Source: an uncultured Alistipes sp. (GTDB taxonomy: Bacteria; Bacteroidota; Bacteroidia; Bacteroidales; Rikenellaceae). Taken from it: DNA of 64,000 nt. Below, piece by piece: positions 1-64,000 of the stretch. Position numbers and translations under genes: made by a program. How positions within the stretch are numbered: the first letter of the stretch is position 1; each line of letters begins with the position of its first letter. The stretch lies in assembly GCA_944321945.1 (NCBI GenBank), contig CALUNE010000003.1, forward strand, positions 210,612 to 274,611, written 5' to 3'. The notes beneath the pieces are model-generated. The model did no database searches, was not told where the DNA came from, and was given only the letters and a program-made list of their open reading frames with translations.

Positions 1-1616
1 CGGCCGACATCACCGATGCACGCACGTGCAACTATGCCTACATGGAGGTCACACCGGTGAACGACGCGGTGGGCAACGTCGAGCAGCTGCTCTACACCCC
101 CTACGGCAACAACAGCAACATGACCTTCAACAGCAGCCTCACCGCCTCGATGAACCGTACGTCGGTATGGGCCAAGGTGCTCTACGACCGTCAGTTCGGA
201 GCCCACGGCATCTCGGCGCGGCTGATCTTCAACGAGAACCGTTCGGACTACCGCGGCGCCAACAACTCCTACATGTACCGCGACGCCATCGCCTCGGTCG
301 GCTACAACTATGATTCGCGCTACGTGGTCAATGCCGTATTGAGCTACGCCGGAGCAAGCCAGATGCCTTCGGGGGACAAATACCGGATCTACCCGGCCGT
401 ATCGGCCGCCTGGATCGCCTCCAACGAGTCGTTTCTGCGTGAAAGCCGGGCCATCGACCTGCTCAAACTGCGCGCCTCGTTCGGCGTCACGGGCATGAGC
501 GCCCGTCTCTCCTACGACATGGACAAGCAGTTCAACGGCTCGGGCAACTCCTACATCTTCGTCGGCAACGTCTCCCAGTACGGTACGGCACAGGGAGCTC
601 TGCCCTCGACCGGGATCGAGCCCGAGCGTGAATACCGCAGCAACGTGGGCCTCGAGTTGGGAGTGTTCGACCAACTGACCTTCGACGCCGATCTTTTCTA
701 CAACGTCCGCCGTCACATCCGCGTCAGCTCGGAGGAGACTCTTTCGGGCGTCCTGGGTATCGGCGCTCCGGACATCTTCACGGGCGAAGTCCGCAACTAC
801 GGTTGGGAGCTGGCCCTGGGGTGGCGCAAACGCATCGGCGACTTCGCCTGGGGGCTGCGCGGACAGATCTCCTACGCCAAGAACGAAATCCTCCAGAAGG
901 AGGAGGGTTACAAGCCCTACTGGTACATGTACGCCCGGGGCAACGCCATCGACCGCTTCTACGGACTGATGGCCGACGGGCTCTACCAGGCCGGAGATTT
1001 CGAGGCCGACGGTTCGCTCCGCAAAGGGCTGCCCGTGACAACCTACCAGAGCAAGGTGCAGCCCGGCGACGTGAAGTACGTCGACCTGAACGGCGACGGC
1101 AAGATCGACGCCAACGACTGCGCCTACCAGCTCTATGCCGCCCTGCCGCAGATCTACTACGGTTTCAACGTCGAATTCCGGTGGCGGGGTCTGAAGCTCG
1201 ACGCCTACTTCCAGGGCACGGGCCGTTCGACACTCACGACAACCCTGGCAAGCATCTACCAGCCTCTCTATGGCAACGACCGCAACGTCTCGCAGTACTA
1301 CATGCGCAACCGCTGGTCGCCCTACGACACCTCGGGCCGCTACCCGCGCCTGACCACACAGTCCAACGCCAACAACTATGCCGCCAGTTCGCTGTGGACC
1401 GAACGCGGCGACTTTCTCAAACTGCGGACGCTGACGCTCTCCTACCGGCTGCCGTCGGGGATCGCCTCCCGGATGCGGATGCGCGAATGCAGCCTCTACC
1501 TCCGAGGGATGAACCTCTTCTCGGCGGATCGCGTCGACATCCTCGACCCCGAATACATCAGCACGGGATATCCGTCGGCACGCTCCTGCCAGATCGGTCT
1601 GAACCTTATCTTCTAA
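1..1616 (+). CDS. SusC/RagA-family TonB-dependent outer-membrane transporter, C-terminal part
   Basis: The reading frame is open from the first base of the window, so the 5' end lies outside; about 538 codons are visible. What remains is the C-terminal beta-barrel of a SusC-like transporter: alternating aromatic-rich strands, a Ca-binding-like loop DLNGDGKIDAND near nt 1084-1119, and a final strand ending in Phe (GLNLIF), the usual outer-membrane sorting signal. SusC proteins import oligosaccharides across the outer membrane with a SusD lid, using TonB energy. The susD gene begins 4 nt downstream, which confirms the assignment. The plug domain and any N-terminal carboxypeptidase-like or signalling domain cannot be seen. 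Confidence 0.95.
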   Translation, partial: ADITDARTCNYAYMEVTPVNDAVGNVEQLLYTPYGNNSNMTFNSSLTASMNRTSVWAKVLYDRQFGAHGISARLIFNENRSDYRGANNSYMYRDAIASVGYNYDSRYVVNAVLSYAGASQMPSGDKYRIYPAVSAAWIASNESFLRESRAIDLLKLRASFGVTGMSARLSYDMDKQFNGSGNSYIFVGNVSQYGTAQGALPSTGIEPEREYRSNVGLELGVFDQLTFDADLFYNVRRHIRVSSEETLSGVLGIGAPDIFTGEVRNYGWELALGWRKRIGDFAWGLRGQISYAKNEILQKEEGYKPYWYMYARGNAIDRFYGLMADGLYQAGDFEADGSLRKGLPVTTYQSKVQPGDVKYVDLNGDGKIDANDCAYQLYAALPQIYYGFNVEFRWRGLKLDAYFQGTGRSTLTTTLASIYQPLYGNDRNVSQYYMRNRWSPYDTSGRYPRLTTQSNANNYAASSLWTERGDFLKLRTLTLSYRLPSGIASRMRMRECSLYLRGMNLFSADRVDILDPEYISTGYPSARSCQIGLNLIF

Positions 1617-1620
1617 CGCC

Positions 1621-3303
1621 ATGCGAACGATGAAAACAACTCTCTTCCACCTTCTCTTCGCCGCCTCGCTTCTGGGCGCTGCCTCGTGCAGCGACTTTCT
1701 GGAGCTCGACGAATCCGAATACCATACGGTGAAGTACCAGTTCTCGACCTTCAGCCGTGTGAAGCAGAGCGCCACGAACGTCTACGGATACATCCTCGAC
1801 GGGCTGTCCGACGTCGAACAGACGATGCTCGACGCCGCCACGGATGATGCCGTCTACGCCTGGGAGACCGGCGCCATCAAACGCTTCTACGACGGCAGCT
1901 GGTCGCCGATCAACCTCATCGACGACCGCTGGGACTATCTCTACGAAGCCATCGCGGCGGCCAACTACTTCCTGGAAAACTGCCCCGAGGATTTCCCCGA
2001 AGCCCGCTATCAGGACAGCTACGAGGAGGACCTCGAACAGTTGCACAACTATCCCTACGAGATCCGCGCCCTGCGGGCCTACTTCCATTTCGAACTGCTC
2101 AAGCGCTACCGGTCGATCATCATCGGCAACCGCTCCTTCACCAAGGAGGAGGTCAACGACCTTGAGCCCATCGACTACGACCGGGCCACGGAGTGGATCG
2201 TCTCGGAGTGCGATGCCGTGATTCCGTCGCTTCCGACGACCTATTCGGGCACCTACTACGGAGAGGTCGGCCGCGTGACGCGCGGCATGGCCCAGGCACT
2301 CAAGGCGCGCGTACTGCTCTATGCGGCCAGTCCACTGAACAATCCCCGGAACGACAAGTCGCGCTACCTGAAGGCCGCGGCAGCCGCCAAGGAGATCATC
2401 GACGGCGGCGTCTACGCCATCGTCAACGAACAGACGACCAACAACGCCTCGGCCAAGGGGCTCATCTTCGGCAAGCTCTGCCCGTCGAGCTCCTCGTTCG
2501 AGGCGGCCAACTTCCCCATCGGCTACGAAGGGGGCAACTCGGGCGTCTGCCCATCGCAGAATCTCGCCGAAGCCTTCGACATGCGCAACGGCGAGCCCTT
2601 CGACCGCAACAACGACGGACACTGGCGCAACCAGCTCAATGCCTCGATGCGCGATCCGCGCTTCGCCAAGACACTGCTCTACAACGGCGCAATGTTCAAG
2701 GAGCAATACATCCAGTCCTACACGGGCGGACGAAACGGACTGCCGCTCGACGGAGCCTCGCCGACCTCCTACTACCTCTACAAGCACATCCAGGAGGAGA
2801 CGAGTTTCGTGGCCGGCAGCGAAACCTACTTCCAGCACGTCTATCCGCTCTTCCGCTACGCCGAGGTGCTGCTGAACTACGCCGAGGCCCTGGGAGCCGC
2901 CACCGGCGACGCCCGCTTCACGGGGAGGCTCACGGTCGACGGCCGTGCGGTCGACTTCACCCTCTCGCCGCTCGAGGCCCTGAACATGGTCCGCACACGC
3001 TACGGCATGCCGGCACTGACCTCGGTGGTCAACTACGACAGTTTCGAGACGCGTCTGCACAACGAACGCCGGGTCGAACTGGCCTTCGAAGGGCACCGTT
3101 TCTGGGATCTTCGCCGCTGGATGATCGGCTCGCAGACCGCCCGTATCTACGGTCTGGAGATCACCAATACGAACGGCGTGGTCACCTGCACCCGCAAACT
3201 GGTCCAGGAGCGCATCTGGCAGGACAAGATGTACTTCTACCCCATCTCCCAGACCGAACAGTACAACAACCGCCATCTGATCCAGAACACCGGATGGAAT
3301 TAA
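1621..3303 (+). CDS. SusD/RagB-family nutrient-binding outer-membrane lipoprotein
   Basis: This 560-residue protein has a lipoprotein signal peptide with lipobox LGAASC (Cys23 from this start; an in-frame ATG at 1630 would shorten it by three residues). The following SDFLELDE, the TPR-like helical N-terminal half and the late motif RRVELAFEGHRFWDLRRW are hallmarks of the SusD/RagB family. Such proteins sit on the cell surface as a lid over the SusC barrel and bind the glycan before import. It is 4 nt from the SusC gene and 15 nt from the next enzyme gene, so it is part of one operon. The substrate cannot be read from the sequence. Confidence 0.96.
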   Translation: MRTMKTTLFHLLFAASLLGAASCSDFLELDESEYHTVKYQFSTFSRVKQSATNVYGYILDGLSDVEQTMLDAATDDAVYAWETGAIKRFYDGSWSPINLIDDRWDYLYEAIAAANYFLENCPEDFPEARYQDSYEEDLEQLHNYPYEIRALRAYFHFELLKRYRSIIIGNRSFTKEEVNDLEPIDYDRATEWIVSECDAVIPSLPTTYSGTYYGEVGRVTRGMAQALKARVLLYAASPLNNPRNDKSRYLKAAAAAKEIIDGGVYAIVNEQTTNNASAKGLIFGKLCPSSSSFEAANFPIGYEGGNSGVCPSQNLAEAFDMRNGEPFDRNNDGHWRNQLNASMRDPRFAKTLLYNGAMFKEQYIQSYTGGRNGLPLDGASPTSYYLYKHIQEETSFVAGSETYFQHVYPLFRYAEVLLNYAEALGAATGDARFTGRLTVDGRAVDFTLSPLEALNMVRTRYGMPALTSVVNYDSFETRLHNERRVELAFEGHRFWDLRRWMIGSQTARIYGLEITNTNGVVTCTRKLVQERIWQDKMYFYPISQTEQYNNRHLIQNTGWN

Positions 3304-3318
3304 CCGACAACTCATAAC

Positions 3319-5637
3319 ATGCAATCCATGAAAAAGACGCTGGTGACTCTTGCACTCCTGCCCTCGCTCATCGTCATGTCGACGGCCTGCACGCGGGACA
3401 ACATCGAGACCATACACCCCTGTTTCGAGGATCCCGAGGCCTACGCCCCGGCCGATCTGGCCAACTGGCCGCACGCCGTCTTCTGCTTCGACGACCGGAG
3501 CTGCACCGACGTGCAGACGGCCGACAACCGGCAGGGGATCACCTCCATCGAACGGGTCGGGACTCGGGCTACGGTCGTGGCCTACAGTTCCGCCGAGAAC
3601 CTCCGCTTCACCACGCTGCAAAGCGGGGCAAATCCCTACGACTACATCCTGGAGGTCAAGGATCTCGACGCCGAAATTCCGCAGATCTGGATGCAGTGCG
3701 CCTCGCTCGACCGCACGGCGGAGTCCATCGCCCTCACGCCGCTGACCTCGGAGCTGAAACTGCGGCTGATCGACGCACCCGAGGCCCTCGGTCGGATCGA
3801 AATCCTCCTGCCGGGAATGAACAACGCCCTGTACCTCTTCTCGGGGATCACGGAACCGGCCTCGCAGCCCGCCACCAAGACCCTGCGGCTGGAGCCCTCG
3901 GACCTCGAACGCACGGTTCACCTCTTCCCGATGCTCTCGGACCGCCCGTGGAATCTCGACTTCACAATCTCGATCGACGGGGCACAATACCCCGGTACGC
4001 TCACCATCCCTCGTGGAATCGAGGCCGGCGAGGCGCTGGAGGTGGACTTCGACTTCTCGCAGATGGCTTCCGGCAGCTACAAGGTCTCCTATCGGGAGGC
4101 CCAATACGGCTCGACACCCTCCCTGCTGGCCTCGAACACCTTCGAGAACGCCCGCTACGACGAGACCTTCAAGGACAAGAACCCCTACTACAACGTCTAC
4201 GTGCTGCAGGGGTCGACCTGGAAATCGGTCGAAGTGCACAACGCCCTCTGCTCCAACGCACCGCGCTACCACGAACAGATCTGGAACGACTGGAACAACT
4301 CCAAGAAGCTCCGCGATACGATGTGCTATGCGCAGTTCCTCGACGCGTTCAACGGTCCGGTCCGCGTGCGGGTCGAAAAACGGGGCGGTTTCTCGCAGGT
4401 GCAGGTGCGCCCCTCGACCTGGGACATCGCCACCCAGACCGTGGCAGCCAATACCGTGGAGTTCACGCTTCCGAGCTGGGAGCACCGCAAGGTCTCGGTC
4501 GAATTCGACGGTGACCGCTATCACAATCTCTTCCTGCTGCCCAACCGTCCCGACCCCGCCCGCGAACAGTATGCCGACGGAGGCTCGGACCGCTACTTCC
4601 GCAACGGTGTCTACTACTTCGGCGGCGGCAAGGAGCACACGCTGTCCGAAGACGACCCCATCCGCCTGACCTCGGGTCAGACGCTCTACATCGACGAGGG
4701 AACGACGCTCTACGCCCGCGTCGAGGCCCGGGGCAGCAACATCACCATCGCCGGCCGCGGCACCCTCTCGGGAGCCAAGCTCCAGCACGTCGGCAGCCAG
4801 TACTCGAGCGGCAACATCCTGATCGACGTCCTGAACAACGACGGTTCGAACAACTGCTCGGGGCTCCGCATCGAAGGCATCACCCTCGTCGATACGCCCA
4901 ACTGGTGCCTGCGCATCTTCAACACCGACAACGTGACGATCGACAACATCAACATGATGCACTGGATCCTCAACGGCGACGGCATCGACATCTGCACGGG
5001 CAAACACATCACCATCACCGACTGCATGCTCCGCACCTACGACGACTGCATCACGCTCAAGGTGCGCCACAACGCCCGGCCCATCGGTCCGATCGAGGAT
5101 GTGAAGATCGAACGCTGCCTGGTATGGACCGAACTGGCCCGCGGCATCGTGGTAGGTCCCGAATGCGGCGACATGACCTCGCTTTCGTACCAGACGGGCG
5201 GCATCTCCGACGTGACGGTTTCGGACTGCGTGGTGCTCGAGGCTTCGCGCGCCAACGACGACAACTTCGAGAATGCCGGACTGGCCGTGATGGCCGAATC
5301 GGCCGGATCGAACGCTCCGGGCGTCCCGGGACCGATCGAGAACGTCCTCTTCGAGGATTGCGTCATCGACGACATCCACTCCTCGGGACGTCCGATCACC
5401 GTCACGGCCCGGGCCCATGCCGACGGCAAGTGCACCATCTCGCAGGTCACCTTCCGCAACGTGGAGATCATCACCCGCAGCGGCTGCCGCGTCTCGGGCA
5501 TCGATCCCCAGGGGAACATCTTCCGCAACCTGACCTTCGAGAACTGCACCTACAACGGGCTGAAGATCTCCTCGCTGGATCCGTCGTTCCTCGTCTGCAC
5601 GGACATCGACGACGTAACCGGCCTCCGATTCGAATAA
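3319..5637 (+). CDS. Right-handed beta-helix glycosidase lipoprotein (GH28/GH49-like)
   Basis: A 772-residue lipoprotein (lipobox VMSTAC, Cys24). Residues about 30-400 look like beta-sandwich material; residues about 420-770 are a repetitive right-handed beta-helix with short strands such as NITIAGRGTLSG and NVTIDNINMMHW. Three acidic positions match the layout of inverting polygalacturonase-fold enzymes: NGDGIDI (Asp554, Asp557), TYDDC (Asp575-Asp576), followed by RGIVVGPECGD (Arg608). Families GH28, GH49 and GH87 share this geometry; which one applies is unclear and the GHG motif of classical GH28 is not visible. It lies between SusD and GH20 genes, so it probably makes the first surface cut in the target glycan. 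The endo-acting role is inference. Confidence 0.8.
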   Translation: MQSMKKTLVTLALLPSLIVMSTACTRDNIETIHPCFEDPEAYAPADLANWPHAVFCFDDRSCTDVQTADNRQGITSIERVGTRATVVAYSSAENLRFTTLQSGANPYDYILEVKDLDAEIPQIWMQCASLDRTAESIALTPLTSELKLRLIDAPEALGRIEILLPGMNNALYLFSGITEPASQPATKTLRLEPSDLERTVHLFPMLSDRPWNLDFTISIDGAQYPGTLTIPRGIEAGEALEVDFDFSQMASGSYKVSYREAQYGSTPSLLASNTFENARYDETFKDKNPYYNVYVLQGSTWKSVEVHNALCSNAPRYHEQIWNDWNNSKKLRDTMCYAQFLDAFNGPVRVRVEKRGGFSQVQVRPSTWDIATQTVAANTVEFTLPSWEHRKVSVEFDGDRYHNLFLLPNRPDPAREQYADGGSDRYFRNGVYYFGGGKEHTLSEDDPIRLTSGQTLYIDEGTTLYARVEARGSNITIAGRGTLSGAKLQHVGSQYSSGNILIDVLNNDGSNNCSGLRIEGITLVDTPNWCLRIFNTDNVTIDNINMMHWILNGDGIDICTGKHITITDCMLRTYDDCITLKVRHNARPIGPIEDVKIERCLVWTELARGIVVGPECGDMTSLSYQTGGISDVTVSDCVVLEASRANDDNFENAGLAVMAESAGSNAPGVPGPIENVLFEDCVIDDIHSSGRPITVTARAHADGKCTISQVTFRNVEIITRSGCRVSGIDPQGNIFRNLTFENCTYNGLKISSLDPSFLVCTDIDDVTGLRFE

Positions 5638-5650
5638 TTGCACTATCTTT

Positions 5651-7510
5651 ATGAACCCGATACGGAAAAACATGACACGATTCCAGAAACCGATTTTTGT
5701 AATGCTGGCCGCATTGCTGGCGGCCTGCGGGCGCCCGGAGTGCGTCGTAACACCGCTTCCCGAGCAGATTCACTACCGGGGAGGCTACTTCGCCTGCGAC
5801 AGCACCCGGGCCGCCCGGGGCGAATTTCCCGATCTCGAGTGCCGGATCGATCCCTCGGCCGAGGGGATCCGCGCCGAAGGCTACCGCCTGAACGTCGACC
5901 GCAAACACATGCTGCTGACGGCCGTCGACTCCGCAGGACTCTTCTACGGACGGCAGACGCTCCGCCAACTGGCCACCTCGCGCGGCATCCCCTGCGTGGA
6001 GGTGCTCGACAACCCCCGCTTCGCCTATCGGGGCATGCACCTCGACGTCTCGCGCCACTTCTTTTCCAAGGAACAGGTCCTCAAGATCCTGGACGAAATG
6101 GCCCGCTACAAGCTCAACAAGTTCCACTTCCACCTGACCGACAACGGCGGCTGGCGCGTCCAGATCGACAAATACCCGCTGCTCACACGCCTCGGCTCCC
6201 ACCGCATGGAGATCGACTGGCTCAAATGGTGGGATTTCGGCGACAAGCACTACGTGCCGGAGGGAACCCCGGGCGCCTACGGAGGCTACTTCACCAAGGA
6301 GGATATCCGTCAGATCGTGGCCTATGCCGCCGAACGGCACATCGAGGTGATTCCCGAGATCGAGTTCCCGGCCCACTCGGACGAGGTCTTCGTCGGCTAT
6401 CCCGAACTCTGCTGCACGGGCAAACCCTACACCACGGGCGAATTCTGCGTGGGAAACCCCGCCACGCTGCGCTTTGCCGAGGATGTGCTGACCGAGATCA
6501 TGGAGCTCTTCCCGTCGAAATATATCCACATCGGCGGTGACGAGGCGCGCAAGGTCGCCTGGAAAAGCTGCCCCAAATGCCAGCGTCTGGCCCGCGAGGT
6601 AGGGGGGCTGGAGGAGATGCAGTGCTACATGATCGAGCATCTCGAACAGTTCCTGGCCGAACACGGACGCGTGATGATGGGCTGGGACGAAATTCTGAAG
6701 AACAACCTGCGCTCGACCTCCGTGCCGATCTCCTACCGCGGACAGCGCGGCGGCATCGAAGGGGCCAACCGGGGTCTGAACGTGGTCATGTCCCCCGGCG
6801 AGATGATCTATTTCGACTGGTACCAGGCCGATCCCTACACCCAGCCCCGGGCCATGAGCGGCTTCTCGCCCATCAAGAAGGTCTACAGCTTCTACCCCGT
6901 TCCGGACACGCCCGAGAAGGCGGCTGCCAACGAATCGATGATTAAGGGTGAGTACGTCGCTCCGGGGGATACCGAATATATCTACAACGGCGCATCGAAG
7001 AACGTTCTGGGCGTTCAGGGCTGCATGTGGACCGAATTCGTCAACACGCCGGAGCATCTCGAATACATGATGTTCCCGCGGATGCTGGCCGTGGCCGAGA
7101 TCGCCTGGACACCCCAGGGACGGCGCGACTGGCACGACTTCCGCCGCCGCGTCAACCGCGAAATCCCGTTGCTCCGCTCCCGGGGCATCAACGCCTTCCA
7201 GTTGAGCAACGACGTCGAAATCTCGGTCACGCGGCTTCCGGACGGCAAGCGGGCCCTGGTTACCCTCGATACGGAAAAGTACCCCGTTGAGGTGCGCTAC
7301 ACGCTCGACGGCACGGATCCCACCCCTACGTCGCCCCTCTACCGGAAGCCCTTCCGGACGAAGGTCGGGACGACGATCAGCGCCGCCTGCTTCGACTCCA
7401 AAGGCACGCCCGGCAACATTGCCCGCGTCGATGTCGACGGCATGCACGACATCCGCAACTATTACCCGTACCTCGAAACCCCCGAAATCCATGCATCGAT
7501 CGAACCTTGA
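5651..7510 (+). CDS. Beta-N-acetylhexosaminidase, GH20, lipoprotein
   Basis: GH20 enzymes remove terminal beta-linked GlcNAc or GalNAc by substrate-assisted catalysis. The protein has a lipobox (LLAACG), a GH20 N-terminal domain, the catalytic barrel with FAYRGMHLDVSRHFF and FHFHLTDNGGWR, and the catalytic pair in HIGGDEAR (Asp297-Glu298 from this start). A C-terminal module (about residues 510-619) with YTLDGTDPTPTS resembles the Fn3-associated or CHB_HEX_C domain. An in-frame ATG at 5672 gives a shorter, cleaner signal peptide; a TATCTTTA promoter-like box overlaps the first ATG, so 5672 is a real alternative. Its last 20 nt overlap the following GH3 gene, suggesting translational coupling. 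Confidence 0.95.
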   Translation: MNPIRKNMTRFQKPIFVMLAALLAACGRPECVVTPLPEQIHYRGGYFACDSTRAARGEFPDLECRIDPSAEGIRAEGYRLNVDRKHMLLTAVDSAGLFYGRQTLRQLATSRGIPCVEVLDNPRFAYRGMHLDVSRHFFSKEQVLKILDEMARYKLNKFHFHLTDNGGWRVQIDKYPLLTRLGSHRMEIDWLKWWDFGDKHYVPEGTPGAYGGYFTKEDIRQIVAYAAERHIEVIPEIEFPAHSDEVFVGYPELCCTGKPYTTGEFCVGNPATLRFAEDVLTEIMELFPSKYIHIGGDEARKVAWKSCPKCQRLAREVGGLEEMQCYMIEHLEQFLAEHGRVMMGWDEILKNNLRSTSVPISYRGQRGGIEGANRGLNVVMSPGEMIYFDWYQADPYTQPRAMSGFSPIKKVYSFYPVPDTPEKAAANESMIKGEYVAPGDTEYIYNGASKNVLGVQGCMWTEFVNTPEHLEYMMFPRMLAVAEIAWTPQGRRDWHDFRRRVNREIPLLRSRGINAFQLSNDVEISVTRLPDGKRALVTLDTEKYPVEVRYTLDGTDPTPTSPLYRKPFRTKVGTTISAACFDSKGTPGNIARVDVDGMHDIRNYYPYLETPEIHASIEP

Positions 7511-9902
7511 CAGGATATACCGCCGGTGTGCGGTCGGCATGGCGGGAGTGCTGCTTCCTCTCTGGGGGTTGGGAGCCGATGCGCCCCGGCTGGGAATCGA
7601 TCCCGTCGAGCGGATCGTGCGGGCGATGACCCTCGAAGAGAAGGCCTCACTGCTGGTCGGCGCCTCGATGGAGGACTACTCGGGAGAGGGTTCCGTGGCA
7701 GGCCGTACGCTCCGTTACATTCCCGGCTCGGCCGGTACGACCGTTCCGATGCCGCAGTACGGGATTCCGCCGACGGTCATGGCCGACGGCCCGGCCGGGC
7801 TGCGCATCGATCCCGTCCGCCGGGGCGAGACGCGCACCTATCATTGCACGGCCTTTCCCGTGGGCACGATGCTCGCCTCGACGTGGAATCCGGAGCTGCT
7901 GGAAGAGGTCGGCGCCGCCATCGGCAACGAGGTGCTCGAGTACGGCTGCGACGTCATCCTCGGACCGGGAATGAACATCCATCGCAATCCGCTCTGCGGC
8001 CGCAACTTCGAATACTACTCCGAGGATCCGCTGCTGAGCGGCAAGTGTGGTGCCGCGATGGTCCGCGGCATCCAGTCGCAGGGGGTCGGGACCTCGGTCA
8101 AACACTTCGTCGCAAACAACCAGGAGGGGCTTCGGCTGCAAAACGACGCCCGGGTTTCACAGCGTGCCCTGCGCGAGATCTACCTGCGAGGATTCGAGAT
8201 CGCCGTGCGTGAGGGGAAGCCCTGGACCGTAATGTCCTCCTACAACCGATTGAACGGCCCCTACACGCAGGAGAACCGCGACCTGCTGACCACCATCCTG
8301 CGCGATGAATGGGGGTATGACGGCATCGTCGTCACGGACTGGATCGGTCGCCGCAACACCGTGGCACAAGTCCATGCCGGGAATGATCTGATGATGCCGG
8401 GCGAGCCGTCGCAGAGCGAAGAGATCGTCCGTGCGGTACGCGAGGGACGCCTCGACGAGCGCGACGTGGACCTCTGCGTGCGGCGGATGCTCGAATACGT
8501 CATGCGCACCCCGCGTTTCCGCGGCCACGAGCCCTCGAACCGGCCCGATTTCACACACCATGCCGCCACGGCCCGCCGGGCCGCGGCCGAAGGAATGGTG
8601 CTGCTGAGCAATCGCCACGAAACACTGCCGCTGGCCGCCGGTTCACGCATCGCACTGTTCGGCGTCAACGCCTATGAATACATCGGCTGCGGCACGGGCG
8701 CCGGATTCGTCTACGCCCCCTACATGACGGATCTGAACCGGAGTTTTGCCGAGGCGGGATTCCAACCCGACTCGCTGACCGAAGCGCTCTACGCCTCCTA
8801 TCTCGCCTTCGGACAGGCGCTCTATGCCGAGCAGAATGCCCGGCTGGTGCTGGGCAACCGCTTCTACCCGCCCGAAAGTCCGCTCACCGAGGAGTTCATC
8901 GCGGCGCGTGCCGCGACAAGCGACATCGCCGTAGTATCGTTCGGACGCCTTTCCGGCGAGGGGAACGACCGCCCGGTGAGCGACTACTACCTCACAACCG
9001 AAGAGCGGACACTGCTCGAACGGGTCTGCTCGGCCTTCCACGCCCGGGAGAAAAGGGTCGTCGTCGTGCTCAACATCGGCGGGGTGGTCGAAACAGCCTC
9101 GTGGAGCGAACTGCCCGACGCCATTCTGGTCGGTTGGCAGGGCGGTCAGGAGGGAGGCCGGGCCACGGTCGACGTGCTCGGCGGCAAGGTCTCACCCTCG
9201 GGGCGCCTGCCCATGACCTTCCCGATCGACTACGGCGATCACCCCTCGTCGCACAACTTCCCGCTTAACTACCGCTCCCACCGCGGAGACTGGGCCGACG
9301 ATGCTCCCGAACGCCGCCTGCGCAACCTCGGATTCACCGACTACGAGGAGGATATCTGGGTCGGATACCGCTACTTCACCACCCATGCGCCCGAACGCGT
9401 CGCCTATCCCTTCGGCTACGGGCTGAGCTACACGACCTTCGACTGGAGCGACGCCTCGCTCGCCAAAAACGGCGCCGAATGCCGCGTGCGGGTGCGCGTC
9501 ACCAACACGGGGGCGTATCCCGGCAAGGAGGTTGTCGAACTCTACGTGGCGGCCCCCGAAGGCCCGCTGCCCAAACCACGGCGCGAATTGCGGGCCTTTG
9601 CCAAGAGCCGGACGCTGCAGCCCGGCGAATCGGAATGGATGACGCTGCGTTTCGCCCTGAGCGATCTGGCCTCGTTCGACCCGACCTGCGCCTCGTTCGT
9701 CACCGATGCCGGCACCTACGACGTCGAACTGGCCCGCTCGGCCGACGATATCCGCATCCGCCTGCCGCTGAAGGTCCCCGCCGCCCGCCGCCGGGTTCAC
9801 GACGTTCTCAACCCCCGGGAACCGCTGCAACTCCTGACCTTCCCCGCTGAGAGCCCCCAAACAATCTCAAAAGCCAATTTGTCGGTCCGGACAACCAATT
9901 AA
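7491..9902 (+). CDS. Glycoside hydrolase family 3, exported
   Basis: An 803-residue three-domain GH3 enzyme: TIM barrel, alpha/beta sandwich and a C-terminal fibronectin-like domain (TNTGAYPGKEVVELYV). The nucleophile is probably Asp283 in IVVTDWIG; KHFVANNQE is a typical GH3 substrate loop. This architecture is that of beta-glucosidases rather than the short NagZ-type hexosaminidases. The ATG at 7491 was chosen because it gives a signal peptide with a hydrophobic core (VGMAGVLLPLWGLGA) and no lipobox, so a periplasmic enzyme is expected. Longer in-frame extensions run antisense to nothing but would overlap the GH20 gene heavily and lack a signal peptide. The exact sugar specificity is unknown. 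Confidence 0.93.
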   Translation: MHRSNLDRIYRRCAVGMAGVLLPLWGLGADAPRLGIDPVERIVRAMTLEEKASLLVGASMEDYSGEGSVAGRTLRYIPGSAGTTVPMPQYGIPPTVMADGPAGLRIDPVRRGETRTYHCTAFPVGTMLASTWNPELLEEVGAAIGNEVLEYGCDVILGPGMNIHRNPLCGRNFEYYSEDPLLSGKCGAAMVRGIQSQGVGTSVKHFVANNQEGLRLQNDARVSQRALREIYLRGFEIAVREGKPWTVMSSYNRLNGPYTQENRDLLTTILRDEWGYDGIVVTDWIGRRNTVAQVHAGNDLMMPGEPSQSEEIVRAVREGRLDERDVDLCVRRMLEYVMRTPRFRGHEPSNRPDFTHHAATARRAAAEGMVLLSNRHETLPLAAGSRIALFGVNAYEYIGCGTGAGFVYAPYMTDLNRSFAEAGFQPDSLTEALYASYLAFGQALYAEQNARLVLGNRFYPPESPLTEEFIAARAATSDIAVVSFGRLSGEGNDRPVSDYYLTTEERTLLERVCSAFHAREKRVVVVLNIGGVVETASWSELPDAILVGWQGGQEGGRATVDVLGGKVSPSGRLPMTFPIDYGDHPSSHNFPLNYRSHRGDWADDAPERRLRNLGFTDYEEDIWVGYRYFTTHAPERVAYPFGYGLSYTTFDWSDASLAKNGAECRVRVRVTNTGAYPGKEVVELYVAAPEGPLPKPRRELRAFAKSRTLQPGESEWMTLRFALSDLASFDPTCASFVTDAGTYDVELARSADDIRIRLPLKVPAARRRVHDVLNPREPLQLLTFPAESPQTISKANLSVRTTN

Positions 9903-10028
9903 ATCAAAAAATCCGTATATTCATCCCCGGAATCCGCAGGAGGTTCGCCCCGACGGATCCCGGGGATCTGACGAACGGGCCGGGTTGCCGCCATTCGGAT
10001 GCCGAACCCGCCCCACAAACTTGAACAG

Positions 10029-12365
10029 ATGAAGAAACTCATGTACCTGCTGACCTGCGCCCTGGGCTGGAGCGGATGCTCCTCGACCCAAACGCCGCCC
10101 CCCTTCCCTGCCGACCGAGACATGGAAGCCCGCATCGAAAAGATCCTCGACACGCTGACGCTCGAGGAGAAGATCGGCCAAATGTGCCAACTCACCGTCG
10201 GAATGGTCACCGACAACAGCGACCCGCAGCATCCCTTCATCAGCGATGCCCTGCTCGACACCGTCATCCGTCACTACAAGGTAGGCTCGATCCTCAACAT
10301 CCCGTTCGGCATCGGCCAGCCGCCCCGCGTATGGCTCGAGGTCATCAACAAGATCCAGCAGCGCTCGCTCGACGAACTGGGCATTCCGTGCATCTACGGC
10401 GTCGATCAGATCCACGGCGCCTCCTACACCGTCGGCGCCACCCTCTTCCCGCAGGGAATCAACATGGGCGCCGCGCTCAACGTCGAACTCATGCGCCGCG
10501 CCTCGGAGATCTCGGCCTACGAAACCCGAGCCTGCGGCATTCCGTGGAACTTCGCCCCGGTGATGGACCTCGGACGCGATCCCCGTTGGCCACGCATGTG
10601 GGAGAGCTACGGCGAGGATGTCTGCATCAACTCGCACATGGCCGCCGCCTCGGTCCGCGGCCTGCAGGGCGACGACCCCAACCACATCGCCCCCACCCGC
10701 GTGGCTGCCTGCATCAAACACTTCATGGCCTACGGCGTTCCGGTCTCGGGCAAGGACCGAACCCCTTCGTCCGTCACGCGAAACGCCCTGCGTGAAAAAT
10801 ACTTCGCCCCCTTCCTGGAGAGCATCCGCGCCGGAGCCCTCTCGCTGATGGTCAATTCGGCCAGCAACGACGGCATGCCCTTCCACGCCAACCGCGAACT
10901 GCTCACCGGATGGCTCAAGGAGGAGCTGGGCTGGGACGGACTGATCGTCACCGACTGGAACGACATCTACAACCTGAGCGACCGCGACCACATCGCCGCC
11001 AACCACAAGGAGGCCGTGGCCCTGGCCATCAATGCCGGCATCGACATGGCAATGGTCCCCTCCGACTGGAAGTTCTGCGACTACCTGCGCGAACTGGTCG
11101 GGGAAAAGGTCGTCCCCATGTCGCGCATCGACGATGCCGTGCGCCGCGTCCTGCGGCTCAAGATGCGTCTCGGACTCTTCGAAAAGCCCTTCCCCGATGC
11201 CGAAGCCTTCGATCGTTTTGCCTGCGGAGAGTTTGCCGACGTGGCACTCCAAGCCGCCGAGGAGTCGCAGGTGCTGCTCAAAAACGAGGGAAATCTCCTG
11301 CCGCTGAAGCCCTCGACACGAATTCTCCTCACGGGCCCCAATGCCAACTCGATGCGCTGCCTCAACGGCGGATGGTCCTACTCGTGGCAGGGCGACCGCT
11401 GCGACGAATTCGCCGAGGAGTACCATACGATCTATGAGGCGCTGCAAGAAAAATTCGACCACGTGACCTGGATCCCCGGCGTGGAATACGGGACCCCCGA
11501 AGAGGATTGGCAGACGGAACGTCTGACGGGCATCGAACGGGCCGTAGCCGCAGCCCGTCAGGCCGATGTCATCGTGGCCTGCGTGGGCGAAAACTCCTAC
11601 TGCGAGACCCCCGGCAACATGAACGACCTGAACCTCTCGCCCAACCAGCAGCTGCTGGTCCGCAAGCTGGCCGCAACGGGCAAGCCCGTCATCCTGATCC
11701 TCAACGAGGGACGTCCGCGACTGATCCGCGAGATCGAGCCCCTGGCCCGAGCCGTTGTCGACGTGCTGCTGCCAGGCAACTACGGCGGCGATGCCCTGGC
11801 CCGTCTGCTCGTCGGCGAGGCGAACTTCAGCGCCCGCCTGCCCTTCACCTACCCGCGCTGGCCCGATGCCCTGGCCACCTACGACTTCAAACCCTGCCAG
11901 CAGATGGGCCCCATGGAGGGCGAATACAACTACGACGCCGTGATGGATGTCCAGTGGCCCTTCGGATACGGACTGAGCTACACGACCTTCGCCTATGCGA
12001 ACCTCCGGGCCGAACGCACCGAATTCCGCGACGGCGACCTGCTCACCTTCTCGGTCGACGTCTCGAATACGGGCGACCGCACGGGCAAGGAGGCCGTGAT
12101 GCTGTGGTCGAGCGACTGCGTGGCCAGCCTCACCCCCGACGTGATTCGGCTGCGGAACTTCGAGAAGATCGAACTCCAGCCCGGACAGACCCGCACCGTC
12201 ACCCTCTCGATTCCGGCCTCGGACCTGGCTTTCGTGGGTTACGACGGCCGGTGGAGACTCGAGGCCGGAGAGTTCCGGATCCGCATGGGCACCGAATCGC
12301 TGACGATCCGCTGCACCGAAACCCGGGTCTATGAGACACCCAACATTCCGCAAGCAAAACACTGA
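10029..12365 (+). CDS. Glycoside hydrolase family 3, lipoprotein (beta-glucosidase-like)
   Basis: A second, divergent GH3 enzyme of 778 residues. The ATG at 10029 places a lipobox WSGC near the N-terminus; an upstream in-frame ATG at 9999 would bury the signal peptide. The barrel carries KHFMAYGVP and the probable nucleophile Asp309 in LIVTDWND, followed by the sandwich domain ([25 protein letters not shown]) and a C-terminal Fn3-like domain ([14 protein letters not shown]). The pattern is like Bacteroides beta-glucosidases in xyloglucan and beta-glucan loci. A 126-nt gap separates it from the preceding GH3 gene, the only break of any size in the locus, so a secondary promoter is possible. 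It is anchored by lipid whereas the other GH3 is soluble. Confidence 0.93.
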
Positions 12366-12384
12366 AACCCAAAACTACCGAAAC

Positions 12385-13971
12385 ATGAAAAGAATCGTAT
12401 CCTCGATCGTCCTGCTCATGCTGGCAGGAGCGGGCATGGCCGCGACAAATCCCCCGGCCATCGTTCCCATCCCCCGACAGGTCTCCTGCAACGACCAACA
12501 GAGCATCACCCTGACCGACGACGCACGGATCACTCTTCCTCGCTCGGAGAAGGACCTGCGCGGAGTGGCCGAACTCTTCGTCCGGGATGTGGCCCGGGAA
12601 GAGGGGCTCACCCTGAAGATCGTCGAAAAGCCGGAGGGCGAAATCCGGCTGGCGGTCGATCCGCAGCTCGGAGAGGAGGCCTATCTGCTTGAGATCTCGG
12701 CAAAAGGAATTGACATCCGGGGCGGAACTCCCGCCGGAGTCTTCTACGGGCTCCAGACCCTCAGGCAGCTCCTCGCCCAGTACGGGACGACCCTGCCCGG
12801 GGTACAGATCGAGGATGCCCCCTGGTTCGGATACCGAGGAGCGATGCTCGACTGCGGTCGCCATTTCTTCCCGATCGACCAGATCAAGACCTTCATCGAC
12901 ATGTTGGCCCTGCACAAGATCAACCGTTTCCACTGGCACCTGACCGAAGACCAGGGCTGGCGCCTCGAAATCCGCCGCTATCCCGAACTGACCCGCATCG
13001 GATCGCAACGCGCCGAAACGGTCCTCGGAAACAACTCCCCGGCCTACGACGGAGTCCCCTATGGCGGTTACTACACCCAGCAACAGGCCCGCGAGATTGT
13101 CGCCTATGCCGCCGAACGCTTCATCACCGTCGTTCCGGAGATCGAAATGCCGGGCCATGCTTCGGCTGCACTGGCCGCCTATCCCTGGCTGGGTTGTGCC
13201 GGCGAAGGATACAAGGTCCAGACCCGCTGGGGCGTCTTCCCCGAGGTCTTCTGCGCCGGAAAGGATTCGACGTTCGACTTCATGCAGAACGTTCTGGCCG
13301 AGGTGATCGACATCTTCCCCTCGGAGTATATCCACGTGGGCGGAGACGAGTGTCCGAAAGAGAGCTGGAAGGTCTGCCCGGCCTGTCAGAAGCGTATTCA
13401 GGACGAAAATCTCAAGGATGAACACGAACTGCAGAGCTATTTCGTGCTGCGCATGGAGCGCTGGCTCAACGAACACGGACGTCACCTGATCGGCTGGGAC
13501 GAAATCCTCGAAGGCGGCATCTCGAAGAGCGCCACCATCATGTCGTGGCGCGGCGCCAAGGGCGGTATCGCCGCCGCCCGTGCCGGCAACAAGGTCATCA
13601 TGACCCCCAACACCCACTGCTACCTGGACTACTACCAGACGCAGCATCCCCAGGGCAACGAACCGTGGGGCATCGGCGGCTATGTCTCCGTCGAGAAGGC
13701 CTACTCCCTCGACCCCTACGACCAGCTCGACGAGGCCGAACGTCCCTACATTCTCGGCGTGCAGGGCAACATCTGGACCGAATACATGGCTTCGCTGGCT
13801 CACGTCCAGCACATGGTGCTGCCGCGTCTGGCGGCGCTGGCCGAGGTGGGTTGGAGTTACGACCGCCGCAATATCGAGGACTTCCGGAACCGGATGAAGA
13901 TCTTCCGTCGGCTCTACGAACGGAACGACTACCGGTATGCGCCCTACTTCTTCACGACCGAAGCGGAGTAA
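12385..13971 (+). CDS. Beta-N-acetylhexosaminidase, GH20, periplasmic
   Basis: The second GH20 enzyme of the locus, 528 residues. The ATG at 12385 gives a clean signal peptide (MKRIVSSIVLLMLAGAGMA) with no lipobox Cys, so it is probably periplasmic. GH20 N-terminal domain spans about residues 22-145; the catalytic barrel contains GYRGAMLDCGRHFF, FHWHLTEDQGW and HVGGDECPKESW with the catalytic Asp321-Glu322. It lacks the C-terminal Fn3-like module of the other GH20 protein. It closes the PUL operon 19 nt after the GH3 gene and is followed by a strong terminator. Paired enzymes of one family with different anchors fit sequential surface and periplasmic trimming. Confidence 0.95.
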   Translation: MKRIVSSIVLLMLAGAGMAATNPPAIVPIPRQVSCNDQQSITLTDDARITLPRSEKDLRGVAELFVRDVAREEGLTLKIVEKPEGEIRLAVDPQLGEEAYLLEISAKGIDIRGGTPAGVFYGLQTLRQLLAQYGTTLPGVQIEDAPWFGYRGAMLDCGRHFFPIDQIKTFIDMLALHKINRFHWHLTEDQGWRLEIRRYPELTRIGSQRAETVLGNNSPAYDGVPYGGYYTQQQAREIVAYAAERFITVVPEIEMPGHASAALAAYPWLGCAGEGYKVQTRWGVFPEVFCAGKDSTFDFMQNVLAEVIDIFPSEYIHVGGDECPKESWKVCPACQKRIQDENLKDEHELQSYFVLRMERWLNEHGRHLIGWDEILEGGISKSATIMSWRGAKGGIAAARAGNKVIMTPNTHCYLDYYQTQHPQGNEPWGIGGYVSVEKAYSLDPYDQLDEAERPYILGVQGNIWTEYMASLAHVQHMVLPRLAALAEVGWSYDRRNIEDFRNRMKIFRRLYERNDYRYAPYFFTTEAE

Positions 13972-14025
13972 CCGGCAGCAAAAGGGCTTCCGACGCAACG
14001 GCCGGCGTCTCATCCGGCCAGCAAA

Positions 14026-14059
14026 AAAGGCGGGGATCCCGAACAGGATCCCCGCCTTT
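14026..14059. terminator. Bidirectional intrinsic terminator
   Basis: A perfect 14-bp inverted repeat AAAGGCGGGGATCC / GGATCCCCGCCTTT with a 6-nt loop. A-tract on the left and T-tract on the right allow it to end the GH20 transcript on the plus strand and the DHODH-like transcript on the minus strand. Confidence 0.9.
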
Positions 14060-14079
14060 GCATTCCGGAACATCCGTTC

Positions 14080-15048
14080 CTACTCGGCGTCGTGCGGGAA
14101 ATATTTCATATACTGTACGCGCTGGTAAAAATCCCCTTCCGAGGAGCCGTAATCCATCCGGCCGCGGAAAGCCTCCAACGTATCGAACCCGTGACGGGCG
14201 GCCCACTCGTCGACAAAGCGACCGATCTGTCCGATCACCTCGTAGCCGTGACGGTGGATCGCCGTGCAGACCTGAACGGCCCGGGCGCCGCACAGCAACG
14301 CCTTGACGGCCGCCGCACCGTCGTGCACGCCCGTCGAGACGGCCACATCCAGCTGCGGCAGCACGTGCGAACAGAGGGCCGTGCAACGCAGCACGTTGCG
14401 CAGTTCGGACGGTTCGCTGAAGGGATCGGCCGGCTGGAAGGTCATCTTCTCGATATCGATATCGGGCTCGAAGAAGCGGTTGTAAAGCACCACGCCGCGC
14501 GCCCCGCGGGCCAGCAGCGCATCGCACGTCGAGAGGACGTTGGTCAGTCGCATCGGCAGCTTCACCGATACCGGAATCGTCACCGCCGAGGCCACCTTGC
14601 GCACGATATCGGCATAATGCTGCTCGATCTCGGCGGCCGAAGCGTGACGGTCCGTCGGCAGCAGGAAGATATTCAGCTCGAGGGCCGCAGCGCCGGCCGC
14701 CTGCATCGACGTCGCGTAGTCGATCCACGCATCCCCCGAGGCGACGCAGTTGATGCTGCCGATGACGGGAACGCCCGTAGCGGCGGCCTGTTTGACCAGT
14801 TCGAGCCATTCGGCCTTGTAGGCGTCGCCCAGATAGCGTTCGAGGTACTCGCCGGCATCGCCGTAGCCCTCCATCTTGTCCAGCGAGGCGGCCTGACGGT
14901 AGATCTGCTCCTCGAAGATCGATTTCAGAACGAGGGCGCCCGCCCCATGGCGTACGCACTCCCCGATATGGGCCATGTTCGACGTATAGGGCGAACTGCT
15001 CACGATGACCGGACTTGAAAGTTCAAGTCCCAGGTATTCGGTTTTCAT
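14080..15048 (-). CDS. Dihydroorotate dehydrogenase-like flavoprotein
   Basis: A 322-residue FMN-barrel protein of the DHODH-like family. It keeps the class 1 scaffold: a short N-terminal strand with GLELSSPVIVSSSPYTSN, PVIGSIN, VSVKLPM, and a late STGVHDGAAAVKALLCGARAVQV that corresponds to the phosphate-binding region. However, where true class 1 enzymes have LNISCPN with the catalytic Cys nearby, this protein reads LNIFLLPTD, so the usual catalytic base loop is replaced. It may therefore act on another substrate; true pyrD function is doubtful. It is the last gene of a three-gene minus-strand run, 23 nt after gcvT. Confidence 0.85.
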   Translation of the reverse strand: MKTEYLGLELSSPVIVSSSPYTSNMAHIGECVRHGAGALVLKSIFEEQIYRQAASLDKMEGYGDAGEYLERYLGDAYKAEWLELVKQAAATGVPVIGSINCVASGDAWIDYATSMQAAGAAALELNIFLLPTDRHASAAEIEQHYADIVRKVASAVTIPVSVKLPMRLTNVLSTCDALLARGARGVVLYNRFFEPDIDIEKMTFQPADPFSEPSELRNVLRCTALCSHVLPQLDVAVSTGVHDGAAAVKALLCGARAVQVCTAIHRHGYEVIGQIGRFVDEWAARHGFDTLEAFRGRMDYGSSEGDFYQRVQYMKYFPHDAE

Positions 15049-15071
15049 GGTTTGCTTATTTTTGTGATACG

Positions 15072-16175
15072 TTATACAAAGGGAATCTTCACCACCTCGG
15101 CCCGCACGGGTTTTTCGCGGATGACGACCGCCACCTCCGTACCGGGTTTGGCGAAGGCCGTCTCGACGTAGCCCAGCGCCACGCCCACCTTCAGGCAGGG
15201 CGACATGGTGCCCGAGGTGACATGGCCGATCGCACGGCCGTCGGCCGACGCCAGCGTATAGCCGTGGCGCGGGATGCCCCGTTCGATCATCTTCAGCCCG
15301 ACGAGCTTGCGCGTCACGCCTTCGGTCTTCTGACGCTCGAGCAGTTCACGGTCGATGAAATTCTTGCCCTCGGCGAACTTCGTGATCCAGCCCAGACCCG
15401 CCTCGATGGGCGAGGTCGTGTCGTCGATGTCGTTGCCGTAGAGGCAGAAGCCCTTCTCCAGCCGCAGCGTGTCGCGGGCTCCCAGACCGATGTTCTTCAG
15501 ACCGTACTCGGCGCCGGCCTCCCAGAGGGCCTTCCAAAGCCGGGCGCCGTCCTCGTTGGCCGCGTAGATCTCGCAGCCGCCGGCCCCCGTGTAACCCGTG
15601 ATCGAGAGAATCGCCCGGCAGCCGCCCACCTCCATCTTGCGGAAGGTGTAGTACTCCATCTCCTCGACCGGCTCCGCGCACATCTTCTGCACGATCTTCA
15701 TCGCCAGAGGCCCCTGCACGGCCAGCTGGCAGATCTCGTCCGAGGCGTTGTAGAGCTCCTTGCCCGGACCGGCCTCCATGCCGAACTCGTCGTGTCCCAC
15801 CCGGCAGATGTGGGCCCAGTCCTTCTCGATGTTCGCCGCATTGACGCACAGCATGTAGGTCTCGGCATCGATACGGTAGACCAGGATGTCGTCGACGATG
15901 CCGCCGCGGCCGTTCGGCATGCACGAATACTGCACCTTGCCGTCGTAGAGCTTCGCCACGTCGTTGGTCGTAATGCGCTGCAAAAGGGCCAGCGCCTTGG
16001 GTCCCTTGACCCAGATTTCGCCCATGTGGCTCACGTCGAAGACGCCTGCTCCCTGACGCACGGTCATGTGCTCGTCGGTGATGCCCGTGAACTCGATGGG
16101 CATGTTATAACCCGCAAATTCGGCCATCTTGGCCCCTGCGGCGATGTGATAATCGGTAAAAACGGTGGTTTTCAT
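15072..16175 (-). CDS. gcvT: Aminomethyltransferase, glycine cleavage T protein
   Basis: GcvT takes the aminomethyl group from lipoylated GcvH and transfers the one-carbon unit to tetrahydrofolate, releasing ammonia. The 367-residue length is normal. Family signatures are [32 protein letters not shown] with the conserved Asp, [34 protein letters not shown] and the C-terminal [10 protein letters not shown]. The other glycine cleavage genes are not in this window. It lies 16 nt after the GNAT-like gene and 23 nt before the DHODH-like gene, suggesting a shared transcript starting near 17430. No glycine riboswitch was recognised upstream. Confidence 0.96.
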
Positions 16176-16191
16176 ATAGGTGGTTTGGTGA

Positions 16192-17397
16192 TTACTCGCG
16201 ACGTTTGACGCCCAGGCGCGGGCAGCGGTGGAACTCCTTCGTGCGGTCGAACAGATAGCGGTACGTGGTGTGGACCTTGTGGCGCGTGGCGCAGACGTAG
16301 GTCTCGATCATGCGGTTCATCACCGGGTTGAAGTCGCCGATCCACGCCAGCTCCATCGTCTTGTAGGGATTCTTCGTCAGTTCGAGGAATTCGTAGTACT
16401 TGACCATGATGGCCGACTCGACCCCCTTGCCGTGGAATTCGGGCGTGATGCCGAAGATCACCCCGAAGATGCGGTCGCACGACTTGCGCACCTTCAGGTC
16501 CCACATCAGGCGCAGTTTCTGCCACACGCCGAACTTGCCGTTGAACTTGCCGATCAGGCGGTTGAGGTCCGGCACCGTGATGAAGAACCCGATCGGTTCG
16601 TCGTTGAAGTAGGCGAAGAAGATGATGTTCGGGTCGATGATCGGCTTCATCTCGTGAACCATCTGCAGCGCCTCCTCCTGCGTCATGGGCTTCACGCCCG
16701 AGAAGAGGGCCCAGGCCTTGTTGTAGATCACGCGGAAGTTTTCGGCCGCCTCCTCGAGGTTCTTCATGTCGATGTTCTCGACGCGGTAGCCCGGCACGGT
16801 GTAGAGCCGTTCGGCACGGGCGAAGATCTGCTTGTTGGCCTCCGAGTTGTTCACGCGCCAGATGAAGCTGTGCTGGTTGAAGTAGTTGCGGAAGCCGTAG
16901 TTTTCGAACAGATCCTTGTAGTAGGGCGGATTGTAGGGATTCTTGTAGAGGGGCTGGAACTCATAGCCCTCGACCAGCAGTCCCCACCAGTCGCGGCGCT
17001 GTCCGAAGTTCACCGGGCCGTCCATGGCCTCCATGCCGCGGCTGGCCAGCCACATGCGCGCGGCATCGAACAGCGTATCGGCCACCTCCTGATCCTCGAT
17101 CGACTCGAAGAATCCGCAGCCGCCGGTAGGCTGCTCCTCGATGGCGGCCTTTTCGCGGTTGTAGAAGGCCGCGATGCGACCCACCACTTCGCCCCGCGCG
17201 TCGCGGACCACCCAACGGATCGCCTCGCCGTCGGCGAAGAGTTCGTTGCGCTTCGGGTCGAAGACCTCCAGCACGTCCACATCCAGCGGGCAGACCCAGT
17301 TGCGGTTGCCCTTGTAGATCCGCTTCGGGAGGTCGAGCCATTCGCGTTCGACGGCCGGCGTGGTGACCTCCTGCAGCGTATATTTCTCCTTGTTCAT
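16192..17397 (-). CDS. GNAT-like N-acetyltransferase superfamily protein, conserved unknown
   Basis: A 401-residue soluble protein without signal peptide or membrane segment. The region about residues 60-110 ([16 protein letters not shown]) and the second half ([22 protein letters not shown], where HGKGVE resembles a Q/RxxGxG/A acetyl-CoA loop) look like paired GNAT folds. The central segment has an unusually conserved [15 protein letters not shown] block seen in Bacteroidota homologues from memory. The substrate is unknown. It is the first gene of the operon with gcvT; its start lies 35 nt from a good minus-strand TACCTTTG box. Confidence 0.75.
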
Positions 17398-17431
17398 CTG
17401 CTTGACGGTTAAATTCGATGTTTACAACGTT

Positions 17432-17439
17432 CAAAGGTA
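17432..17439 (-). promoter_or_regulatory. Bacteroidota -7 box for the GNAT/gcvT operon
   Basis: TACCTTTG on the minus strand matches TAnnTTTG and lies 35 nt before the ATG at 17397. No convincing -33 TTTG was found. Confidence 0.6.
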
Positions 17440-17452
17440 ACAATTTTTTCCT

Positions 17453-17460
17453 TATTTTTG
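17453..17460 (+). promoter_or_regulatory. Bacteroidota -7 box for the receiver/ATP-grasp gene
   Basis: TATTTTTG matches TAnnTTTG and lies 25 nt before the ATG at 17486, divergent from the minus-strand box 14 nt to its left. No clear -33 element. Confidence 0.6.
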
Positions 17461-17485
17461 TTCATCCACCAAATTTCGAATCCCA

Positions 17486-20467
17486 ATGACCAAAAGCCTG
17501 GAACAGTACATGCCCGACGGGAGCAAACTCCCCTACCGCTTCATGAAATACCGCATCCACAAGATCCTGCTCGTCTGCTGCAGCTACGACGGGTACATTC
17601 TCGAGGAGGACGGGCATATCGAATCCCAGATCAACCAGGAATACATCGACCTCAACATGTCGAATCCGCCGTCGCTCACGCGCGTCAGCTCGACGGCCGA
17701 GGCGCTCGAGGCGCTCGGCGAGGACGACTCCTACGACTTCATCCTGACGATGTACAACGTCGGCGAACCCGACGTCTTCACCTTCGCCCGCATCGTCAAG
17801 GAGCGCCACCCGCAGATCCCCGTGGCGCTGCTCACCTCCTTCTCGAAGGACATCTACCGCCGCATCGAGGAGCAGGACCATTCGGGCCTGGACTACATCT
17901 TCTCCTGGCACGGAAACACCGACCTGATCATCGGTATCATCAAGCTCATCGAGGACAAGATGAATGCCGACGAGGATATTCTCGAGGGGGGCGTGCAGGC
18001 CATCCTGCTGGTCGAGGACTCGATCCGCTTCTACTCGACCTACCTGCCCGAGCTCTACAAGCTGATCCTGCTCCAGAACACCGAATTTCTCAAGGATGCC
18101 TTCAACGAACAGCAGCAGGTTCTCCGCAAGCGGGCCCGCCCGAAGATCCTGCTGGCCCGCAGCTACGACGAGGCCACGGAACTCTACGACCGCTACCGGC
18201 GGAATCTGCTCGGCGTGATCTCCGACGTGGGCTTCGTCCTCCACCGCAACGACCCCTCGGAGAGCGAAAAACTCGACGCCGGCATCGATCTCTGCCGCCG
18301 CATCAAGCAGGACAATCCGCTGATGCCCGTGCTGCTGCAGTCGTCGCAGACCTCCTTCGCCGATCAGGCCCGCGCCCTGGGAGCCGGATTCCTGGCCAAG
18401 AACTCCAAGACGCTGCTCTCCGAACTGAGCGACTACATCGCCAAGGAGTTCGCCTTCGGCGACTTCGTCTTCGAGGATCCCGAGACTGGCGCCGAAATCG
18501 GCCGCGCCAAGGACCTCACGCAGATGCAGCACATGATCGCCACCATCCCCGACGAGGCCTTCGAGTACCACACCTCGCAGAACCACCTCTCCAAGTGGTT
18601 GTACTCGCGCGGCTTGTTCCCGCTGGCCGCCTCGATCCGCCAGTACAACAAGAGCCACTTCTCGTCGGTCGAGGAGCACCGCCGCGTGCTCGTCAACCTG
18701 ATCCGCGACTACCGCACGCTGCTCGGACAGGGCGTCGTGGCGCGTTTCGACCCCGAGACCTACTCCGATGCCGTGGCCTTCGCCCGCATCGGCGAGGGTT
18801 CGCTCGGCGGAAAGGCCCGCGGTCTGGCCTTCATGAACTCGATGCTCACCAAGCACCGCCAATACGACAAGCACGAAAACGTCCGCATCATGATCCCCCG
18901 CTCGGTGGTCATCGCCACGGAGTATTTCGACGAGTTCATCCGCCGCAACGACCTGCAGTACATCATCTCGCAGGACTTCTCCGACGAGGAGATCCTCTCG
19001 GAATTCGTCACCTCGACCGTCCCGCAGCGCCTGCAGGAGGAGCTGAAGGCCTACATCCGCACGGTCCGCACACCGCTGGCCATCCGCTCCTCGTCGAAAC
19101 TCGAGGATTCGCACTACCAGCCCTTCGCCGGCATCTACTCGACCTACATGATCCCCTACACGCCCAACGAGGATCAGATGCTGCGTCTGGTGCTGCGCGC
19201 CGTCAAGAGCGTCTACGCCTCGGTCTACTTCGCCGCTTCGCGGGCCTACATCGCCTCGTCGCAGAACCTGATCTCCGAGGAGAAGATGGCCGTCATCATC
19301 CAGGAGGTCTGCGGTACGGAGCAGAACGGGCTGTGGTTCCCGACCTGCTCGGGCGTCGCCCGCTCGATCAACTACTACCCGATCGGCGACGAACAACCCT
19401 CGGACGGCGTCTGCAACGTAGCCATGGGACTGGGCAAACTCGTCGTCGACGGCGGCCGCACGCTCCGCTTCTCGCCCCGCTATCCGCAGAAGGTCCTCCA
19501 GACATCGACCCCCGAACTGGCGCTGAGCGACACCCAGACCGAAGTCCTCGCCCTGAGCCTCCGCCCCGAAGAGTTCCGCACGTCGATCGACGACGCGGTG
19601 AATCTGCACCGCCTCTCGCTGCGAGACATCGCCGACTACCGCAACGCCCGCTACGTCTGCTCGGTCTGGGACCGCGAGAACGAACGCATCTCGGACAGCC
19701 CGTTCGACCGCGGACGCAAGGTCATCACCTTCAACAACATTCTCAAGTACAACACCTTCCCGCTGGCCGAGATCGTCTCGGACATCCTGCGCATGGGGGC
19801 CGAGGAGATGCGCTGCCCCGTCGAGGTGGAGTTCGCCGTCAACATGGACGTCGCCCCGGGCCAGCAGCAGATCTTCAACCTGCTGCAGATCCGCCCGATC
19901 ATCGACAACCAGGACAACCGCGCCATCGACTGGTCGAAGGAGGATCCCGCCCGCGCACTGATCTACGGCGAACAGGCCCTCGGCATCGGCATGATGTCCG
20001 ATCTGGCCGACATCATCTACGTGAAGAGCGAAGCGTTCGATTCGCTCTCGACCGAGAAGATCGCCGACGAACTGCTGGCGATGAACAACCGCATGCGCGA
20101 CGAAAAACGCTCCTATATTCTTGTGGGACCCGGACGCTGGGGATCGTCGGATCCGTTCCTGGGCGTGCCCGTGAAGTGGAACCACATCTCCGAGGCGAAG
20201 GTCATCGTCGAGTGCGGCATCGAGAAGTTCGAGGTCGAACCCTCGCAGGGCACCCACTTCTTCCAGAACGTCACCTCACTGGGCGTGGGCTATCTGACCA
20301 TCAGCCCCTACCGCGGCGAGGGGATCTTCCGCGAAGCGTATCTCGATTCGCTGCCGGCCTGCCACGAAGGAACCTATCTGCGTCAGGTGCGCTTCGAACA
20401 CCCGCTGTGGGTCTGCATCGACGGACGCTCGAACCGGGGCATGATCCGCGAAACCAGCAAAGACTAA
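17486..20467 (+). CDS. Receiver-like and PPDK-type ATP-binding domain fusion protein
   Basis: A 993-residue cytoplasmic protein. Residues about 24-155 form a receiver-like fold without the phospho-acceptor (YDFILTMYN, Met/Tyr where Asp is expected). Residues about 168-320 form a second receiver-like fold that keeps the acidic pair in LLVEDS (Glu177-Asp178), a candidate acceptor Asp247 in GVISDVGF and Lys305 in FLAKNSK. Residues about 430-860 match the PEP/pyruvate-binding (PPDK_N) ATP-grasp domain: GSLGGKARGLAF (Lys443), LAIRSSSKLEDS and FAGIYSTY. The swivelling phosphohistidine domain and the C-terminal PEP barrel of PEP synthase are absent. The last 130 residues contain LVGPGRWGSSDP. Function is unknown; a signal-dependent phosphotransfer or ATP-sensing role is inference. 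It stands alone on its transcript. Confidence 0.8.
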   Translation: MTKSLEQYMPDGSKLPYRFMKYRIHKILLVCCSYDGYILEEDGHIESQINQEYIDLNMSNPPSLTRVSSTAEALEALGEDDSYDFILTMYNVGEPDVFTFARIVKERHPQIPVALLTSFSKDIYRRIEEQDHSGLDYIFSWHGNTDLIIGIIKLIEDKMNADEDILEGGVQAILLVEDSIRFYSTYLPELYKLILLQNTEFLKDAFNEQQQVLRKRARPKILLARSYDEATELYDRYRRNLLGVISDVGFVLHRNDPSESEKLDAGIDLCRRIKQDNPLMPVLLQSSQTSFADQARALGAGFLAKNSKTLLSELSDYIAKEFAFGDFVFEDPETGAEIGRAKDLTQMQHMIATIPDEAFEYHTSQNHLSKWLYSRGLFPLAASIRQYNKSHFSSVEEHRRVLVNLIRDYRTLLGQGVVARFDPETYSDAVAFARIGEGSLGGKARGLAFMNSMLTKHRQYDKHENVRIMIPRSVVIATEYFDEFIRRNDLQYIISQDFSDEEILSEFVTSTVPQRLQEELKAYIRTVRTPLAIRSSSKLEDSHYQPFAGIYSTYMIPYTPNEDQMLRLVLRAVKSVYASVYFAASRAYIASSQNLISEEKMAVIIQEVCGTEQNGLWFPTCSGVARSINYYPIGDEQPSDGVCNVAMGLGKLVVDGGRTLRFSPRYPQKVLQTSTPELALSDTQTEVLALSLRPEEFRTSIDDAVNLHRLSLRDIADYRNARYVCSVWDRENERISDSPFDRGRKVITFNNILKYNTFPLAEIVSDILRMGAEEMRCPVEVEFAVNMDVAPGQQQIFNLLQIRPIIDNQDNRAIDWSKEDPARALIYGEQALGIGMMSDLADIIYVKSEAFDSLSTEKIADELLAMNNRMRDEKRSYILVGPGRWGSSDPFLGVPVKWNHISEAKVIVECGIEKFEVEPSQGTHFFQNVTSLGVGYLTISPYRGEGIFREAYLDSLPACHEGTYLRQVRFEHPLWVCIDGRSNRGMIRETSKD

Positions 20468-20517
20468 AATTTTCCGAAAAATTCCCGGAAAAAGTTACAA
20501 TCCCTAAGAAATATTGC

Positions 20518-20525
20518 TATATTTG
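20518..20525 (+). promoter_or_regulatory. Bacteroidota -7 box for gdhA
   Basis: TATATTTG matches TAnnTTTG, 36 nt before the gdhA ATG, in an AT-rich 94-nt gap. No good -33 TTTG is visible. Confidence 0.6.
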
Positions 20526-20561
20526 TAACAGAAGAATACCAAACCTAAAAACTTCAAAGCT

Positions 20562-21899
20562 ATGAACGTAAACAAAATCATGACGGAACTCGAACGCAAG
20601 CACCCCGGCGAAAGCGAATACCTGCAGGCCGTGCGCGAAGTTCTGATGACTGTGGAGGGCGCCTACAACCAACATCCCGAATTCGAAGCCAACCGCATCG
20701 CTGAACGGATCGTCGAGCCCGACCGGATCTTCACGTTCAAAGTCGTATGGGTCGATGACCGCGGCGAAGTGCAGACCAACCTCGGCTACCGCATCCAGTT
20801 CAACAACGCCATCGGCCCCTACAAGGGCGGTCTGCGTTTCCACCCGTCAGTCAACCTCTCGATCCTCAAGTTCCTCGGATTCGAACAGATCTTCAAGAAT
20901 GCCCTCACGACGCTTCCGATGGGCGGCGCCAAGGGAGGCTCGGACTTCAACCCCAAAGGCAAGTCGGATCGCGAAGTGATGCGCTTCTGCCAGGCCTTCA
21001 TGACCGAACTCTGGCGCCACATCGGCCCCGAAACCGACGTTCCGGCCGGTGACATCGGCGTCGGCGGCCGCGAGATCGGTTACCTCTACGGCATGTACCG
21101 CAAACTCGCCCGCGAAAATACCGGCGTGCTGACCGGCAAGGGCATGACCTACGGCGGTTCGCTCATCCGTCCCGAGGCGACGGGCTTCGGCGCCGTCTAC
21201 TTCCTGCGCCAGATGCTCGAGAAGGCCGGCATGGACATCAAGGGGCAGACGATCGCCATCTCGGGCTTCGGCAACGTCGCCTGGGGCGCCGCCAAGAAGG
21301 CAACGGAGCTCGGTGCCAAGGTCGTGACGCTGTCGGGTCCCGACGGATACGTCTACGATCCGGACGGTCTGAACGACGAGAAGATCGACTACATGCTCGA
21401 GCTGCGCGCGTCGAACAACGACGTCGTGGAGCCCTACGTCAAGAAGTTCCCCGGCGCACAGTTCTTCGCCGGCCGCAAGCCCTGGGAGGTCAAGGTCGAC
21501 ATCGCCATGCCGTGCGCCACGCAGAACGAGCTGGACGGTGAGGATGCCAAGAAGCTGCTGGCCAACGGCGTGAAGATCGTGGCCGAGGTTTCGAACATGG
21601 GCTGCCGCCCGGAGGCCATCGACGCCTTCATCGCCGCCAAGATCCCCTACGGACCCGGCAAGGCCGTCAATGCCGGCGGTGTGGCCACGTCGGGCCTCGA
21701 GATGACGCAGAACGCCCAGAAACTCAACTGGACGGCCGAAGAGGTCGATGCCAAACTGCATCAGATCATGTCGTCGATCCACCACGCCTGCCTCGAATAC
21801 GGCACCGAAGCCGATGGCTACATCAACTACATGAAGGGCGCCAACATCGCCGGCTTCATGAAGGTGGCCAAGTCGATGGTCGAGCAGGGCATCCTGTAG
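20562..21899 (+). CDS. gdhA: Glutamate dehydrogenase, NADP-type hexameric
   Basis: GdhA makes glutamate from 2-oxoglutarate and ammonium. At 445 residues it matches the hexameric bacterial family. Signatures: YKGGLRFHPSV, PMGGAKGGSDFNPKG with the catalytic Lys, the Rossmann motif AISGFGNVAWGAAKKA, and the C-terminal NAGGVATSGLEMTQN. The NADP preference is inferred from similarity to Bacteroides GdhA, not from a decisive residue. It is monocistronic, with its own promoter box upstream and an intrinsic terminator 25 nt downstream. Confidence 0.97.
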   Translation: MNVNKIMTELERKHPGESEYLQAVREVLMTVEGAYNQHPEFEANRIAERIVEPDRIFTFKVVWVDDRGEVQTNLGYRIQFNNAIGPYKGGLRFHPSVNLSILKFLGFEQIFKNALTTLPMGGAKGGSDFNPKGKSDREVMRFCQAFMTELWRHIGPETDVPAGDIGVGGREIGYLYGMYRKLARENTGVLTGKGMTYGGSLIRPEATGFGAVYFLRQMLEKAGMDIKGQTIAISGFGNVAWGAAKKATELGAKVVTLSGPDGYVYDPDGLNDEKIDYMLELRASNNDVVEPYVKKFPGAQFFAGRKPWEVKVDIAMPCATQNELDGEDAKKLLANGVKIVAEVSNMGCRPEAIDAFIAAKIPYGPGKAVNAGGVATSGLEMTQNAQKLNWTAEEVDAKLHQIMSSIHHACLEYGTEADGYINYMKGANIAGFMKVAKSMVEQGIL

Positions 21900-21924
21900 G
21901 CCGTCCGTTCATCCAAATTTCACG

Positions 21925-21957
21925 AAAGGCCGTCCGTGCACACCGGACGGCCTTTTT
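21925..21957 (+). terminator. Intrinsic terminator of gdhA
   Basis: Perfect 12-bp stem AAAGGCCGTCCG / CGGACGGCCTTT, 7-nt loop, then two further T residues, directly after gdhA. Confidence 0.92.
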
Positions 21958-22053
21958 GTGCTACGGGCTCCGGGACAAGGCCCGCTCCGAGAAAAACATT
22001 CATTTGAAAAAACGTCGGATTCGTGATCAAACCCGGCCGAATGGTTGAATTTA

Positions 22054-22085
22054 TTTGATGCTGTCGATACGGACACCTAACTTTG
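22054..22085 (+). promoter_or_regulatory. Bacteroidota promoter with both -33 and -7 boxes
   Basis: TTTG (22054-22057), 20-nt spacer, TAACTTTG (22078-22085). This is the textbook TTTG-N19-21-TAnnTTTG layout and is one of the two complete examples in the window. It drives the lipoprotein gene whose ATG is at 22119 and rules out a TTG start at 22083, which lies inside the -7 box. Confidence 0.8.
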
Positions 22086-22118
22086 AGGTCAGTCAAACAT
22101 CAAAACACGTTACGGATT

Positions 22119-22727
22119 ATGACACACATTCGGAAAATGACCAACATGCTGGCAGCCGTAGCACTGGCCTGCCTGACACTGACCTCGACCGCCTGCTCGG
22201 ACGATGACGACAACTCCACCCCGGATCCCGACAAGCAGGAACAGGGACAGACTCTGACGCTCCAGGATGCCGTCGGAAGCTACACCGGAACGTTCGACTT
22301 TACGTCCGAACCCAGTACGCTGAATCCCGCACCGCAATCCCAGAACGATATCGCCGTATCGCTCGAGGTGACCGAGGAGGGCGCCGTGCATTTCGCCGAG
22401 TTCCCGGCCGCCACGCTGGTTACAGCACTGCTGGGCGAAGAGGCTGCCGGCTCGCTGATTGACATGCTGGGGACGATCACCTACGACGCCACGATCGGCA
22501 CCCCGACGGCCGATGCCACGAAATTGTCGGCTGCGCTGACCACGCCCGCCCTGACGATCAACCTGATGGGCGGCATGATAAAGGTCGAGATCACGATCGA
22601 ATCGCCCGAGCAGCTCACCTATACGAAGGAGGGCGGACTGACCTTCACGCTCAAGACCACCAAGGCCTCGATCAACGGAGAAGAGAGGGAGCTGGTCAAC
22701 ACGCTGACGTTCGACGTCAAGAAATAA
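22119..22727 (+). CDS. Small lipoprotein, DUF4840-like
   Basis: A 202-residue lipoprotein: signal peptide with lipobox TSTAC followed by the acidic run SDDDDN, which resembles the Bacteroidota surface-export signal for lipoproteins. The rest is a beta-rich domain starting at about residue 50 (LQDAVGSYTGTFDF) and ending with LTFTLKTTKASINGE. This pattern resembles DUF4840-type Bacteroidales lipoproteins, an assignment from memory. The ATG at 22119 was chosen because the complete promoter ends at 22085; ATG 22137 is also possible. No functional residues are recognised. It is monocistronic. Confidence 0.7.
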   Translation: MTHIRKMTNMLAAVALACLTLTSTACSDDDDNSTPDPDKQEQGQTLTLQDAVGSYTGTFDFTSEPSTLNPAPQSQNDIAVSLEVTEEGAVHFAEFPAATLVTALLGEEAAGSLIDMLGTITYDATIGTPTADATKLSAALTTPALTINLMGGMIKVEITIESPEQLTYTKEGGLTFTLKTTKASINGEERELVNTLTFDVKK

Positions 22728-22782
22728 TCGCGGATAAAGTGCCGGGTATCGCGCGATGCGAGGTCCGGCGCGGAAGGTCCGG

Positions 22783-22836
22783 CCTGCCGGCGGCAGGTTG
22801 AGGCGAGTTGGACGGTGTGAAACCGCCGCCGGCAGG
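22783..22836. repeat. Imperfect inverted repeat, GC-rich
   Basis: CCTGCCGGCGGC (22783-22794) is perfectly complementary to GCCGCCGGCAGG (22825-22836). The similarity extends outward with a small bulge, from GGAAGG at 22772 to CCTTCC at 22843. The 30-nt loop separates it from a simple terminator, and there is no T-tract. Function unknown. Confidence 0.6.
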
Positions 22837-22866
22837 GCCTTCCCATCCGACAAGCCCGTCAAAAAA

Positions 22867-22894
22867 GGCGGTCCCGAATCGGGACCGCCCTTTT
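22867..22894. terminator. Bidirectional intrinsic terminator
   Basis: GGCGGTCCCG / CGGGACCGCC, 10-bp stem with a 3-nt loop, flanked by six A on the left and TTTT on the right. It sits between the convergent lipoprotein gene and pgi and can serve both. Confidence 0.9.
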
Positions 22895-22916
22895 CATATC
22901 CGGGATCGGCCGTCGC

Positions 22917-24248
22917 TTACAGCCGCGCCTTGATCGCCTTGGTGGCCTCCTCGTAGCCCGGCTTCTCCAGCAGCGCGAACATGTTCTTCTTGTAGGCCTC
23001 GACACCCGGCTGGTCGAACGGATTGACACCCAGCAGATAACCGCTGATGCCGCACGCCTTCTCGAAGAAGTAGAGCAGCGATCCGATCACCTCGGCCGAG
23101 ATCTCCGGGATCTCCACCCGCAGGTTGGGCACGCCGCCGTCGACGTGAGCCAGCTGTACGCCCAGTTCGGCCATGCGGTTGACCTCCGAGATGCGCTTGC
23201 CGGCCAGATAGTTCAGTCCGTCGAGGTTCTCGGGATCAGATTCGATCACCACCTTCGCGGCCGGTTTGGCCACCGAGATGATCGTCTCGAAGAGATGGCG
23301 CTCGCCCTGCTGGATGTACTGACCCATCGAGTGCAGGTCGGCCGTCAGCGTCACGCTGGCCGGGAAGAGGCCCTTGCCCTCCTTGCCCTCGCTCTCGCCG
23401 TAGAGCTGCTTCCACCACTCGTTGATGTACTGCAGACGGGGTTCATACGAACCGAGGATCTCGATCTTCTTGCCCCCGGCATAGAGCAGGTTGCGCACGA
23501 CGGCGTAGATGGCCGAGGGGTTTTCAGCGAAGGGAACCTCCTGCGAGGTGGCCTTCTCCATCTGCTGAGCACCGCGTACCAGCGCCCGGATATCCACACC
23601 GGCCACAGCCAGCGGAAGCAGTCCGACGGGCGTCAGCACCGAGAAGCGGCCGCCCACGTCGTCCGGAATGACGAACGTCGGGTAACCCTCCTGCGTGGCC
23701 AGCGTCTTCAGCGCACCACGCGCCTTGTCCGTCACGGCCACGATCCGCTCGGCGGCCTCCTGCTTGCCGTAACGCTTCTCGATCTCGGCCTTGATCAGAC
23801 GGAAGGCGATGGCCGGTTCGGTCGTCGTGCCCGACTTCGAGATGACGATGGCGGCGATCGAATGCTCCTTCACGGCATCGAGCAGTTCGGCCGTGTAATC
23901 CTCCGAGATGTTCTGTCCGGCGAAGAGCACCGTCGGGTTGGTCTGCTCCTTGTGCAGCAACTTGAAGGGGTCGCTCATCGCCTCCAGTACGGCCTTCGCA
24001 CCGAGGTACGAACCGCCGATACCGATGCAGATCACCACGTCGGCCTTCGCCCGCAGTTTGGCAGCTACGGCCTCGACAGCGTCCAGATCGGCCTCCGAGA
24101 TCGACGACGGGAGGTGTACCCATCCCAGAAAATCGTTACCGGCACCCTTGCCCGAATGCAGCAGGGCGTTGGCGGCCTGTGCCTTGGCCTCCATCTCGGC
24201 GGTGATCTCCACACCGGCCTTCGAGATGTCCAGTTTTACATTTTTCAT
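22917..24248 (-). CDS. pgi: Glucose-6-phosphate isomerase
   Basis: Pgi interconverts glucose 6-phosphate and fructose 6-phosphate. The 443-residue length is that of the short bacterial form. Signatures are [51 protein letters not shown] and the C-terminal catalytic region [23 protein letters not shown] with the conserved Lys. It follows gpsA by 6 nt on the same strand, so the two are co-transcribed and join glycolysis to glycerolipid synthesis. Confidence 0.97.
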
Positions 24249-24254
24249 ATCGTG

Positions 24255-25262
24255 TCAAATTAGTTTGGTTGTCAGTTGTCGCATCTCCTTGCGCGGCGAG
24301 GTGCCCTCGTAGAGAACCCGGTAGACCATCTCGGCGATGGGCATCTCGATGCGGTGGCGCGTATTGATGTGGCGGATGCAGTCGGCGGCAAAGTAGCCTT
24401 CGGCCACCATCGTCATCTCGTTCAGCGCGCTCTTCACCGTACAGCCGTGGCCGATCAGCAGTCCCAGCCGGCGGTTGCGGCTGTAGGTCGAGTAGCAGGT
24501 CACCAGCAGGTCGCCCAGGTAGGCCGAGACCAGCGTATTGCGGCGGTCGGGATAGCTCTCCTCGAGGAAGCGCGTCATCTCGCCGGCCGAATTGGCGATC
24601 AGCACCGCCAGGAAGTTGTCGCCGTAGCCCAGCCCCACGGCCAGCCCCACGGCCAGCGCGTAGATGTTCTTCAGGATGGCTGCATATTCGATGCCATAGA
24701 GGTCGGTCGAATAGCTCAGACGGATGTTGCCGCCGGCAAAACGCGAGCCGATCAGGCGGGCATTCTCCGGATCGGTGCAGACCACCGTCAGGTAGGAGAG
24801 CTTGCCGCGCGAGACCTCTTCGGCGTGAGACGGCCCCGTGAAGAGCCCCAGCTGCTTGTAGGAGAGGCCGTAGCGGTCGTGGATGTATTCGACGACGGTC
24901 TGATAGTCGCCCGGAACGATTCCCTTGATGGCCGAGACGATGAACTTCTCCTTGAGCGGGACGGTCAGCGGTGCGAGAAAGTCCTTCAGATAGGCCGACG
25001 GGGTGGCCAGGATGACGATGTCGGCATCGCGGACCACGGCATCCAGATCGTCCGAGACGGCCAGCGCCGAGGGGTCGAACTCCAGATCGCTCAGATAACG
25101 CGGATTGCGTCCTTCGCTTCGCAACGAGGCCAGCACCTCCGGGTTGCGGACATACCATCCCACACGCTGTCCGTTGGCGGTGAGCAGCCCCACGAGGGCC
25201 GTCGCCCAGCTTCCATAGCCGATCACCGCACAGCGCGCGTCGGTTCCGATTTTGTATTCCAT
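24255..25262 (-). CDS. gpsA: Glycerol-3-phosphate dehydrogenase [NAD(P)+]
   Basis: GpsA reduces dihydroxyacetone phosphate to sn-glycerol 3-phosphate for phospholipid synthesis. The 335-residue length is normal with the ATG at 25262. Signatures: CAVIGYGSWATALVGLL (the nucleotide-binding GxGxW loop), SAIKGIVPG, GPSHAEEVSRGKLSYLTV, KNIYALAVGLAVGLGYGDNFLAVLIANS with the catalytic Lys, and GCTVKSAL near the end. In-frame extensions upstream toward 25628 run through the AT-rich promoter region and have no family similarity. It heads the gpsA-pgi operon. Confidence 0.95.
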   Translation of the reverse strand: MEYKIGTDARCAVIGYGSWATALVGLLTANGQRVGWYVRNPEVLASLRSEGRNPRYLSDLEFDPSALAVSDDLDAVVRDADIVILATPSAYLKDFLAPLTVPLKEKFIVSAIKGIVPGDYQTVVEYIHDRYGLSYKQLGLFTGPSHAEEVSRGKLSYLTVVCTDPENARLIGSRFAGGNIRLSYSTDLYGIEYAAILKNIYALAVGLAVGLGYGDNFLAVLIANSAGEMTRFLEESYPDRRNTLVSAYLGDLLVTCYSTYSRNRRLGLLIGHGCTVKSALNEMTMVAEGYFAADCIRHINTRHRIEMPIAEMVYRVLYEGTSPRKEMRQLTTKLI

Positions 25263-25282
25263 GCAGATTTCCGTTTGGCTTA

Positions 25283-25300
25283 CAAAGATACGCAAAGTTA
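25283..25300 (-). promoter_or_regulatory. Two tandem -7 boxes for gpsA-pgi
   Basis: On the minus strand TATCTTTG (25283-25290) and TAACTTTG (25293-25300) both match TAnnTTTG, 20 and 30 nt before the gpsA ATG. Either or both could be used; no -33 box at the right spacing was found. Confidence 0.6.
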
Positions 25301-25540
25301 CGTGCAAAAATCCGGAAGATTCCGAATTTTTGTCTGCCCGCTTTCCATCTTCTTCAAATTCAAAGATAAGGAAATTTGGGATACCGCACAACTTTTTCCG
25401 GCAGTTTTCGCCCGCAGCGGGTGTCCCGGCGGGCACCGACGCCTCCAGGAGGGGGCTGCCGACAGCCCTCGCAGCGGGAGAAATGCGCTTTCCATGAAAA
25501 AAATACACGCGGAAATGCTCCATTTTTCCGGGGGTTTTTG

Positions 25541-25548
25541 TACCTTTG
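25541..25548 (+). promoter_or_regulatory. Bacteroidota -7 box for the mreB operon
   Basis: TACCTTTG matches TAnnTTTG, 100 nt before the mreB ATG. It is preceded directly by a GTTTTTG run. It is the likely main promoter of the rod-shape operon. Confidence 0.6.
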
Positions 25549-25648
25549 TCCGGATCTGTCGGCTCTCGGCCCTCCGAAAGACCGAAGATCCTCGTATCCG
25601 ATTGACAATAAACGTTTTTACGAAACATACAGAGTTGGGTGTAGCTTT

Positions 25649-26668
25649 ATGGGAATCTTTTCTTTGACACAAGAGTTGGCCATCGACCTCGGCACGGCCA
25701 ACACGCTGATAATCTATAACGGAAAGGTCGTCGTCGACGAACCGTCGATCGTCGCCCTCGACGTCCATACCGGCAAACTCGTCGCCATCGGCCACCAGGC
25801 CCACCAGATGCACGAGCGTACCAATCCGAACATCAAGACCATCCGTCCGCTCAAGGACGGCGTGATCGCCGACTTCAACGCCACGGAACTCATGCTGCGC
25901 GGCATGATCAAGAAGGTCAAGACCTCGGGCAGCCTCTTCGCCCCGTCGCTGCGCATGGTCATCTGCATCCCCTCGGGCTCGACCAACGTCGAAATCCGCG
26001 CCGTGCGCGACTCGGCCGAACACGCCGGCGGCCGCGAAGTCTACATGATCTACGAACCCATGGCCGCAGCCCTCGGCGCCGGCCTCGACGTCGAAGCCCC
26101 CGAAGGAAACATGGTCATCGACATCGGCGGCGGTACGGCCGAAATCGCCTGCATCTCGCTCGGCGGCATCGTCTGCTCGGAATCGATCAATACGGCCGGC
26201 GACGTCTTCACCAGCGACATCCAGAGCTACGTCCGCCAGCAGCACAACATCCGCATCGGCGAACGGACGGCCGAAGCCATCAAATGCTCGATCGGCGCCG
26301 CCGTCTCCGACCTGGAGGAGGAGCCCGAAGACTACGTCGTCACCGGCCCCAACATGCTGACCGCCCTGCCGCAGACCATCTCGCTCTCCTACAGCGAAAT
26401 CGCCTATGCGCTGGAAAAGTCGCTCACGAAGATCGACGCCGCCCTGATGAAGGTGCTGGAGACCATCCCCCCCGAACTCTACGCCGACATCGTCAAGAAC
26501 GGCGTCTACCTGGCCGGCGGCGGCGCCCTGATCAAGGGCCTCGACCGACGCCTGAGCGAAAAGACCGGACTGCCGTTCCACATCGCCGAAGACCCCCTGC
26601 GCGCCATCGCCCGCGGTACGGGCATCGCCCTGAAGAACATCAACCGGTTCTCGTTCCTGATGCGATAA
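25649..26668 (+). CDS. mreB: Rod shape-determining actin-like protein MreB
   Basis: MreB forms membrane-associated filaments that position the elongation machinery of the cell wall. The 339-residue length from ATG 25649 is typical. Actin-family signatures: LAIDLGTANTLI (phosphate 1), VICIPSGSTNVEIRAV, YEPMAAALGAGLDV, VIDIGGGTAEIACISLGGIV (phosphate 2) and VYLAGGGALIKGLD (adenosine motif). The N-terminal MGIFSLTQE is the usual membrane-binding start. Extensions upstream to 25376 lack family similarity. It heads the operon mreB-mreC-mreD-mrdA-rodA. Confidence 0.97.
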   Translation: MGIFSLTQELAIDLGTANTLIIYNGKVVVDEPSIVALDVHTGKLVAIGHQAHQMHERTNPNIKTIRPLKDGVIADFNATELMLRGMIKKVKTSGSLFAPSLRMVICIPSGSTNVEIRAVRDSAEHAGGREVYMIYEPMAAALGAGLDVEAPEGNMVIDIGGGTAEIACISLGGIVCSESINTAGDVFTSDIQSYVRQQHNIRIGERTAEAIKCSIGAAVSDLEEEPEDYVVTGPNMLTALPQTISLSYSEIAYALEKSLTKIDAALMKVLETIPPELYADIVKNGVYLAGGGALIKGLDRRLSEKTGLPFHIAEDPLRAIARGTGIALKNINRFSFLMR

Positions 26669-26770
26669 GCGCCCGGCCGGACATACGCGCTCTTGAAAAG
26701 CACTTGCGGATTGCGGGCCTCGGTCCGCAATCTTGAATTAAGGATCAAACCACTTTAATCGGGAATCACC

Positions 26771-27625
26771 TTGCGAAAGCTGATCGAGTTCATACGGAGT
26801 ATCTATGTCGCGGTACTCTTCGTGGTGCTGGAAGCCGCCGCCATCGGCTACTACGCCCACTCCACCAGCTACACCCAGGCCCGGCTGCTCGCCCGATCGA
26901 ATCAGGTCGCAGGCGGCGTCCACGGCTTCTTCGCCGGCATCCGCCGCTACCTCTTCCTCGGAGGCGAAAACCGGGCCCTCGCCGAACGCGTCGCCCGTCT
27001 CGAAGAGCAACTCGCCCAATACCAGGAGGCCGAAACCGCCGCCCGTCTGGACTCCTACATGCAGGACATCGGCGAATCGAAATACCACTTCGCTACGGCC
27101 GCCGTCGTCGGAAATACCCTCAACCGGCAGCAGAACCTCCTGACGCTCAACCGCGGGCGAAAGGACGGCATCGCCGAAGAGATGGCCGTGCTGGCTCCGG
27201 ACGGTTCGATGGTCGGCTACGTCGTCGCCTGCACGGAACGTTATGCCGTAGCCATGTCGGTGCTGAACACCTCGTTCCGCACCAGCGGCAAGATCGCCGA
27301 TACGGACTACTCGGGGTCGATCTACTGGGACGGCATCGATCCCAATACGGTGCTGCTCGGCGAACTCTCGAAGTATGCCGATCCGAAACCCGGCCAGGAG
27401 GTGGTCACGGCCGGTCTGTCGGAGTACTTCCCGGCCGACGTGCTGATCGGCTGGGTCGAAAGCGCCCAGCTCAACGAAACCAAGACCGCCTATACCGTGC
27501 GCGTCCGCCTGGCCGCCGAGATGTCGCGCCTGAACGAGGTCATCCTCGTCGAGGACCGCGACCGCTACGAAATCCGCGAACTCCAGCAAAGCGAACAAGT
27601 CGAACAACACACCCGCCTGAACTGA
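26771..27625 (+). CDS. mreC: Rod shape-determining protein MreC
   Basis: MreC is a bitopic inner-membrane protein whose periplasmic part activates the PBP2-RodA synthase. The 284-residue protein starts at a TTG codon; no closer ATG fits. A membrane helix lies at about residues 12-28 (YVAVLFVVLEAAAIGYY), then a coiled coil (LAERVARLEEQLAQYQEAE), then beta-barrel domains with LNRGRKDGIAEEMAVLAPDG and VVTAGLSEYFPADVLIGWV, both characteristic of MreC. It lies 102 nt after mreB and 1 nt before mreD. Confidence 0.94.
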   Translation: MRKLIEFIRSIYVAVLFVVLEAAAIGYYAHSTSYTQARLLARSNQVAGGVHGFFAGIRRYLFLGGENRALAERVARLEEQLAQYQEAETAARLDSYMQDIGESKYHFATAAVVGNTLNRQQNLLTLNRGRKDGIAEEMAVLAPDGSMVGYVVACTERYAVAMSVLNTSFRTSGKIADTDYSGSIYWDGIDPNTVLLGELSKYADPKPGQEVVTAGLSEYFPADVLIGWVESAQLNETKTAYTVRVRLAAEMSRLNEVILVEDRDRYEIRELQQSEQVEQHTRLN

Positions 27626-27626
27626 C

Positions 27627-28145
27627 ATGTATCGAACACTTCCCTATATCGGGCTTTTCGCCGCCGCCGTGCTGTTGCAGGTCTTCCTGTTCGACAACCT
27701 CTCGATCAGCATCTACCTCAACCCGCTTGTCTACATCGTATTCATCATCCTGCTGCCGCTCGACGCCCAACCCGTGGCGCTGCTCGGCGGCGGACTGCTG
27801 CTCGGCTTCACGATGGATCTGGCCATGGGCGCCTCGGGCATCAACACCATCGCCACGCTGCCCGTCGCCTTCTTCCGCCCGACGCTGGCCGGCATGATCT
27901 GCGGACGCGAGAACGTCCGCGAAGGCGGTATCCCCTCGCCGGGACGCCTCGGAACCTACAAGTTCTTCGTCTACATGACCACGCTGATCCTCATCCACCA
28001 TACGATCTTCTTCCTGCTCGAAGCCCTCTCGTGGAGCCATCTGCTCCACACCGTGCTGCGCATCGTCATCAGCTCGGCCGTCACGCTGGCCTTCTGCTGG
28101 ATCATCGTCCGTCTGTTCACCGCCAAACTCCCCGCACGCGTATGA
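27627..28145 (+). CDS. mreD: Rod shape-determining membrane protein MreD
   Basis: A 172-residue polytopic inner-membrane protein with about five hydrophobic helices (for example LVYIVFIILLPLDAQPVALLGG, LIHHTIFFLLEALSW). MreD is poorly conserved in sequence, so the call rests on size, topology, the GGGLLLGFTMDLAMGASGINTIATL block typical of Bacteroidota MreD, and its place between mreC and mrdA. Its stop overlaps the mrdA start in an ATGA junction, indicating translational coupling. Confidence 0.9.
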   Translation: MYRTLPYIGLFAAAVLLQVFLFDNLSISIYLNPLVYIVFIILLPLDAQPVALLGGGLLLGFTMDLAMGASGINTIATLPVAFFRPTLAGMICGRENVREGGIPSPGRLGTYKFFVYMTTLILIHHTIFFLLEALSWSHLLHTVLRIVISSAVTLAFCWIIVRLFTAKLPARV

Positions 28146-29968
28146 GTGACAGCGAAAGTTTCATCCGGATGAGAACCCTGCAGGTCATCGTGATCTTCAT
28201 CTTCGCGGTGATCCTCGCCCGTCTGGCCTACATCCAGCTCTTCGACCATCGCTATGCCGAACTGGCCGAAGCCAACGTCCTGCGCCACGTGGTGCAGTAC
28301 CCGCCCCGCGGCGAGGTCTTCGACCGCAACGGCGAATACCTCGTCCAGAGCCGCGAATGCTACGACCTGATGGTCATCTACCGCGAAATCGACAAGCGCG
28401 GATTCGATACGGCGCGTCTGTGCGAGGTGGCCGGCGTCTCGCGCACGAAACTCGAACGCGAGCTGGCCAATGCGCGCGTCCGCCCGCGGGCCCCGCGACT
28501 GGTGACAAGCTACATCCCCAAGGAGGACAAACTCCGCTTCGACGAGGGCAACTTCCGCGGCTTCTACACCGTCTACCGCACCGTGCGGCAGTATCCGCGC
28601 AAGATCGGCGGCAACCTGCTGGGCTACGTCAGCGAGGTGAACGACACCTATCTGAAACGGCATCCCGAATACAAGGTCGGCGACTACGTCGGCATGAGCG
28701 GCGTGGAGTCGGCCTACGAACCCGAACTGCGCGGCAAGAAGGGGGTCAAGATCCAGGAGATCGACACCCACGGCGCCATCAAGGGCTCCTACATGAACGG
28801 CCGCTACGATTCGGTGCCCGAACCGGGCAAGTACCTCGTCAGCACGATCGACGCCCGGCTGCAGCTGCTGGGCGAAGAGTTGATGCGCGGCAAGGTCGGC
28901 GCCGCCGTGGCCATCGAACCCTCGACGGGCGAGATCCTGATGATGGTCTCCTCGCCGACGTACGACCCCGACGAGCTGGTAGGCCGCGACCGCGGCAACA
29001 ACTACATGAAGATGCTCTACAACAAGCGCAAGCCGCTGTTCAACCGCGCCGTGAAGGCCAAATACCCGCCGGGCTCGACCTTCAAGCTCGTACAGGGACT
29101 GATCGGTCTTCAGGAGGGGGTGCTGCGCCCGTCGGACCTGCACGTCTGCCACAACGGATACCAGGCCGGCCGCCTCAAGATGGCCTGCCACTCCCACGCC
29201 TCGCCGCTCGACCTGCGCTTCGCCGTGGCCACCTCGTGCAACGCCTACTTCTGCTACGTCTTCCGCGACATCCTCGACAACCCGAAATATGACAACGTCA
29301 AGGAGGGTTTCGACGTCTGGAAAGAGTATGTCGAGAGTTTCGGATTCGGCCGCAAACTCGGCTCCGACTTCCTCGACGAAGGCAACGGCTATGTCCCCGA
29401 CCGCGCCTACTACGACCGCCAGTACCGCGGTTCGTGGAACTCGCTGACGGTGCTCTCGCTCTCGATCGGGCAGGATGCGCTGGGCTGCACGCCGCTGCAG
29501 CTGGCCAACCTGGCCTGCATCATCGCCAACCGCGGCTACTACTACATCCCGCACATCGTCAAACGCGTCGAAGGACAGGATTCGCTCGACCGCCGCTTCT
29601 ACGAACGCCACTACACGAAGGTCGATCCGCGGCACTTCGAACCCATCGTCGAGGGCATGTGGCGCGGCGTGAACGTCGGCGGCACCTCAACCATGGCCCG
29701 TCTCGACGGATGGGACGTCTGCGGCAAGACCGGTACGGCCGAAAACCCCCGCGGCCGCGACCACTCGACCTTCCTGAGCTTCGCCCCGAAGGACAACCCG
29801 CGGATCGCCATCTCGGTCTACGTCGAAAACGGCGGCTTCGGCGCCACGTCGGCCCTGCCGATCGCCAGCCTGCTCGAAGAGTACTACCTCACCGACACGA
29901 TCCGCCGCCCTTATCTGCTCGATTACGTCAAGAACATGCAAATCTACTACCCCGTCTATGACAAGTAA
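28142..29968 (+). CDS. mrdA: Penicillin-binding protein 2, peptidoglycan transpeptidase
   Basis: PBP2 is the class B transpeptidase of the Rod complex. From ATG 28142 it has 608 residues: a single N-terminal membrane helix (VIVIFIFAVILARLAYIQLF), the dimerization domain with PPRGEVFDRNG, and the transpeptidase domain. The active-site motifs are PPGSTFKL (Ser312, Lys315), SCN in AVATSCNAYF, and KTG in VCGKTGTAENP. The start overlaps the mreD stop (ATGA). Its last 11 nt overlap rodA, as is usual for this synthase pair. Confidence 0.96.
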   Translation: MSDSESFIRMRTLQVIVIFIFAVILARLAYIQLFDHRYAELAEANVLRHVVQYPPRGEVFDRNGEYLVQSRECYDLMVIYREIDKRGFDTARLCEVAGVSRTKLERELANARVRPRAPRLVTSYIPKEDKLRFDEGNFRGFYTVYRTVRQYPRKIGGNLLGYVSEVNDTYLKRHPEYKVGDYVGMSGVESAYEPELRGKKGVKIQEIDTHGAIKGSYMNGRYDSVPEPGKYLVSTIDARLQLLGEELMRGKVGAAVAIEPSTGEILMMVSSPTYDPDELVGRDRGNNYMKMLYNKRKPLFNRAVKAKYPPGSTFKLVQGLIGLQEGVLRPSDLHVCHNGYQAGRLKMACHSHASPLDLRFAVATSCNAYFCYVFRDILDNPKYDNVKEGFDVWKEYVESFGFGRKLGSDFLDEGNGYVPDRAYYDRQYRGSWNSLTVLSLSIGQDALGCTPLQLANLACIIANRGYYYIPHIVKRVEGQDSLDRRFYERHYTKVDPRHFEPIVEGMWRGVNVGGTSTMARLDGWDVCGKTGTAENPRGRDHSTFLSFAPKDNPRIAISVYVENGGFGATSALPIASLLEEYYLTDTIRRPYLLDYVKNMQIYYPVYDK

Positions 29969-31403
29969 CCGGCATATCGGATTCCTCGACGGCGTCGACC
30001 GCGGCACCGTCCTATTGTACGTCCTGATCGTGCTGGCGGGGTTCGTCTCGATCATCTCGGCCTCGTACGACGACACGATAGCCCAGACCTTCTCCCTGTC
30101 GCACTTCTACATGAAGCAGCTCATCTGGATCGGCATCGCCTGGGTGACAGCCCTGGTCGTGCTGCTGCTCGACGAACGCTTCTACCACATGTTCGCCTAT
30201 CCAGCCTACTTCGCCGGACTGCTGCTGCTGATCGCCGCCCTGCTCTTCGGCCGCGAGGTGAACGGCGCCAAGGCCTGGTTCGAATTCGGATCGGTGCGCG
30301 TGCAGCCCGTCGAGTTCGCCAAAATAGCCACGGCCCTGGCCCTGGCCCGCGTCATGAGCAACTACTCGTTCTCGATCAATCGGCCCGGCGACCTCTTCAA
30401 GGTCGGGCTGGTGATCTGCATCCCGCTGCTGATCATCATCCTGCAAAACGACACCGGCTCGGGCATCGTCCTCGGATCGTTCCTCTTCGTCCTCTACCGC
30501 GAAGGGCTGAACAAGTGGCTGTGTATCCCCGTGCTGCTGATCGGCGCGCTGTTCATCGTCTCGTTCCTGCTCTCGCCGATGGTGTTGCTGCTGTGTCTGA
30601 TTCTGGTCTGCACGCTCTCCGAGGCGATGATGAACGGCCACTGGCGGTCGCGCATCATCTTCCTCGCCTCGCTGCTGCTGGGCAGCATCCTGCTCTGTCT
30701 GCTGATGGCACTCGTGAGCCCCGGCACACTCGACCTCTACCACAGCCTGCTGGTGATGACCGTCGCGGGCGTGCTCTTCGCCGCCGGATACGCCTTCCGG
30801 AGCCATCTGACCAACATCTTCATCACGCTCGGCCTCTTCGTCGGCTCGATGATCTTCCTCCCGACGACCGACTACATCTTCAACTCGATCCTCAAACAAC
30901 ACCAGCGGGACCGCATTCTGAGCTTCCTGGGCATCATCAGCGACCCGCTGGGCACCGATTACAACGTCAACCAGGCCAAGATCGCCATCGGCTCCGGCGG
31001 CTTCCTCGGCAAGGGATTCCTCCAGGGCACACAGATCAAGTACGGCTTCGTCCCCGAAAAGCACACCGACTTCATCTTCTGCACCGTGGGCGAAGAGTGG
31101 GGATTCGTCGGCACGACGTTCGTGCTGACGCTGCTGTGCCTGCTCATCCTGCGGCTGATGCGCATGGGCGAACGCCAGGAGGAGCCCTTCGGCCGCATCT
31201 ACTGCTACTGCGTGGCGTCGATCCTGCTGTTCCACGTGCTGGTGAATGTCGGCATGACCATCGGACTGATGCCCGTCATGGGTATTCCGCTCCCGTTCAT
31301 GAGCTACGGAGGCTCGTCACTGATCGCCTTCACCATCCTGCTCTTCATCGCCATCCGTCTCGATGCCTCGACCCACCAGTTTTCACTCAACAAATTCTCC
31401 TGA
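29958..31403 (+). CDS. rodA: Peptidoglycan glycosyltransferase RodA (SEDS family)
   Basis: RodA polymerizes lipid II and is paired with PBP2. The 481-residue protein has about ten membrane helices. SEDS signatures: GREVNGAKAWFEFGSVRVQPVEFAKI near residues 94-118 and, in the C-terminal part, GSGGFLGKGFLQGTQIKYGFVPEKHTDFIFCTVGEEWG, with the HTDFIF block conserved in RodA/FtsW, then MPVMGIPLPFMSYGGSS. The extra membrane segments between about residues 180 and 300 make it longer than E. coli RodA (370), as is common in Bacteroidota. It overlaps mrdA by 11 nt. Confidence 0.95.
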   Translation: MTSNRHIGFLDGVDRGTVLLYVLIVLAGFVSIISASYDDTIAQTFSLSHFYMKQLIWIGIAWVTALVVLLLDERFYHMFAYPAYFAGLLLLIAALLFGREVNGAKAWFEFGSVRVQPVEFAKIATALALARVMSNYSFSINRPGDLFKVGLVICIPLLIIILQNDTGSGIVLGSFLFVLYREGLNKWLCIPVLLIGALFIVSFLLSPMVLLLCLILVCTLSEAMMNGHWRSRIIFLASLLLGSILLCLLMALVSPGTLDLYHSLLVMTVAGVLFAAGYAFRSHLTNIFITLGLFVGSMIFLPTTDYIFNSILKQHQRDRILSFLGIISDPLGTDYNVNQAKIAIGSGGFLGKGFLQGTQIKYGFVPEKHTDFIFCTVGEEWGFVGTTFVLTLLCLLILRLMRMGERQEEPFGRIYCYCVASILLFHVLVNVGMTIGLMPVMGIPLPFMSYGGSSLIAFTILLFIAIRLDASTHQFSLNKFS

Positions 31404-31406
31404 TCC

Positions 31407-33983
31407 ATGATACGCTACAACCCGAAAGGACTGACCGCCCAAGAGGTCGAAGAGAGCCGCCGACAACACGGCAACAACATCATCACCCCGCCCAAGGACG
31501 ACTCCGCCTGGAAACTCCTGCTCGAAAAGTTCCGCGATCCGATCATCCGCATCCTGCTGCTGGCCGCCGTGCTGTCGCTGGCCATCGGCTTCGTCCACCG
31601 CGACTTCACCGAATCGATCGGCATCATCTGCGCCATCATCCTGGCCACGTGCGTCGGCTTCTGGTTCGAATGGGACGCCCAGCGGCGCTTCCGGCGGCTG
31701 AACCAGGTCAACGACGACATCCCGGTGAAGGTGATGCGCGAGGGCTCGATCCGCGAAATCCCGCGCCATGAGGTCGTCGTGGGCGACGTGGTCTACATCG
31801 AGGGCGGCGAAACCGTCCCGGCCGACGGCGAACTGGTCGAAGCCGTCTCGCTGAAGATCAACGAATCGACCCTCACGGGCGAACCCGAAGTCGACAAGAC
31901 CGTCGACGAGGCGCACTTCGACCCCGAGGCCACCTATCCGTCGAACGTCGTCATGCGCGGCACGACCGTTGCCGACGGCTACGGCGTGATGGTCACGACG
32001 GCCGTGGGCGATTCGACCGAGGCCGGACGCGTCACCGAACAGTCGACCGTCCAGAGTGACGAACAGACCCCGCTCGACCGCCAGCTGACCCGCCTTTCGC
32101 ACCTGATCGGCCGCATCGGAATCATCCTCTCGGTGCTGATCTTCTGCGTCATGCTCCTCAAGGCCATCTTCGTCGGCGACCTGCTCCAGCAGGACTGGCT
32201 CACCATCTCGCAGCACGTGCTGAACATCTTCATGGTCTCGGTGGCGATCATCGTCATGGCCGTACCCGAGGGGCTTCCGATGTCGATCACCCTCTCGCTG
32301 GCAATGTCCATGCGCCGGATGCTGAAGACCAACAACCTGGTGCGCAAGATGCACGCCTGCGAAACGATGGGCGCCGTGACGGTGATCTGCACCGACAAGA
32401 CCGGCACACTGACCCAGAACCGCATGCATGTCCAGGAGCTGGTCCGCTACGATACGCTCCCGGATCGTGAATTCGCCGAGGTGGTGGCCCTCAACTCGAC
32501 GGCCTTCCTCGATGCCGAGGGCAAGATCATCGGCAACCCCACGGAAGGGGCCCTGCTCGAATGGATGCGCCGCGGCGGCAACGACTACGAGGCGCTGCGC
32601 GCCGGCGCAAAGATCATCAACCGGCTGACCTTCTCGACCGAACGCAAATACATGGCCACGATCATCGAAAGCGGCCTCACGGGACGCCGGCTGCTCTGCG
32701 TGAAGGGGGCTCCGGAGATCGTGCGCGGGATGTGCGCCGCCGACGGGCTCGATGAAAAGATCTTCGCACAACTCGCCTCGTTCCAGAACCGCGCCATGCG
32801 GACGCTGGGGATCGCATGGGCCGAGACCGATGCCGCGGAGTGCACCGAAGCGGTCCGTCGCGGCGGACTGCACTTCGCCGGCGTGGCCGCCATCTCGGAT
32901 CCCGTGCGCGAGGATGTTCCGGCCGCCGTCGGACAGTGTCTGAAGGCCGGTATCCGGGTGAAGATCGTCACGGGCGACACCCCCGCCACGGCCCGCGAAA
33001 TCGCCCGCCAGATCGGTCTCTGGGACGACGCCGCGGACGGCGAACGCAACCACATCACCGGCGCCGAATTCGCCGCCATGAGCGACGAGGAGCTGCTCGA
33101 CCGCGTCGAGGATCTGAAGATCATGTCGCGCGCCCGACCGCTCGACAAACAGCGGCTGGTCAAGTTGTTGCAGCAGCGCGGCGAGGTCGTCGCCGTCACG
33201 GGCGACGGCACGAACGACGCCCCGGCGCTGAACTTTGCCAACGTCGGTCTGTCGATGGGCTCGGGCACCTCCGTGGCAAAGGATGCCTCGGACATCACGC
33301 TGCTCGACGATTCGTTCACGTCGATCGCCACGGCCGTCATGTGGGGCCGCTCGCTCTACCGCAACATCCAGCGGTTCGTCCTCTTCCAGCTGACGATCAA
33401 CTTCGCCGCCATCCTGATCTGCTTCATCGGGGCCCTCTTCGGCACGGAGATGCCCCTTACGGTGGTCCAGATCCTCTGGGTCAACATCATCATGGACACC
33501 TTCGCCGCCATGGCCATGGCCTCGCTGCCGCCCAGCGCCGAGGTCATGCGCGACAAACCCCGCGCCCGCGACGAATTCATCATCTCGCGCTCGATGGCCC
33601 GTACGATCCTCACCTGCGGCGGGGTGATGGTCATCGTCCTGCTGGGAATGCTCTTCACGTGGACGTTCCGCGACGGCGGGCTGACCGTACGCCAGCTGAC
33701 GTTGTTCTTCTCGACGTTCGTCTTCCTGCAATTCTGGAACATGTTCAACGCCAAAGGATTCGAGACCCATCATTCGGTCTTCACCTCGCTGAAGGGCTGT
33801 CGCGAATTCTTCCTCATCCTGGCCGCCATCGGCATCGGACAGATCCTGATCGTCGAATTCGGCGGCGAGGTCTTCCGCACCGTGCCCCTCACCTGGAAAG
33901 AGTGGGCCGAAGTGGTCTGCTGCACCTCGCTGCTCGCCTTCGGAGGCGAGGCCGTACGCGCCTTCAAACGCAGAAAAGAGTAA
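31407..33983 (+). CDS. P-type calcium-translocating ATPase, P2B (PMCA)-like
   Basis: An 858-residue P-type ATPase. Motifs: actuator LTGEPEVDK (TGE with Pro rather than Ser), M4 AVPEGLPMSITLSLAMSMRRM, phosphorylation site CTDKTGTLTQNRM (Asp330), nucleotide domain CVKGAPEIV, hinge VAVTGDGTNDAPAL, and M6 WVNIIMDTFAAMAMASLPP. The PEGLP and NxxMD elements are those of plasma-membrane-type calcium pumps, which have a single transport site. It probably exports Ca2+ from the cytoplasm. The gene starts 3 nt after rodA, so it is in the Rod operon, an unexpected neighbour. Confidence 0.93.
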   Translation: MIRYNPKGLTAQEVEESRRQHGNNIITPPKDDSAWKLLLEKFRDPIIRILLLAAVLSLAIGFVHRDFTESIGIICAIILATCVGFWFEWDAQRRFRRLNQVNDDIPVKVMREGSIREIPRHEVVVGDVVYIEGGETVPADGELVEAVSLKINESTLTGEPEVDKTVDEAHFDPEATYPSNVVMRGTTVADGYGVMVTTAVGDSTEAGRVTEQSTVQSDEQTPLDRQLTRLSHLIGRIGIILSVLIFCVMLLKAIFVGDLLQQDWLTISQHVLNIFMVSVAIIVMAVPEGLPMSITLSLAMSMRRMLKTNNLVRKMHACETMGAVTVICTDKTGTLTQNRMHVQELVRYDTLPDREFAEVVALNSTAFLDAEGKIIGNPTEGALLEWMRRGGNDYEALRAGAKIINRLTFSTERKYMATIIESGLTGRRLLCVKGAPEIVRGMCAADGLDEKIFAQLASFQNRAMRTLGIAWAETDAAECTEAVRRGGLHFAGVAAISDPVREDVPAAVGQCLKAGIRVKIVTGDTPATAREIARQIGLWDDAADGERNHITGAEFAAMSDEELLDRVEDLKIMSRARPLDKQRLVKLLQQRGEVVAVTGDGTNDAPALNFANVGLSMGSGTSVAKDASDITLLDDSFTSIATAVMWGRSLYRNIQRFVLFQLTINFAAILICFIGALFGTEMPLTVVQILWVNIIMDTFAAMAMASLPPSAEVMRDKPRARDEFIISRSMARTILTCGGVMVIVLLGMLFTWTFRDGGLTVRQLTLFFSTFVFLQFWNMFNAKGFETHHSVFTSLKGCREFFLILAAIGIGQILIVEFGGEVFRTVPLTWKEWAEVVCCTSLLAFGGEAVRAFKRRKE

Positions 33984-34002
33984 CCCCGCAAAATTACACG
34001 GC

Positions 34003-35238
34003 ATGTTCAAACCGACGATTCTCCTGCTGCTCCTGTTGGTGCTTCTCGACCTGGAGACCCAGGCCCAGCCGCGCGACAGCGTGGACTGGAGTGCCGGCGG
34101 CGCCTTCCGCCAACGCATCGACCGCCACACCTCCACCAAGGCCTACCGAATGCTCTTCATCGGAACACCGCTGATCGTCGGCGGAATCATCATGCAGAGC
34201 TATGACCGGGATTTCCGACGTCTGCGAAACGGCTATGTACCCTCGTTCCACCAGAAATACGACGACTGGCTGCAGTATGCCCCCGCCGGAGCCATGCTGG
34301 CCATGAAGGCCTGCGGCGTCAAGAGCCGCAGTTCGTGGGGGCGGATGCTGGTCTCGGACGCCTTCTCGGCCGGGCTGATGGCCATCGCCGTCAATTCGCT
34401 CAAGTACTCCTGCCGCGTCATGCGCCCCGACGGTTCGACCCGCAACTCCTTCCCCTCGGGCCACACCGCCACGGCCTTCATGACCGCCACGATGCTCCAC
34501 AAGGAGTACGGACACCGCAGCCCCTGGTACAGCATCGGCGGATATGCCGTGGCAACGGCGACGGGTGTTACCCGTCAGCTCAACAACCGCCACTGGATGA
34601 GCGACATCATGGTCGGCGCCGGAATCGGAATCCTCGCTACGGAATTCGGCTATTATCTGGCCGATCTGATCTTCAAGGAGCGCGGTCTGAACGTCTACGA
34701 AACCTACTCGGTCCACGACCGTTACCGCCATCCGTCGTTCCTCGGATTCGCCATCGGCGTGATGACCATCCCGGGGAGCTACACCCCCTACGAAGGGATG
34801 CGCATGCGGTTCTACTCGGGACCCACGGTCGGCGTACAGGGCGCCTGGTTCGCCTCGCCCTACTGGGGCATCGGCGGACGTCTGGCCTGCTCGAACCTGC
34901 GCATGGAGGTCAACGGCGCCATCCAGAACGACAACTTCGAAAGCGCCTCGGCCTACGTGGGGCCCTACTTCTCCTATCCAATCTCGATGCGCTGGCAGGT
35001 GGGGTCGAAACTCCTCGGAGGGTACGAATTCTACAAAAAGTGCGAGACCTCGGTGCGCAACCTCCCCGGACGGAACGGACTGTCGTTCGGGACGGGGGTC
35101 TCGACGACCTATCTCGCCACGCAGAACCTCGGCGTACGCTTTGCCGTGGACTACGACATGGCCCCCTCGATCTCCCGGTCATCCGCCCAGCCGCTGCACA
35201 AGCTCTCCCTCGGGCTCGAGGTCTGCGCCGTCTTTTAA
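34003..35238 (+). CDS. PAP2-family phosphatase with C-terminal barrel-like domain
   Basis: A 411-residue protein with a signal peptide (LLLLLVLLDLETQAQ). Residues about 120-215 hold the complete acid phosphatase signature of the PAP2 superfamily: KYSCRVMRP (Lys134, Arg141), PSGH (His154) and RQLNNRHWMSD (Arg191, His197, Asp201). Residues about 245-411 change character to repeated amphipathic strands (MRMRFYSGPTVGVQG, LGVRFAVDYDMA) ending in LGLEVCAVF, like an outer-membrane beta-barrel. The likely substrates are lipid phosphates such as undecaprenyl-PP or lipid A; neither can be decided. It follows the ATPase by 19 nt and is the last gene of the Rod operon. Confidence 0.88.
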   Translation: MFKPTILLLLLLVLLDLETQAQPRDSVDWSAGGAFRQRIDRHTSTKAYRMLFIGTPLIVGGIIMQSYDRDFRRLRNGYVPSFHQKYDDWLQYAPAGAMLAMKACGVKSRSSWGRMLVSDAFSAGLMAIAVNSLKYSCRVMRPDGSTRNSFPSGHTATAFMTATMLHKEYGHRSPWYSIGGYAVATATGVTRQLNNRHWMSDIMVGAGIGILATEFGYYLADLIFKERGLNVYETYSVHDRYRHPSFLGFAIGVMTIPGSYTPYEGMRMRFYSGPTVGVQGAWFASPYWGIGGRLACSNLRMEVNGAIQNDNFESASAYVGPYFSYPISMRWQVGSKLLGGYEFYKKCETSVRNLPGRNGLSFGTGVSTTYLATQNLGVRFAVDYDMAPSISRSSAQPLHKLSLGLEVCAVF

Positions 35239-35263
35239 TCTCGAACAGATTTCAAACAAAAAA

Positions 35264-35293
35264 GAGGACGACCGCCAGCAAGCGGTCGTCCTC
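35264..35293 (+). terminator. Intrinsic terminator ending the Rod operon
   Basis: Perfect 12-bp stem GAGGACGACCGC / GCGGTCGTCCTC with a 6-nt loop, 26 nt after the PAP2 stop, followed by an AT-rich CATATTTTAT tract. The A-rich left flank may also serve the convergent lipoprotein gene. Confidence 0.88.
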
Positions 35294-35386
35294 CATATTT
35301 TATAGGTCCGGCAAACGGGGAAAGAACAACTCAAGCCCCGCGAAATCCGGGATCCTGGGAATGCGCCGGGGGCCCCTCGAAAAGGG

Positions 35387-35866
35387 TTACAGGAACGGCA
35401 CGGCGGATACCCCGCTCCGCGAAGAGCCGGCGAGCGGTTCGATCTTTACGTGGCCTAGAATCTGGACCGCCCTGAAAACCGACTCGATATTCTCCTGCAC
35501 CGACAGCAGCCGAAGTTCCGTATCGGTATGGGTCTCGACGACGTATTCGGTCCGCCAGGGGGTGCCGTCGGAATAGACGCCCGTAAGCAGTTTGCCGTTT
35601 CCGGCAAAGGTGCAGGTCCCGGTATATTTCGTGAATCCGGACGTCGAGAGGTCGCCGATCTGCTGATAGAGGGTGAAACGGTCGTCCGAGAACGACAGGT
35701 AGATCCGTCCGGCAATCGACTCGTCGCCGTTCCACGACGTGAGCATCCATCCGTCGTACATCGAAGGGGTGACGCCCCCCTCATCGCCGCTCTTTTTCGA
35801 GCAGGAGACGTTCACGAGGCTCAACAGCATCACCGACAACAGGGCAAGATTCCATTTCATAGGCAT
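35387..35866 (-). CDS. Small lipocalin-like lipoprotein
   Basis: A 159-residue lipoprotein (157 if the ATG at 35860 is used). Lipobox LVNVSC is followed by SKKSGDEGG. The mature part begins YDGWMLTSWNGDESIAGRIYLSFSDDRFTLYQQIG, the pattern of Bacteroidota lipocalin-like domains: a first-strand GxW, then antiparallel strands (TGTCTFAGNGKLLTGVYSDG, TELRLLSVQEN). The function is unknown. The gene is monocistronic, has a full Bacteroidota promoter, and is divergent from the rubrerythrin-like gene. Confidence 0.75.
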   Translation of the reverse strand: MPMKWNLALLSVMLLSLVNVSCSKKSGDEGGVTPSMYDGWMLTSWNGDESIAGRIYLSFSDDRFTLYQQIGDLSTSGFTKYTGTCTFAGNGKLLTGVYSDGTPWRTEYVVETHTDTELRLLSVQENIESVFRAVQILGHVKIEPLAGSSRSGVSAVPFL

Positions 35867-35894
35867 CCGTATTTACGCACAACCGTGCAGTCTG

Positions 35895-35925
35895 CAAAGT
35901 TAAAGATTGATTCGGGATTTCCAAA
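35895..35925 (-). promoter_or_regulatory. Complete Bacteroidota promoter for the lipocalin-like gene
   Basis: On the minus strand TTTG (35922-35925), about 19 nt spacer, then TAACTTTG (35895-35902), 28 nt before the first ATG. Both boxes match the consensus. Confidence 0.75.
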
Positions 35926-36038
35926 AAAGGGCCCGGAAATTTCACATCCATCGGAAAAACGGAAGATCTGGCACGGAAAATGCCCCGCTGCGGGTTAACC
36001 CGGTGAGGGCTACGGCCCGTTCCGAATCAAGTCCGAAT

Positions 36039-36677
36039 ATGAAATCGCGTCTGTATCTGATTCTGTTGCTGTTCGTCGCATCGGTCGGCGTACTGATCTG
36101 GCTCTACAACGGGAAAGCCCTCACGCCGCGCAGACACGCCCGGTCGACCTGGCACGAGATTGTCGTCGATCTTGAAGCCTGCGGCCGCCGCAAACACCTC
36201 AAGGCCCGTCAATACGACCGTTTCGCCGAGATAGCGGCCGTCGAAGGGCGTCCCGATGCCGAACGGATCTTCCGGGCCATTGCCTTCTCGGAACATCTCC
36301 AGGAGCAGCATCTCAGCGCGGCCATCCGCCGTCTGGGCGGGGAATACCAACCTCCCCGCGAAATCGCCCTCTACGGCGGAGATACCGACGAGAATCTGAT
36401 CCGCTGTCTGGCCTTCGAGCGCAGCCGCTACGCCCGACGGTCCGACGCCGAGATCCGACGCGCCATGAGCCGCGACAACCGATATGCCGCCCGGCTGCTG
36501 ATCTGGGCCTCGGCGGCCGATCTGCGCGAAATCCTGCTGCTGGAGCGGCGGCTGGAAGTCGGACCGGAGCAGTTGGCCGTCTGTCCCGTCTGCGGGAATC
36601 TCTATACGGTCGTCCGCCTCGACCGCTACTGTCCGCACTGCCTCACCCCCGACGAGGCATTCATCCGTTTCGAATAG
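36039..36677 (+). CDS. Membrane-anchored rubrerythrin-like protein with zinc ribbon
   Basis: A 212-residue protein from ATG 36039. One membrane helix (residues about 5-23, YLILLLFVASVGVLIWLY) is followed by a four-helix region aligned to rubrerythrin (FAEIAAVEGRPDAERIFRAIAFSEHLQEQH) and a C-terminal CPVCG...CPHC ribbon. By hand alignment the first-helix Glu of the diiron site is Lys and the ExxH ligand appears as ExxQ, so the iron site looks incomplete. Its function is unknown; true peroxide reduction is doubtful. Upstream extensions run through the promoter region. It has no close same-strand neighbour. Confidence 0.7.
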   Translation: MKSRLYLILLLFVASVGVLIWLYNGKALTPRRHARSTWHEIVVDLEACGRRKHLKARQYDRFAEIAAVEGRPDAERIFRAIAFSEHLQEQHLSAAIRRLGGEYQPPREIALYGGDTDENLIRCLAFERSRYARRSDAEIRRAMSRDNRYAARLLIWASAADLREILLLERRLEVGPEQLAVCPVCGNLYTVVRLDRYCPHCLTPDEAFIRFE

Positions 36678-36732
36678 GTGTCGCGGAACCCTCCGCACCG
36701 GGCTCCGCCGGGCCTCCGCACCCCCCGAACAC

Positions 36733-36779
36733 AAAAAAGACACGCAGGCCGAAACGTATCTCTTTCGAACCTGCGTGTC
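36733..36779 (-). terminator. Intrinsic terminator, mainly for yebC
   Basis: GACACGCAGG (36739-36748) pairs with CCTGCGTGTC (36770-36779); an inner GAAA/TTTC pairing shortens the loop. The A6 run at 36733-36738 becomes a U-tract on the minus strand, 30 nt past the yebC stop. Confidence 0.8.
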
Positions 36780-36808
36780 CGTATCGGAATGGCTGTGCGC
36801 TCCGGGGA

Positions 36809-37531
36809 TTACTCCTCGTCGGGCTCCTTCATCGTGTGGTAGACGTTCACCACGTCGTCGTCCTCCTCGAGACGCTCGACCAGTTTCTCGACCGATTCGC
36901 GCCCCTCGGCATCGAGCTCCTTCGTGTCGGTCGGGATGCGGACCGATTCGCCCGATACGATCTCGAAGCCCTTGTCGTCGAGCCACTTCTGGATGGCGCC
37001 GAACGACTCGTAGGGGGCATAGACCGTAATACCGTCCTCCTCGGGATAGAACTCATCCACGCCCAGATCGATCATCTCCAGCTCCAGTTCCTCGGGATCG
37101 GCATCGCCGGCCTTGAACTTGAAGACGCACTTGTGGTCGAAGAGGAAACCGACCGAACCGCTGTTGCCCAGCGTACCGCCGCATTTGTTGAAGTGCATGC
37201 GGATGTTGGCCACCGTCCGGTTGGTGTTGTCCGTGGCGGTTTCGACCAGGAAGGCGATTCCGTGAGGGCCGTATCCTTCGTAGATCACCTCCTTGTAGTC
37301 GGCCGCATCCTTCTCCGTGGCACGTTTGATCGCCCGCTCGATATTCTCCTTGGGCATGTTCTCCGCCTTGGCGTTCTGGATCAGAATGCGGAGACGCGTA
37401 TTGCCCGAAGGATCCGCTCCGGCGGCCTTCACGGCGATTTCGATCTCCTTACCCAGTTTGGTGAAGGTGCGGGCCATGTGCCCCCAACGCTTCAATTTCC
37501 GCGCTTTGCGGTATTCAAAGGCTCTTCCCAT
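36809..37531 (-). CDS. YebC/PmpR/TACO1-family protein
   Basis: A 240-residue YebC-family protein, usual length. Signatures: MGRAFEYRKARKLKRWGHMARTFTKLGKEI, DPSGNTRLRILIQNAKAENMPKENIERAIKRA, YEGYGPHGIAFLVE, NKCGGTLGNSGSVGFLFDHK. Family members were first described as DNA-binding regulators; more recent work on relatives supports a role in translation, relieving ribosome stalling. Neither can be decided here. The gene is monocistronic with a TACCTTTG box 40 nt upstream and a terminator downstream. Confidence 0.95.
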   Translation of the reverse strand: MGRAFEYRKARKLKRWGHMARTFTKLGKEIEIAVKAAGADPSGNTRLRILIQNAKAENMPKENIERAIKRATEKDAADYKEVIYEGYGPHGIAFLVETATDNTNRTVANIRMHFNKCGGTLGNSGSVGFLFDHKCVFKFKAGDADPEELELEMIDLGVDEFYPEEDGITVYAPYESFGAIQKWLDDKGFEIVSGESVRIPTDTKELDAEGRESVEKLVERLEEDDDVVNVYHTMKEPDEE

Positions 37532-37571
37532 AAATGATGAATTTTATTTTCGGATTTTTTCTTTCAGAGTG

Positions 37572-37579
37572 CAAAGGTA
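37572..37579 (-). promoter_or_regulatory. Bacteroidota -7 box for yebC
   Basis: TACCTTTG on the minus strand, 40 nt before the yebC ATG, in an AT-rich gap. Confidence 0.55.
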
Positions 37580-37675
37580 TAAAATTCAGAAAAAAAAAGG
37601 AAGTGCCGACAAAAATATTCCGCACGATTCTCGTCCCGATGGCGGGGAATCTGCCGGGAAATCGCTATTTTTGCA

Positions 37676-37683
37676 GCGGATAT
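37676..37683 (+). promoter_or_regulatory. Bacteroidota -7 box for the VOC-tsaC-thioesterase operon
   Basis: TATTTTTG matches TAnnTTTG, 88 nt before the VOC gene ATG. No -33 box seen. Confidence 0.55.
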
Positions 37684-37771
37684 GCGCCGCAGGACGATCT
37701 CCGGGGGTTCGTCCGGAATCCGACCCGCGAACAGCTGCATTCCCAAACGAATATCGCAAAAACACACGACC

Positions 37772-38155
37772 ATGGAAATCAAAAGCCGTTTCGACCATTT
37801 CAACATCGACGTCACCGATCTGGACCGCAGTCTGAAATTCTACGACCAGGCGCTGGGTCTCAAGGAGATCAGCCGTCAGAAGGCCGCCGACGGATCCTAC
37901 GAGATCGTCTTCGTGGGGGACGGACAGTCGCCCTTCAAGCTCGAACTGACGTGGCTGCGCGACCACGCCGCAACGCCCTTCGAACTGGGCGAAAACGAAA
38001 GCCACCTCTGCGTGCGCGTGGCGGGCGACTACGACGCCGTGCGCGAATACCACCGTGCCATGGGCTGCCTCTGCTACGAGAACCACGACATGGGGCTCTA
38101 CTTCATCAACGACCCCGACGACTACTGGATCGAGGTGCTGCCGATCAAAAAATAG
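37772..38155 (+). CDS. VOC-family glyoxalase-like protein
   Basis: A 127-residue vicinal oxygen chelate protein, start ATG 37772. It has the two beta-alpha-beta-beta-beta repeats with candidate metal ligands His9 (RFDHFNID), Glu in FKLELTW, His in ESHLCVRV, and Glu in YWIEVLPIK. This set matches lactoylglutathione lyase (GloA) closely, so methylglyoxal detoxification is the best guess; other VOC activities remain possible. It is followed after 7 nt by the tsaC-like gene in what seems a three-gene operon. Confidence 0.85.
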   Translation: MEIKSRFDHFNIDVTDLDRSLKFYDQALGLKEISRQKAADGSYEIVFVGDGQSPFKLELTWLRDHAATPFELGENESHLCVRVAGDYDAVREYHRAMGCLCYENHDMGLYFINDPDDYWIEVLPIKK

Positions 38156-38162
38156 CCCCGCC

Positions 38163-38759
38163 ATGCAGCACGAATCCGAAAAGAAGACCGGCGCCCTCGA
38201 ACAGGAGGTCGCCGAAGCGGTCCGCATCCTGCGTCAGGGCGGCATCATCCTCTACCCGACCGACACGGTCTGGGGCATCGGCTGCGACGCTACGAATGCC
38301 GAGGCCGTCGACCGCATCTACCGTCTCAAACGCAGCGAAAACAAGAAATCGATGCTCGTCCTGTGTGCCTCGGCCGACATGGTCGTGCGCTACGTCAACC
38401 GGGCTCCCGGCATCGCCTTCGAGGTGATGGAGATGGCCACCACGCCGCTGACGGCCATCCTGCCCGGAGCCGTGGGCGTGGCCCCGAATCTGATCCCCGA
38501 CGAGGGGACGCTCGGCGTGCGGATCCCCGACCACGAATTCTGCCGGCGCATGCTGCGTGCGCTGGGACGCCCCATTGTCTCGACTTCGGCCAACATCTCC
38601 GGCCAGCCGACGGCCGTCGGGCTGCAGGATGTCGCACGGGAGATCGTCGACGGCGTGGATTTCGTCGTCAATCCCCGTTTCGAAGGCAAACCTACCCGCA
38701 AGGCCTCCTCGATCATTGCATTCGGCGAGGGCGGCGAGGTCAAAATCATCCGCGAATAA
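38163..38759 (+). CDS. L-threonylcarbamoyladenylate synthase, Sua5/YrdC/YciO family
   Basis: A 198-residue YrdC-fold protein. The reaction of the tRNA-modifying members makes threonylcarbamoyl-AMP from threonine, bicarbonate and ATP for t6A at position 37. Signatures: GGIILYPTDTVWGIGCDATN, IYRLKRSENKKSM (the KRxxxK substrate site) and RPIVSTSANISGQPT. The protein lacks the extra C-terminal Sua5 domain. Whether it is TsaC or the paralogue YciO is not settled by sequence alone, although the KRS-EN-KKSM site fits an active enzyme. It sits between the VOC and thioesterase genes. Confidence 0.9.
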   Translation: MQHESEKKTGALEQEVAEAVRILRQGGIILYPTDTVWGIGCDATNAEAVDRIYRLKRSENKKSMLVLCASADMVVRYVNRAPGIAFEVMEMATTPLTAILPGAVGVAPNLIPDEGTLGVRIPDHEFCRRMLRALGRPIVSTSANISGQPTAVGLQDVAREIVDGVDFVVNPRFEGKPTRKASSIIAFGEGGEVKIIRE

Positions 38760-38760
38760 G

Positions 38761-39156
38761 ATGGCACGCACGCTGGTTACCCCCATTCAGAAACGCTTCT
38801 CCGACATCGACCCCTTCCAGCACGTGAACAACGTCTCGCAGCAGATGTATTTCGACGTCGGCAAGATGGACTACTACGACCAGGTGCTCGGGGCCGATGC
38901 CCTGCTGGGCGACCTGAGGATCGTCACCGTCTCGACCTCGACCTCCTACATGGGCCAGGTGCGCATGACCGACCCGGTGCGCATCACCACCACCTGCGAA
39001 CGGATCGGCACGAAGAGCCTCACGCTCTACCAGCAGATGCTCGTCGGCGACGAGGTCCGCAGCGAAAGCCGTTCGGTGATGGTCGTCTTCGACTTTCCGA
39101 ATCAGTGCAGCCGGCCCGTGCCCGACGAGTGGCGCGAACGGCTCACGGCCGAATAG
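38761..39156 (+). CDS. Acyl-CoA thioesterase, 4HBT hot-dog fold
   Basis: A 131-residue hot-dog protein with the 4-hydroxybenzoyl-CoA thioesterase-like motif RFSDIDPFQHVNNVSQQMYFD, where the Asp and HVNN elements are catalytic in the family. It likely hydrolyses an acyl-CoA thioester; the acyl group is unknown. It starts 1 nt after the tsaC-like stop, so it is co-transcribed. Its last 55 nt overlap tail-to-tail with the transporter gene on the minus strand, and its terminator lies within that gene. Confidence 0.88.
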   Translation: MARTLVTPIQKRFSDIDPFQHVNNVSQQMYFDVGKMDYYDQVLGADALLGDLRIVTVSTSTSYMGQVRMTDPVRITTTCERIGTKSLTLYQQMLVGDEVRSESRSVMVVFDFPNQCSRPVPDEWRERLTAE

Positions 39157-40274
39157 TGCGGCAGCCGCCCGTCACTGCGCAGGGGCGGCAATCCATAACG
39201 CGGGGGCAACTCCCCGACAGCCCCGGTCTCTGCGGAAGAGGCCGGGGTTTTCGTGATCGGAGCGACGGCGGCCGGGGATGCAGCGGCCGGGGAGGAGGCG
39301 GGAGCTACAGCGGCCGGATCCGGGAGGCCCGATGCAGCGGGTGCGGCGGCCGACCGACGCCGGAACATCCGGCGCAGACCATGACGCAGGCTGTAACGAT
39401 AACCCGCCGCCACGAGCACCACCCCCGCAAAGAGAAATCCCGCAGCGGTCAGATTCACCGCGTTGAAGTGTGCCTGTCCGCGTGTGACGGCCAACAGCCC
39501 GGCCACGACCGGCTGTATGTAGCGGTAGATGGCCGTATGGACCGACGTGAGCTTCTCCGTCCCGCGGTAGAGCAGGTACATCGGCAGCACGGTCCCCAGA
39601 ATCAGAATGTAGGCCAGTTCGGCCTGCGCCTGCAGGGGCAACAGCCGGATGTCCGTATGGACGAGGCTGCGCCAGAAAAAGGGGACTGTCACGGCCAGTC
39701 CGATGATGTAATACCACCCCATCACCACCAGCGTGCCGTAGCGTTCGAGCTGCGGTTTGATCAGCACCGTATTGGCGGCGATGGCCCCGACGGCCAGCAG
39801 CACGAAGAGATTCCCTTCGGCCTGACTGCCGCGCGTGAGTTCGAAGCCCTGGTTGAAGAGCAGGATCCCCGCCCCGACAAGCGAGAGGAGAATTCCCGCG
39901 ATGCGCCCCGGCAGATAACGGTGCGGATGCAACAGGTGGTCGAGCAGCAGCGTGAAGGCCGGGCCGAGCGTGGCGATGACCGACGCATCGATGGGCGTGG
40001 TGAACGACGATCCCCGCACCAGCAGGTACATCCATCCGTAGACAACCAGCAGCGTCACGAGCACGATCTGCCCCGCATCGCGGCGTCCGATGCGCCACGA
40101 CGTCCGCGAAAACAGCGCAAAGGGGATGAAGAAGGCCGCCGCAGCAAGAATCTGCAGCATGAAGATCTGTCGGAAATCCAGCCAGTTGCGCGTGAGCGAG
40201 ACATAGAACGAGAAATTCGCCCCGAAAAAGAGATTGGCGAAGATCAGATCGAGATGATAATGCGTTTTTTTCAC
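39102..40274 (-). CDS. EamA/DMT-family transporter with long C-terminal tail
   Basis: An inner-membrane transporter with ten predicted helices and two EamA repeats (SFTTPIDASVIATLGPAFTLLLD; AIYRYIQPVVAGLLAV). The start is a GTG at 40274, since no ATG precedes the conserved MKK-like KKTHYHLDLIFANLFFG; 390 residues. After the last helix comes RHGLRRMFRRRS and then about 90 residues rich in Ala, Pro and Ser, unlike any EamA domain. This tail crosses the thioesterase terminator and overlaps the end of that gene on the other strand. The substrate is unknown. Its divergent neighbour is a paralogue. Confidence 0.88.
   Translation of the reverse strand: MKKTHYHLDLIFANLFFGANFSFYVSLTRNWLDFRQIFMLQILAAAAFFIPFALFSRTSWRIGRRDAGQIVLVTLLVVYGWMYLLVRGSSFTTPIDASVIATLGPAFTLLLDHLLHPHRYLPGRIAGILLSLVGAGILLFNQGFELTRGSQAEGNLFVLLAVGAIAANTVLIKPQLERYGTLVVMGWYYIIGLAVTVPFFWRSLVHTDIRLLPLQAQAELAYILILGTVLPMYLLYRGTEKLTSVHTAIYRYIQPVVAGLLAVTRGQAHFNAVNLTAAGFLFAGVVLVAAGYRYSLRHGLRRMFRRRSAAAPAASGLPDPAAVAPASSPAAASPAAVAPITKTPASSAETGAVGELPPRYGLPPLRSDGRLPHYSAVSRSRHSSGTGRLH
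39221..39251 (+). terminator. Intrinsic terminator of the thioesterase operon
   Basis: CCCCGGTCTCT / AGAGGCCGGGG with one mismatch and a 5-nt loop, followed by TTTT, 64 nt past the thioesterase stop. It lies inside the coding sequence for the transporter tail on the minus strand. Confidence 0.82.
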
Positions 40275-40316
40275 AGCGGTTACCCCGGCAATTTTCGCAC
40301 CGAACCGTTTTTTATC

Positions 40317-40324
40317 TATCTTTG
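40317..40324 (+). promoter_or_regulatory. Bacteroidota -7 box for the second EamA gene
   Basis: TATCTTTG matches TAnnTTTG, 105 nt before the ATG at 40430. The long leader has no recognised element. Confidence 0.55.
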
Positions 40325-40429
40325 CCGCGGATCCCCCTCTCCGACGGGAGCCTGCGGAAAAGGCTCCGCCCGACCGTGAAACCCGCGGCACGCCCTCCGG
40401 TCGGCAACCACTTGCGGATCCGCATAAAG

Positions 40430-41392
40430 ATGGACAAAGGAAAACTCAAAGGTCATGCGGCTCTCTGGGCCGCCAACATCATCTGGGGCCTCAACGCCCC
40501 GATCGGCAAGAGCGTATTGGTCTCGGCCGCAAACCCCGCGGGCATCAACCCCTTCGCCATGAGCGTCTACCGCATGGTCGGCGCGGCGCTGCTGTTCTGG
40601 GCAGCCTCGCTCTTCCTGCCCCGCGAAAGGGTCTCGCGACGCGACATCGTCCTGCTGTTCTTCGCCTCGCTGTTCGGCATCCAGCTCAATCAGATGCTGT
40701 TTCTCTGGGGGCTGTCGCTCACCTCGCCCATCGACACCTCGATCATCTCGACGATCGTCCCCGTGCTGACGATGGTGCTGGCCACGCTCTTCCTACGCGA
40801 ACCGCTCACATGGCTCAAGGCCGGAGGCGTCTTTCTCGGATGCGCCGGCGCCGTGATCCTGATCCTCGCCAGCCAGCACGGCACCTCCCACACGTCGAGC
40901 ATCGAGGGCGACATTCTCTGCATCATCAGCGCCGTCAGCTACGCCACCTATCTGACGGCCTTCCGCGACGTCATCGTCCGCTACTCGCCCGTCACCTCGA
41001 TGAAGTGGATGTTCCTCTTCGCGGCCATCGTCGCCGTAGGGATCTACTACCGCCCGCTCGTCGAGGTCGACTACCCATCGCTCTCGCTGCGCACGTGGGG
41101 CGGCATCGCCTTCGTCGTCGTGGGGGCCACGTTTCTCTCCTACCTGCTGGTTCCCATCGCACAGCGCTATCTGCGACCGACGGTCGTCTCGATGTACAAC
41201 TACGTTCAGCCGCTCGTGGCCGTGCTCTTCACCGTGGCCATCGGTCTCGACACGTTCGGTCCGACCAAGGGGTTCGCCGCCCTCTGTGTCTTCGTCGGGG
41301 TATGGCTCGTCACCAAGTCCAAATCCCGCGCCCAGCTGGAGGCCGAACAGACCCAAAAAGAGGCGCCCGAAGAGCCGCAGACCGGGAAATAG
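40430..41392 (+). CDS. EamA/DMT-family transporter
   Basis: A 320-residue inner-membrane transporter with ten helices and two EamA repeats. The ATG at 40430 gives the normal start KGHAALWAANIIWGLNAPIGKS; longer frames upstream contain the promoter. Conserved blocks LTSPIDTSIISTIVPVLTM and SMYNYVQPLVAVLFTV correspond closely to those of the divergent transporter gene, which indicates paralogy. The C-terminus after the last helix is short and charged. Substrate unknown; members export or import amino acids, nucleobases and other metabolites. Confidence 0.92.
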   Translation: MDKGKLKGHAALWAANIIWGLNAPIGKSVLVSAANPAGINPFAMSVYRMVGAALLFWAASLFLPRERVSRRDIVLLFFASLFGIQLNQMLFLWGLSLTSPIDTSIISTIVPVLTMVLATLFLREPLTWLKAGGVFLGCAGAVILILASQHGTSHTSSIEGDILCIISAVSYATYLTAFRDVIVRYSPVTSMKWMFLFAAIVAVGIYYRPLVEVDYPSLSLRTWGGIAFVVVGATFLSYLLVPIAQRYLRPTVVSMYNYVQPLVAVLFTVAIGLDTFGPTKGFAALCVFVGVWLVTKSKSRAQLEAEQTQKEAPEEPQTGK

Positions 41393-41425
41393 CGAATTTT
41401 TTCTCCGCGATACACGCAAGATAAA

Positions 41426-41459
41426 GGGCGGGACCTGTGAAAGGTTCCGCCCCCGTTTT
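41426..41459 (+). terminator. Intrinsic terminator of the EamA gene
   Basis: GGGCGGGACC (41426-41435) pairs with GGTTCCGCCC (41443-41452), 10 bp with one G-T wobble and a 7-nt loop, then CCCG and TTTT at 41456-41459. It lies 33 nt after the stop. Confidence 0.8.
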
Positions 41460-41511
41460 CATTTCGAGCCGCCGGCTCCGGGGCGACGTCGTCTACTCCA
41501 GGTCGAGTCCG

Positions 41512-43086
41512 TCAGCCTCGGGACGATTTGGTTCCCATGTCTCCGGCCCCGGCTTCGGATCCTGCTTCGGATCCTCCGACCGCAGCGGGCTCTTCAACTC
41601 CGGCTCCCGTGTTGTCTCCCGCTTCGGCCGCTTCGGTCCCGGATTCGGTCCTTTCGGCCCCGGTTTCGGTCCCTTCGCCCCCCTCGGCCCCCTCGGCCTT
41701 GACCAACCCGCGCTCCGCGGCCAGCCGCTCCATCAGCGCGTAGGCCGCTCCGTATTCGTTCGGGATCTCGCCGTCGAGAATCGCATTCTTGATCACCTCC
41801 TTGATCTCGCCGATCACCCGGCAAGGGCCAATGCCGTAGGTCTGCATGATGATCTCGCCCGTGATCGGAGGCTGGAAGTTGCGAATCCGGTCGCGCTCCT
41901 CGAGATCCTTCATCTTGCGGCGCACCAGTTCGAAATTGGCCAGATAGCGTTTCACCTTGGCGTCGATGCCCGAGGTGATGTCGGCCTCGCACAGCGTCAT
42001 GAGCGCCTCAACGTCGTCACCCGCCTCGAACAGCAGCCGCCGCACGGCCGAATCGGTCACCAGATCCTCCGAGAGGATGATCGGACGCAGGTGCAGGAAG
42101 ACCAGCTTCTGCACGAACTTCATGTGTTCGTTCAACGGAAGTTTCAGCTGCCGGAAGATCGCCGGCACCATCTTCGACCCCACGACCTCGTGGCCGTGGA
42201 AGGTCCACCCCACGCGCGGATCGTAGGCCTTGGTCAACGGTTTGCCGATGTCGTGCAGAATCGCCGCCCAGCGCAGCCACAGATCGTCCGAACGCCGCGC
42301 CACGTTGTCCAGCACCTTCAGCGTATGGATAAAGTTGTCCTTGTGGGCGTGTTTGCCACGGCGCTCGACCCCCTTGAGGTTGTGCATCTCGGGGAAGATC
42401 AGCCGCAGCAGGCCCGTCATTTCGAGCAGTTCGAAGCCGATCGACGGCACGGGCGACGCCACGATCTTGTTCAGCTCCACGGCGATGCGTTCGCGCGAAA
42501 CGATGCGGATCCGCTCGGCGTTGCGGGCAATGGCATCGAAGGTCTCCTCCTCGATCGTGAAGCCCAGCTGCGCGGCAAAGCGCACGGCCCGCATCATCCG
42601 CAGCGGATCGTCCGAGAAGGTGACGTCCGGATCGCACGGCGTGCGGATAATGCACTCCTCCAGGTCCGACATGCCGTCGAACGGATCGACCAGTTCGCCG
42701 AACGTAGCCCCGTTGAGCGACCAGGCCATGGCATTGATCGTGAAGTCGCGGCGGCGCTGATCGTCCTCCAACGTACCGGGCGAGACCTCCGGTTTGCGCG
42801 AATCGTGCGTGTAGGACTCCTTGCGGGCCCCGACGAACTCCACCTCGATGCCGTGGGCACGGACCATCGCCGTACCGAACGTCTTGAAGATCGACACACG
42901 GGTTTTCAACTCGCGGCCCAGCGCCTCGGCCAGCGCAATGCCGCTCCCGACGACCACCACGTCAATGTCCGTCGACGGGCGTCGCAGGTAGTAGTCCCGC
43001 ACGTAGCCTCCGACCACGAAGGCCCGTACACCCTGCTCGTCGGCAAGGCGCGAGATCTGTCTGAATATCGGATTCGAAAGCGGCAC
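41512..43086 (-). CDS. CCA-adding-type tRNA nucleotidyltransferase with HD domain
   Basis: A 524-residue class II nucleotidyltransferase. The catalytic palm has FVVGGYVRDYYL and STDIDVVVVGSG with the metal-binding DxD, then RRRDFTINAMAW; the arm region has DPDVTFSDDPLRMMRAVRFA. An HD phosphohydrolase domain follows (AAILHDIGKPLTK, FHGHEVVGSKM). It adds or repairs the CCA end of tRNA, or belongs to the related poly(A) polymerase group; context does not decide. The last 60 residues are a low-complexity Glu/Gly/Ala/Thr tail after LAAERGLVKAEG, with no known domain. It is the last gene of the pdxJ operon, 4 nt after the SGNH gene. Confidence 0.93.
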   Translation of the reverse strand: MPLSNPIFRQISRLADEQGVRAFVVGGYVRDYYLRRPSTDIDVVVVGSGIALAEALGRELKTRVSIFKTFGTAMVRAHGIEVEFVGARKESYTHDSRKPEVSPGTLEDDQRRRDFTINAMAWSLNGATFGELVDPFDGMSDLEECIIRTPCDPDVTFSDDPLRMMRAVRFAAQLGFTIEEETFDAIARNAERIRIVSRERIAVELNKIVASPVPSIGFELLEMTGLLRLIFPEMHNLKGVERRGKHAHKDNFIHTLKVLDNVARRSDDLWLRWAAILHDIGKPLTKAYDPRVGWTFHGHEVVGSKMVPAIFRQLKLPLNEHMKFVQKLVFLHLRPIILSEDLVTDSAVRRLLFEAGDDVEALMTLCEADITSGIDAKVKRYLANFELVRRKMKDLEERDRIRNFQPPITGEIIMQTYGIGPCRVIGEIKEVIKNAILDGEIPNEYGAAYALMERLAAERGLVKAEGAEGGEGTETGAERTESGTEAAEAGDNTGAGVEEPAAVGGSEAGSEAGAGDMGTKSSRG

Positions 43087-43090
43087 GCGG

Positions 43091-43738
43091 TTATTTTACA
43101 TAGGTTTGTATCGCATCGCGCCACACCAGATAACCCGCACCCATCAGATGCAGGCCGTCGTTCGTATAGCGCCGGTCGAGCCGGCCCTCGTCGTCGGCCA
43201 GCGCTCCCCATACGTCGAGGTACTGGACCCCCTTTTCGTGGCACAACTCCTCGAGGAGCTTGTTCGTCGGGACGATCAGGTGTGCATGGGCGTAGTGGTT
43301 GCGGTAGATCGTAAAATCCTTGCCGTTGACCGGCAGGATGCTCTGCACGTAGATCTTCGTCCACTTCGATTCGCTCTGGAAGCGGTCGATCAGCCGTTCG
43401 ACGTTGCGCACGATCTCCTCGGGCGAGATACCCGCCGCCAGGTCGTTCGTGCCGATCATCAGGAAGAGCTTCTTCGGGTGGGCCGCCAGGATCGAATCGA
43501 TCCGATCGAGCAGCCAGCCCGAACGGTCGCCGCTGATGCCGCGGTTCTTCACGTGGCGATTCTGAAACAGTTCGGCCCACTCGCAGCCGTCGGTGATCGA
43601 ATTGCCCAGAAAGACAATGTCGCTCGAATGCAGCGGCAGCACGTCGAAGAGACTCCGCCGCTGAAAATGGTACTCTCCCTGGGCAAGGGCCGTCCCCGCA
43701 ACCAGCAGGGCCGCGGCCAGCATCAACAGTCGTTTCAT
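43091..43738 (-). CDS. Exported SGNH/GDSL-family hydrolase
   Basis: A 215-residue protein with a signal peptide (LLMLAAALLVAGTALAQG). SGNH blocks are complete: block I FLGNSITDGCEW with the Ser nucleophile, block II NRGISGD with Gly, block III LMIGTNDLAAG with Asn, and block V DGLHLMGAG with Asp and His. Family members are esterases acting on acylated sugars, glycerolipids or peptidoglycan; this one is probably periplasmic or secreted. The start overlaps the pdxJ stop (ATGA), which couples their translation although no shared pathway is apparent. Confidence 0.9.
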   Translation of the reverse strand: MKRLLMLAAALLVAGTALAQGEYHFQRRSLFDVLPLHSSDIVFLGNSITDGCEWAELFQNRHVKNRGISGDRSGWLLDRIDSILAAHPKKLFLMIGTNDLAAGISPEEIVRNVERLIDRFQSESKWTKIYVQSILPVNGKDFTIYRNHYAHAHLIVPTNKLLEELCHEKGVQYLDVWGALADDEGRLDRRYTNDGLHLMGAGYLVWRDAIQTYVK

Positions 43739-44460
43739 TTGGTTGCGTTTTTCAGTTCGCGGCGATAGAGCATCACGGTGTTCTCCAGTCCGTAGTAGAG
43801 GGCATCGCTGATCAGCGCATGGCCGATCGAGACCTCGTCGGTCCAGGGGATGCGCTCGATATAGTAGTGCAGGTTCTCGAGCGAAAGGTCATGTCCGGCG
43901 TTCAGTCCCAGCCCCTGGCGCCGGGCCTCCTCGGCCGCCGCCACATAGGGGGCGATGGCCGCGTCGGGACCCTGCGGATAGAGGCGGGCATAGGCCTCCG
44001 TATAGAGCTCCACCCGGTCGGCACCGCAGGCGCGGGCTCCGGCCACCATCTCCGGTCGCGGATCGACGAAGATCGACACGCGGATGCCCCGCTCGTGGAA
44101 ACGCCGCGTCACCTCGCTCAGAAACTCCCGGTTGGCAAGCGTATCCCATCCGGCATTCGACGTGATGGCATCCGCCGCATCGGGCACGAGCGTCACCTGC
44201 GTCGGAACGGTCTCCAGCACCAGATCGATGAACGACGGGATGGGGTTGCCCTCGATATTGAATTCGGTAGTCAGAACCCGTTTCAGGTTCCGCACGTCGT
44301 CGTAGCGGATATGGCGTCCGTCGGGACGCGGATGGACCGTGATGCCGTCGGCTCCGAAACGCTCGATGTTCCGCGCCGCAAGGATCACGTCCGGAAGATT
44401 GCCGCCCCGCGAGTTCCGGATCACGGCAATCTTGTTGATGTTCACACTCAACTTTGTCAT
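43735..44460 (-). CDS. pdxJ: Pyridoxine 5'-phosphate synthase
   Basis: PdxJ condenses 1-deoxyxylulose 5-phosphate with 3-amino-2-oxopropyl phosphate to pyridoxine 5'-phosphate in the DXP-dependent B6 pathway. The 241-residue length is normal. Signatures: LSVNINKIAVIRNSRGG, ADGITVHPRPDGRHI, FNIEGNP, QVTLVPDA, RVSIFVDP, RVELYTEAYA and GLGLNAGHDLSLENL. It heads a three-gene minus-strand operon with the SGNH hydrolase and the nucleotidyltransferase. No promoter box of good quality was found upstream. Confidence 0.96.
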   Translation of the reverse strand: MTKLSVNINKIAVIRNSRGGNLPDVILAARNIERFGADGITVHPRPDGRHIRYDDVRNLKRVLTTEFNIEGNPIPSFIDLVLETVPTQVTLVPDAADAITSNAGWDTLANREFLSEVTRRFHERGIRVSIFVDPRPEMVAGARACGADRVELYTEAYARLYPQGPDAAIAPYVAAAEEARRQGLGLNAGHDLSLENLHYYIERIPWTDEVSIGHALISDALYYGLENTVMLYRRELKNATK

Positions 44461-44586
44461 CTTGTTTCCTGTTTAAGAAACCCCTGCCGCACTCGTGCGA
44501 CAACTCGCCCCGAACCGAAACCGGACCGGGTCGGCAAAATCACACGCCGGAACGGCTTTTTGCTCCCGATTTTCACCGACTTTTCG

Positions 44587-44594
44587 TATATTTG
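44587..44594 (+). promoter_or_regulatory. Bacteroidota -7 box for nadK
   Basis: TATATTTG matches TAnnTTTG, 101 nt before the nadK ATG. A TTTG lies at 44559-44562 but the spacing of 24 nt is longer than consensus. Confidence 0.5.
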
Positions 44595-44695
44595 CATCGA
44601 CAGGCCGGAGAGCGGCCCGCCGACCGCATTGCCGAAGTCGGTCCGAGGGCTTTTTCCGGCGTGGTAAAGTTACGTATTTTTTCGAAACTCCGCCG

Positions 44696-45574
44696 ATGAA
44701 AATCATACTTTTTTCCCGCCCGCTGGTGGCCCACACCGCCGAGGAGATCTGCCAGCTCTTCGATGCCGTACACCTCTTCGGGTTCGATTTCGCGGTCAAC
44801 GAGGAGTTTGCGCCGCTGGTCGAGCAGGCCATCGGGAAGCCCCTCCCGCCCGAAAAAATCTACCGCCAGCATGTCGGCCGGCAGCCCGAAGGGACGGTCA
44901 TGGTCTGCTATGGCGGCGACGGGACCCTGCTCGAAGGCGTCCACCGGCTGTGCGGCGCCCCGATCCCCGTCATGGGCATCAACGCCGGACACCTCGGATT
45001 CCTCACCAGCGCCCCGAATGCCGGATTCGACCGGCTGTTCAAACGCATCGCCGAGGGCGATCTGCGCACCGAACCCCGCTCAATGCTCCACGTCGAGGGC
45101 GACTTCTCGCGTCAGCCCGACACGCAGCTGGCGCTGAACGAATTCACCGTCCAGCGCCACGGCGCCGGCATGATCTCCGTGGAGACCTACGTCGACGGGC
45201 AGATGGTCGCCACCTACCACGGCGACGGCGTCATCGTCTCGACCCCCACCGGCTCGACCGCCTATTCGCTCAGCGCCGGAGGCCCCGTCGTAGCCCCCAC
45301 GTGCCGTTGTCTGATCCTCTCGCCGCTGGCCCCCCACAACCTGACGATGCGTCCGGTGGTGATCCCCGACACGGCCGTCATCACCCTCCACGTCCACGCC
45401 CGACGCTCCGAAGCCTTCGTGACGCTCGACAACCGCAACTACCCCGTCTCGCACGGCGCAACCTTCACCCTCCGCCGCGCCGAACAGACGATTTTTCTCG
45501 CCGTGCCGCACAATATATCGTTTTACGACACGTTACGGGATAAGATGATGTGGGGAATCGACATCCGAAGTTAG
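44696..45574 (+). CDS. nadK: NAD kinase
   Basis: NadK phosphorylates NAD+ to NADP+. From ATG 44696 the protein has 292 residues. Signatures: VCYGGDGTLLEGVH (the GGDGT site), MGINAGHLGFLT, LNEFTVQR (NE motif), and VSTPTGSTAYSLSAGGPV. The ATG start was chosen because residues MKIILFSRP form the first strand; longer frames upstream cross the promoter box. It is 68 nt ahead of uppS on the same strand, but uppS has its own promoter box. Confidence 0.96.
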   Translation: MKIILFSRPLVAHTAEEICQLFDAVHLFGFDFAVNEEFAPLVEQAIGKPLPPEKIYRQHVGRQPEGTVMVCYGGDGTLLEGVHRLCGAPIPVMGINAGHLGFLTSAPNAGFDRLFKRIAEGDLRTEPRSMLHVEGDFSRQPDTQLALNEFTVQRHGAGMISVETYVDGQMVATYHGDGVIVSTPTGSTAYSLSAGGPVVAPTCRCLILSPLAPHNLTMRPVVIPDTAVITLHVHARRSEAFVTLDNRNYPVSHGATFTLRRAEQTIFLAVPHNISFYDTLRDKMMWGIDIRS

Positions 45575-45625
45575 GCCCGATGTATCATTTATCGGATTTT
45601 TCCAGCAGTTAACAGATTTTTTCCC

Positions 45626-45633
45626 TATATTTG
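45626..45633 (+). promoter_or_regulatory. Bacteroidota -7 box directly before uppS
   Basis: TATATTTG ends 9 nt before the uppS ATG at 45643. If used, transcription would start 3-6 nt before the ATG, giving an almost leaderless mRNA. It also rules out a TTG start at 45631. Confidence 0.6.
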
Positions 45634-45642
45634 TGCCCTACT

Positions 45643-46362
45643 ATGAGCGAGCAGAAACGCATACCGCAACACGTCGCCATCATCATGGACGGCAACGGCC
45701 GCTGGGCCGAAATGCGCGGAAAAGAGCGCAGCGAAGGTCATGCGGCCGGTGTCGAACCCGTCCGCGCCGCCCTGCGCGCCGCCGTGCGCAACGGTGTGAA
45801 GTTCCTCACGCTCTATGCCTTCTCCACCGAAAACTGGGGGCGCCCCGAAGCCGAAGTCGATGCCCTGATGGAGCTCTTCTGCCAGTGTGTGGTCAGCGAA
45901 GAACAGGAACTCGTCCGACAGGGCGTGCGCGTCTGCATGATCGGCGACCGCAGCCGCTTCTCCGAAAAGGTCCGCACGGCCCTCTCCAACATCGAACACC
46001 GCACCGCCGACGGCAAGGTTCTTACACTGATTCTGGCCCTCAACTACTCCTCACGCAGTGAAATCACCCGCGCCGTGCGCCGGATCGCCCGCCGCGTCGA
46101 GGCCGGCGAACTCACCCCCGAGCAGATCGACGAAGAGACCCTCTCCCGCTCGCTCGACACCGCCGCGTGGCCCGATCCCGACCTGATCGTCCGCACCAGC
46201 GGCGAACAGCGGCTGAGCAACTTCCTGCTCTGGCAGGCCTCCTATGCCGAACTCTGGTTCCCCGAGGTGCTGTGGCCCGATTTCACCGAGCAGGATTTCG
46301 ACCGCGCCGTCGAGGAGTATGCCCGGCGCGACCGCCGTTTCGGACTGGTCAAAGGCAAATGA
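45643..46362 (+). CDS. uppS: Undecaprenyl diphosphate synthase (cis-prenyltransferase)
   Basis: UppS elongates farnesyl-PP with eight isoprenyl units in cis to make the C55 carrier lipid for peptidoglycan and O-antigen. The 239-residue protein has all family motifs: HVAIIMDGNGRWAEMRG with the catalytic Asp, GHAAGVEPVR, LTLYAFSTENWGRP, and the C-terminal DLIVRTSGEQRLSNFLLWQASYAELWF. It lies 35 nt upstream of bamA; the uppS-bamA order is common in bacteria. Confidence 0.97.
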   Translation: MSEQKRIPQHVAIIMDGNGRWAEMRGKERSEGHAAGVEPVRAALRAAVRNGVKFLTLYAFSTENWGRPEAEVDALMELFCQCVVSEEQELVRQGVRVCMIGDRSRFSEKVRTALSNIEHRTADGKVLTLILALNYSSRSEITRAVRRIARRVEAGELTPEQIDEETLSRSLDTAAWPDPDLIVRTSGEQRLSNFLLWQASYAELWFPEVLWPDFTEQDFDRAVEEYARRDRRFGLVKGK

Positions 46363-46397
46363 TTTTGTTAAGTTAGTTAGTTGACAATAGACAACAG

Positions 46398-48956
46398 ATG
46401 AACCATTCAGGTAAGATATTCACGGCAGCAGCCCTCTTCACGACGCTTTGCTGCACGAATATATCCGCCCAGGCGAAGACCGCACTCGAGCCGAATCCGT
46501 CGGATTCCGCACAGCTCTCCAAACCCGCCTTCCCCGAAGATGCGCCGATGTTCAAAAGCAGCGGAGACCCCAAACTCTACTACATCCGCAAGATCAACGT
46601 CCACGGCGTGAAATACCTCAACCCGGACGTTCTCAAATCGTCGGCCGGCCTGATCGAAGGCGACTCGATCTACCTGCCCAGCAACTTCATCGCCAACGCC
46701 ATCACGCGCTTCTGGAGCCAGCGCTTCTTCTCCGACGTGAAGATCGGCGCCGAAATCGAGGGCGACAGCCTCGATCTGGAGGTCTTCCTCAAGGAGCGTC
46801 CGCGCGTCTACAACTGGGCCTTCGAAGGCATCACCAAGGGCAAACAGAAGGATCTGCTCGAAAAACTCAAACTCAAGCGCGGCAGCGAGCTCTCCGACTA
46901 CGTCATCGACAAGAACAAAAAGCTCATCCGCGACTACTGGGCCGAAAAGGGCTTCCGCAATACGGAGGTCGACGTACGCATCGACAACGATACGCTGCGC
47001 CCCGGTCAGGCCGTCAACGTCACCTTCCTGATCGACCGCAAGGAGAAGGTCAAGATCGGCCGCATCAACTTCCTGGGCAATACGCAGTTCACCGACAAAC
47101 GCCTGCGCCGGACCTTCAAGAAGACCCACCAGAAATCGATCAACATCTTCCAGGGCACCAAACTCAACGAATCGGACTACGCAACCGACAAGGAGCTGCT
47201 CATCGACTTCTACAACTCGAAGGGCTTCCGCAATGCCAACATCGTTCGCGACTCGATCTACCCGATCAACGAAAAACGAATCGGTATCGACCTCGAAGTC
47301 GCGGAAGGCAACAAATACTACATCCGCAACGTCTCGTGGGTCGGCAACTCGGTCTACGAAACCGATGCCCTGCAACGCATGTTCGGCGTCAAGAAGGGCG
47401 ACACGTACGACAAGAAAACCATGCAGAAACGCCTCGGTATCGGCAAGGAGACCGACCCCGAAGCCATGTCCGTGTCGTCGCTCTACCAGAACGAGGGCTA
47501 CCTCATGTCGCAGATCGAACCCGCCGAAACGATCATCGGCGCCGACTCGATCGACATCGAGGTCAAAGTCTTCGAGGGCAAGCAGTTCACGATCAACAAC
47601 GTCGGTATCTCGGGCAACCAGCGCATCGATGACGAGGTGATCCGCCGCGAACTGTATACCCGCCCGGGCGAACTGTACAACCGCTCGCTGCTGATGCAGA
47701 CCATCCGCACGCTGGGCTCGATGGGCCACTTCAACCCCGAGGCCATCATGCCCGACATCAAACCCGTCTCGAACGAACTGGTCGACATCAACTGGCCCCT
47801 CGAAGAGCAGGCCTCCGACCAGTTCAACATCGCCGGCGGCTGGGGTTCGGGTACCTTCGTGGGGTCGGTCGGCATCACGCTCAACAACCTCTCGGTGAAG
47901 AACTTCTTCAAGAAGGGCGCCTGGCGGCCCTACCCCATGGGACAAAACCAGCGTCTGTCGCTCTCGGCCCAGACCAACGGTACCTACTACAAGGCCTTCG
48001 CCCTGAGTTTCACCGACCCGTGGCTCGGCGGCAAAAAGCCCAACTCGTTCACCTTCTCGGCCCACATCTCCGAACAGAACAACGCCTACTACGTCTGGCA
48101 GACCGCCACGCAGTACTTCCGTACGTATGGTGCGGCAGCCGGTCTGGGCAAGCGTCTGAACTGGCCCGACCCCTACTTCACCTTCTACGCCGAGGCCAGC
48201 TACGAACGGTACAACCTCAAAAACTGGACCGGATTCGTCGTCAAAAACGGAAACTCGAACCTTCTGTCGCTGAAACTCGTCCTCAGCCGCAACTCCGTCG
48301 ACCAGCCGATCTATCCGCGCCGCGGTTCGGAATTCACCGCCTCGGTTCAGGCCACGCTCCCCTACTCGCTCTGGGACGGCAAGGACTACTCCGACCAGTC
48401 GATGAGCGATCAGGACCGCTACCGCTGGATCGAATTCCACAAGTGGCAGTTCAAGGCCCAGTGGTTCCAGGGATTCCTCAACAATTCGAACCTGGTGCTG
48501 ATGCTGAAGGCCGAGATGGGCTACCTGGGCAGCTACAACAAGGACAAGGTCTCGCCTTTCCAGCGTTACGAGGTCGGCGGCGACGGCATGTCGGGCTACA
48601 ACATCTACGGTATCGACATCATCGCCATGCGCGGTTACGAGGACGGTGCCCTCGACCCCTCGAACTACTACTCGCGCGGCTACAACAAGTATACCGCCGA
48701 GCTGCGATACCCCGTCATCCTCAAACCCTCGTCGCAGATCTATGTGCTGGGATTCCTCGAGGGCGGTAACGCATTCGACTCGTGGAAGGAGTTCTCGCCC
48801 TTCAAGATCAAACGTGCGGCCGGTTTCGGCGTGCGGCTCTATCTGCCCGTGGTCGGCATGCTCGGCATCGACTGGGGCTACGGATTCGATCCCCCCGCCA
48901 ACTCCACCACCAAGAGCGGCAGTCAGTTCCACTTTGTGCTCGGTCAACAGTTCTAA
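46398..48956 (+). CDS. bamA: Outer-membrane protein assembly factor BamA
   Basis: BamA inserts beta-barrel proteins into the outer membrane. The 852-residue protein has a signal peptide (IFTAAALFTTLCCTNISAQA), five POTRA domains over about residues 55-430 (repeated elements such as IDRKEKVKIGRINFLGNTQFTDKRL and VFEGKQFTINNVGISGNQRIDDEVI), and a 16-strand barrel ending in FHFVLGQQF with the terminal Phe. The gap after uppS is 35 nt and contains a short GTTAGTTAGTTG repeat. It is followed by two skp-like chaperone genes, the usual order. Confidence 0.97.
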   Translation: MNHSGKIFTAAALFTTLCCTNISAQAKTALEPNPSDSAQLSKPAFPEDAPMFKSSGDPKLYYIRKINVHGVKYLNPDVLKSSAGLIEGDSIYLPSNFIANAITRFWSQRFFSDVKIGAEIEGDSLDLEVFLKERPRVYNWAFEGITKGKQKDLLEKLKLKRGSELSDYVIDKNKKLIRDYWAEKGFRNTEVDVRIDNDTLRPGQAVNVTFLIDRKEKVKIGRINFLGNTQFTDKRLRRTFKKTHQKSINIFQGTKLNESDYATDKELLIDFYNSKGFRNANIVRDSIYPINEKRIGIDLEVAEGNKYYIRNVSWVGNSVYETDALQRMFGVKKGDTYDKKTMQKRLGIGKETDPEAMSVSSLYQNEGYLMSQIEPAETIIGADSIDIEVKVFEGKQFTINNVGISGNQRIDDEVIRRELYTRPGELYNRSLLMQTIRTLGSMGHFNPEAIMPDIKPVSNELVDINWPLEEQASDQFNIAGGWGSGTFVGSVGITLNNLSVKNFFKKGAWRPYPMGQNQRLSLSAQTNGTYYKAFALSFTDPWLGGKKPNSFTFSAHISEQNNAYYVWQTATQYFRTYGAAAGLGKRLNWPDPYFTFYAEASYERYNLKNWTGFVVKNGNSNLLSLKLVLSRNSVDQPIYPRRGSEFTASVQATLPYSLWDGKDYSDQSMSDQDRYRWIEFHKWQFKAQWFQGFLNNSNLVLMLKAEMGYLGSYNKDKVSPFQRYEVGGDGMSGYNIYGIDIIAMRGYEDGALDPSNYYSRGYNKYTAELRYPVILKPSSQIYVLGFLEGGNAFDSWKEFSPFKIKRAAGFGVRLYLPVVGMLGIDWGYGFDPPANSTTKSGSQFHFVLGQQF

Positions 48957-49046
48957 TCGGCCGCCCGTGGCAATAAATTTGAAAGAAAAGAGTTATATTT
49001 ATGACAGCATCTCCCCCCGCGGAGAAGTGATAACTTAAAATTTCAG

Positions 49047-49559
49047 ATGATGAAACGACTGATTCTTGTGGCAGCAGCCATCCTTACGGCCGGCGTCCTC
49101 TCGGCCCAGAATTACATAATCGTCAACAGCGAGAAGATCTTCAAGTCGATCGACGCCTACAACCAGGCCATCGAAAAGCTGGATTCACTGGCCAAACAAT
49201 ACCAGAGCCAGGTGGATGCCCGCTTCAACGAGGTCGAAACCCTCTACAACAACTACCAGTATCAGAAGGCTTCGCTCTCGTCGACCACGCGCCAGGCCCG
49301 CGAAAACGAAATCCTGGCCAAGGAAAAAGAGGCCCAGCAATACCAGGAAAGCCTCTTCGGCAAGGAGGGTACGCTGATGAAACAACGCATCGAGATGATC
49401 AGCCCGATCCAGAAGGAGGTCTTCGCCCAGATCGAGGCCTACGCCAAACAGACAGGCGCCGATCTGGTCCTCGATTCGTCGAACAACCCCACGCTGCTCT
49501 ACAACAACCCCTCGGTGGAGCGCACGCAGCAGGTGATCGATCTGCTGAAGCAGAATTAA
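49047..49559 (+). CDS. Skp/OmpH-family periplasmic chaperone (first copy)
   Basis: A 170-residue exported protein with signal peptide (RLILVAAAILTAGVLSAQ). A hand reading shows the OmpH/Skp plan: an N-terminal strand YIIVNSEKIFKSI, a long charged alpha-helical hairpin (about residues 35-120, rich in Gln, Glu, Lys) and a C-terminal strand GADLVLDSSNNPTLLYNNP. Skp chaperones carry unfolded barrel proteins across the periplasm to BamA. It is 90 nt after bamA and 30 nt before a second copy. The ATG pair at 49047/49050 leaves a one-residue uncertainty. Confidence 0.93.
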   Translation: MMKRLILVAAAILTAGVLSAQNYIIVNSEKIFKSIDAYNQAIEKLDSLAKQYQSQVDARFNEVETLYNNYQYQKASLSSTTRQARENEILAKEKEAQQYQESLFGKEGTLMKQRIEMISPIQKEVFAQIEAYAKQTGADLVLDSSNNPTLLYNNPSVERTQQVIDLLKQN

Positions 49560-49589
49560 CCGACATCAAAACATTAACGCATAAATCGT

Positions 49590-50144
49590 ATGAAAAAAGC
49601 TATCAAATTAACCCTTGCAGTTGCACTGTTGATGGGATCCACCTCGCTCTTCGCACAGAAGTTCGGCCGCATCAACACCCAGGAGATCATCATGGCAATG
49701 CCCGAAACCAAGACCATGCAGGAGAACATGGAGACCTATGCCAAGGAGCTTCAGGACAACATCGAAACGATGCAGGTTGAATTCAACACCAAATACCAGG
49801 AATACCAGAAAAACCTCAACACGCTCTCCGACATGGCCAAGGAGATGAAGGAGAAGGAGCTGCAGGATCTGCAGAACCGTATCCAGGAGTTCCAGGGCCG
49901 CGCCCAGCAGGAGTATCAGAAGAAACAGAACGAACTCCTCTCGCCGATCATCGACAAGGCCAAGAACGCCATCGACAAGATCGCAGCCGCCGGAAGCTAT
50001 CTGGCCGTCTTCGACACCTCGACCGGCTCGCTGGCCTACTTCGACGAGACGACGCTGACCGATCTGGCTCCCGCCGTGAAGAAGGAGCTCGGCATTACCG
50101 ACGCTCCCGCCGCCGCTGCAACCACGACGCCGGCCGCCAACTGA
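49590..50144 (+). CDS. Skp/OmpH-family periplasmic chaperone (second copy)
   Basis: A 184-residue exported protein with signal peptide ending LFAQ. The fold is as in the first copy: FGRINTQEIIMAMPETK strand, a helical hairpin (about residues 40-125, with EMKEKELQDLQNRIQEFQ), then YLAVFDTSTGSLAYFDET. It ends in a short Ala/Thr/Pro-rich tail (AAAATTTPAAN) that the first copy lacks. The copies differ in sequence, so the duplication is old. A terminator follows. Confidence 0.94.
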   Translation: MKKAIKLTLAVALLMGSTSLFAQKFGRINTQEIIMAMPETKTMQENMETYAKELQDNIETMQVEFNTKYQEYQKNLNTLSDMAKEMKEKELQDLQNRIQEFQGRAQQEYQKKQNELLSPIIDKAKNAIDKIAAAGSYLAVFDTSTGSLAYFDETTLTDLAPAVKKELGITDAPAAAATTTPAAN

Positions 50145-50172
50145 TCGTCCTCCGACTTTCCGGACACACCAC

Positions 50173-50205
50173 AACGCCGATCCTCAACGGATCGGCGTTC
50201 TTTTT
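50173..50205 (+). terminator. Intrinsic terminator after the bamA-skp operon
   Basis: Perfect 11-bp stem AACGCCGATCC / GGATCGGCGTT, 5-nt loop, then CTTTTT, 28 nt after the second skp-like gene. Confidence 0.92.
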
Positions 50206-50296
50206 GCCGCAGTTTGTCTTCAAAATGAGCCACGGAGTGTTCAATACGTCGTCTGTGCAGACGATTTCCTCTGTTTTATCGTTATAAGAACATACG

Positions 50297-51232
50297 ATGA
50301 AACCAAACAACAGCGAAATCATGAACAAAGAGACCTTGGAAGCCCCGATAAACCACTTCACTCTCCAGGAGCTGATCTCCATGACCGGAGGCGAAAACCG
50401 TCCCGGAATTCTGGGTGAATGCATTGCCGCCAGTACGGAATCCCAGATGGAAGCATTCCGTTTCCCGTGCCGTATCAACGCCTTCATCATCGGAGTGGGC
50501 ACCGAAGGCGAATCCTCGGGACTGGTCAATCTCAAGGAATTCACGATCCGCAAGGACACGATGTTCATCTTTGCCCCGAACAGCATCCTGCAGGCGCAGT
50601 CGCTCGAAGGGATGAAGGCTCACATCCTGGCCGTCTCGACCGACTTCATGAAGCGGATCAACATCGACACGAAACATCTGCTGCCGTTGCTGCTTCAGTT
50701 TACGTCCTATCCGTGTCTGGAGATCTCACACAAGGAGTGCCAGGCGCTGCGCAATTTCATCTCGCTCGTCGAACAGGAGACAAAAGGCGACGTGAGCGAA
50801 TTTTCGGCCGAAATTATCGGAGGACTGATCGCCGGAACGATCTACAAGGTCGGCGATATCCTGCAGCATTATCTGGCCGAGCATCCCGAACTGGAGGACG
50901 CCTCCCACAACCGCGCCAAGGAGTATTTCACCCAGTTCACCCAACTGTTGAGCGAACACTACAAGCAGGAACGAAGCGTCGGATTCTACGCCCGGCAGCT
51001 GTGCATCACGCCCAAATACCTCACCACGCTCATCAAGCGAATCAGCGGAAGATCGGTCTCGGAATGGATCGACAACTACGTGATCCTCGAGGCCAAAACC
51101 CTGCTCAAGTATTCGAACATGAGCATCCAGGAGATCGCCTATTATCTCCACTTCCCGAACCAGTCGTTCTTCGGAAGCTATTTCAAGCGCAACACCGGCA
51201 TGTCGCCTTCGCAATACAAGGCCAAACAATAG
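50297..51232 (+). CDS. AraC-family transcriptional regulator
   Basis: A 311-residue regulator. The N-terminal part (about residues 50-180) is a cupin-like sensing domain (FRFPCRINAFIIGVGTEGES, IRKDTMFIFAPN). The C-terminal 100 residues hold the double helix-turn-helix of AraC: SVGFYARQLCITPKYLTTLIKR as the first and MSIQEIAYYLHFPNQSFFGSYFKRNTGMSPSQYK as the second, the latter with the family signature. The start may be the ATG at 50297 or the one at 50321. The inducer and targets are unknown. It is monocistronic, with a terminator after it. Confidence 0.93.
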   Translation: MKPNNSEIMNKETLEAPINHFTLQELISMTGGENRPGILGECIAASTESQMEAFRFPCRINAFIIGVGTEGESSGLVNLKEFTIRKDTMFIFAPNSILQAQSLEGMKAHILAVSTDFMKRINIDTKHLLPLLLQFTSYPCLEISHKECQALRNFISLVEQETKGDVSEFSAEIIGGLIAGTIYKVGDILQHYLAEHPELEDASHNRAKEYFTQFTQLLSEHYKQERSVGFYARQLCITPKYLTTLIKRISGRSVSEWIDNYVILEAKTLLKYSNMSIQEIAYYLHFPNQSFFGSYFKRNTGMSPSQYKAKQ

Positions 51233-51285
51233 ACGGAAGAGCCCCAAAGGCCCGAAAGCCCCATGTTTGAGGCCGTTTTTTACAG

Positions 51286-51314
51286 GCGGACGATTGTTTA
51301 ATCGCCCGCTTTTT
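51286..51314 (+). terminator. Intrinsic terminator after the AraC gene
   Basis: GCGGACGATT (51286-51295) pairs with AATCGCCCGC (51300-51309) with one mismatch and a 4-nt loop, followed by TTTTT. It overlaps the TTG at 51313 that could otherwise be taken as a tamB start. Confidence 0.78.
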
Positions 51315-51351
51315 GTACCTTGCAGTGAAATTTCCGCTGCGTTGTCCGACC

Positions 51352-54300
51352 GTGAGAAAAATCCTCGCATATACGTTCCGAATTCTTGCCGCGGCAGGAG
51401 TGTTCGTGTGCCTCTGCATCGGGCTGCTCTACGTGCCGGGCGTGCAGGATTTCGCGTGCCGAAAAGCCGTGGGACCAATCTCACGAGCCCTCGGCATGGA
51501 GCTGTCGGTGGGGAAACTGCGGCTGGGATTTCCACTGCGGCTTGCAATCGAGGAGATCCGTCTGACGGAGGGCGCCGACACGCTCGTCGACTGCGGAGAG
51601 GTGCGGCTGGAGGTCGATCCGTGGCCGCTGATCCGTCGCGAGGCGATGATCCGCGAATTCGGGCTCGAACAGCTGAAAGTCCACTACCGGGACACCGTCA
51701 CGGGATTCGAAATGCGCGTAAAGGCCGCCGAACTGGGGATTGCTCCGGTACGCGCCCGGCTGCGGCAGGAGGAGCTCCTCGTCGGACGGATCCGGCTCGA
51801 CGGGGCATCCGTCCGGCTCCGCAGCGGAATGGCGCCGAGTGCCGAAGAGCCCGACACGTCGGCTCGGACCGGATGGCGAATCTCGGTCGAGGAGCTGGCC
51901 TTGCACGATACGCAATTCGGAATGACGAGCGCGGCGGACAACTCGGAACTGGCGGTCAATCTGGACGAAGGATTGGTCGGAGAGTGCCGCATCGCCCTCG
52001 ACAGCCAGCAGGTGAACGTCGCGAGCCTCATCCTCACGCGGGGAAACTACCTCTATCTGACCGCTTCGAAACCGTCCGGCAGCACGGCGAACGAATCGCA
52101 GTCGGCAACTGGGGCGCCCGACAGCCTCCACTCCGGGACGAAGGCCGCGGACAAGGCGGTGGCCGGAGAAACGGAGAACGACGAGGCTTCGGCGGCCGAC
52201 ACATCGCTCCCGTGGACCGTGCGGGTCGGCAGGCTGGCGATGAACGACAACCGCCTCACCTACGGCGAGGCGGGGCATCACCCCGCGGCAGGGTTCGATC
52301 CGCTCGGCATCCGGCTTACGGAGTTGCAACTGGCGGTCGATTCGCTCTACAACCGCGGCGGCGACGTGGCGCTGCAACTGCGGCAACTGGCATTCGCCGA
52401 GCGGTGCGGAGTACGGGTCGAACAGTCCCGGGGCCGCTTCAGCATGGATGCCGCAGGGATCAGCCTCACCGGTTTCGAACTCGCGACGGCCGATTCGCGG
52501 ATCTCGGCCCGGGTGACGGCCGGGAGCGGAATCCTGCAATTGGAACCGACCACGCCGCTGACGGCCGACATGCAGGCCGACGTGGCCGTAAACGACGCAC
52601 GGAAACTCTTTCCGACACTTCCCGCGGCATTGCTCAACCGGCGGATCGGCGTGGATCTCACGGCCGACGGCACACTCGAGGATCTCAACCCGATCGGGCT
52701 CAGGATCTCTTCGCCCGGGCATCTTCAACTGGATGTCAACGGCCGGGCCCGCCAGCTGCTCGACCCCGAACGACTGACGGCGTCGGCCCGCTTCCGGGGC
52801 GACCTGCGCCGGGGAGCCTTTCTCGTGCAGCTGCTCCCGGATACGGCCCTACGCCGGCGGGTGACGCTGCCCCGACGGATCAGTCTGGAGGGGTCGGCAT
52901 CGGCCGCAGCGGGCAATTACGCACTGCGCTCGGAGCTGACCGCCGGCGCAAGTCGTGCCGAAGCGGGCCGCATCACCGTCGACGGGCGTTTCGAGACGAA
53001 GCCGCAACGCTACGATGCCGCCATCCGCTGCGACAGCTTCCCGCTCGGAAGCTTTCTGCCGAAGGATTCGCTCGGAAGGCTCGATCTGCAACTCCTGGCC
53101 CACGGCCGGGGATTCGATCCGTACGATGCCGCCACGCAGGGCAGCGTCCGGCTCGAGGTCGACCGGGCCGAGTATGCCGGGCACGATTTCGGAGGTCTGG
53201 GGCTGGAGGCCGATCTGGCGGATCAGCAGCTGACGGGACGCATCGAGGACCGCGATTCGGCACTCCGTCTCGCGCTCGGGATCGAGGGGCGGCTGACCCC
53301 CGAACGCCAGCAGGCCCGCCTCGCGGGACGGGTCGGATGGTTCGATCTCACGGCGTTGGGGTTGGTCCGGGAGCCCATCGGCGGGCTCTTCGACCTCGAG
53401 GCCGAAGCATCGGCCACCCGCGAAAAGAGCTACGCGGCCCGCATCGCGCTGGACAGCATCCGCATCCGGAACAGCACCGGCACGGACTGGATCCGTCCGA
53501 CGAGCCTCTCGTTCGAGACAGACACCGCGGCCACGAAGGCCGAACTGCAGTCGGGCGATCTGCGGCTGGTCTTCTTCTCGCCCGCGGCGCTCGACACGCT
53601 CCGCACGGCTCTGCCCCGCACGATCGAGGAGCTGAACCGCCAGATCCGGGCGCAGCGTCTCGACATGGATTCGCTCAAACCGCGCCTGCCCGACTTCGGG
53701 CTGCAACTCACCGCCGGGCCCAACAACATCCTCAACAACTACCTGCGCACGCAACGCGCGGCCTTCCGCCGGCTGGAGATGCGCGGCGCCAACTGCGATA
53801 CGCTGCCGCTGGCGATCGGCATGCAGATCGAAGGGCTCACGACGGGAGGCATCCATATCGACACCGTGGGCGTTTCGCTCCGCCAGCAGGGGGCCCGCAT
53901 GCACTATGCCCTGCGGATGGCCAACGCCCCGGGAAACCTCGACCATGTCGCTGCCGCCGGTCTTTACGGCGATGCCGGCGGCAACACCGCCTCGATAAAT
54001 CTCTACCAGCGTGACCGAAGCGGGCGCGAGGGGCTCCGCTCACGGATCGACGCGATGTGGAACGATTCGCTCGTGCGGTTGAGCCTCGGGCCCGATCCGC
54101 AGTTCGGATTCGAACCCTGGACGGTCAACCCCGGCAACTACCTCGTCTACCGGTTCGACCGCCGGCTGGCCGCCGACCTCGACCTGACGCGTGGCGAACA
54201 GCGTTTTGCCATCCACACGCTGCCGGAGGAGAGCCCGTTGGAGGGAATCCGCCTCGGGATGGACGGGCTGGGAATCGGTTCGATGCTCGAGCTGTTGCCA

Positions 54301-56139
54301 TCGGCACCGCCCGTCGACGGACGGCTGGGAGCCGATCTGGCGCTGGAACTGGGCCTCGACACGCTGGCTCTGCAGGGCGAAGTTTCGATCGGCGAGCTGA
54401 CTTACGACCGGCAGCGTTTCGGAGACATCGCCCTGAGGGCCCGCTACAGGCAGGGCGCCGCACAGCAGGCCGAAGCCCGCCTGAGGCTCGACTCGCTCGA
54501 AGTCCTCGCAGCGCAGGCTTCGTACGACAAGCAGGCGGCAAATCCGCTCGATGCCCGTGTGGAGATCCCCGGACTGCCGTTGCAGCGGCTCAATGTCTTC
54601 CTCCCGGAGGAGATGCTCCGCCTGTCGGGGATGCTCACGGCCAGGATCCTCGCCTCGGGATCGACCGAACGGCCCCGCCTCGACGGAGCGCTGCGTCTGG
54701 CCGGGACCGAACTCCGCGTACCGATGATCGGCACGTCGTTCCGCATGGCCGAGGATACGATCCGCATCGACCAAAGCCGCATCGGATTCGACCGCTACGC
54801 CATCCTCGCCCCGAACCGGCAGCCGCTGACCATCGACGGAGCGGTCGATCTGACCGACCCGCAGCGCATGACGGCCGATCTGCGGCTGAAGGCCGCCGAC
54901 TTCCAGTTCGTAAACGTCCCCCGCAAGGAGCGAACCACCGTCTACGGTCAGGCCTATCTCGATCTGAACACCTCGGTACGGGGTCCGGTCGATGCACTGG
55001 CCGTGCGCGGAAACGTCGCCCTGCTCGGCGGTACGGACATCAACTACGTCATGCAAAGCTCCCCGCTCGAGGTCAAACAGCAGTCGCAGAACGTCGTGCA
55101 GTTCGTCTCGTTCGCCGAGATCGACAACCGCGAAGCCTTCGAGGAGCTGCCGCCCGTACGCATCGGCGGCATGGACATTGCCCTGAATGTCGACATCAGC
55201 AACGACGTCAAGGCTGCCGTCGACCTCTCGACCGACGGCAGCAACCGCATCGACCTGCGCGGCGGCGGAAACCTCTCCTACACGATGAATCCGCTGGGCG
55301 ACACGCGTCTCTCGGGCCGCTATCTGCTCACCGGAGGCACCGTCCGCTACAGTCCGCCGATCATCGCCCAAAAAGTCTTCACGATCCGCCCGGGCGGCTA
55401 TGTCGAGTGGCTGGGCGACGTGGCCGATCCGTCGTTCAACATCACCGCCGTCGAGAGCGTCCGCGCCAACGTCTCCTCCGACGGTCAGGATGCCCGCTCG
55501 GTGAACTTCAACATCGCGATCAATATCCGGAACTCGCTCAACGATCTGGAGATCAGCTTCGATCTGTCGGCTCCCGAGGACCTCACGATGCAGAACCAGC
55601 TCAACTCGCTCACGGCCGAACAACGCGCCAACCAGGCCATGAACCTGCTGATCTACAACACCTACACCGGCCCCGGAACCTCGGCCCGGGTCAGTGCCGA
55701 AAATCCGCTCAACACCTTCATCCAGAAGGAGCTGAACCAGTGGGCACAGAACAACCTCAAGGGGGTCGACCTCTCGTTCGGCATCGACTCCTACGGTCAG
55801 GACGACCCCAACGGCCAACGAACCGACTACTCCTACCGGCTGTCAAAGAACCTCTTCAGCAACCGCATCCGCGCCGTCATCGGCGGCAAGTTCAGCACCG
55901 ATGCCGACCCCACACAGAACCTCAAGGAGAACCTCATCGACGATATCTCGATCGAATACATGCTCGACAAACGCGACAACATGTACATCAAGGTCTTCCG
56001 CCACACGGGCTACGAAAGCATCCTCGAGGGCGAAATCACCGAAACCGGCGTCGGATTCGTCATCCGCAAGCGGATCTCGCGGCTGGGCGATCTCTTCCGT
56101 TCGTCGAAGCCCCGCACTCAAAAAACCGAACAGCCATGA
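51352..56139 (+). CDS. tamB: Translocation and assembly module protein TamB
   Basis: A very large envelope protein of 1595 residues from GTG 51352. An N-terminal anchor helix (RILAAAGVFVCLCIGLLYVPG) is followed by a long series of beta-strand repeats and then the C-terminal TamB (DUF490) domain at about residues 1200-1530, for example YLDLNTSVRGPVDALAVRGNVALLGGTDINYVM and ENPLNTFIQKELNQWAQNNLKGVDLSFGIDSYGQ. TamB-type proteins bridge inner and outer membranes and are linked to lipid transport and barrel assembly. Starts at 51313 (TTG) or 51325 (GTG) are alternatives, but the first lies in a terminator T-tract. Its stop overlaps the tamL start (ATGA). Confidence 0.93.
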   Translation: MRKILAYTFRILAAAGVFVCLCIGLLYVPGVQDFACRKAVGPISRALGMELSVGKLRLGFPLRLAIEEIRLTEGADTLVDCGEVRLEVDPWPLIRREAMIREFGLEQLKVHYRDTVTGFEMRVKAAELGIAPVRARLRQEELLVGRIRLDGASVRLRSGMAPSAEEPDTSARTGWRISVEELALHDTQFGMTSAADNSELAVNLDEGLVGECRIALDSQQVNVASLILTRGNYLYLTASKPSGSTANESQSATGAPDSLHSGTKAADKAVAGETENDEASAADTSLPWTVRVGRLAMNDNRLTYGEAGHHPAAGFDPLGIRLTELQLAVDSLYNRGGDVALQLRQLAFAERCGVRVEQSRGRFSMDAAGISLTGFELATADSRISARVTAGSGILQLEPTTPLTADMQADVAVNDARKLFPTLPAALLNRRIGVDLTADGTLEDLNPIGLRISSPGHLQLDVNGRARQLLDPERLTASARFRGDLRRGAFLVQLLPDTALRRRVTLPRRISLEGSASAAAGNYALRSELTAGASRAEAGRITVDGRFETKPQRYDAAIRCDSFPLGSFLPKDSLGRLDLQLLAHGRGFDPYDAATQGSVRLEVDRAEYAGHDFGGLGLEADLADQQLTGRIEDRDSALRLALGIEGRLTPERQQARLAGRVGWFDLTALGLVREPIGGLFDLEAEASATREKSYAARIALDSIRIRNSTGTDWIRPTSLSFETDTAATKAELQSGDLRLVFFSPAALDTLRTALPRTIEELNRQIRAQRLDMDSLKPRLPDFGLQLTAGPNNILNNYLRTQRAAFRRLEMRGANCDTLPLAIGMQIEGLTTGGIHIDTVGVSLRQQGARMHYALRMANAPGNLDHVAAAGLYGDAGGNTASINLYQRDRSGREGLRSRIDAMWNDSLVRLSLGPDPQFGFEPWTVNPGNYLVYRFDRRLAADLDLTRGEQRFAIHTLPEESPLEGIRLGMDGLGIGSMLELLPSAPPVDGRLGADLALELGLDTLALQGEVSIGELTYDRQRFGDIALRARYRQGAAQQAEARLRLDSLEVLAAQASYDKQAANPLDARVEIPGLPLQRLNVFLPEEMLRLSGMLTARILASGSTERPRLDGALRLAGTELRVPMIGTSFRMAEDTIRIDQSRIGFDRYAILAPNRQPLTIDGAVDLTDPQRMTADLRLKAADFQFVNVPRKERTTVYGQAYLDLNTSVRGPVDALAVRGNVALLGGTDINYVMQSSPLEVKQQSQNVVQFVSFAEIDNREAFEELPPVRIGGMDIALNVDISNDVKAAVDLSTDGSNRIDLRGGGNLSYTMNPLGDTRLSGRYLLTGGTVRYSPPIIAQKVFTIRPGGYVEWLGDVADPSFNITAVESVRANVSSDGQDARSVNFNIAINIRNSLNDLEISFDLSAPEDLTMQNQLNSLTAEQRANQAMNLLIYNTYTGPGTSARVSAENPLNTFIQKELNQWAQNNLKGVDLSFGIDSYGQDDPNGQRTDYSYRLSKNLFSNRIRAVIGGKFSTDADPTQNLKENLIDDISIEYMLDKRDNMYIKVFRHTGYESILEGEITETGVGFVIRKRISRLGDLFRSSKPRTQKTEQP

Positions 56140-58445
56140 TGACCTCTCTCCGAAAAACCATGCTGACGGTGGCCGGCCTGCTCCTCGTGACGGCCTGCTC
56201 CACCACGCGCCGCATCCCTCAGGGCGAGGTCCTCTACACGGGGGTCAAACACCTGCGCGTAAGGCCCGATTCGGGGGTCATCGTCTCGGCCGCCGCCGAG
56301 GATGCCGCCCGCGAGCCCCTCTCCGTGGCTCCGAACAACCCGCTCTATGCCCCCTACCTGCGCACGCCTCTGCCCATCGGGCTCTGGGCCTGGAACTACT
56401 GCTACACGCCCCGAGAAAAGGGCTTCAAATACTGGTTCTACCGCCGTCTGGCCAAAGAGCCCGTCCTCCTCTCGAAGGTACAGCCCGGATTGCGCACCCG
56501 CGTGGCCGAGCAGGCGCTCGAAAACTTCGGATACTTCGGATCCCGCGTCACCGACTCGCTCCTTCCGCGCAAAAAGGGACGCAAGGCCAAAGTCGACTAC
56601 ACGATCCGCATCGCCCCGCCCTGGCACTACGGACGCATCGCCTATCCACAGGCCGACAGCACGATGCAACCGCTCGTCGACAGCCTCGAAGCCACCTCGC
56701 TGCTCCGCCCCGGCGCCCAGTACAACCTCGACACACTCACCGCCGAACGGCAGCGCATCACCACGTCGCTGCGCGCCAACGGCTACTACTACTTCCGTCC
56801 CGAATACCTCGAATACCTGGCCGACACGACCCTCCAGCCACGGCACGTCGCCCTGCGTCTGGGCCTCAAGCCCAATCTCCCGCAGGCAGTGCTCAAACCC
56901 TATCGCGTGGGCGAGGTCACCGTCCGGCTGCACAACCTCCGCCCGGGTCCCGCCGACACGCTCCGGCTCCGCAACGCCACGGTGATCACCCAACGACCGA
57001 TGAAGGTCCGCCCCCGCGTGCTGGACCGTGCGCTGACGCTCCGCTCGGGCGAACTCTTCACCGTCGAGGCCCAGAACCACACCCAGACCGAACTCAACAA
57101 ACTCGGCATCTTCCGCTCGGTGAACCTCTCCGTCACACCGCTCGATTCGCTGCGCGGCGAGGATTCGCTCAACGTCGCCATCGACGCCCGGATGGACTAC
57201 CCGCTCGAGGTGGCCCTCGAAACCGACGTCACCTCCAAATCGAACAGCTTCCTCGGTCCGGGTCTCACGCTCAAACTGAGCCACAACAACCTCTTCCGCG
57301 GCGGCGAAGTCCTCGACGTCAAGCTCAACGGCGCGTACGAATGGCAGACCGGCAACAAGAACTCCGGCGGACGCTCCTCGCGGCTCAACTCCTATGAACT
57401 GGGTCTCAACACGTCGCTCAACCTGCCGCGGCTGCTGCTGCCCGTACGTTGGGTTAACCGGTTGAGCCATCCGGGCAGCACGGCCTTCCAGCTGGGCGTC
57501 GATCTGATGAACCGCCCGCAGTTCTTCCATCTGATCGCCTTCAGCGGTTCGGCCGGCTACCGCTTCCAGACCTCCGACTTCTCCCACCACGACCTCACGG
57601 TCTTCCGCCTGACCTACAACCGGCTGCTCCATACGACCGCCAGTTTCGACCAGACCATGGAGGAGAACCCCTCGATCGCCATGAGCTTCCGCAACCAGTT
57701 CGTCCCCTCGATCGGCTACACCTACACCTTCGACAAGAGCTACGGCGCAACAGGCAATCGCCGCTTCTACTGGCAGAACAGCGTCACCTCGGCCGGAAAT
57801 CTGCTCTCGGCCATCCTTCGGGCCGCCGGGGAGCGTCACCCCCAGCTGCTCTTCGGCAATCAGTTCTCGCAGTTCGTCAAGGAGGTCAGCGAAGTGAAGT
57901 TCTATCACCGCATCGGGCAGCGCAACAACTGGCTGGCGACACGGCTGATTGTCGGCGTGGGATACGCCTACGGAAACTCCGAGGTGATGCCCTACAGCGA
58001 ACAGTTCTACATCGGCGGCGCCAACAGCATCCGTGCCTTCACCGTCCGTTCGATCGGCCCGGGAAGCTATCGCCCGCCCGCCGACGACAGCGACGGATAC
58101 CTCGATCAGACGGGCGACTTCAAGCTCGAGGCCAACGTCGAATTCCGATTCGGCATCCTGGGCCGTCTCAACGGCGCCGTCTTCCTCGACGCCGGCAATG
58201 TCTGGCTGCTGAAAGAGGATCCCAACCGTCCGGGTGCCGCTCTCAACTGGAATTCGTTCCCGCGCGACATCGCTCTCGGAACCGGATTCGGACTGCGCTA
58301 CGACATCAGCTATCTGGTCATCCGCGCCGACCTCGGAATCGGGCTCCATACCCCCTATCCGAACCCCGACAAGCGCGGCTACTACAACATCTCCAGCTTC
58401 AAGGACGGGTTGGGATTCCATCTGGCCATCGGCTACCCCTTCTGA
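56136..58445 (+). CDS. tamL: TamA-like surface-antigen lipoprotein (TamL)
   Basis: A 769-residue lipoprotein: lipobox VTACS near residue 20, then STTRRIPQGEVLYTGVKHLRV. Residues about 30-330 are POTRA-like (YRVGEVTVRLHNL, AQNHTQTELNKLGIFRSVNLSV) and the rest is an Omp85 barrel with GLTLKLSHNNLFRGGEVLDVKL, SEQFYIGGANSIRAF (the GGxxxxRGF-type element of strand 12 loop) and the terminal GFHLAIGYPF. Gram-negative TamA is not lipidated; a lipidated TamA paired with TamB is the Bacteroidota form known as TamL, from memory. The ATGA overlap with tamB ties the two together. Confidence 0.92.
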   Translation: MMTSLRKTMLTVAGLLLVTACSTTRRIPQGEVLYTGVKHLRVRPDSGVIVSAAAEDAAREPLSVAPNNPLYAPYLRTPLPIGLWAWNYCYTPREKGFKYWFYRRLAKEPVLLSKVQPGLRTRVAEQALENFGYFGSRVTDSLLPRKKGRKAKVDYTIRIAPPWHYGRIAYPQADSTMQPLVDSLEATSLLRPGAQYNLDTLTAERQRITTSLRANGYYYFRPEYLEYLADTTLQPRHVALRLGLKPNLPQAVLKPYRVGEVTVRLHNLRPGPADTLRLRNATVITQRPMKVRPRVLDRALTLRSGELFTVEAQNHTQTELNKLGIFRSVNLSVTPLDSLRGEDSLNVAIDARMDYPLEVALETDVTSKSNSFLGPGLTLKLSHNNLFRGGEVLDVKLNGAYEWQTGNKNSGGRSSRLNSYELGLNTSLNLPRLLLPVRWVNRLSHPGSTAFQLGVDLMNRPQFFHLIAFSGSAGYRFQTSDFSHHDLTVFRLTYNRLLHTTASFDQTMEENPSIAMSFRNQFVPSIGYTYTFDKSYGATGNRRFYWQNSVTSAGNLLSAILRAAGERHPQLLFGNQFSQFVKEVSEVKFYHRIGQRNNWLATRLIVGVGYAYGNSEVMPYSEQFYIGGANSIRAFTVRSIGPGSYRPPADDSDGYLDQTGDFKLEANVEFRFGILGRLNGAVFLDAGNVWLLKEDPNRPGAALNWNSFPRDIALGTGFGLRYDISYLVIRADLGIGLHTPYPNPDKRGYYNISSFKDGLGFHLAIGYPF

Positions 58446-58543
58446 GGCAAAAGCGCAGACCGCTCTGCCCCGGAAAGGGACCTTGCGCCCCCCGGAGAGT
58501 CAAAAGAGAACCAATCAGAAACAGGAAAACCGAAAGGGCCGGA

Positions 58544-60922
58544 TCAGAACGGATAGCCCACGCCGAAATTCAGCGCCGTATTCTTCCACTTGAAGTTGTG
58601 GATCCACCGCTCGCCCGCCGGATTGTTCGGGTTGTGCAGCTGGATACCCCAGTCGAGACGCAGCACCGCAAACTTGATGTCGAAACGCAGTCCGAGACCC
58701 GTATTGAATCCCAGCTGACGGTAGAAACGGTCGAAATGGAAGACCGCCTCGTCCGAATACTCGGCCGGATTCTGACGGATATACCAGATATTGCCCAGAT
58801 CGAAGAACGTCGCGCCGTGGATCATGCCCCAGATCGGGAACCGCAACTCCAGGTTGGCCTCCAGTTTTACGTCGCCCGTCTGCACCGGATAATCGTTGTG
58901 CGGATCGGGGACCGAACCCTGACCGAGCGTCCGCGGCGTCCAGCCCCGCATGCCGTTGCTGCCGCCGCAGTAGAACTGCCGGTCGAACGGCACCGACTGC
59001 GAGTTGCCATAGGCCATGGCCACTCCGCCATACAGGTGTCCGACCAGTGCCGTCACGTCGCCCAGCATGATCTTGCGGCTCACGCTCAGGTCCGTACGGA
59101 AATACTGTGAATACTGGATTCCGAAGATCGTGTAGTAGTCCTTGCCGGCTGCCGGCGCAAAGAAAGCGTGCTCGACGGCATCGATCAGGTTGCCCGCCGT
59201 CTCGGCATTGAAGCGGATCGTCGTGGCATTGCCCCCGAAATTCTTCCGCTGGTTGTTGTAGCTGTAACCGAACGACAGTCCGCCGATGAACTGCGTCTGG
59301 AAACTGTTGATCAGATACTTGTTCTGCGTACTGCCCAGAAAGGCCGGATCCACCGGACGCGTCATGTCGATCACGTTGATGTCGATCGGCCGCAGCGAAA
59401 AGCTCGAATAGCGGTTGTTCGTCCACGAATAGGTCAGCCCCGCACTCGAAAGCGTCCGCGCATAGTAGGGCCGGTCCTGGAAATTGACGGACAGTTCGAT
59501 CTTCGTCCGCGGCTGGTTCACGTTGTGGAACCGCCGCATGTGCCACGGCGCCAGAAACCGCGGGAACGTCAGTCCCGCCGTGACACCGAACTCCGTGGCG
59601 CGCTTCCGAAGCGCATCCGGAGCCTTCATGAACTCGTACCCCGCCGCAAACGACACGTCGAACGATTCCGCACCCCGGAAGATGTTCCGGTTCTGGTAAC
59701 CCACCGTCGCCTTCAGGCCGTAGAAACTCGACGTCGTACTCCCCTCCAGATCGACCTTGACACTCTGACGCAACGTCGGCGTGCAGAGTATGTTACACGT
59801 CAGGTAGCCCTCACGCGTATAGAGAGCCCGGGTCGAATCGGCCGTAGCTCCGATAAACGAAACGTAGTTCGTCGAATCGGCCGACAGCGGCTGCTCCTCG
59901 AAGGCAATGCGCGTGCTCTTGAAATAGCCCAGCGACATCAGATCCGCATAGGCCCGGTTCACGCGTGACGAATTGTAAATGTAGTTCGGGTAGAGCGGCA
60001 CCGACTGCCGCAGAACCCGTGGTCGAAGGCTCGGACGCTTCTCATAGACGATGTTCAGTCCCCGGTAGTAGAGCGTGTCGAGACGCTCGAGAAGCGTCGT
60101 GTCATTGCGGATCTCCGTCGGGTCGTAATCCGGAAAGATGTTGATCCGATCGATGCGGTAGACCAGGTTGTTGTCCATGACGGCCTTGCCGCGCGCGTCA
60201 TACCCCGACAGATACTGTTTGAGAACCACCTGCAGATCCACCTCGCGGTTGCCGCCCAGCGTATCGGCCAGGTAGAGGATGTTGTTGACCGAAAAGTTGT
60301 AGTAGCCCCGGTCGCGGAGATAGGAGGTGATGCGTTCGCGCTCGGCGTCCAGCACCGTGACATCGTAGATCGCCCCCCGTCGCAGCAGCGTGTGGATCGT
60401 ATCGGGCAGTACGATCTGCTCAAGAAACTGGTCATGGAACGTATACGAAATCGAATCGATGCGGTAGGGAGCTCCCTGACGGGTCGTATAGATCACCGTG
60501 GCCCGTTTGCGGCGCGACGTCGTGTCGATGCGGTACGTGGCCTGCGAATTGAAGAAACCCTTCGAATCCATGTAGACCTTCAGATTCTCGGCGCTCTTCC
60601 GCGCAAGGCTCACGTCGAGCAGTTCGGGGGCTTCGCCGATCTTGCGTTTCCACTCGTTCCAGCGATTCTCCTTCGCGGGATCGGCCTGCTCGTAGAGCCA
60701 CACGTAGAAATTGGTCCCCAGAAAACGTTTGTTGGGGCTCTGACGAATATACTTCTCCAGCTCGGAGGAGAGAATGCGCTCCTTACGGGGGGTCGACCGG
60801 TCGTCCTCGATACGGACCTTCTGCAGGAAGTAACTTCCCTCGGGAATGTGCCGCGTGACGCTGCAGGCCGAGCACAGCATGCCCAGCAACGCAGTCAACC
60901 CCATCCGGCACACCCGTCGCAC
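58544..60922 (-). CDS. Second TamA/Omp85-like lipoprotein
   Basis: A 792-residue lipoprotein with lipobox LCSAC and a start CSVTRHIPEGSYFLQKV that parallels TamL. It has POTRA-like repeats (RIDRINIFPDYDPTEIRN, YNSSRVNRAYADLMSLGYFKSTRIAF), an Omp85 barrel with VGYQNRNIFRGAESFDVSF, the strand motif FYCGGSNGMRGWTPR and the terminal LNFGVGYPF. It is a clear paralogue of TamL in architecture and ending, but it lies on the opposite strand, converging 98 nt away, and has no tamB-like partner of its own in the window. A shorter start at 60904 is possible. It is co-transcribed with the nitroreductase gene (6 nt gap). Function unknown. Confidence 0.9.
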   Translation of the reverse strand: MRRVCRMGLTALLGMLCSACSVTRHIPEGSYFLQKVRIEDDRSTPRKERILSSELEKYIRQSPNKRFLGTNFYVWLYEQADPAKENRWNEWKRKIGEAPELLDVSLARKSAENLKVYMDSKGFFNSQATYRIDTTSRRKRATVIYTTRQGAPYRIDSISYTFHDQFLEQIVLPDTIHTLLRRGAIYDVTVLDAERERITSYLRDRGYYNFSVNNILYLADTLGGNREVDLQVVLKQYLSGYDARGKAVMDNNLVYRIDRINIFPDYDPTEIRNDTTLLERLDTLYYRGLNIVYEKRPSLRPRVLRQSVPLYPNYIYNSSRVNRAYADLMSLGYFKSTRIAFEEQPLSADSTNYVSFIGATADSTRALYTREGYLTCNILCTPTLRQSVKVDLEGSTTSSFYGLKATVGYQNRNIFRGAESFDVSFAAGYEFMKAPDALRKRATEFGVTAGLTFPRFLAPWHMRRFHNVNQPRTKIELSVNFQDRPYYARTLSSAGLTYSWTNNRYSSFSLRPIDINVIDMTRPVDPAFLGSTQNKYLINSFQTQFIGGLSFGYSYNNQRKNFGGNATTIRFNAETAGNLIDAVEHAFFAPAAGKDYYTIFGIQYSQYFRTDLSVSRKIMLGDVTALVGHLYGGVAMAYGNSQSVPFDRQFYCGGSNGMRGWTPRTLGQGSVPDPHNDYPVQTGDVKLEANLELRFPIWGMIHGATFFDLGNIWYIRQNPAEYSDEAVFHFDRFYRQLGFNTGLGLRFDIKFAVLRLDWGIQLHNPNNPAGERWIHNFKWKNTALNFGVGYPF

Positions 60923-60928
60923 GTCCGA

Positions 60929-61678
60929 TCAGTGGTTGTTGAAGAATCCCTTCTCGCGCAGCAGCGCCAGGTACGACTCCGAAATGGCCAGATTGTCCTT
61001 GCGCACGTAGCGGCGTTCGGTGAAGATCCGGGCCAAATTCGGCAGTCCGTTCTCCTCGAGCAGCCGCTTGGTGAGCTCCGACTCCTCGCGTTCGGCCCAC
61101 AGTTCGTCGATCTCGGCCGACGTGTAGTCCGTATATTTCTCGTTGTGGACGACGGCCTCGAGCGGCAGGCGGTCGGTCAGTTCGGGCGATTCGTCCGGAT
61201 AGCCCACCACCACCGTCGTCAGGGGTACAACCCCCTTGGGAAGCTCCAGAATACGCGAAATCTCGCCGGCCGTATAGATCGTCGTGCCGAGGATGCAGAT
61301 GCCCAGTCCGTGCAGTTCGGCCTCCACGCAGAAGTTCTGCGTCGCCAGCAGCGCATCGGTCGAGGCGTTCAGAAACCAGGCGAAGTTGTCATAGGCCGGA
61401 TCGGCATCGCGCTGTTCGCACCACATGCTGAAACGGTGGATATCGGCGCAGACCGTAATCAGACACGGCGCCTGGGTCACCATCGGCTGATTGAAGTGGC
61501 ACGGTGCAAGCTGCTCGCGCAAGGCCCGGTCGCGGGTGACGACCAGCGAATAGAGCTGCATGTTGCCGCAGGTCGAGGCCCGTGTGGCAGCCTCGAGGCA
61601 GTCGCGCAACACCTCCGGAGGAATGGGTGTCGGACGGAATTTTCGGATGGAACGATGCTTGAACAGCACGCTTTTCAT
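60929..61678 (-). CDS. Nitroreductase-family flavoprotein
   Basis: A 249-residue protein of the nitroreductase superfamily (FMN-dependent NAD(P)H oxidoreductase). Signatures: KHRSIRKFRPTPIPPEVL at the start, the flavin-binding region ATQNFCVEAELHGLGICILGTTIY and the later LPKGVVPLTTVVVGYPDESP. It resembles the NfsA/Frp-like group by length. Substrate unknown. It precedes the second TamA-like gene by 6 nt, so both are on one transcript, although a shared function is not evident. Confidence 0.93.
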   Translation of the reverse strand: MKSVLFKHRSIRKFRPTPIPPEVLRDCLEAATRASTCGNMQLYSLVVTRDRALREQLAPCHFNQPMVTQAPCLITVCADIHRFSMWCEQRDADPAYDNFAWFLNASTDALLATQNFCVEAELHGLGICILGTTIYTAGEISRILELPKGVVPLTTVVVGYPDESPELTDRLPLEAVVHNEKYTDYTSAEIDELWAEREESELTKRLLEENGLPNLARIFTERRYVRKDNLAISESYLALLREKGFFNNH

Positions 61679-61754
61679 AGTCGGATGGATTAAATGACTT
61701 CTCTTTCAACAAAAACGTTCGCCCGCATCGACAATTCGGGGGCGATATTTTTCA

Positions 61755-61762
61755 CAAAAGTA
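61755..61762 (-). promoter_or_regulatory. Candidate -7 box for the nitroreductase operon
   Basis: TACTTTTG on the minus strand matches TAnnTTTG, 76 nt before the ATG at 61678, divergent from the dapF box. No -33 element was found. Confidence 0.45.
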
Positions 61763-61784
61763 GCAAAACTTTTAGAAGTTTTAC

Positions 61785-61792
61785 TATTTTTG
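61785..61792 (+). promoter_or_regulatory. Bacteroidota -7 box for dapF
   Basis: TATTTTTG matches TAnnTTTG, 22 nt before the GTG start of dapF. Confidence 0.6.
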
Positions 61793-61814
61793 TCTGTGAG
61801 AAACCTTCGAAGAG

Positions 61815-62621
61815 GTGCTGACGAAATTTGCCAAATACGAAGGAGCCGGCAACGACTTCATCCTGATCGACAACCGGGAGGAGATTTTCACCCCCCGACC
61901 GGAGTTGATCGCCCGGCTGTGCGACCGTCACTTCGGAATCGGCGCCGACGGACTGATGACCCTCGCCCGCAATGCCGAGATCGACTGCTCGATGCGTTAC
62001 TACAACGCCGACGGCTCCGAAGGCGAAATGTGCGGCAACGGAGCCCGCTGCTTCACGCTCTTCGCCGAACACCTCGGAATCGGCGGCGAAACCAAGTTCT
62101 TCGATGCCGCCGACGGGCTGCACACCGCCCGGATCCACCGTACGAAGGGCTTTACGGGCGAAATCGAACTCGGCATGATCGCCGTGCGCGAAATCCGCGA
62201 GGGCGACGGCTGGTGGTTCCTCAATACGGGCGTACCCCACTATGTGGAGTTCGTCGACGATCTCCGGACGGTCGATGTCGTCCGGCGCGGCCGCGAAATC
62301 CGATACGATACGGCCCGGTTCCCGCAAGGTACGAACGTCAATTTCGTGCAGATCACGGCCAATGGCGCCATCAGCGTGAGAACCTACGAACGCGGCGTCG
62401 AGGACGAAACCCTCGCCTGCGGAACCGGCGTGACGGCTGCCGCCATCGTCACCAACTATGCCCGTCAGCACGACACGCACCGCTACATCATCACGGTCCC
62501 CGGTGGCACACTTGCGGTACGGTTTTCGCATGAACCTCATACGCAGACCTATACGGACGTCCGACTGACAGGCCCCGCACGTCGGGTCTTCGGCGGGACG
62601 TTCGACAGTGAAAATTTCTAA
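61815..62621 (+). CDS. dapF: Diaminopimelate epimerase
   Basis: DapF converts LL- to meso-diaminopimelate for peptidoglycan and lysine. The 268-residue protein starts at a GTG codon at 61815; no ATG lies before the conserved KFAKYEGAGNDFILID. The two catalytic cysteines are visible: Cys73 in GEMCGNGARC and Cys202 in ETLACGTGVTAAA. Substrate-binding blocks RHFGIGADGLM and FPQGTNVNFVQ are present. It may head a transcript with the small acidic protein and the hydrolase. Confidence 0.96.
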   Translation: MLTKFAKYEGAGNDFILIDNREEIFTPRPELIARLCDRHFGIGADGLMTLARNAEIDCSMRYYNADGSEGEMCGNGARCFTLFAEHLGIGGETKFFDAADGLHTARIHRTKGFTGEIELGMIAVREIREGDGWWFLNTGVPHYVEFVDDLRTVDVVRRGREIRYDTARFPQGTNVNFVQITANGAISVRTYERGVEDETLACGTGVTAAAIVTNYARQHDTHRYIITVPGGTLAVRFSHEPHTQTYTDVRLTGPARRVFGGTFDSENF

Positions 62622-62645
62622 TTCCCAACCATTTCCATTCTACCC

Positions 62646-62843
62646 ATGAAAACTCAAAAGGGAATCCGCGAACACGACACGGATGAACTTCGCAAAGCCA
62701 AACGGCTCGAACCGATGCGCAAAAGCGGCAAGGAACGCCATACGCTCTACAGTCAGTTCGAGGAGGACGACGAAGATGACTACCGTTCCTATGCCAAGCG
62801 CGAATCCGCCCTCGATTACCTCGATGACGAGGAAGAGGAATAA
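62646..62843 (+). CDS. Small acidic conserved-looking hypothetical protein
   Basis: A 65-residue protein with no membrane segment or Cys. The first half is basic and helical ([20 protein letters not shown]); the second half is strongly acidic ([28 protein letters not shown]). Charge segregation suggests a disordered or nucleic-acid or protein-binding peptide. I do not recognise it. It has an ATG, lies 24 nt after dapF and 13 nt before the hydrolase, and stays in frame with no stop, so it is probably real. Confidence 0.7.
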
Positions 62844-62856
62844 TTCTACTTTAGAG

Positions 62857-63696
62857 ATGATTGAAAAATTCATCATGGCAGGGCCCACGGCTCTGCATAT
62901 CTGCGACTCACAGAAGGGTGACGCCTGCATCGTCCTGCTGCACGGCTATCTCGAATCGATGCTGGTCTGGGACGATTTCGTACCTTATCTCTATAAGAAA
63001 GTCCGCGTGGTGACGCTCGACCTGCCCGGACACGGCATTTCGGTCGTACAGGGCGAGAAACACTCGATGGAGTTCCTGGCCGACACCGTTGCCGATGCAC
63101 TCCGCGCACTGGGAATTGAACGCTGCACGCTGGTCGGGCACTCCATGGGCGGCTATGTGGCACTGGCCTTCTGCGAGCGTCATCCGGAGATGCTCGACGG
63201 GTTGGTTCTCTTCAGCTCGACCCCCAACCCCGACACCCCCGAAAAGGCAGACAACCGTCGCCGTGAAATTGCCCTCGTGCAGGCCGGCAGGAAAGAACTG
63301 CTGGCGCGGGTGGCCCCGGCAGCCGGATTCGCCGAAGAGAACCGCGACCGGATGAAGGATTACATCGAGGATCTGACCGAACAGGTCTTCATCACCGAGG
63401 ACAGTGGAATCGTCGCCCTGCTCAACGGCATGATCGACCGGAAGGATCAGAACGAAATGCTCCACCAGACGAAGGTTCCGGTGCTTTTCATTCTCGGACG
63501 CAAGGACAACCATATTCCCGTCGAAGTCGCCGAGAAGATGGTGGCCAACCATCCCGAGGCCGAGGTCGTCTGGCTCGAACACTCCGGACACATGGGGTTC
63601 CTCGAAGAGCCCGAAACCTCCGCGGCTGCCCTGCTGGAGTTTGTACAAAAGGTACATCCCTCCAATCCGAAAGAGAACGAGCCGGAACCCAGGTAA
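62857..63696 (+). CDS. Alpha/beta-fold hydrolase
   Basis: A 279-residue alpha/beta hydrolase. The catalytic triad is visible: Ser96 in [11 protein letters not shown] (GxSxG), Asp217 in GRKDNHIP and His245 in [12 protein letters not shown]. The oxyanion loop [19 protein letters not shown] is typical. The protein lacks a signal peptide, so it is cytoplasmic. Similarity to BioH, PnbA or menaquinone-pathway MenH cannot be resolved. The ATG at 62857 was chosen because the fold starts there; upstream in-frame sequence overlaps the 65-residue gene. Confidence 0.9.
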
Positions 63697-63770
63697 GCAG
63701 AAAAACTCGGTCCGCTTACATCTTCCGGACACGTCAGAGAGGCAAGCAATTGCCTCATAATTTACAAGCC

Positions 63771-63801
63771 AAATCCGCCCTTTTTCGGGCGGATTTTTTT
63801 G
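63771..63801 (+). terminator. Intrinsic terminator after the hydrolase
   Basis: AAATCCGCCC / GGGCGGATTT, 10-bp stem, 6-nt loop, then a T-tract, 74 nt after the hydrolase stop. Confidence 0.92.
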
Positions 63802-63926
63802 TTTGAGTTTACAGATTCCCTGACCGGGCAGGCGTCTGCAGAGGGCCATTCCTCCATCAGCCTCAGATGGCAGTCGGAGGAGAGCCATGGGGTCTGGAGA
63901 CTGGCCGAAGGCAGGGAGAAGCGGGC

Positions 63927-63959
63927 ACAAAAAAAGGTCAGATCGGATGATCTGACCTT
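63927..63959 (-). terminator. Intrinsic terminator of the rRNA operon
   Basis: AAGGTCAGATC (63934-63944) pairs with GATCTGACCTT (63949-63959) around a 4-nt loop. On the minus strand it is followed by a 7-nt U-tract, directly after the 5S 3' end. Confidence 0.88.
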
Positions 63960-63963
63960 GAAG

Positions 63964-64000
63964 AGGCGGCTACCTACTCTCCCACGGGATAACCGCAGTA
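63964..64000 (-). rRNA. rrf: 5S ribosomal RNA, 3' end only
   Basis: The minus strand reads TACTGCGGTTATCCCGTGGG then AGAGTAGGTAGCCGCC, the conserved 3' third of 5S rRNA. The rest lies beyond the right edge. The exact 3' end is uncertain by a few bases. 23S and 16S would lie further right. Confidence 0.85.

Follow-up and report, generated by a model that had tools for sequence, protein, structure and literature searches.

PEP synthase and pyruvate phosphate dikinase (PPDK) share the order PPDK_N, swivelling domain and PEP barrel, and the characterised enzymes with a PPDK-type ATP-grasp domain act on small molecules or glucans. DUF299 is the PPDK/PEPS regulatory protein. Rifampin phosphotransferase (RPH) places a PPDK-like engine at the service of another acceptor and, to our knowledge, has no receiver domains. 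In actinobacteria, glutamate dehydrogenase (GDH) and 2-oxoglutarate metabolism are controlled by a signalling system, GarA/OdhI with PknG, made up of an FHA protein and a Ser/Thr kinase. The GDH of Bacteroides fragilis is reportedly subject to reversible inactivation.

In Bacteroides, GDH is described as a route of ammonia into glutamate, and B. fragilis possesses two GDHs, of which the NAD(P)H-dependent enzyme is inhibited at high organic nitrogen, according to the accessible part of PMC4539542. Among its references is a 1996 paper by Baggio and Morrison that, by its title, reports one or more trans-acting genes located downstream of the B. thetaiotaomicron gdhA. The accessible part of PMC12304020 contains nothing on GDH control in Bacteroides. 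Aspartate-less receivers (ALR) were reported in 2015 to be highly associated with several enzymatic domains, including pyruvate phosphate dikinases (PMC4395418, accessible part).

The stretch of DNA analysed here (the window; 64,000 nucleotides from an uncultured Alistipes sp.) encodes a protein that relates to several of these systems (Table 1). It shares with PEP synthase and PPDK an ATP-grasp domain with conserved residues, which is directly followed by a putative swivel-like domain; unlike in those enzymes, no PEP/pyruvate barrel was found, the sequence of the putative swivel has diverged beyond PF00391, and two receivers stand in front. RPH would resemble it in having a PPDK-like engine that serves another acceptor, and is the best structural match to its ATP-grasp region, whereas the window protein reaches 24.3 bits with the NCBIfam model RIF_Ptrans_rph, for which the cut-off is 999. 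The signalling that we propose would be aimed, like that of GarA/OdhI-PknG, at GDH and 2-oxoglutarate metabolism, although Pfam finds neither an FHA nor a Ser/Thr kinase domain. A preliminary description of the locus had drawn a parallel with PEP-synthase regulation; the PPDK/PEPS regulatory protein is comparable in that regulation runs via a PPDK-type enzyme, but the window protein has no DUF299 match in Pfam. The ALR-PPDK proteins of PMC4395418 show the same combination of receiver and PPDK domain, which has therefore already been noticed and is not new; the accessible part of that paper gives no function, GDH link or C-terminal swivel-like domain for them. The literature searched, mostly outside subscription journals and mainly titles and the starts of abstracts, yielded no function or GDH link for the family, in agreement with the earlier view of the protein as uncharacterised.

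Table 1. Positions of the features discussed, numbered from the first nucleotide of the window.
Feature	Coordinates	Strand	Basis or remarks
Receiver-receiver-ATP-grasp-swivel-like protein, 993 aa	17486..20467	+	ORF and translation
Receiver-like domain 1, aa 23-161, aspartate-less	17552..17968	+	AlphaFold2 and VIA; conservation
Receiver domain 2, aa 170-324	17993..18457	+	Glu177/Asp178, Asp247 (codon 18224-18226), Ser286, Lys305
Helical linker, aa 344-414	18515..18727	+	DSSP on predicted model
PPDK-type ATP-grasp domain, aa 430-806	18773..19903	+	Lys443 (codon 18812-18814), RSSS-LED
Diverged swivelling phosphohistidine-like domain, aa 826-988	19961..20449	+	His924 (codon 20255-20257), PSQGTHFFQN
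GTTACA-N24-TGTAAC inverted repeat, contains TATATTTG	20494..20529	+	Candidate promoter/operator of GDH gene
GDH gene, 445 aa	20562..21899	+	NF010633, 880.6 bits against a cut-off of 743; 94 bases downstream, same strand

We propose, with a probability of roughly one half, that this protein is a receiver-gated phosphotransferase of the PPDK/PEP-synthase type from which the metabolite (PEP/pyruvate) domain has been lost, and that it regulates GDH and the glutamate/2-oxoglutarate node. The proposal is based on the predicted domain order, the invariant catalytic-type residues and the genomic linkage, from which an effect on GDH activity is inferred. The preliminary description is confirmed in part as to what it observed and supported in part as to how it read it; its idea of a signal-gated phosphotransfer enzyme is backed by architecture and conservation.

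The AlphaFold2 model of the 993-residue protein contains the receiver fold twice, as the earlier domain assignment implied. By-eye equivalences place Met89 at the phospho-acceptor position and Trp141 at the lysine position of the first receiver, which bears out its description as lacking the acceptor. Only the second receiver has the complete set of acidic pair, phospho-acceptor aspartate, Ser/Thr and lysine: the Glu-Asp pair, Asp247 and Lys305 had been recognised before, and E177, D247, S286 and K305 are invariant in 87 of 87 aligned rows. The linker that follows gives matches to DUF5752 (PF19027) in some relatives, all below the cut-off.

Pfam assigns the ATP-grasp domain to PPDK_N (PF01326; E 1.4e-38) with 133.4 bits, where the cut-off is 27. 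Lys443 and the RSSS-LED motif, already named in the preliminary description, lie within the domain and are conserved among homologues, and the catalytic-type ATP-grasp residues together with His924 are invariant in the family rows examined. The same description held that both the phosphohistidine and the PEP barrel domains were missing. This holds for the PEP/pyruvate-binding barrel, which has no Pfam match in the protein, and probably not for the former, since a predicted swivel-like fold with the invariant His924 directly follows the ATP-grasp domain; the predicted structure ends there. No PF00391 match is listed for the protein up to E 1. When the C-terminal domain by itself was compared by hhalign with 28 swivel domains (from 30 loci, L162 and L167 being dropped as they had no motif), no match was significant (E 0.09, with the alignment confined to the last strand). 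A Foldseek search with the domain alone had no hit at E 0.001; its best value was E 0.12, and unrelated folds ranked first. Region 425-993 aligned with two PEP synthases at E 1.6e-11 and 2.7e-15, up to residue 850 and so short of His924. Against 20 PPDKs no more than short segments aligned (E 0.092 and E 0.0079), although the ATP-grasp domains are plainly related, which makes this comparison a weak test. The model nevertheless suggests that a phosphohistidine domain is probably present in the protein itself.

In the proposed mechanism, the ATP-grasp domain would phosphorylate His924 on the swivel-like domain. A kinase would phosphorylate the second receiver at Asp247, and this receiver, together with the aspartate-less first one, may gate the swing of the swivel-like domain. 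The phosphoryl group would then pass to a protein acceptor, most likely GDH, which could otherwise be a mere binding partner, and GDH activity would be altered.

The choice of GDH comes from the neighbourhood of the gene; the preliminary description makes no reference to the adjacent GDH gene. Neighbour clustering over 94 loci identified GDH as the commonest neighbour (42 loci, against 10 for the runner-up), and tblastn found it at 84 of 153 loci, a redundant set in which many flanks extend only 1.5 kb. For the order, taken as Bacteroidales, the sample was 60 genomes with each genus represented once; the family occurs in 55 of them, and 52 of these have a PF00208 gene. In 19 of the 60, a PF00208 gene lies within 6 kb of a family gene, where 0.59 would be expected under uniform placement with kinship ignored. 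Outside the order, with the window's own genome left out, this holds for 17 of 19 genomes; counted by place, 29 of the 36 positions of family genes are linked in this way (0.44 expected, on the same basis). At the phylum loci, GDH lies within 1.5 kb of 16 of 19 full-length members, 4 of 6 members of a 580-aa type and 3 of 4 larger ones (778-1062 aa); the named genome loci give 33 of 80, or 30 of 65 if the count is restricted to loci with flanks of about 1.5 kb at either end. As a control, none of 64 PF00391 places (41 genomes of the wider draw, which overlap only partly with the family-bearing genomes) was within 6 kb of a GDH among the matches listed, the weakest GDH matches being outside that list.

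The position of the GDH gene varies: some lie downstream, some upstream in the same orientation, some are divergent, and some loci have a GDH on each flank. The GDHs concerned span subfamilies about 30% identical to one another, so that one inherited operon can hardly account for the association. Two genomes (G024 and G039) each carry two paralogues beside different GDHs on different contigs, and two GDH genes lie near the family gene in Parabacteroides distasonis and Phocaeicola massiliensis, one divergent from it and the other about 3.5-4 kb away. The linkage is not universal: 36 of the 55 family-bearing genomes of the order have no GDH within 6 kb, 3 of the 55 have no PF00208 at all, and a Prevotella record shows no GDH within 7 kb of its family gene. 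In the wider draw, GDH is present in 109 of 118 genomes and the family in 20 of 118, own genome included. GDH thus often occurs where the family does not, which would make the protein a regulator rather than a requirement. The GDH next door is probably its partner, and the protein may be a regulator of glutamate nitrogen traffic in gut bacteria. A conserved receiver-bearing phosphotransferase beside GDH genes makes the question of GDH control directly testable.

A bolder form of this reading, which we put forward tentatively as a possibility, is that the protein is a kinase of proteins and the first of a new class. Its dikinase-type engine, made up of the ATP-grasp and a swivelling phosphohistidine domain, freed of its metabolite domain and controlled by receivers, would phosphorylate GDH and switch nitrogen assimilation in much of the Bacteroidota, and might be the trans-acting factor reported for Bacteroides GDH. 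If true, this would show a route from metabolic dikinase to signalling enzyme.

No phospho-site signature stood out in our comparisons of GDH residues. Among 87 GDH ORFs from family loci (some not immediate neighbours of the family gene) and 14 from family-less genomes, no position passed the 85%/40% filter. A relaxed comparison of 76 with 14 sequences, restricted to those more than 45% identical to the window GDH, gave four differing positions; at one of them, position 363, the 76 have Tyr in 58 and Phe in 18 sequences, whereas all 14 of the other set have Phe, a contrast that kinship could explain. This result sits comfortably with a stoichiometric regulator that senses nucleotides, its ATP-grasp domain and receivers reading energy and signal state, and that binds GDH without phosphorylating it, and such a regulator would account for the linkage equally well. 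We regard it as unlikely, since the invariant catalytic-type residues and His924 in the rows examined exceed the needs of binding.

The presence of a donor-type histidine and an acceptor-type aspartate, both invariant in one polypeptide, would also suit a closed phosphorelay, in which phosphate passes from ATP to His924 and on to Asp247 within one chain or one dimer, and the receiver, once phosphorylated, signals to GDH or to some other target. This seems distinctly unlikely. Members of 580 aa that lack receivers occur outside the order, and these too are GDH-linked; in addition, no PPDK-type histidine is known to us to donate to a receiver. A sensor histidine kinase is encoded about 5.5 kb upstream of the family gene in P. 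distasonis.

Genes for 2-oxoacid:ferredoxin oxidoreductase subunits form a second association, upstream and on the same strand at 14 of 153 loci. At 13 of these they adjoin a family ORF or lie within about 0.5 kb of it, and at L134 the distance is about 3 kb; a GDH is present downstream as well at six of the 14. At L144, the alpha subunit exceeds the NCBIfam cut-off for a general 2-oxoacid enzyme and the beta subunit falls below its own; we take 2-oxoglutarate to be the substrate by inference. Linkage to both these genes and GDH would be expected of a metabolic kinase or synthase that acts on a small molecule of the glutamate/2-oxoglutarate pathway and is merely GDH's pathway neighbour, and characterised enzymes with the same ATP-grasp do use small molecules or glucans. 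We nonetheless hold this decidedly improbable: a third, substrate-binding domain is absent (Pfam finds PPDK_N and a weak receiver match and nothing else), and the two receivers, along with a PAS domain in one long paralogue, point to regulation.

The window's own genome (2.23 Mb, 77.65% complete) shows a single PF00391 domain. It shares a 926-aa frame with the genome's other PPDK_N domain, and this frame apparently encodes the ordinary PPDK. The earlier suggestion of a kinase for a separate, stand-alone phosphohistidine protein, which the failure of Pfam to find PF00391 in the window protein would favour, is thereby rendered highly improbable, the sole PF00391 of this incomplete genome lying in a PPDK-type enzyme and a diverged swivel-like domain with an invariant histidine being available in cis.

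One copy of the family gene was found in the own genome. The nearest named relatives are from Alistipes (94-88% identical), and matches at E 1e-10 occur in 172 of the order's 198 genomes, the own genome being counted. In one genome without a PF00208 match, the gene is split over two reading frames (G042:C14:2994-5874), through either decay or assembly error.

Many genomes carry, alongside or instead, a distant paralogue 30-38% identical and mostly in frames of 1150-1560 aa. The long paralogues of L189-L194 (1262-1524 aa) show a PAS domain, in L194, or N-terminal repeats resembling RLKELAAINQT; the PAS domain was over the cut-off in one of four scanned, one of the four as its first 510 residues. 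The repeats match no Pfam model in those scanned, and on our reading are sensor-like. At L116, L120, L138 and L144, oxidoreductase alpha and beta genes, a long paralogue and a paralogue of about 1000 aa stand in an operon-like run, with a GDH about 1-1.3 kb beyond it in L120 and L144.

Larger distant members (778-1063 aa) also occur outside the order, and two of the four scanned have a C-terminal nucleotidyltransferase domain. In L066 (6808-11723) and L060 (8913-13834), a receiver-less 580-aa member and a 1060-1063-aa member form a two-gene unit with a 4-base overlap, near a GDH from another subfamily; the larger protein combines PPDK_N, the same C-terminal domain and the C-terminal nucleotidyltransferase domain.

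The inverted repeat ahead of the window's GDH gene did not arise in 100 shuffles. Of 10 stretches compared, L074-L077 retain TATATTTG, and the element was not seen in the remaining six; among these, L089 carries TACTTTTG, and the L098 stretch ends before its GDH start. The presence of the promoter-like element TATATTTG inside the repeat suggests that the GDH gene in the window may have its own promoter.

Plasmid searches with the 580-aa and a 1063-aa member retrieved three records, all from Bacteroidota, and with the window protein 26, of which 23 are weak partial matches in other genera. A scan of viral contigs confirmed no relative. Phage records gave three matches, probably bacterial contigs; two of them, MT835667.1 and MT835811.1, deposited as 'Bacteriophage sp.', hold near full-length copies of the chromosomal family. 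Defence-gene models matched neither the window protein nor one long paralogue, and gave nucleotidyltransferase-type matches on a 1060-aa relative.
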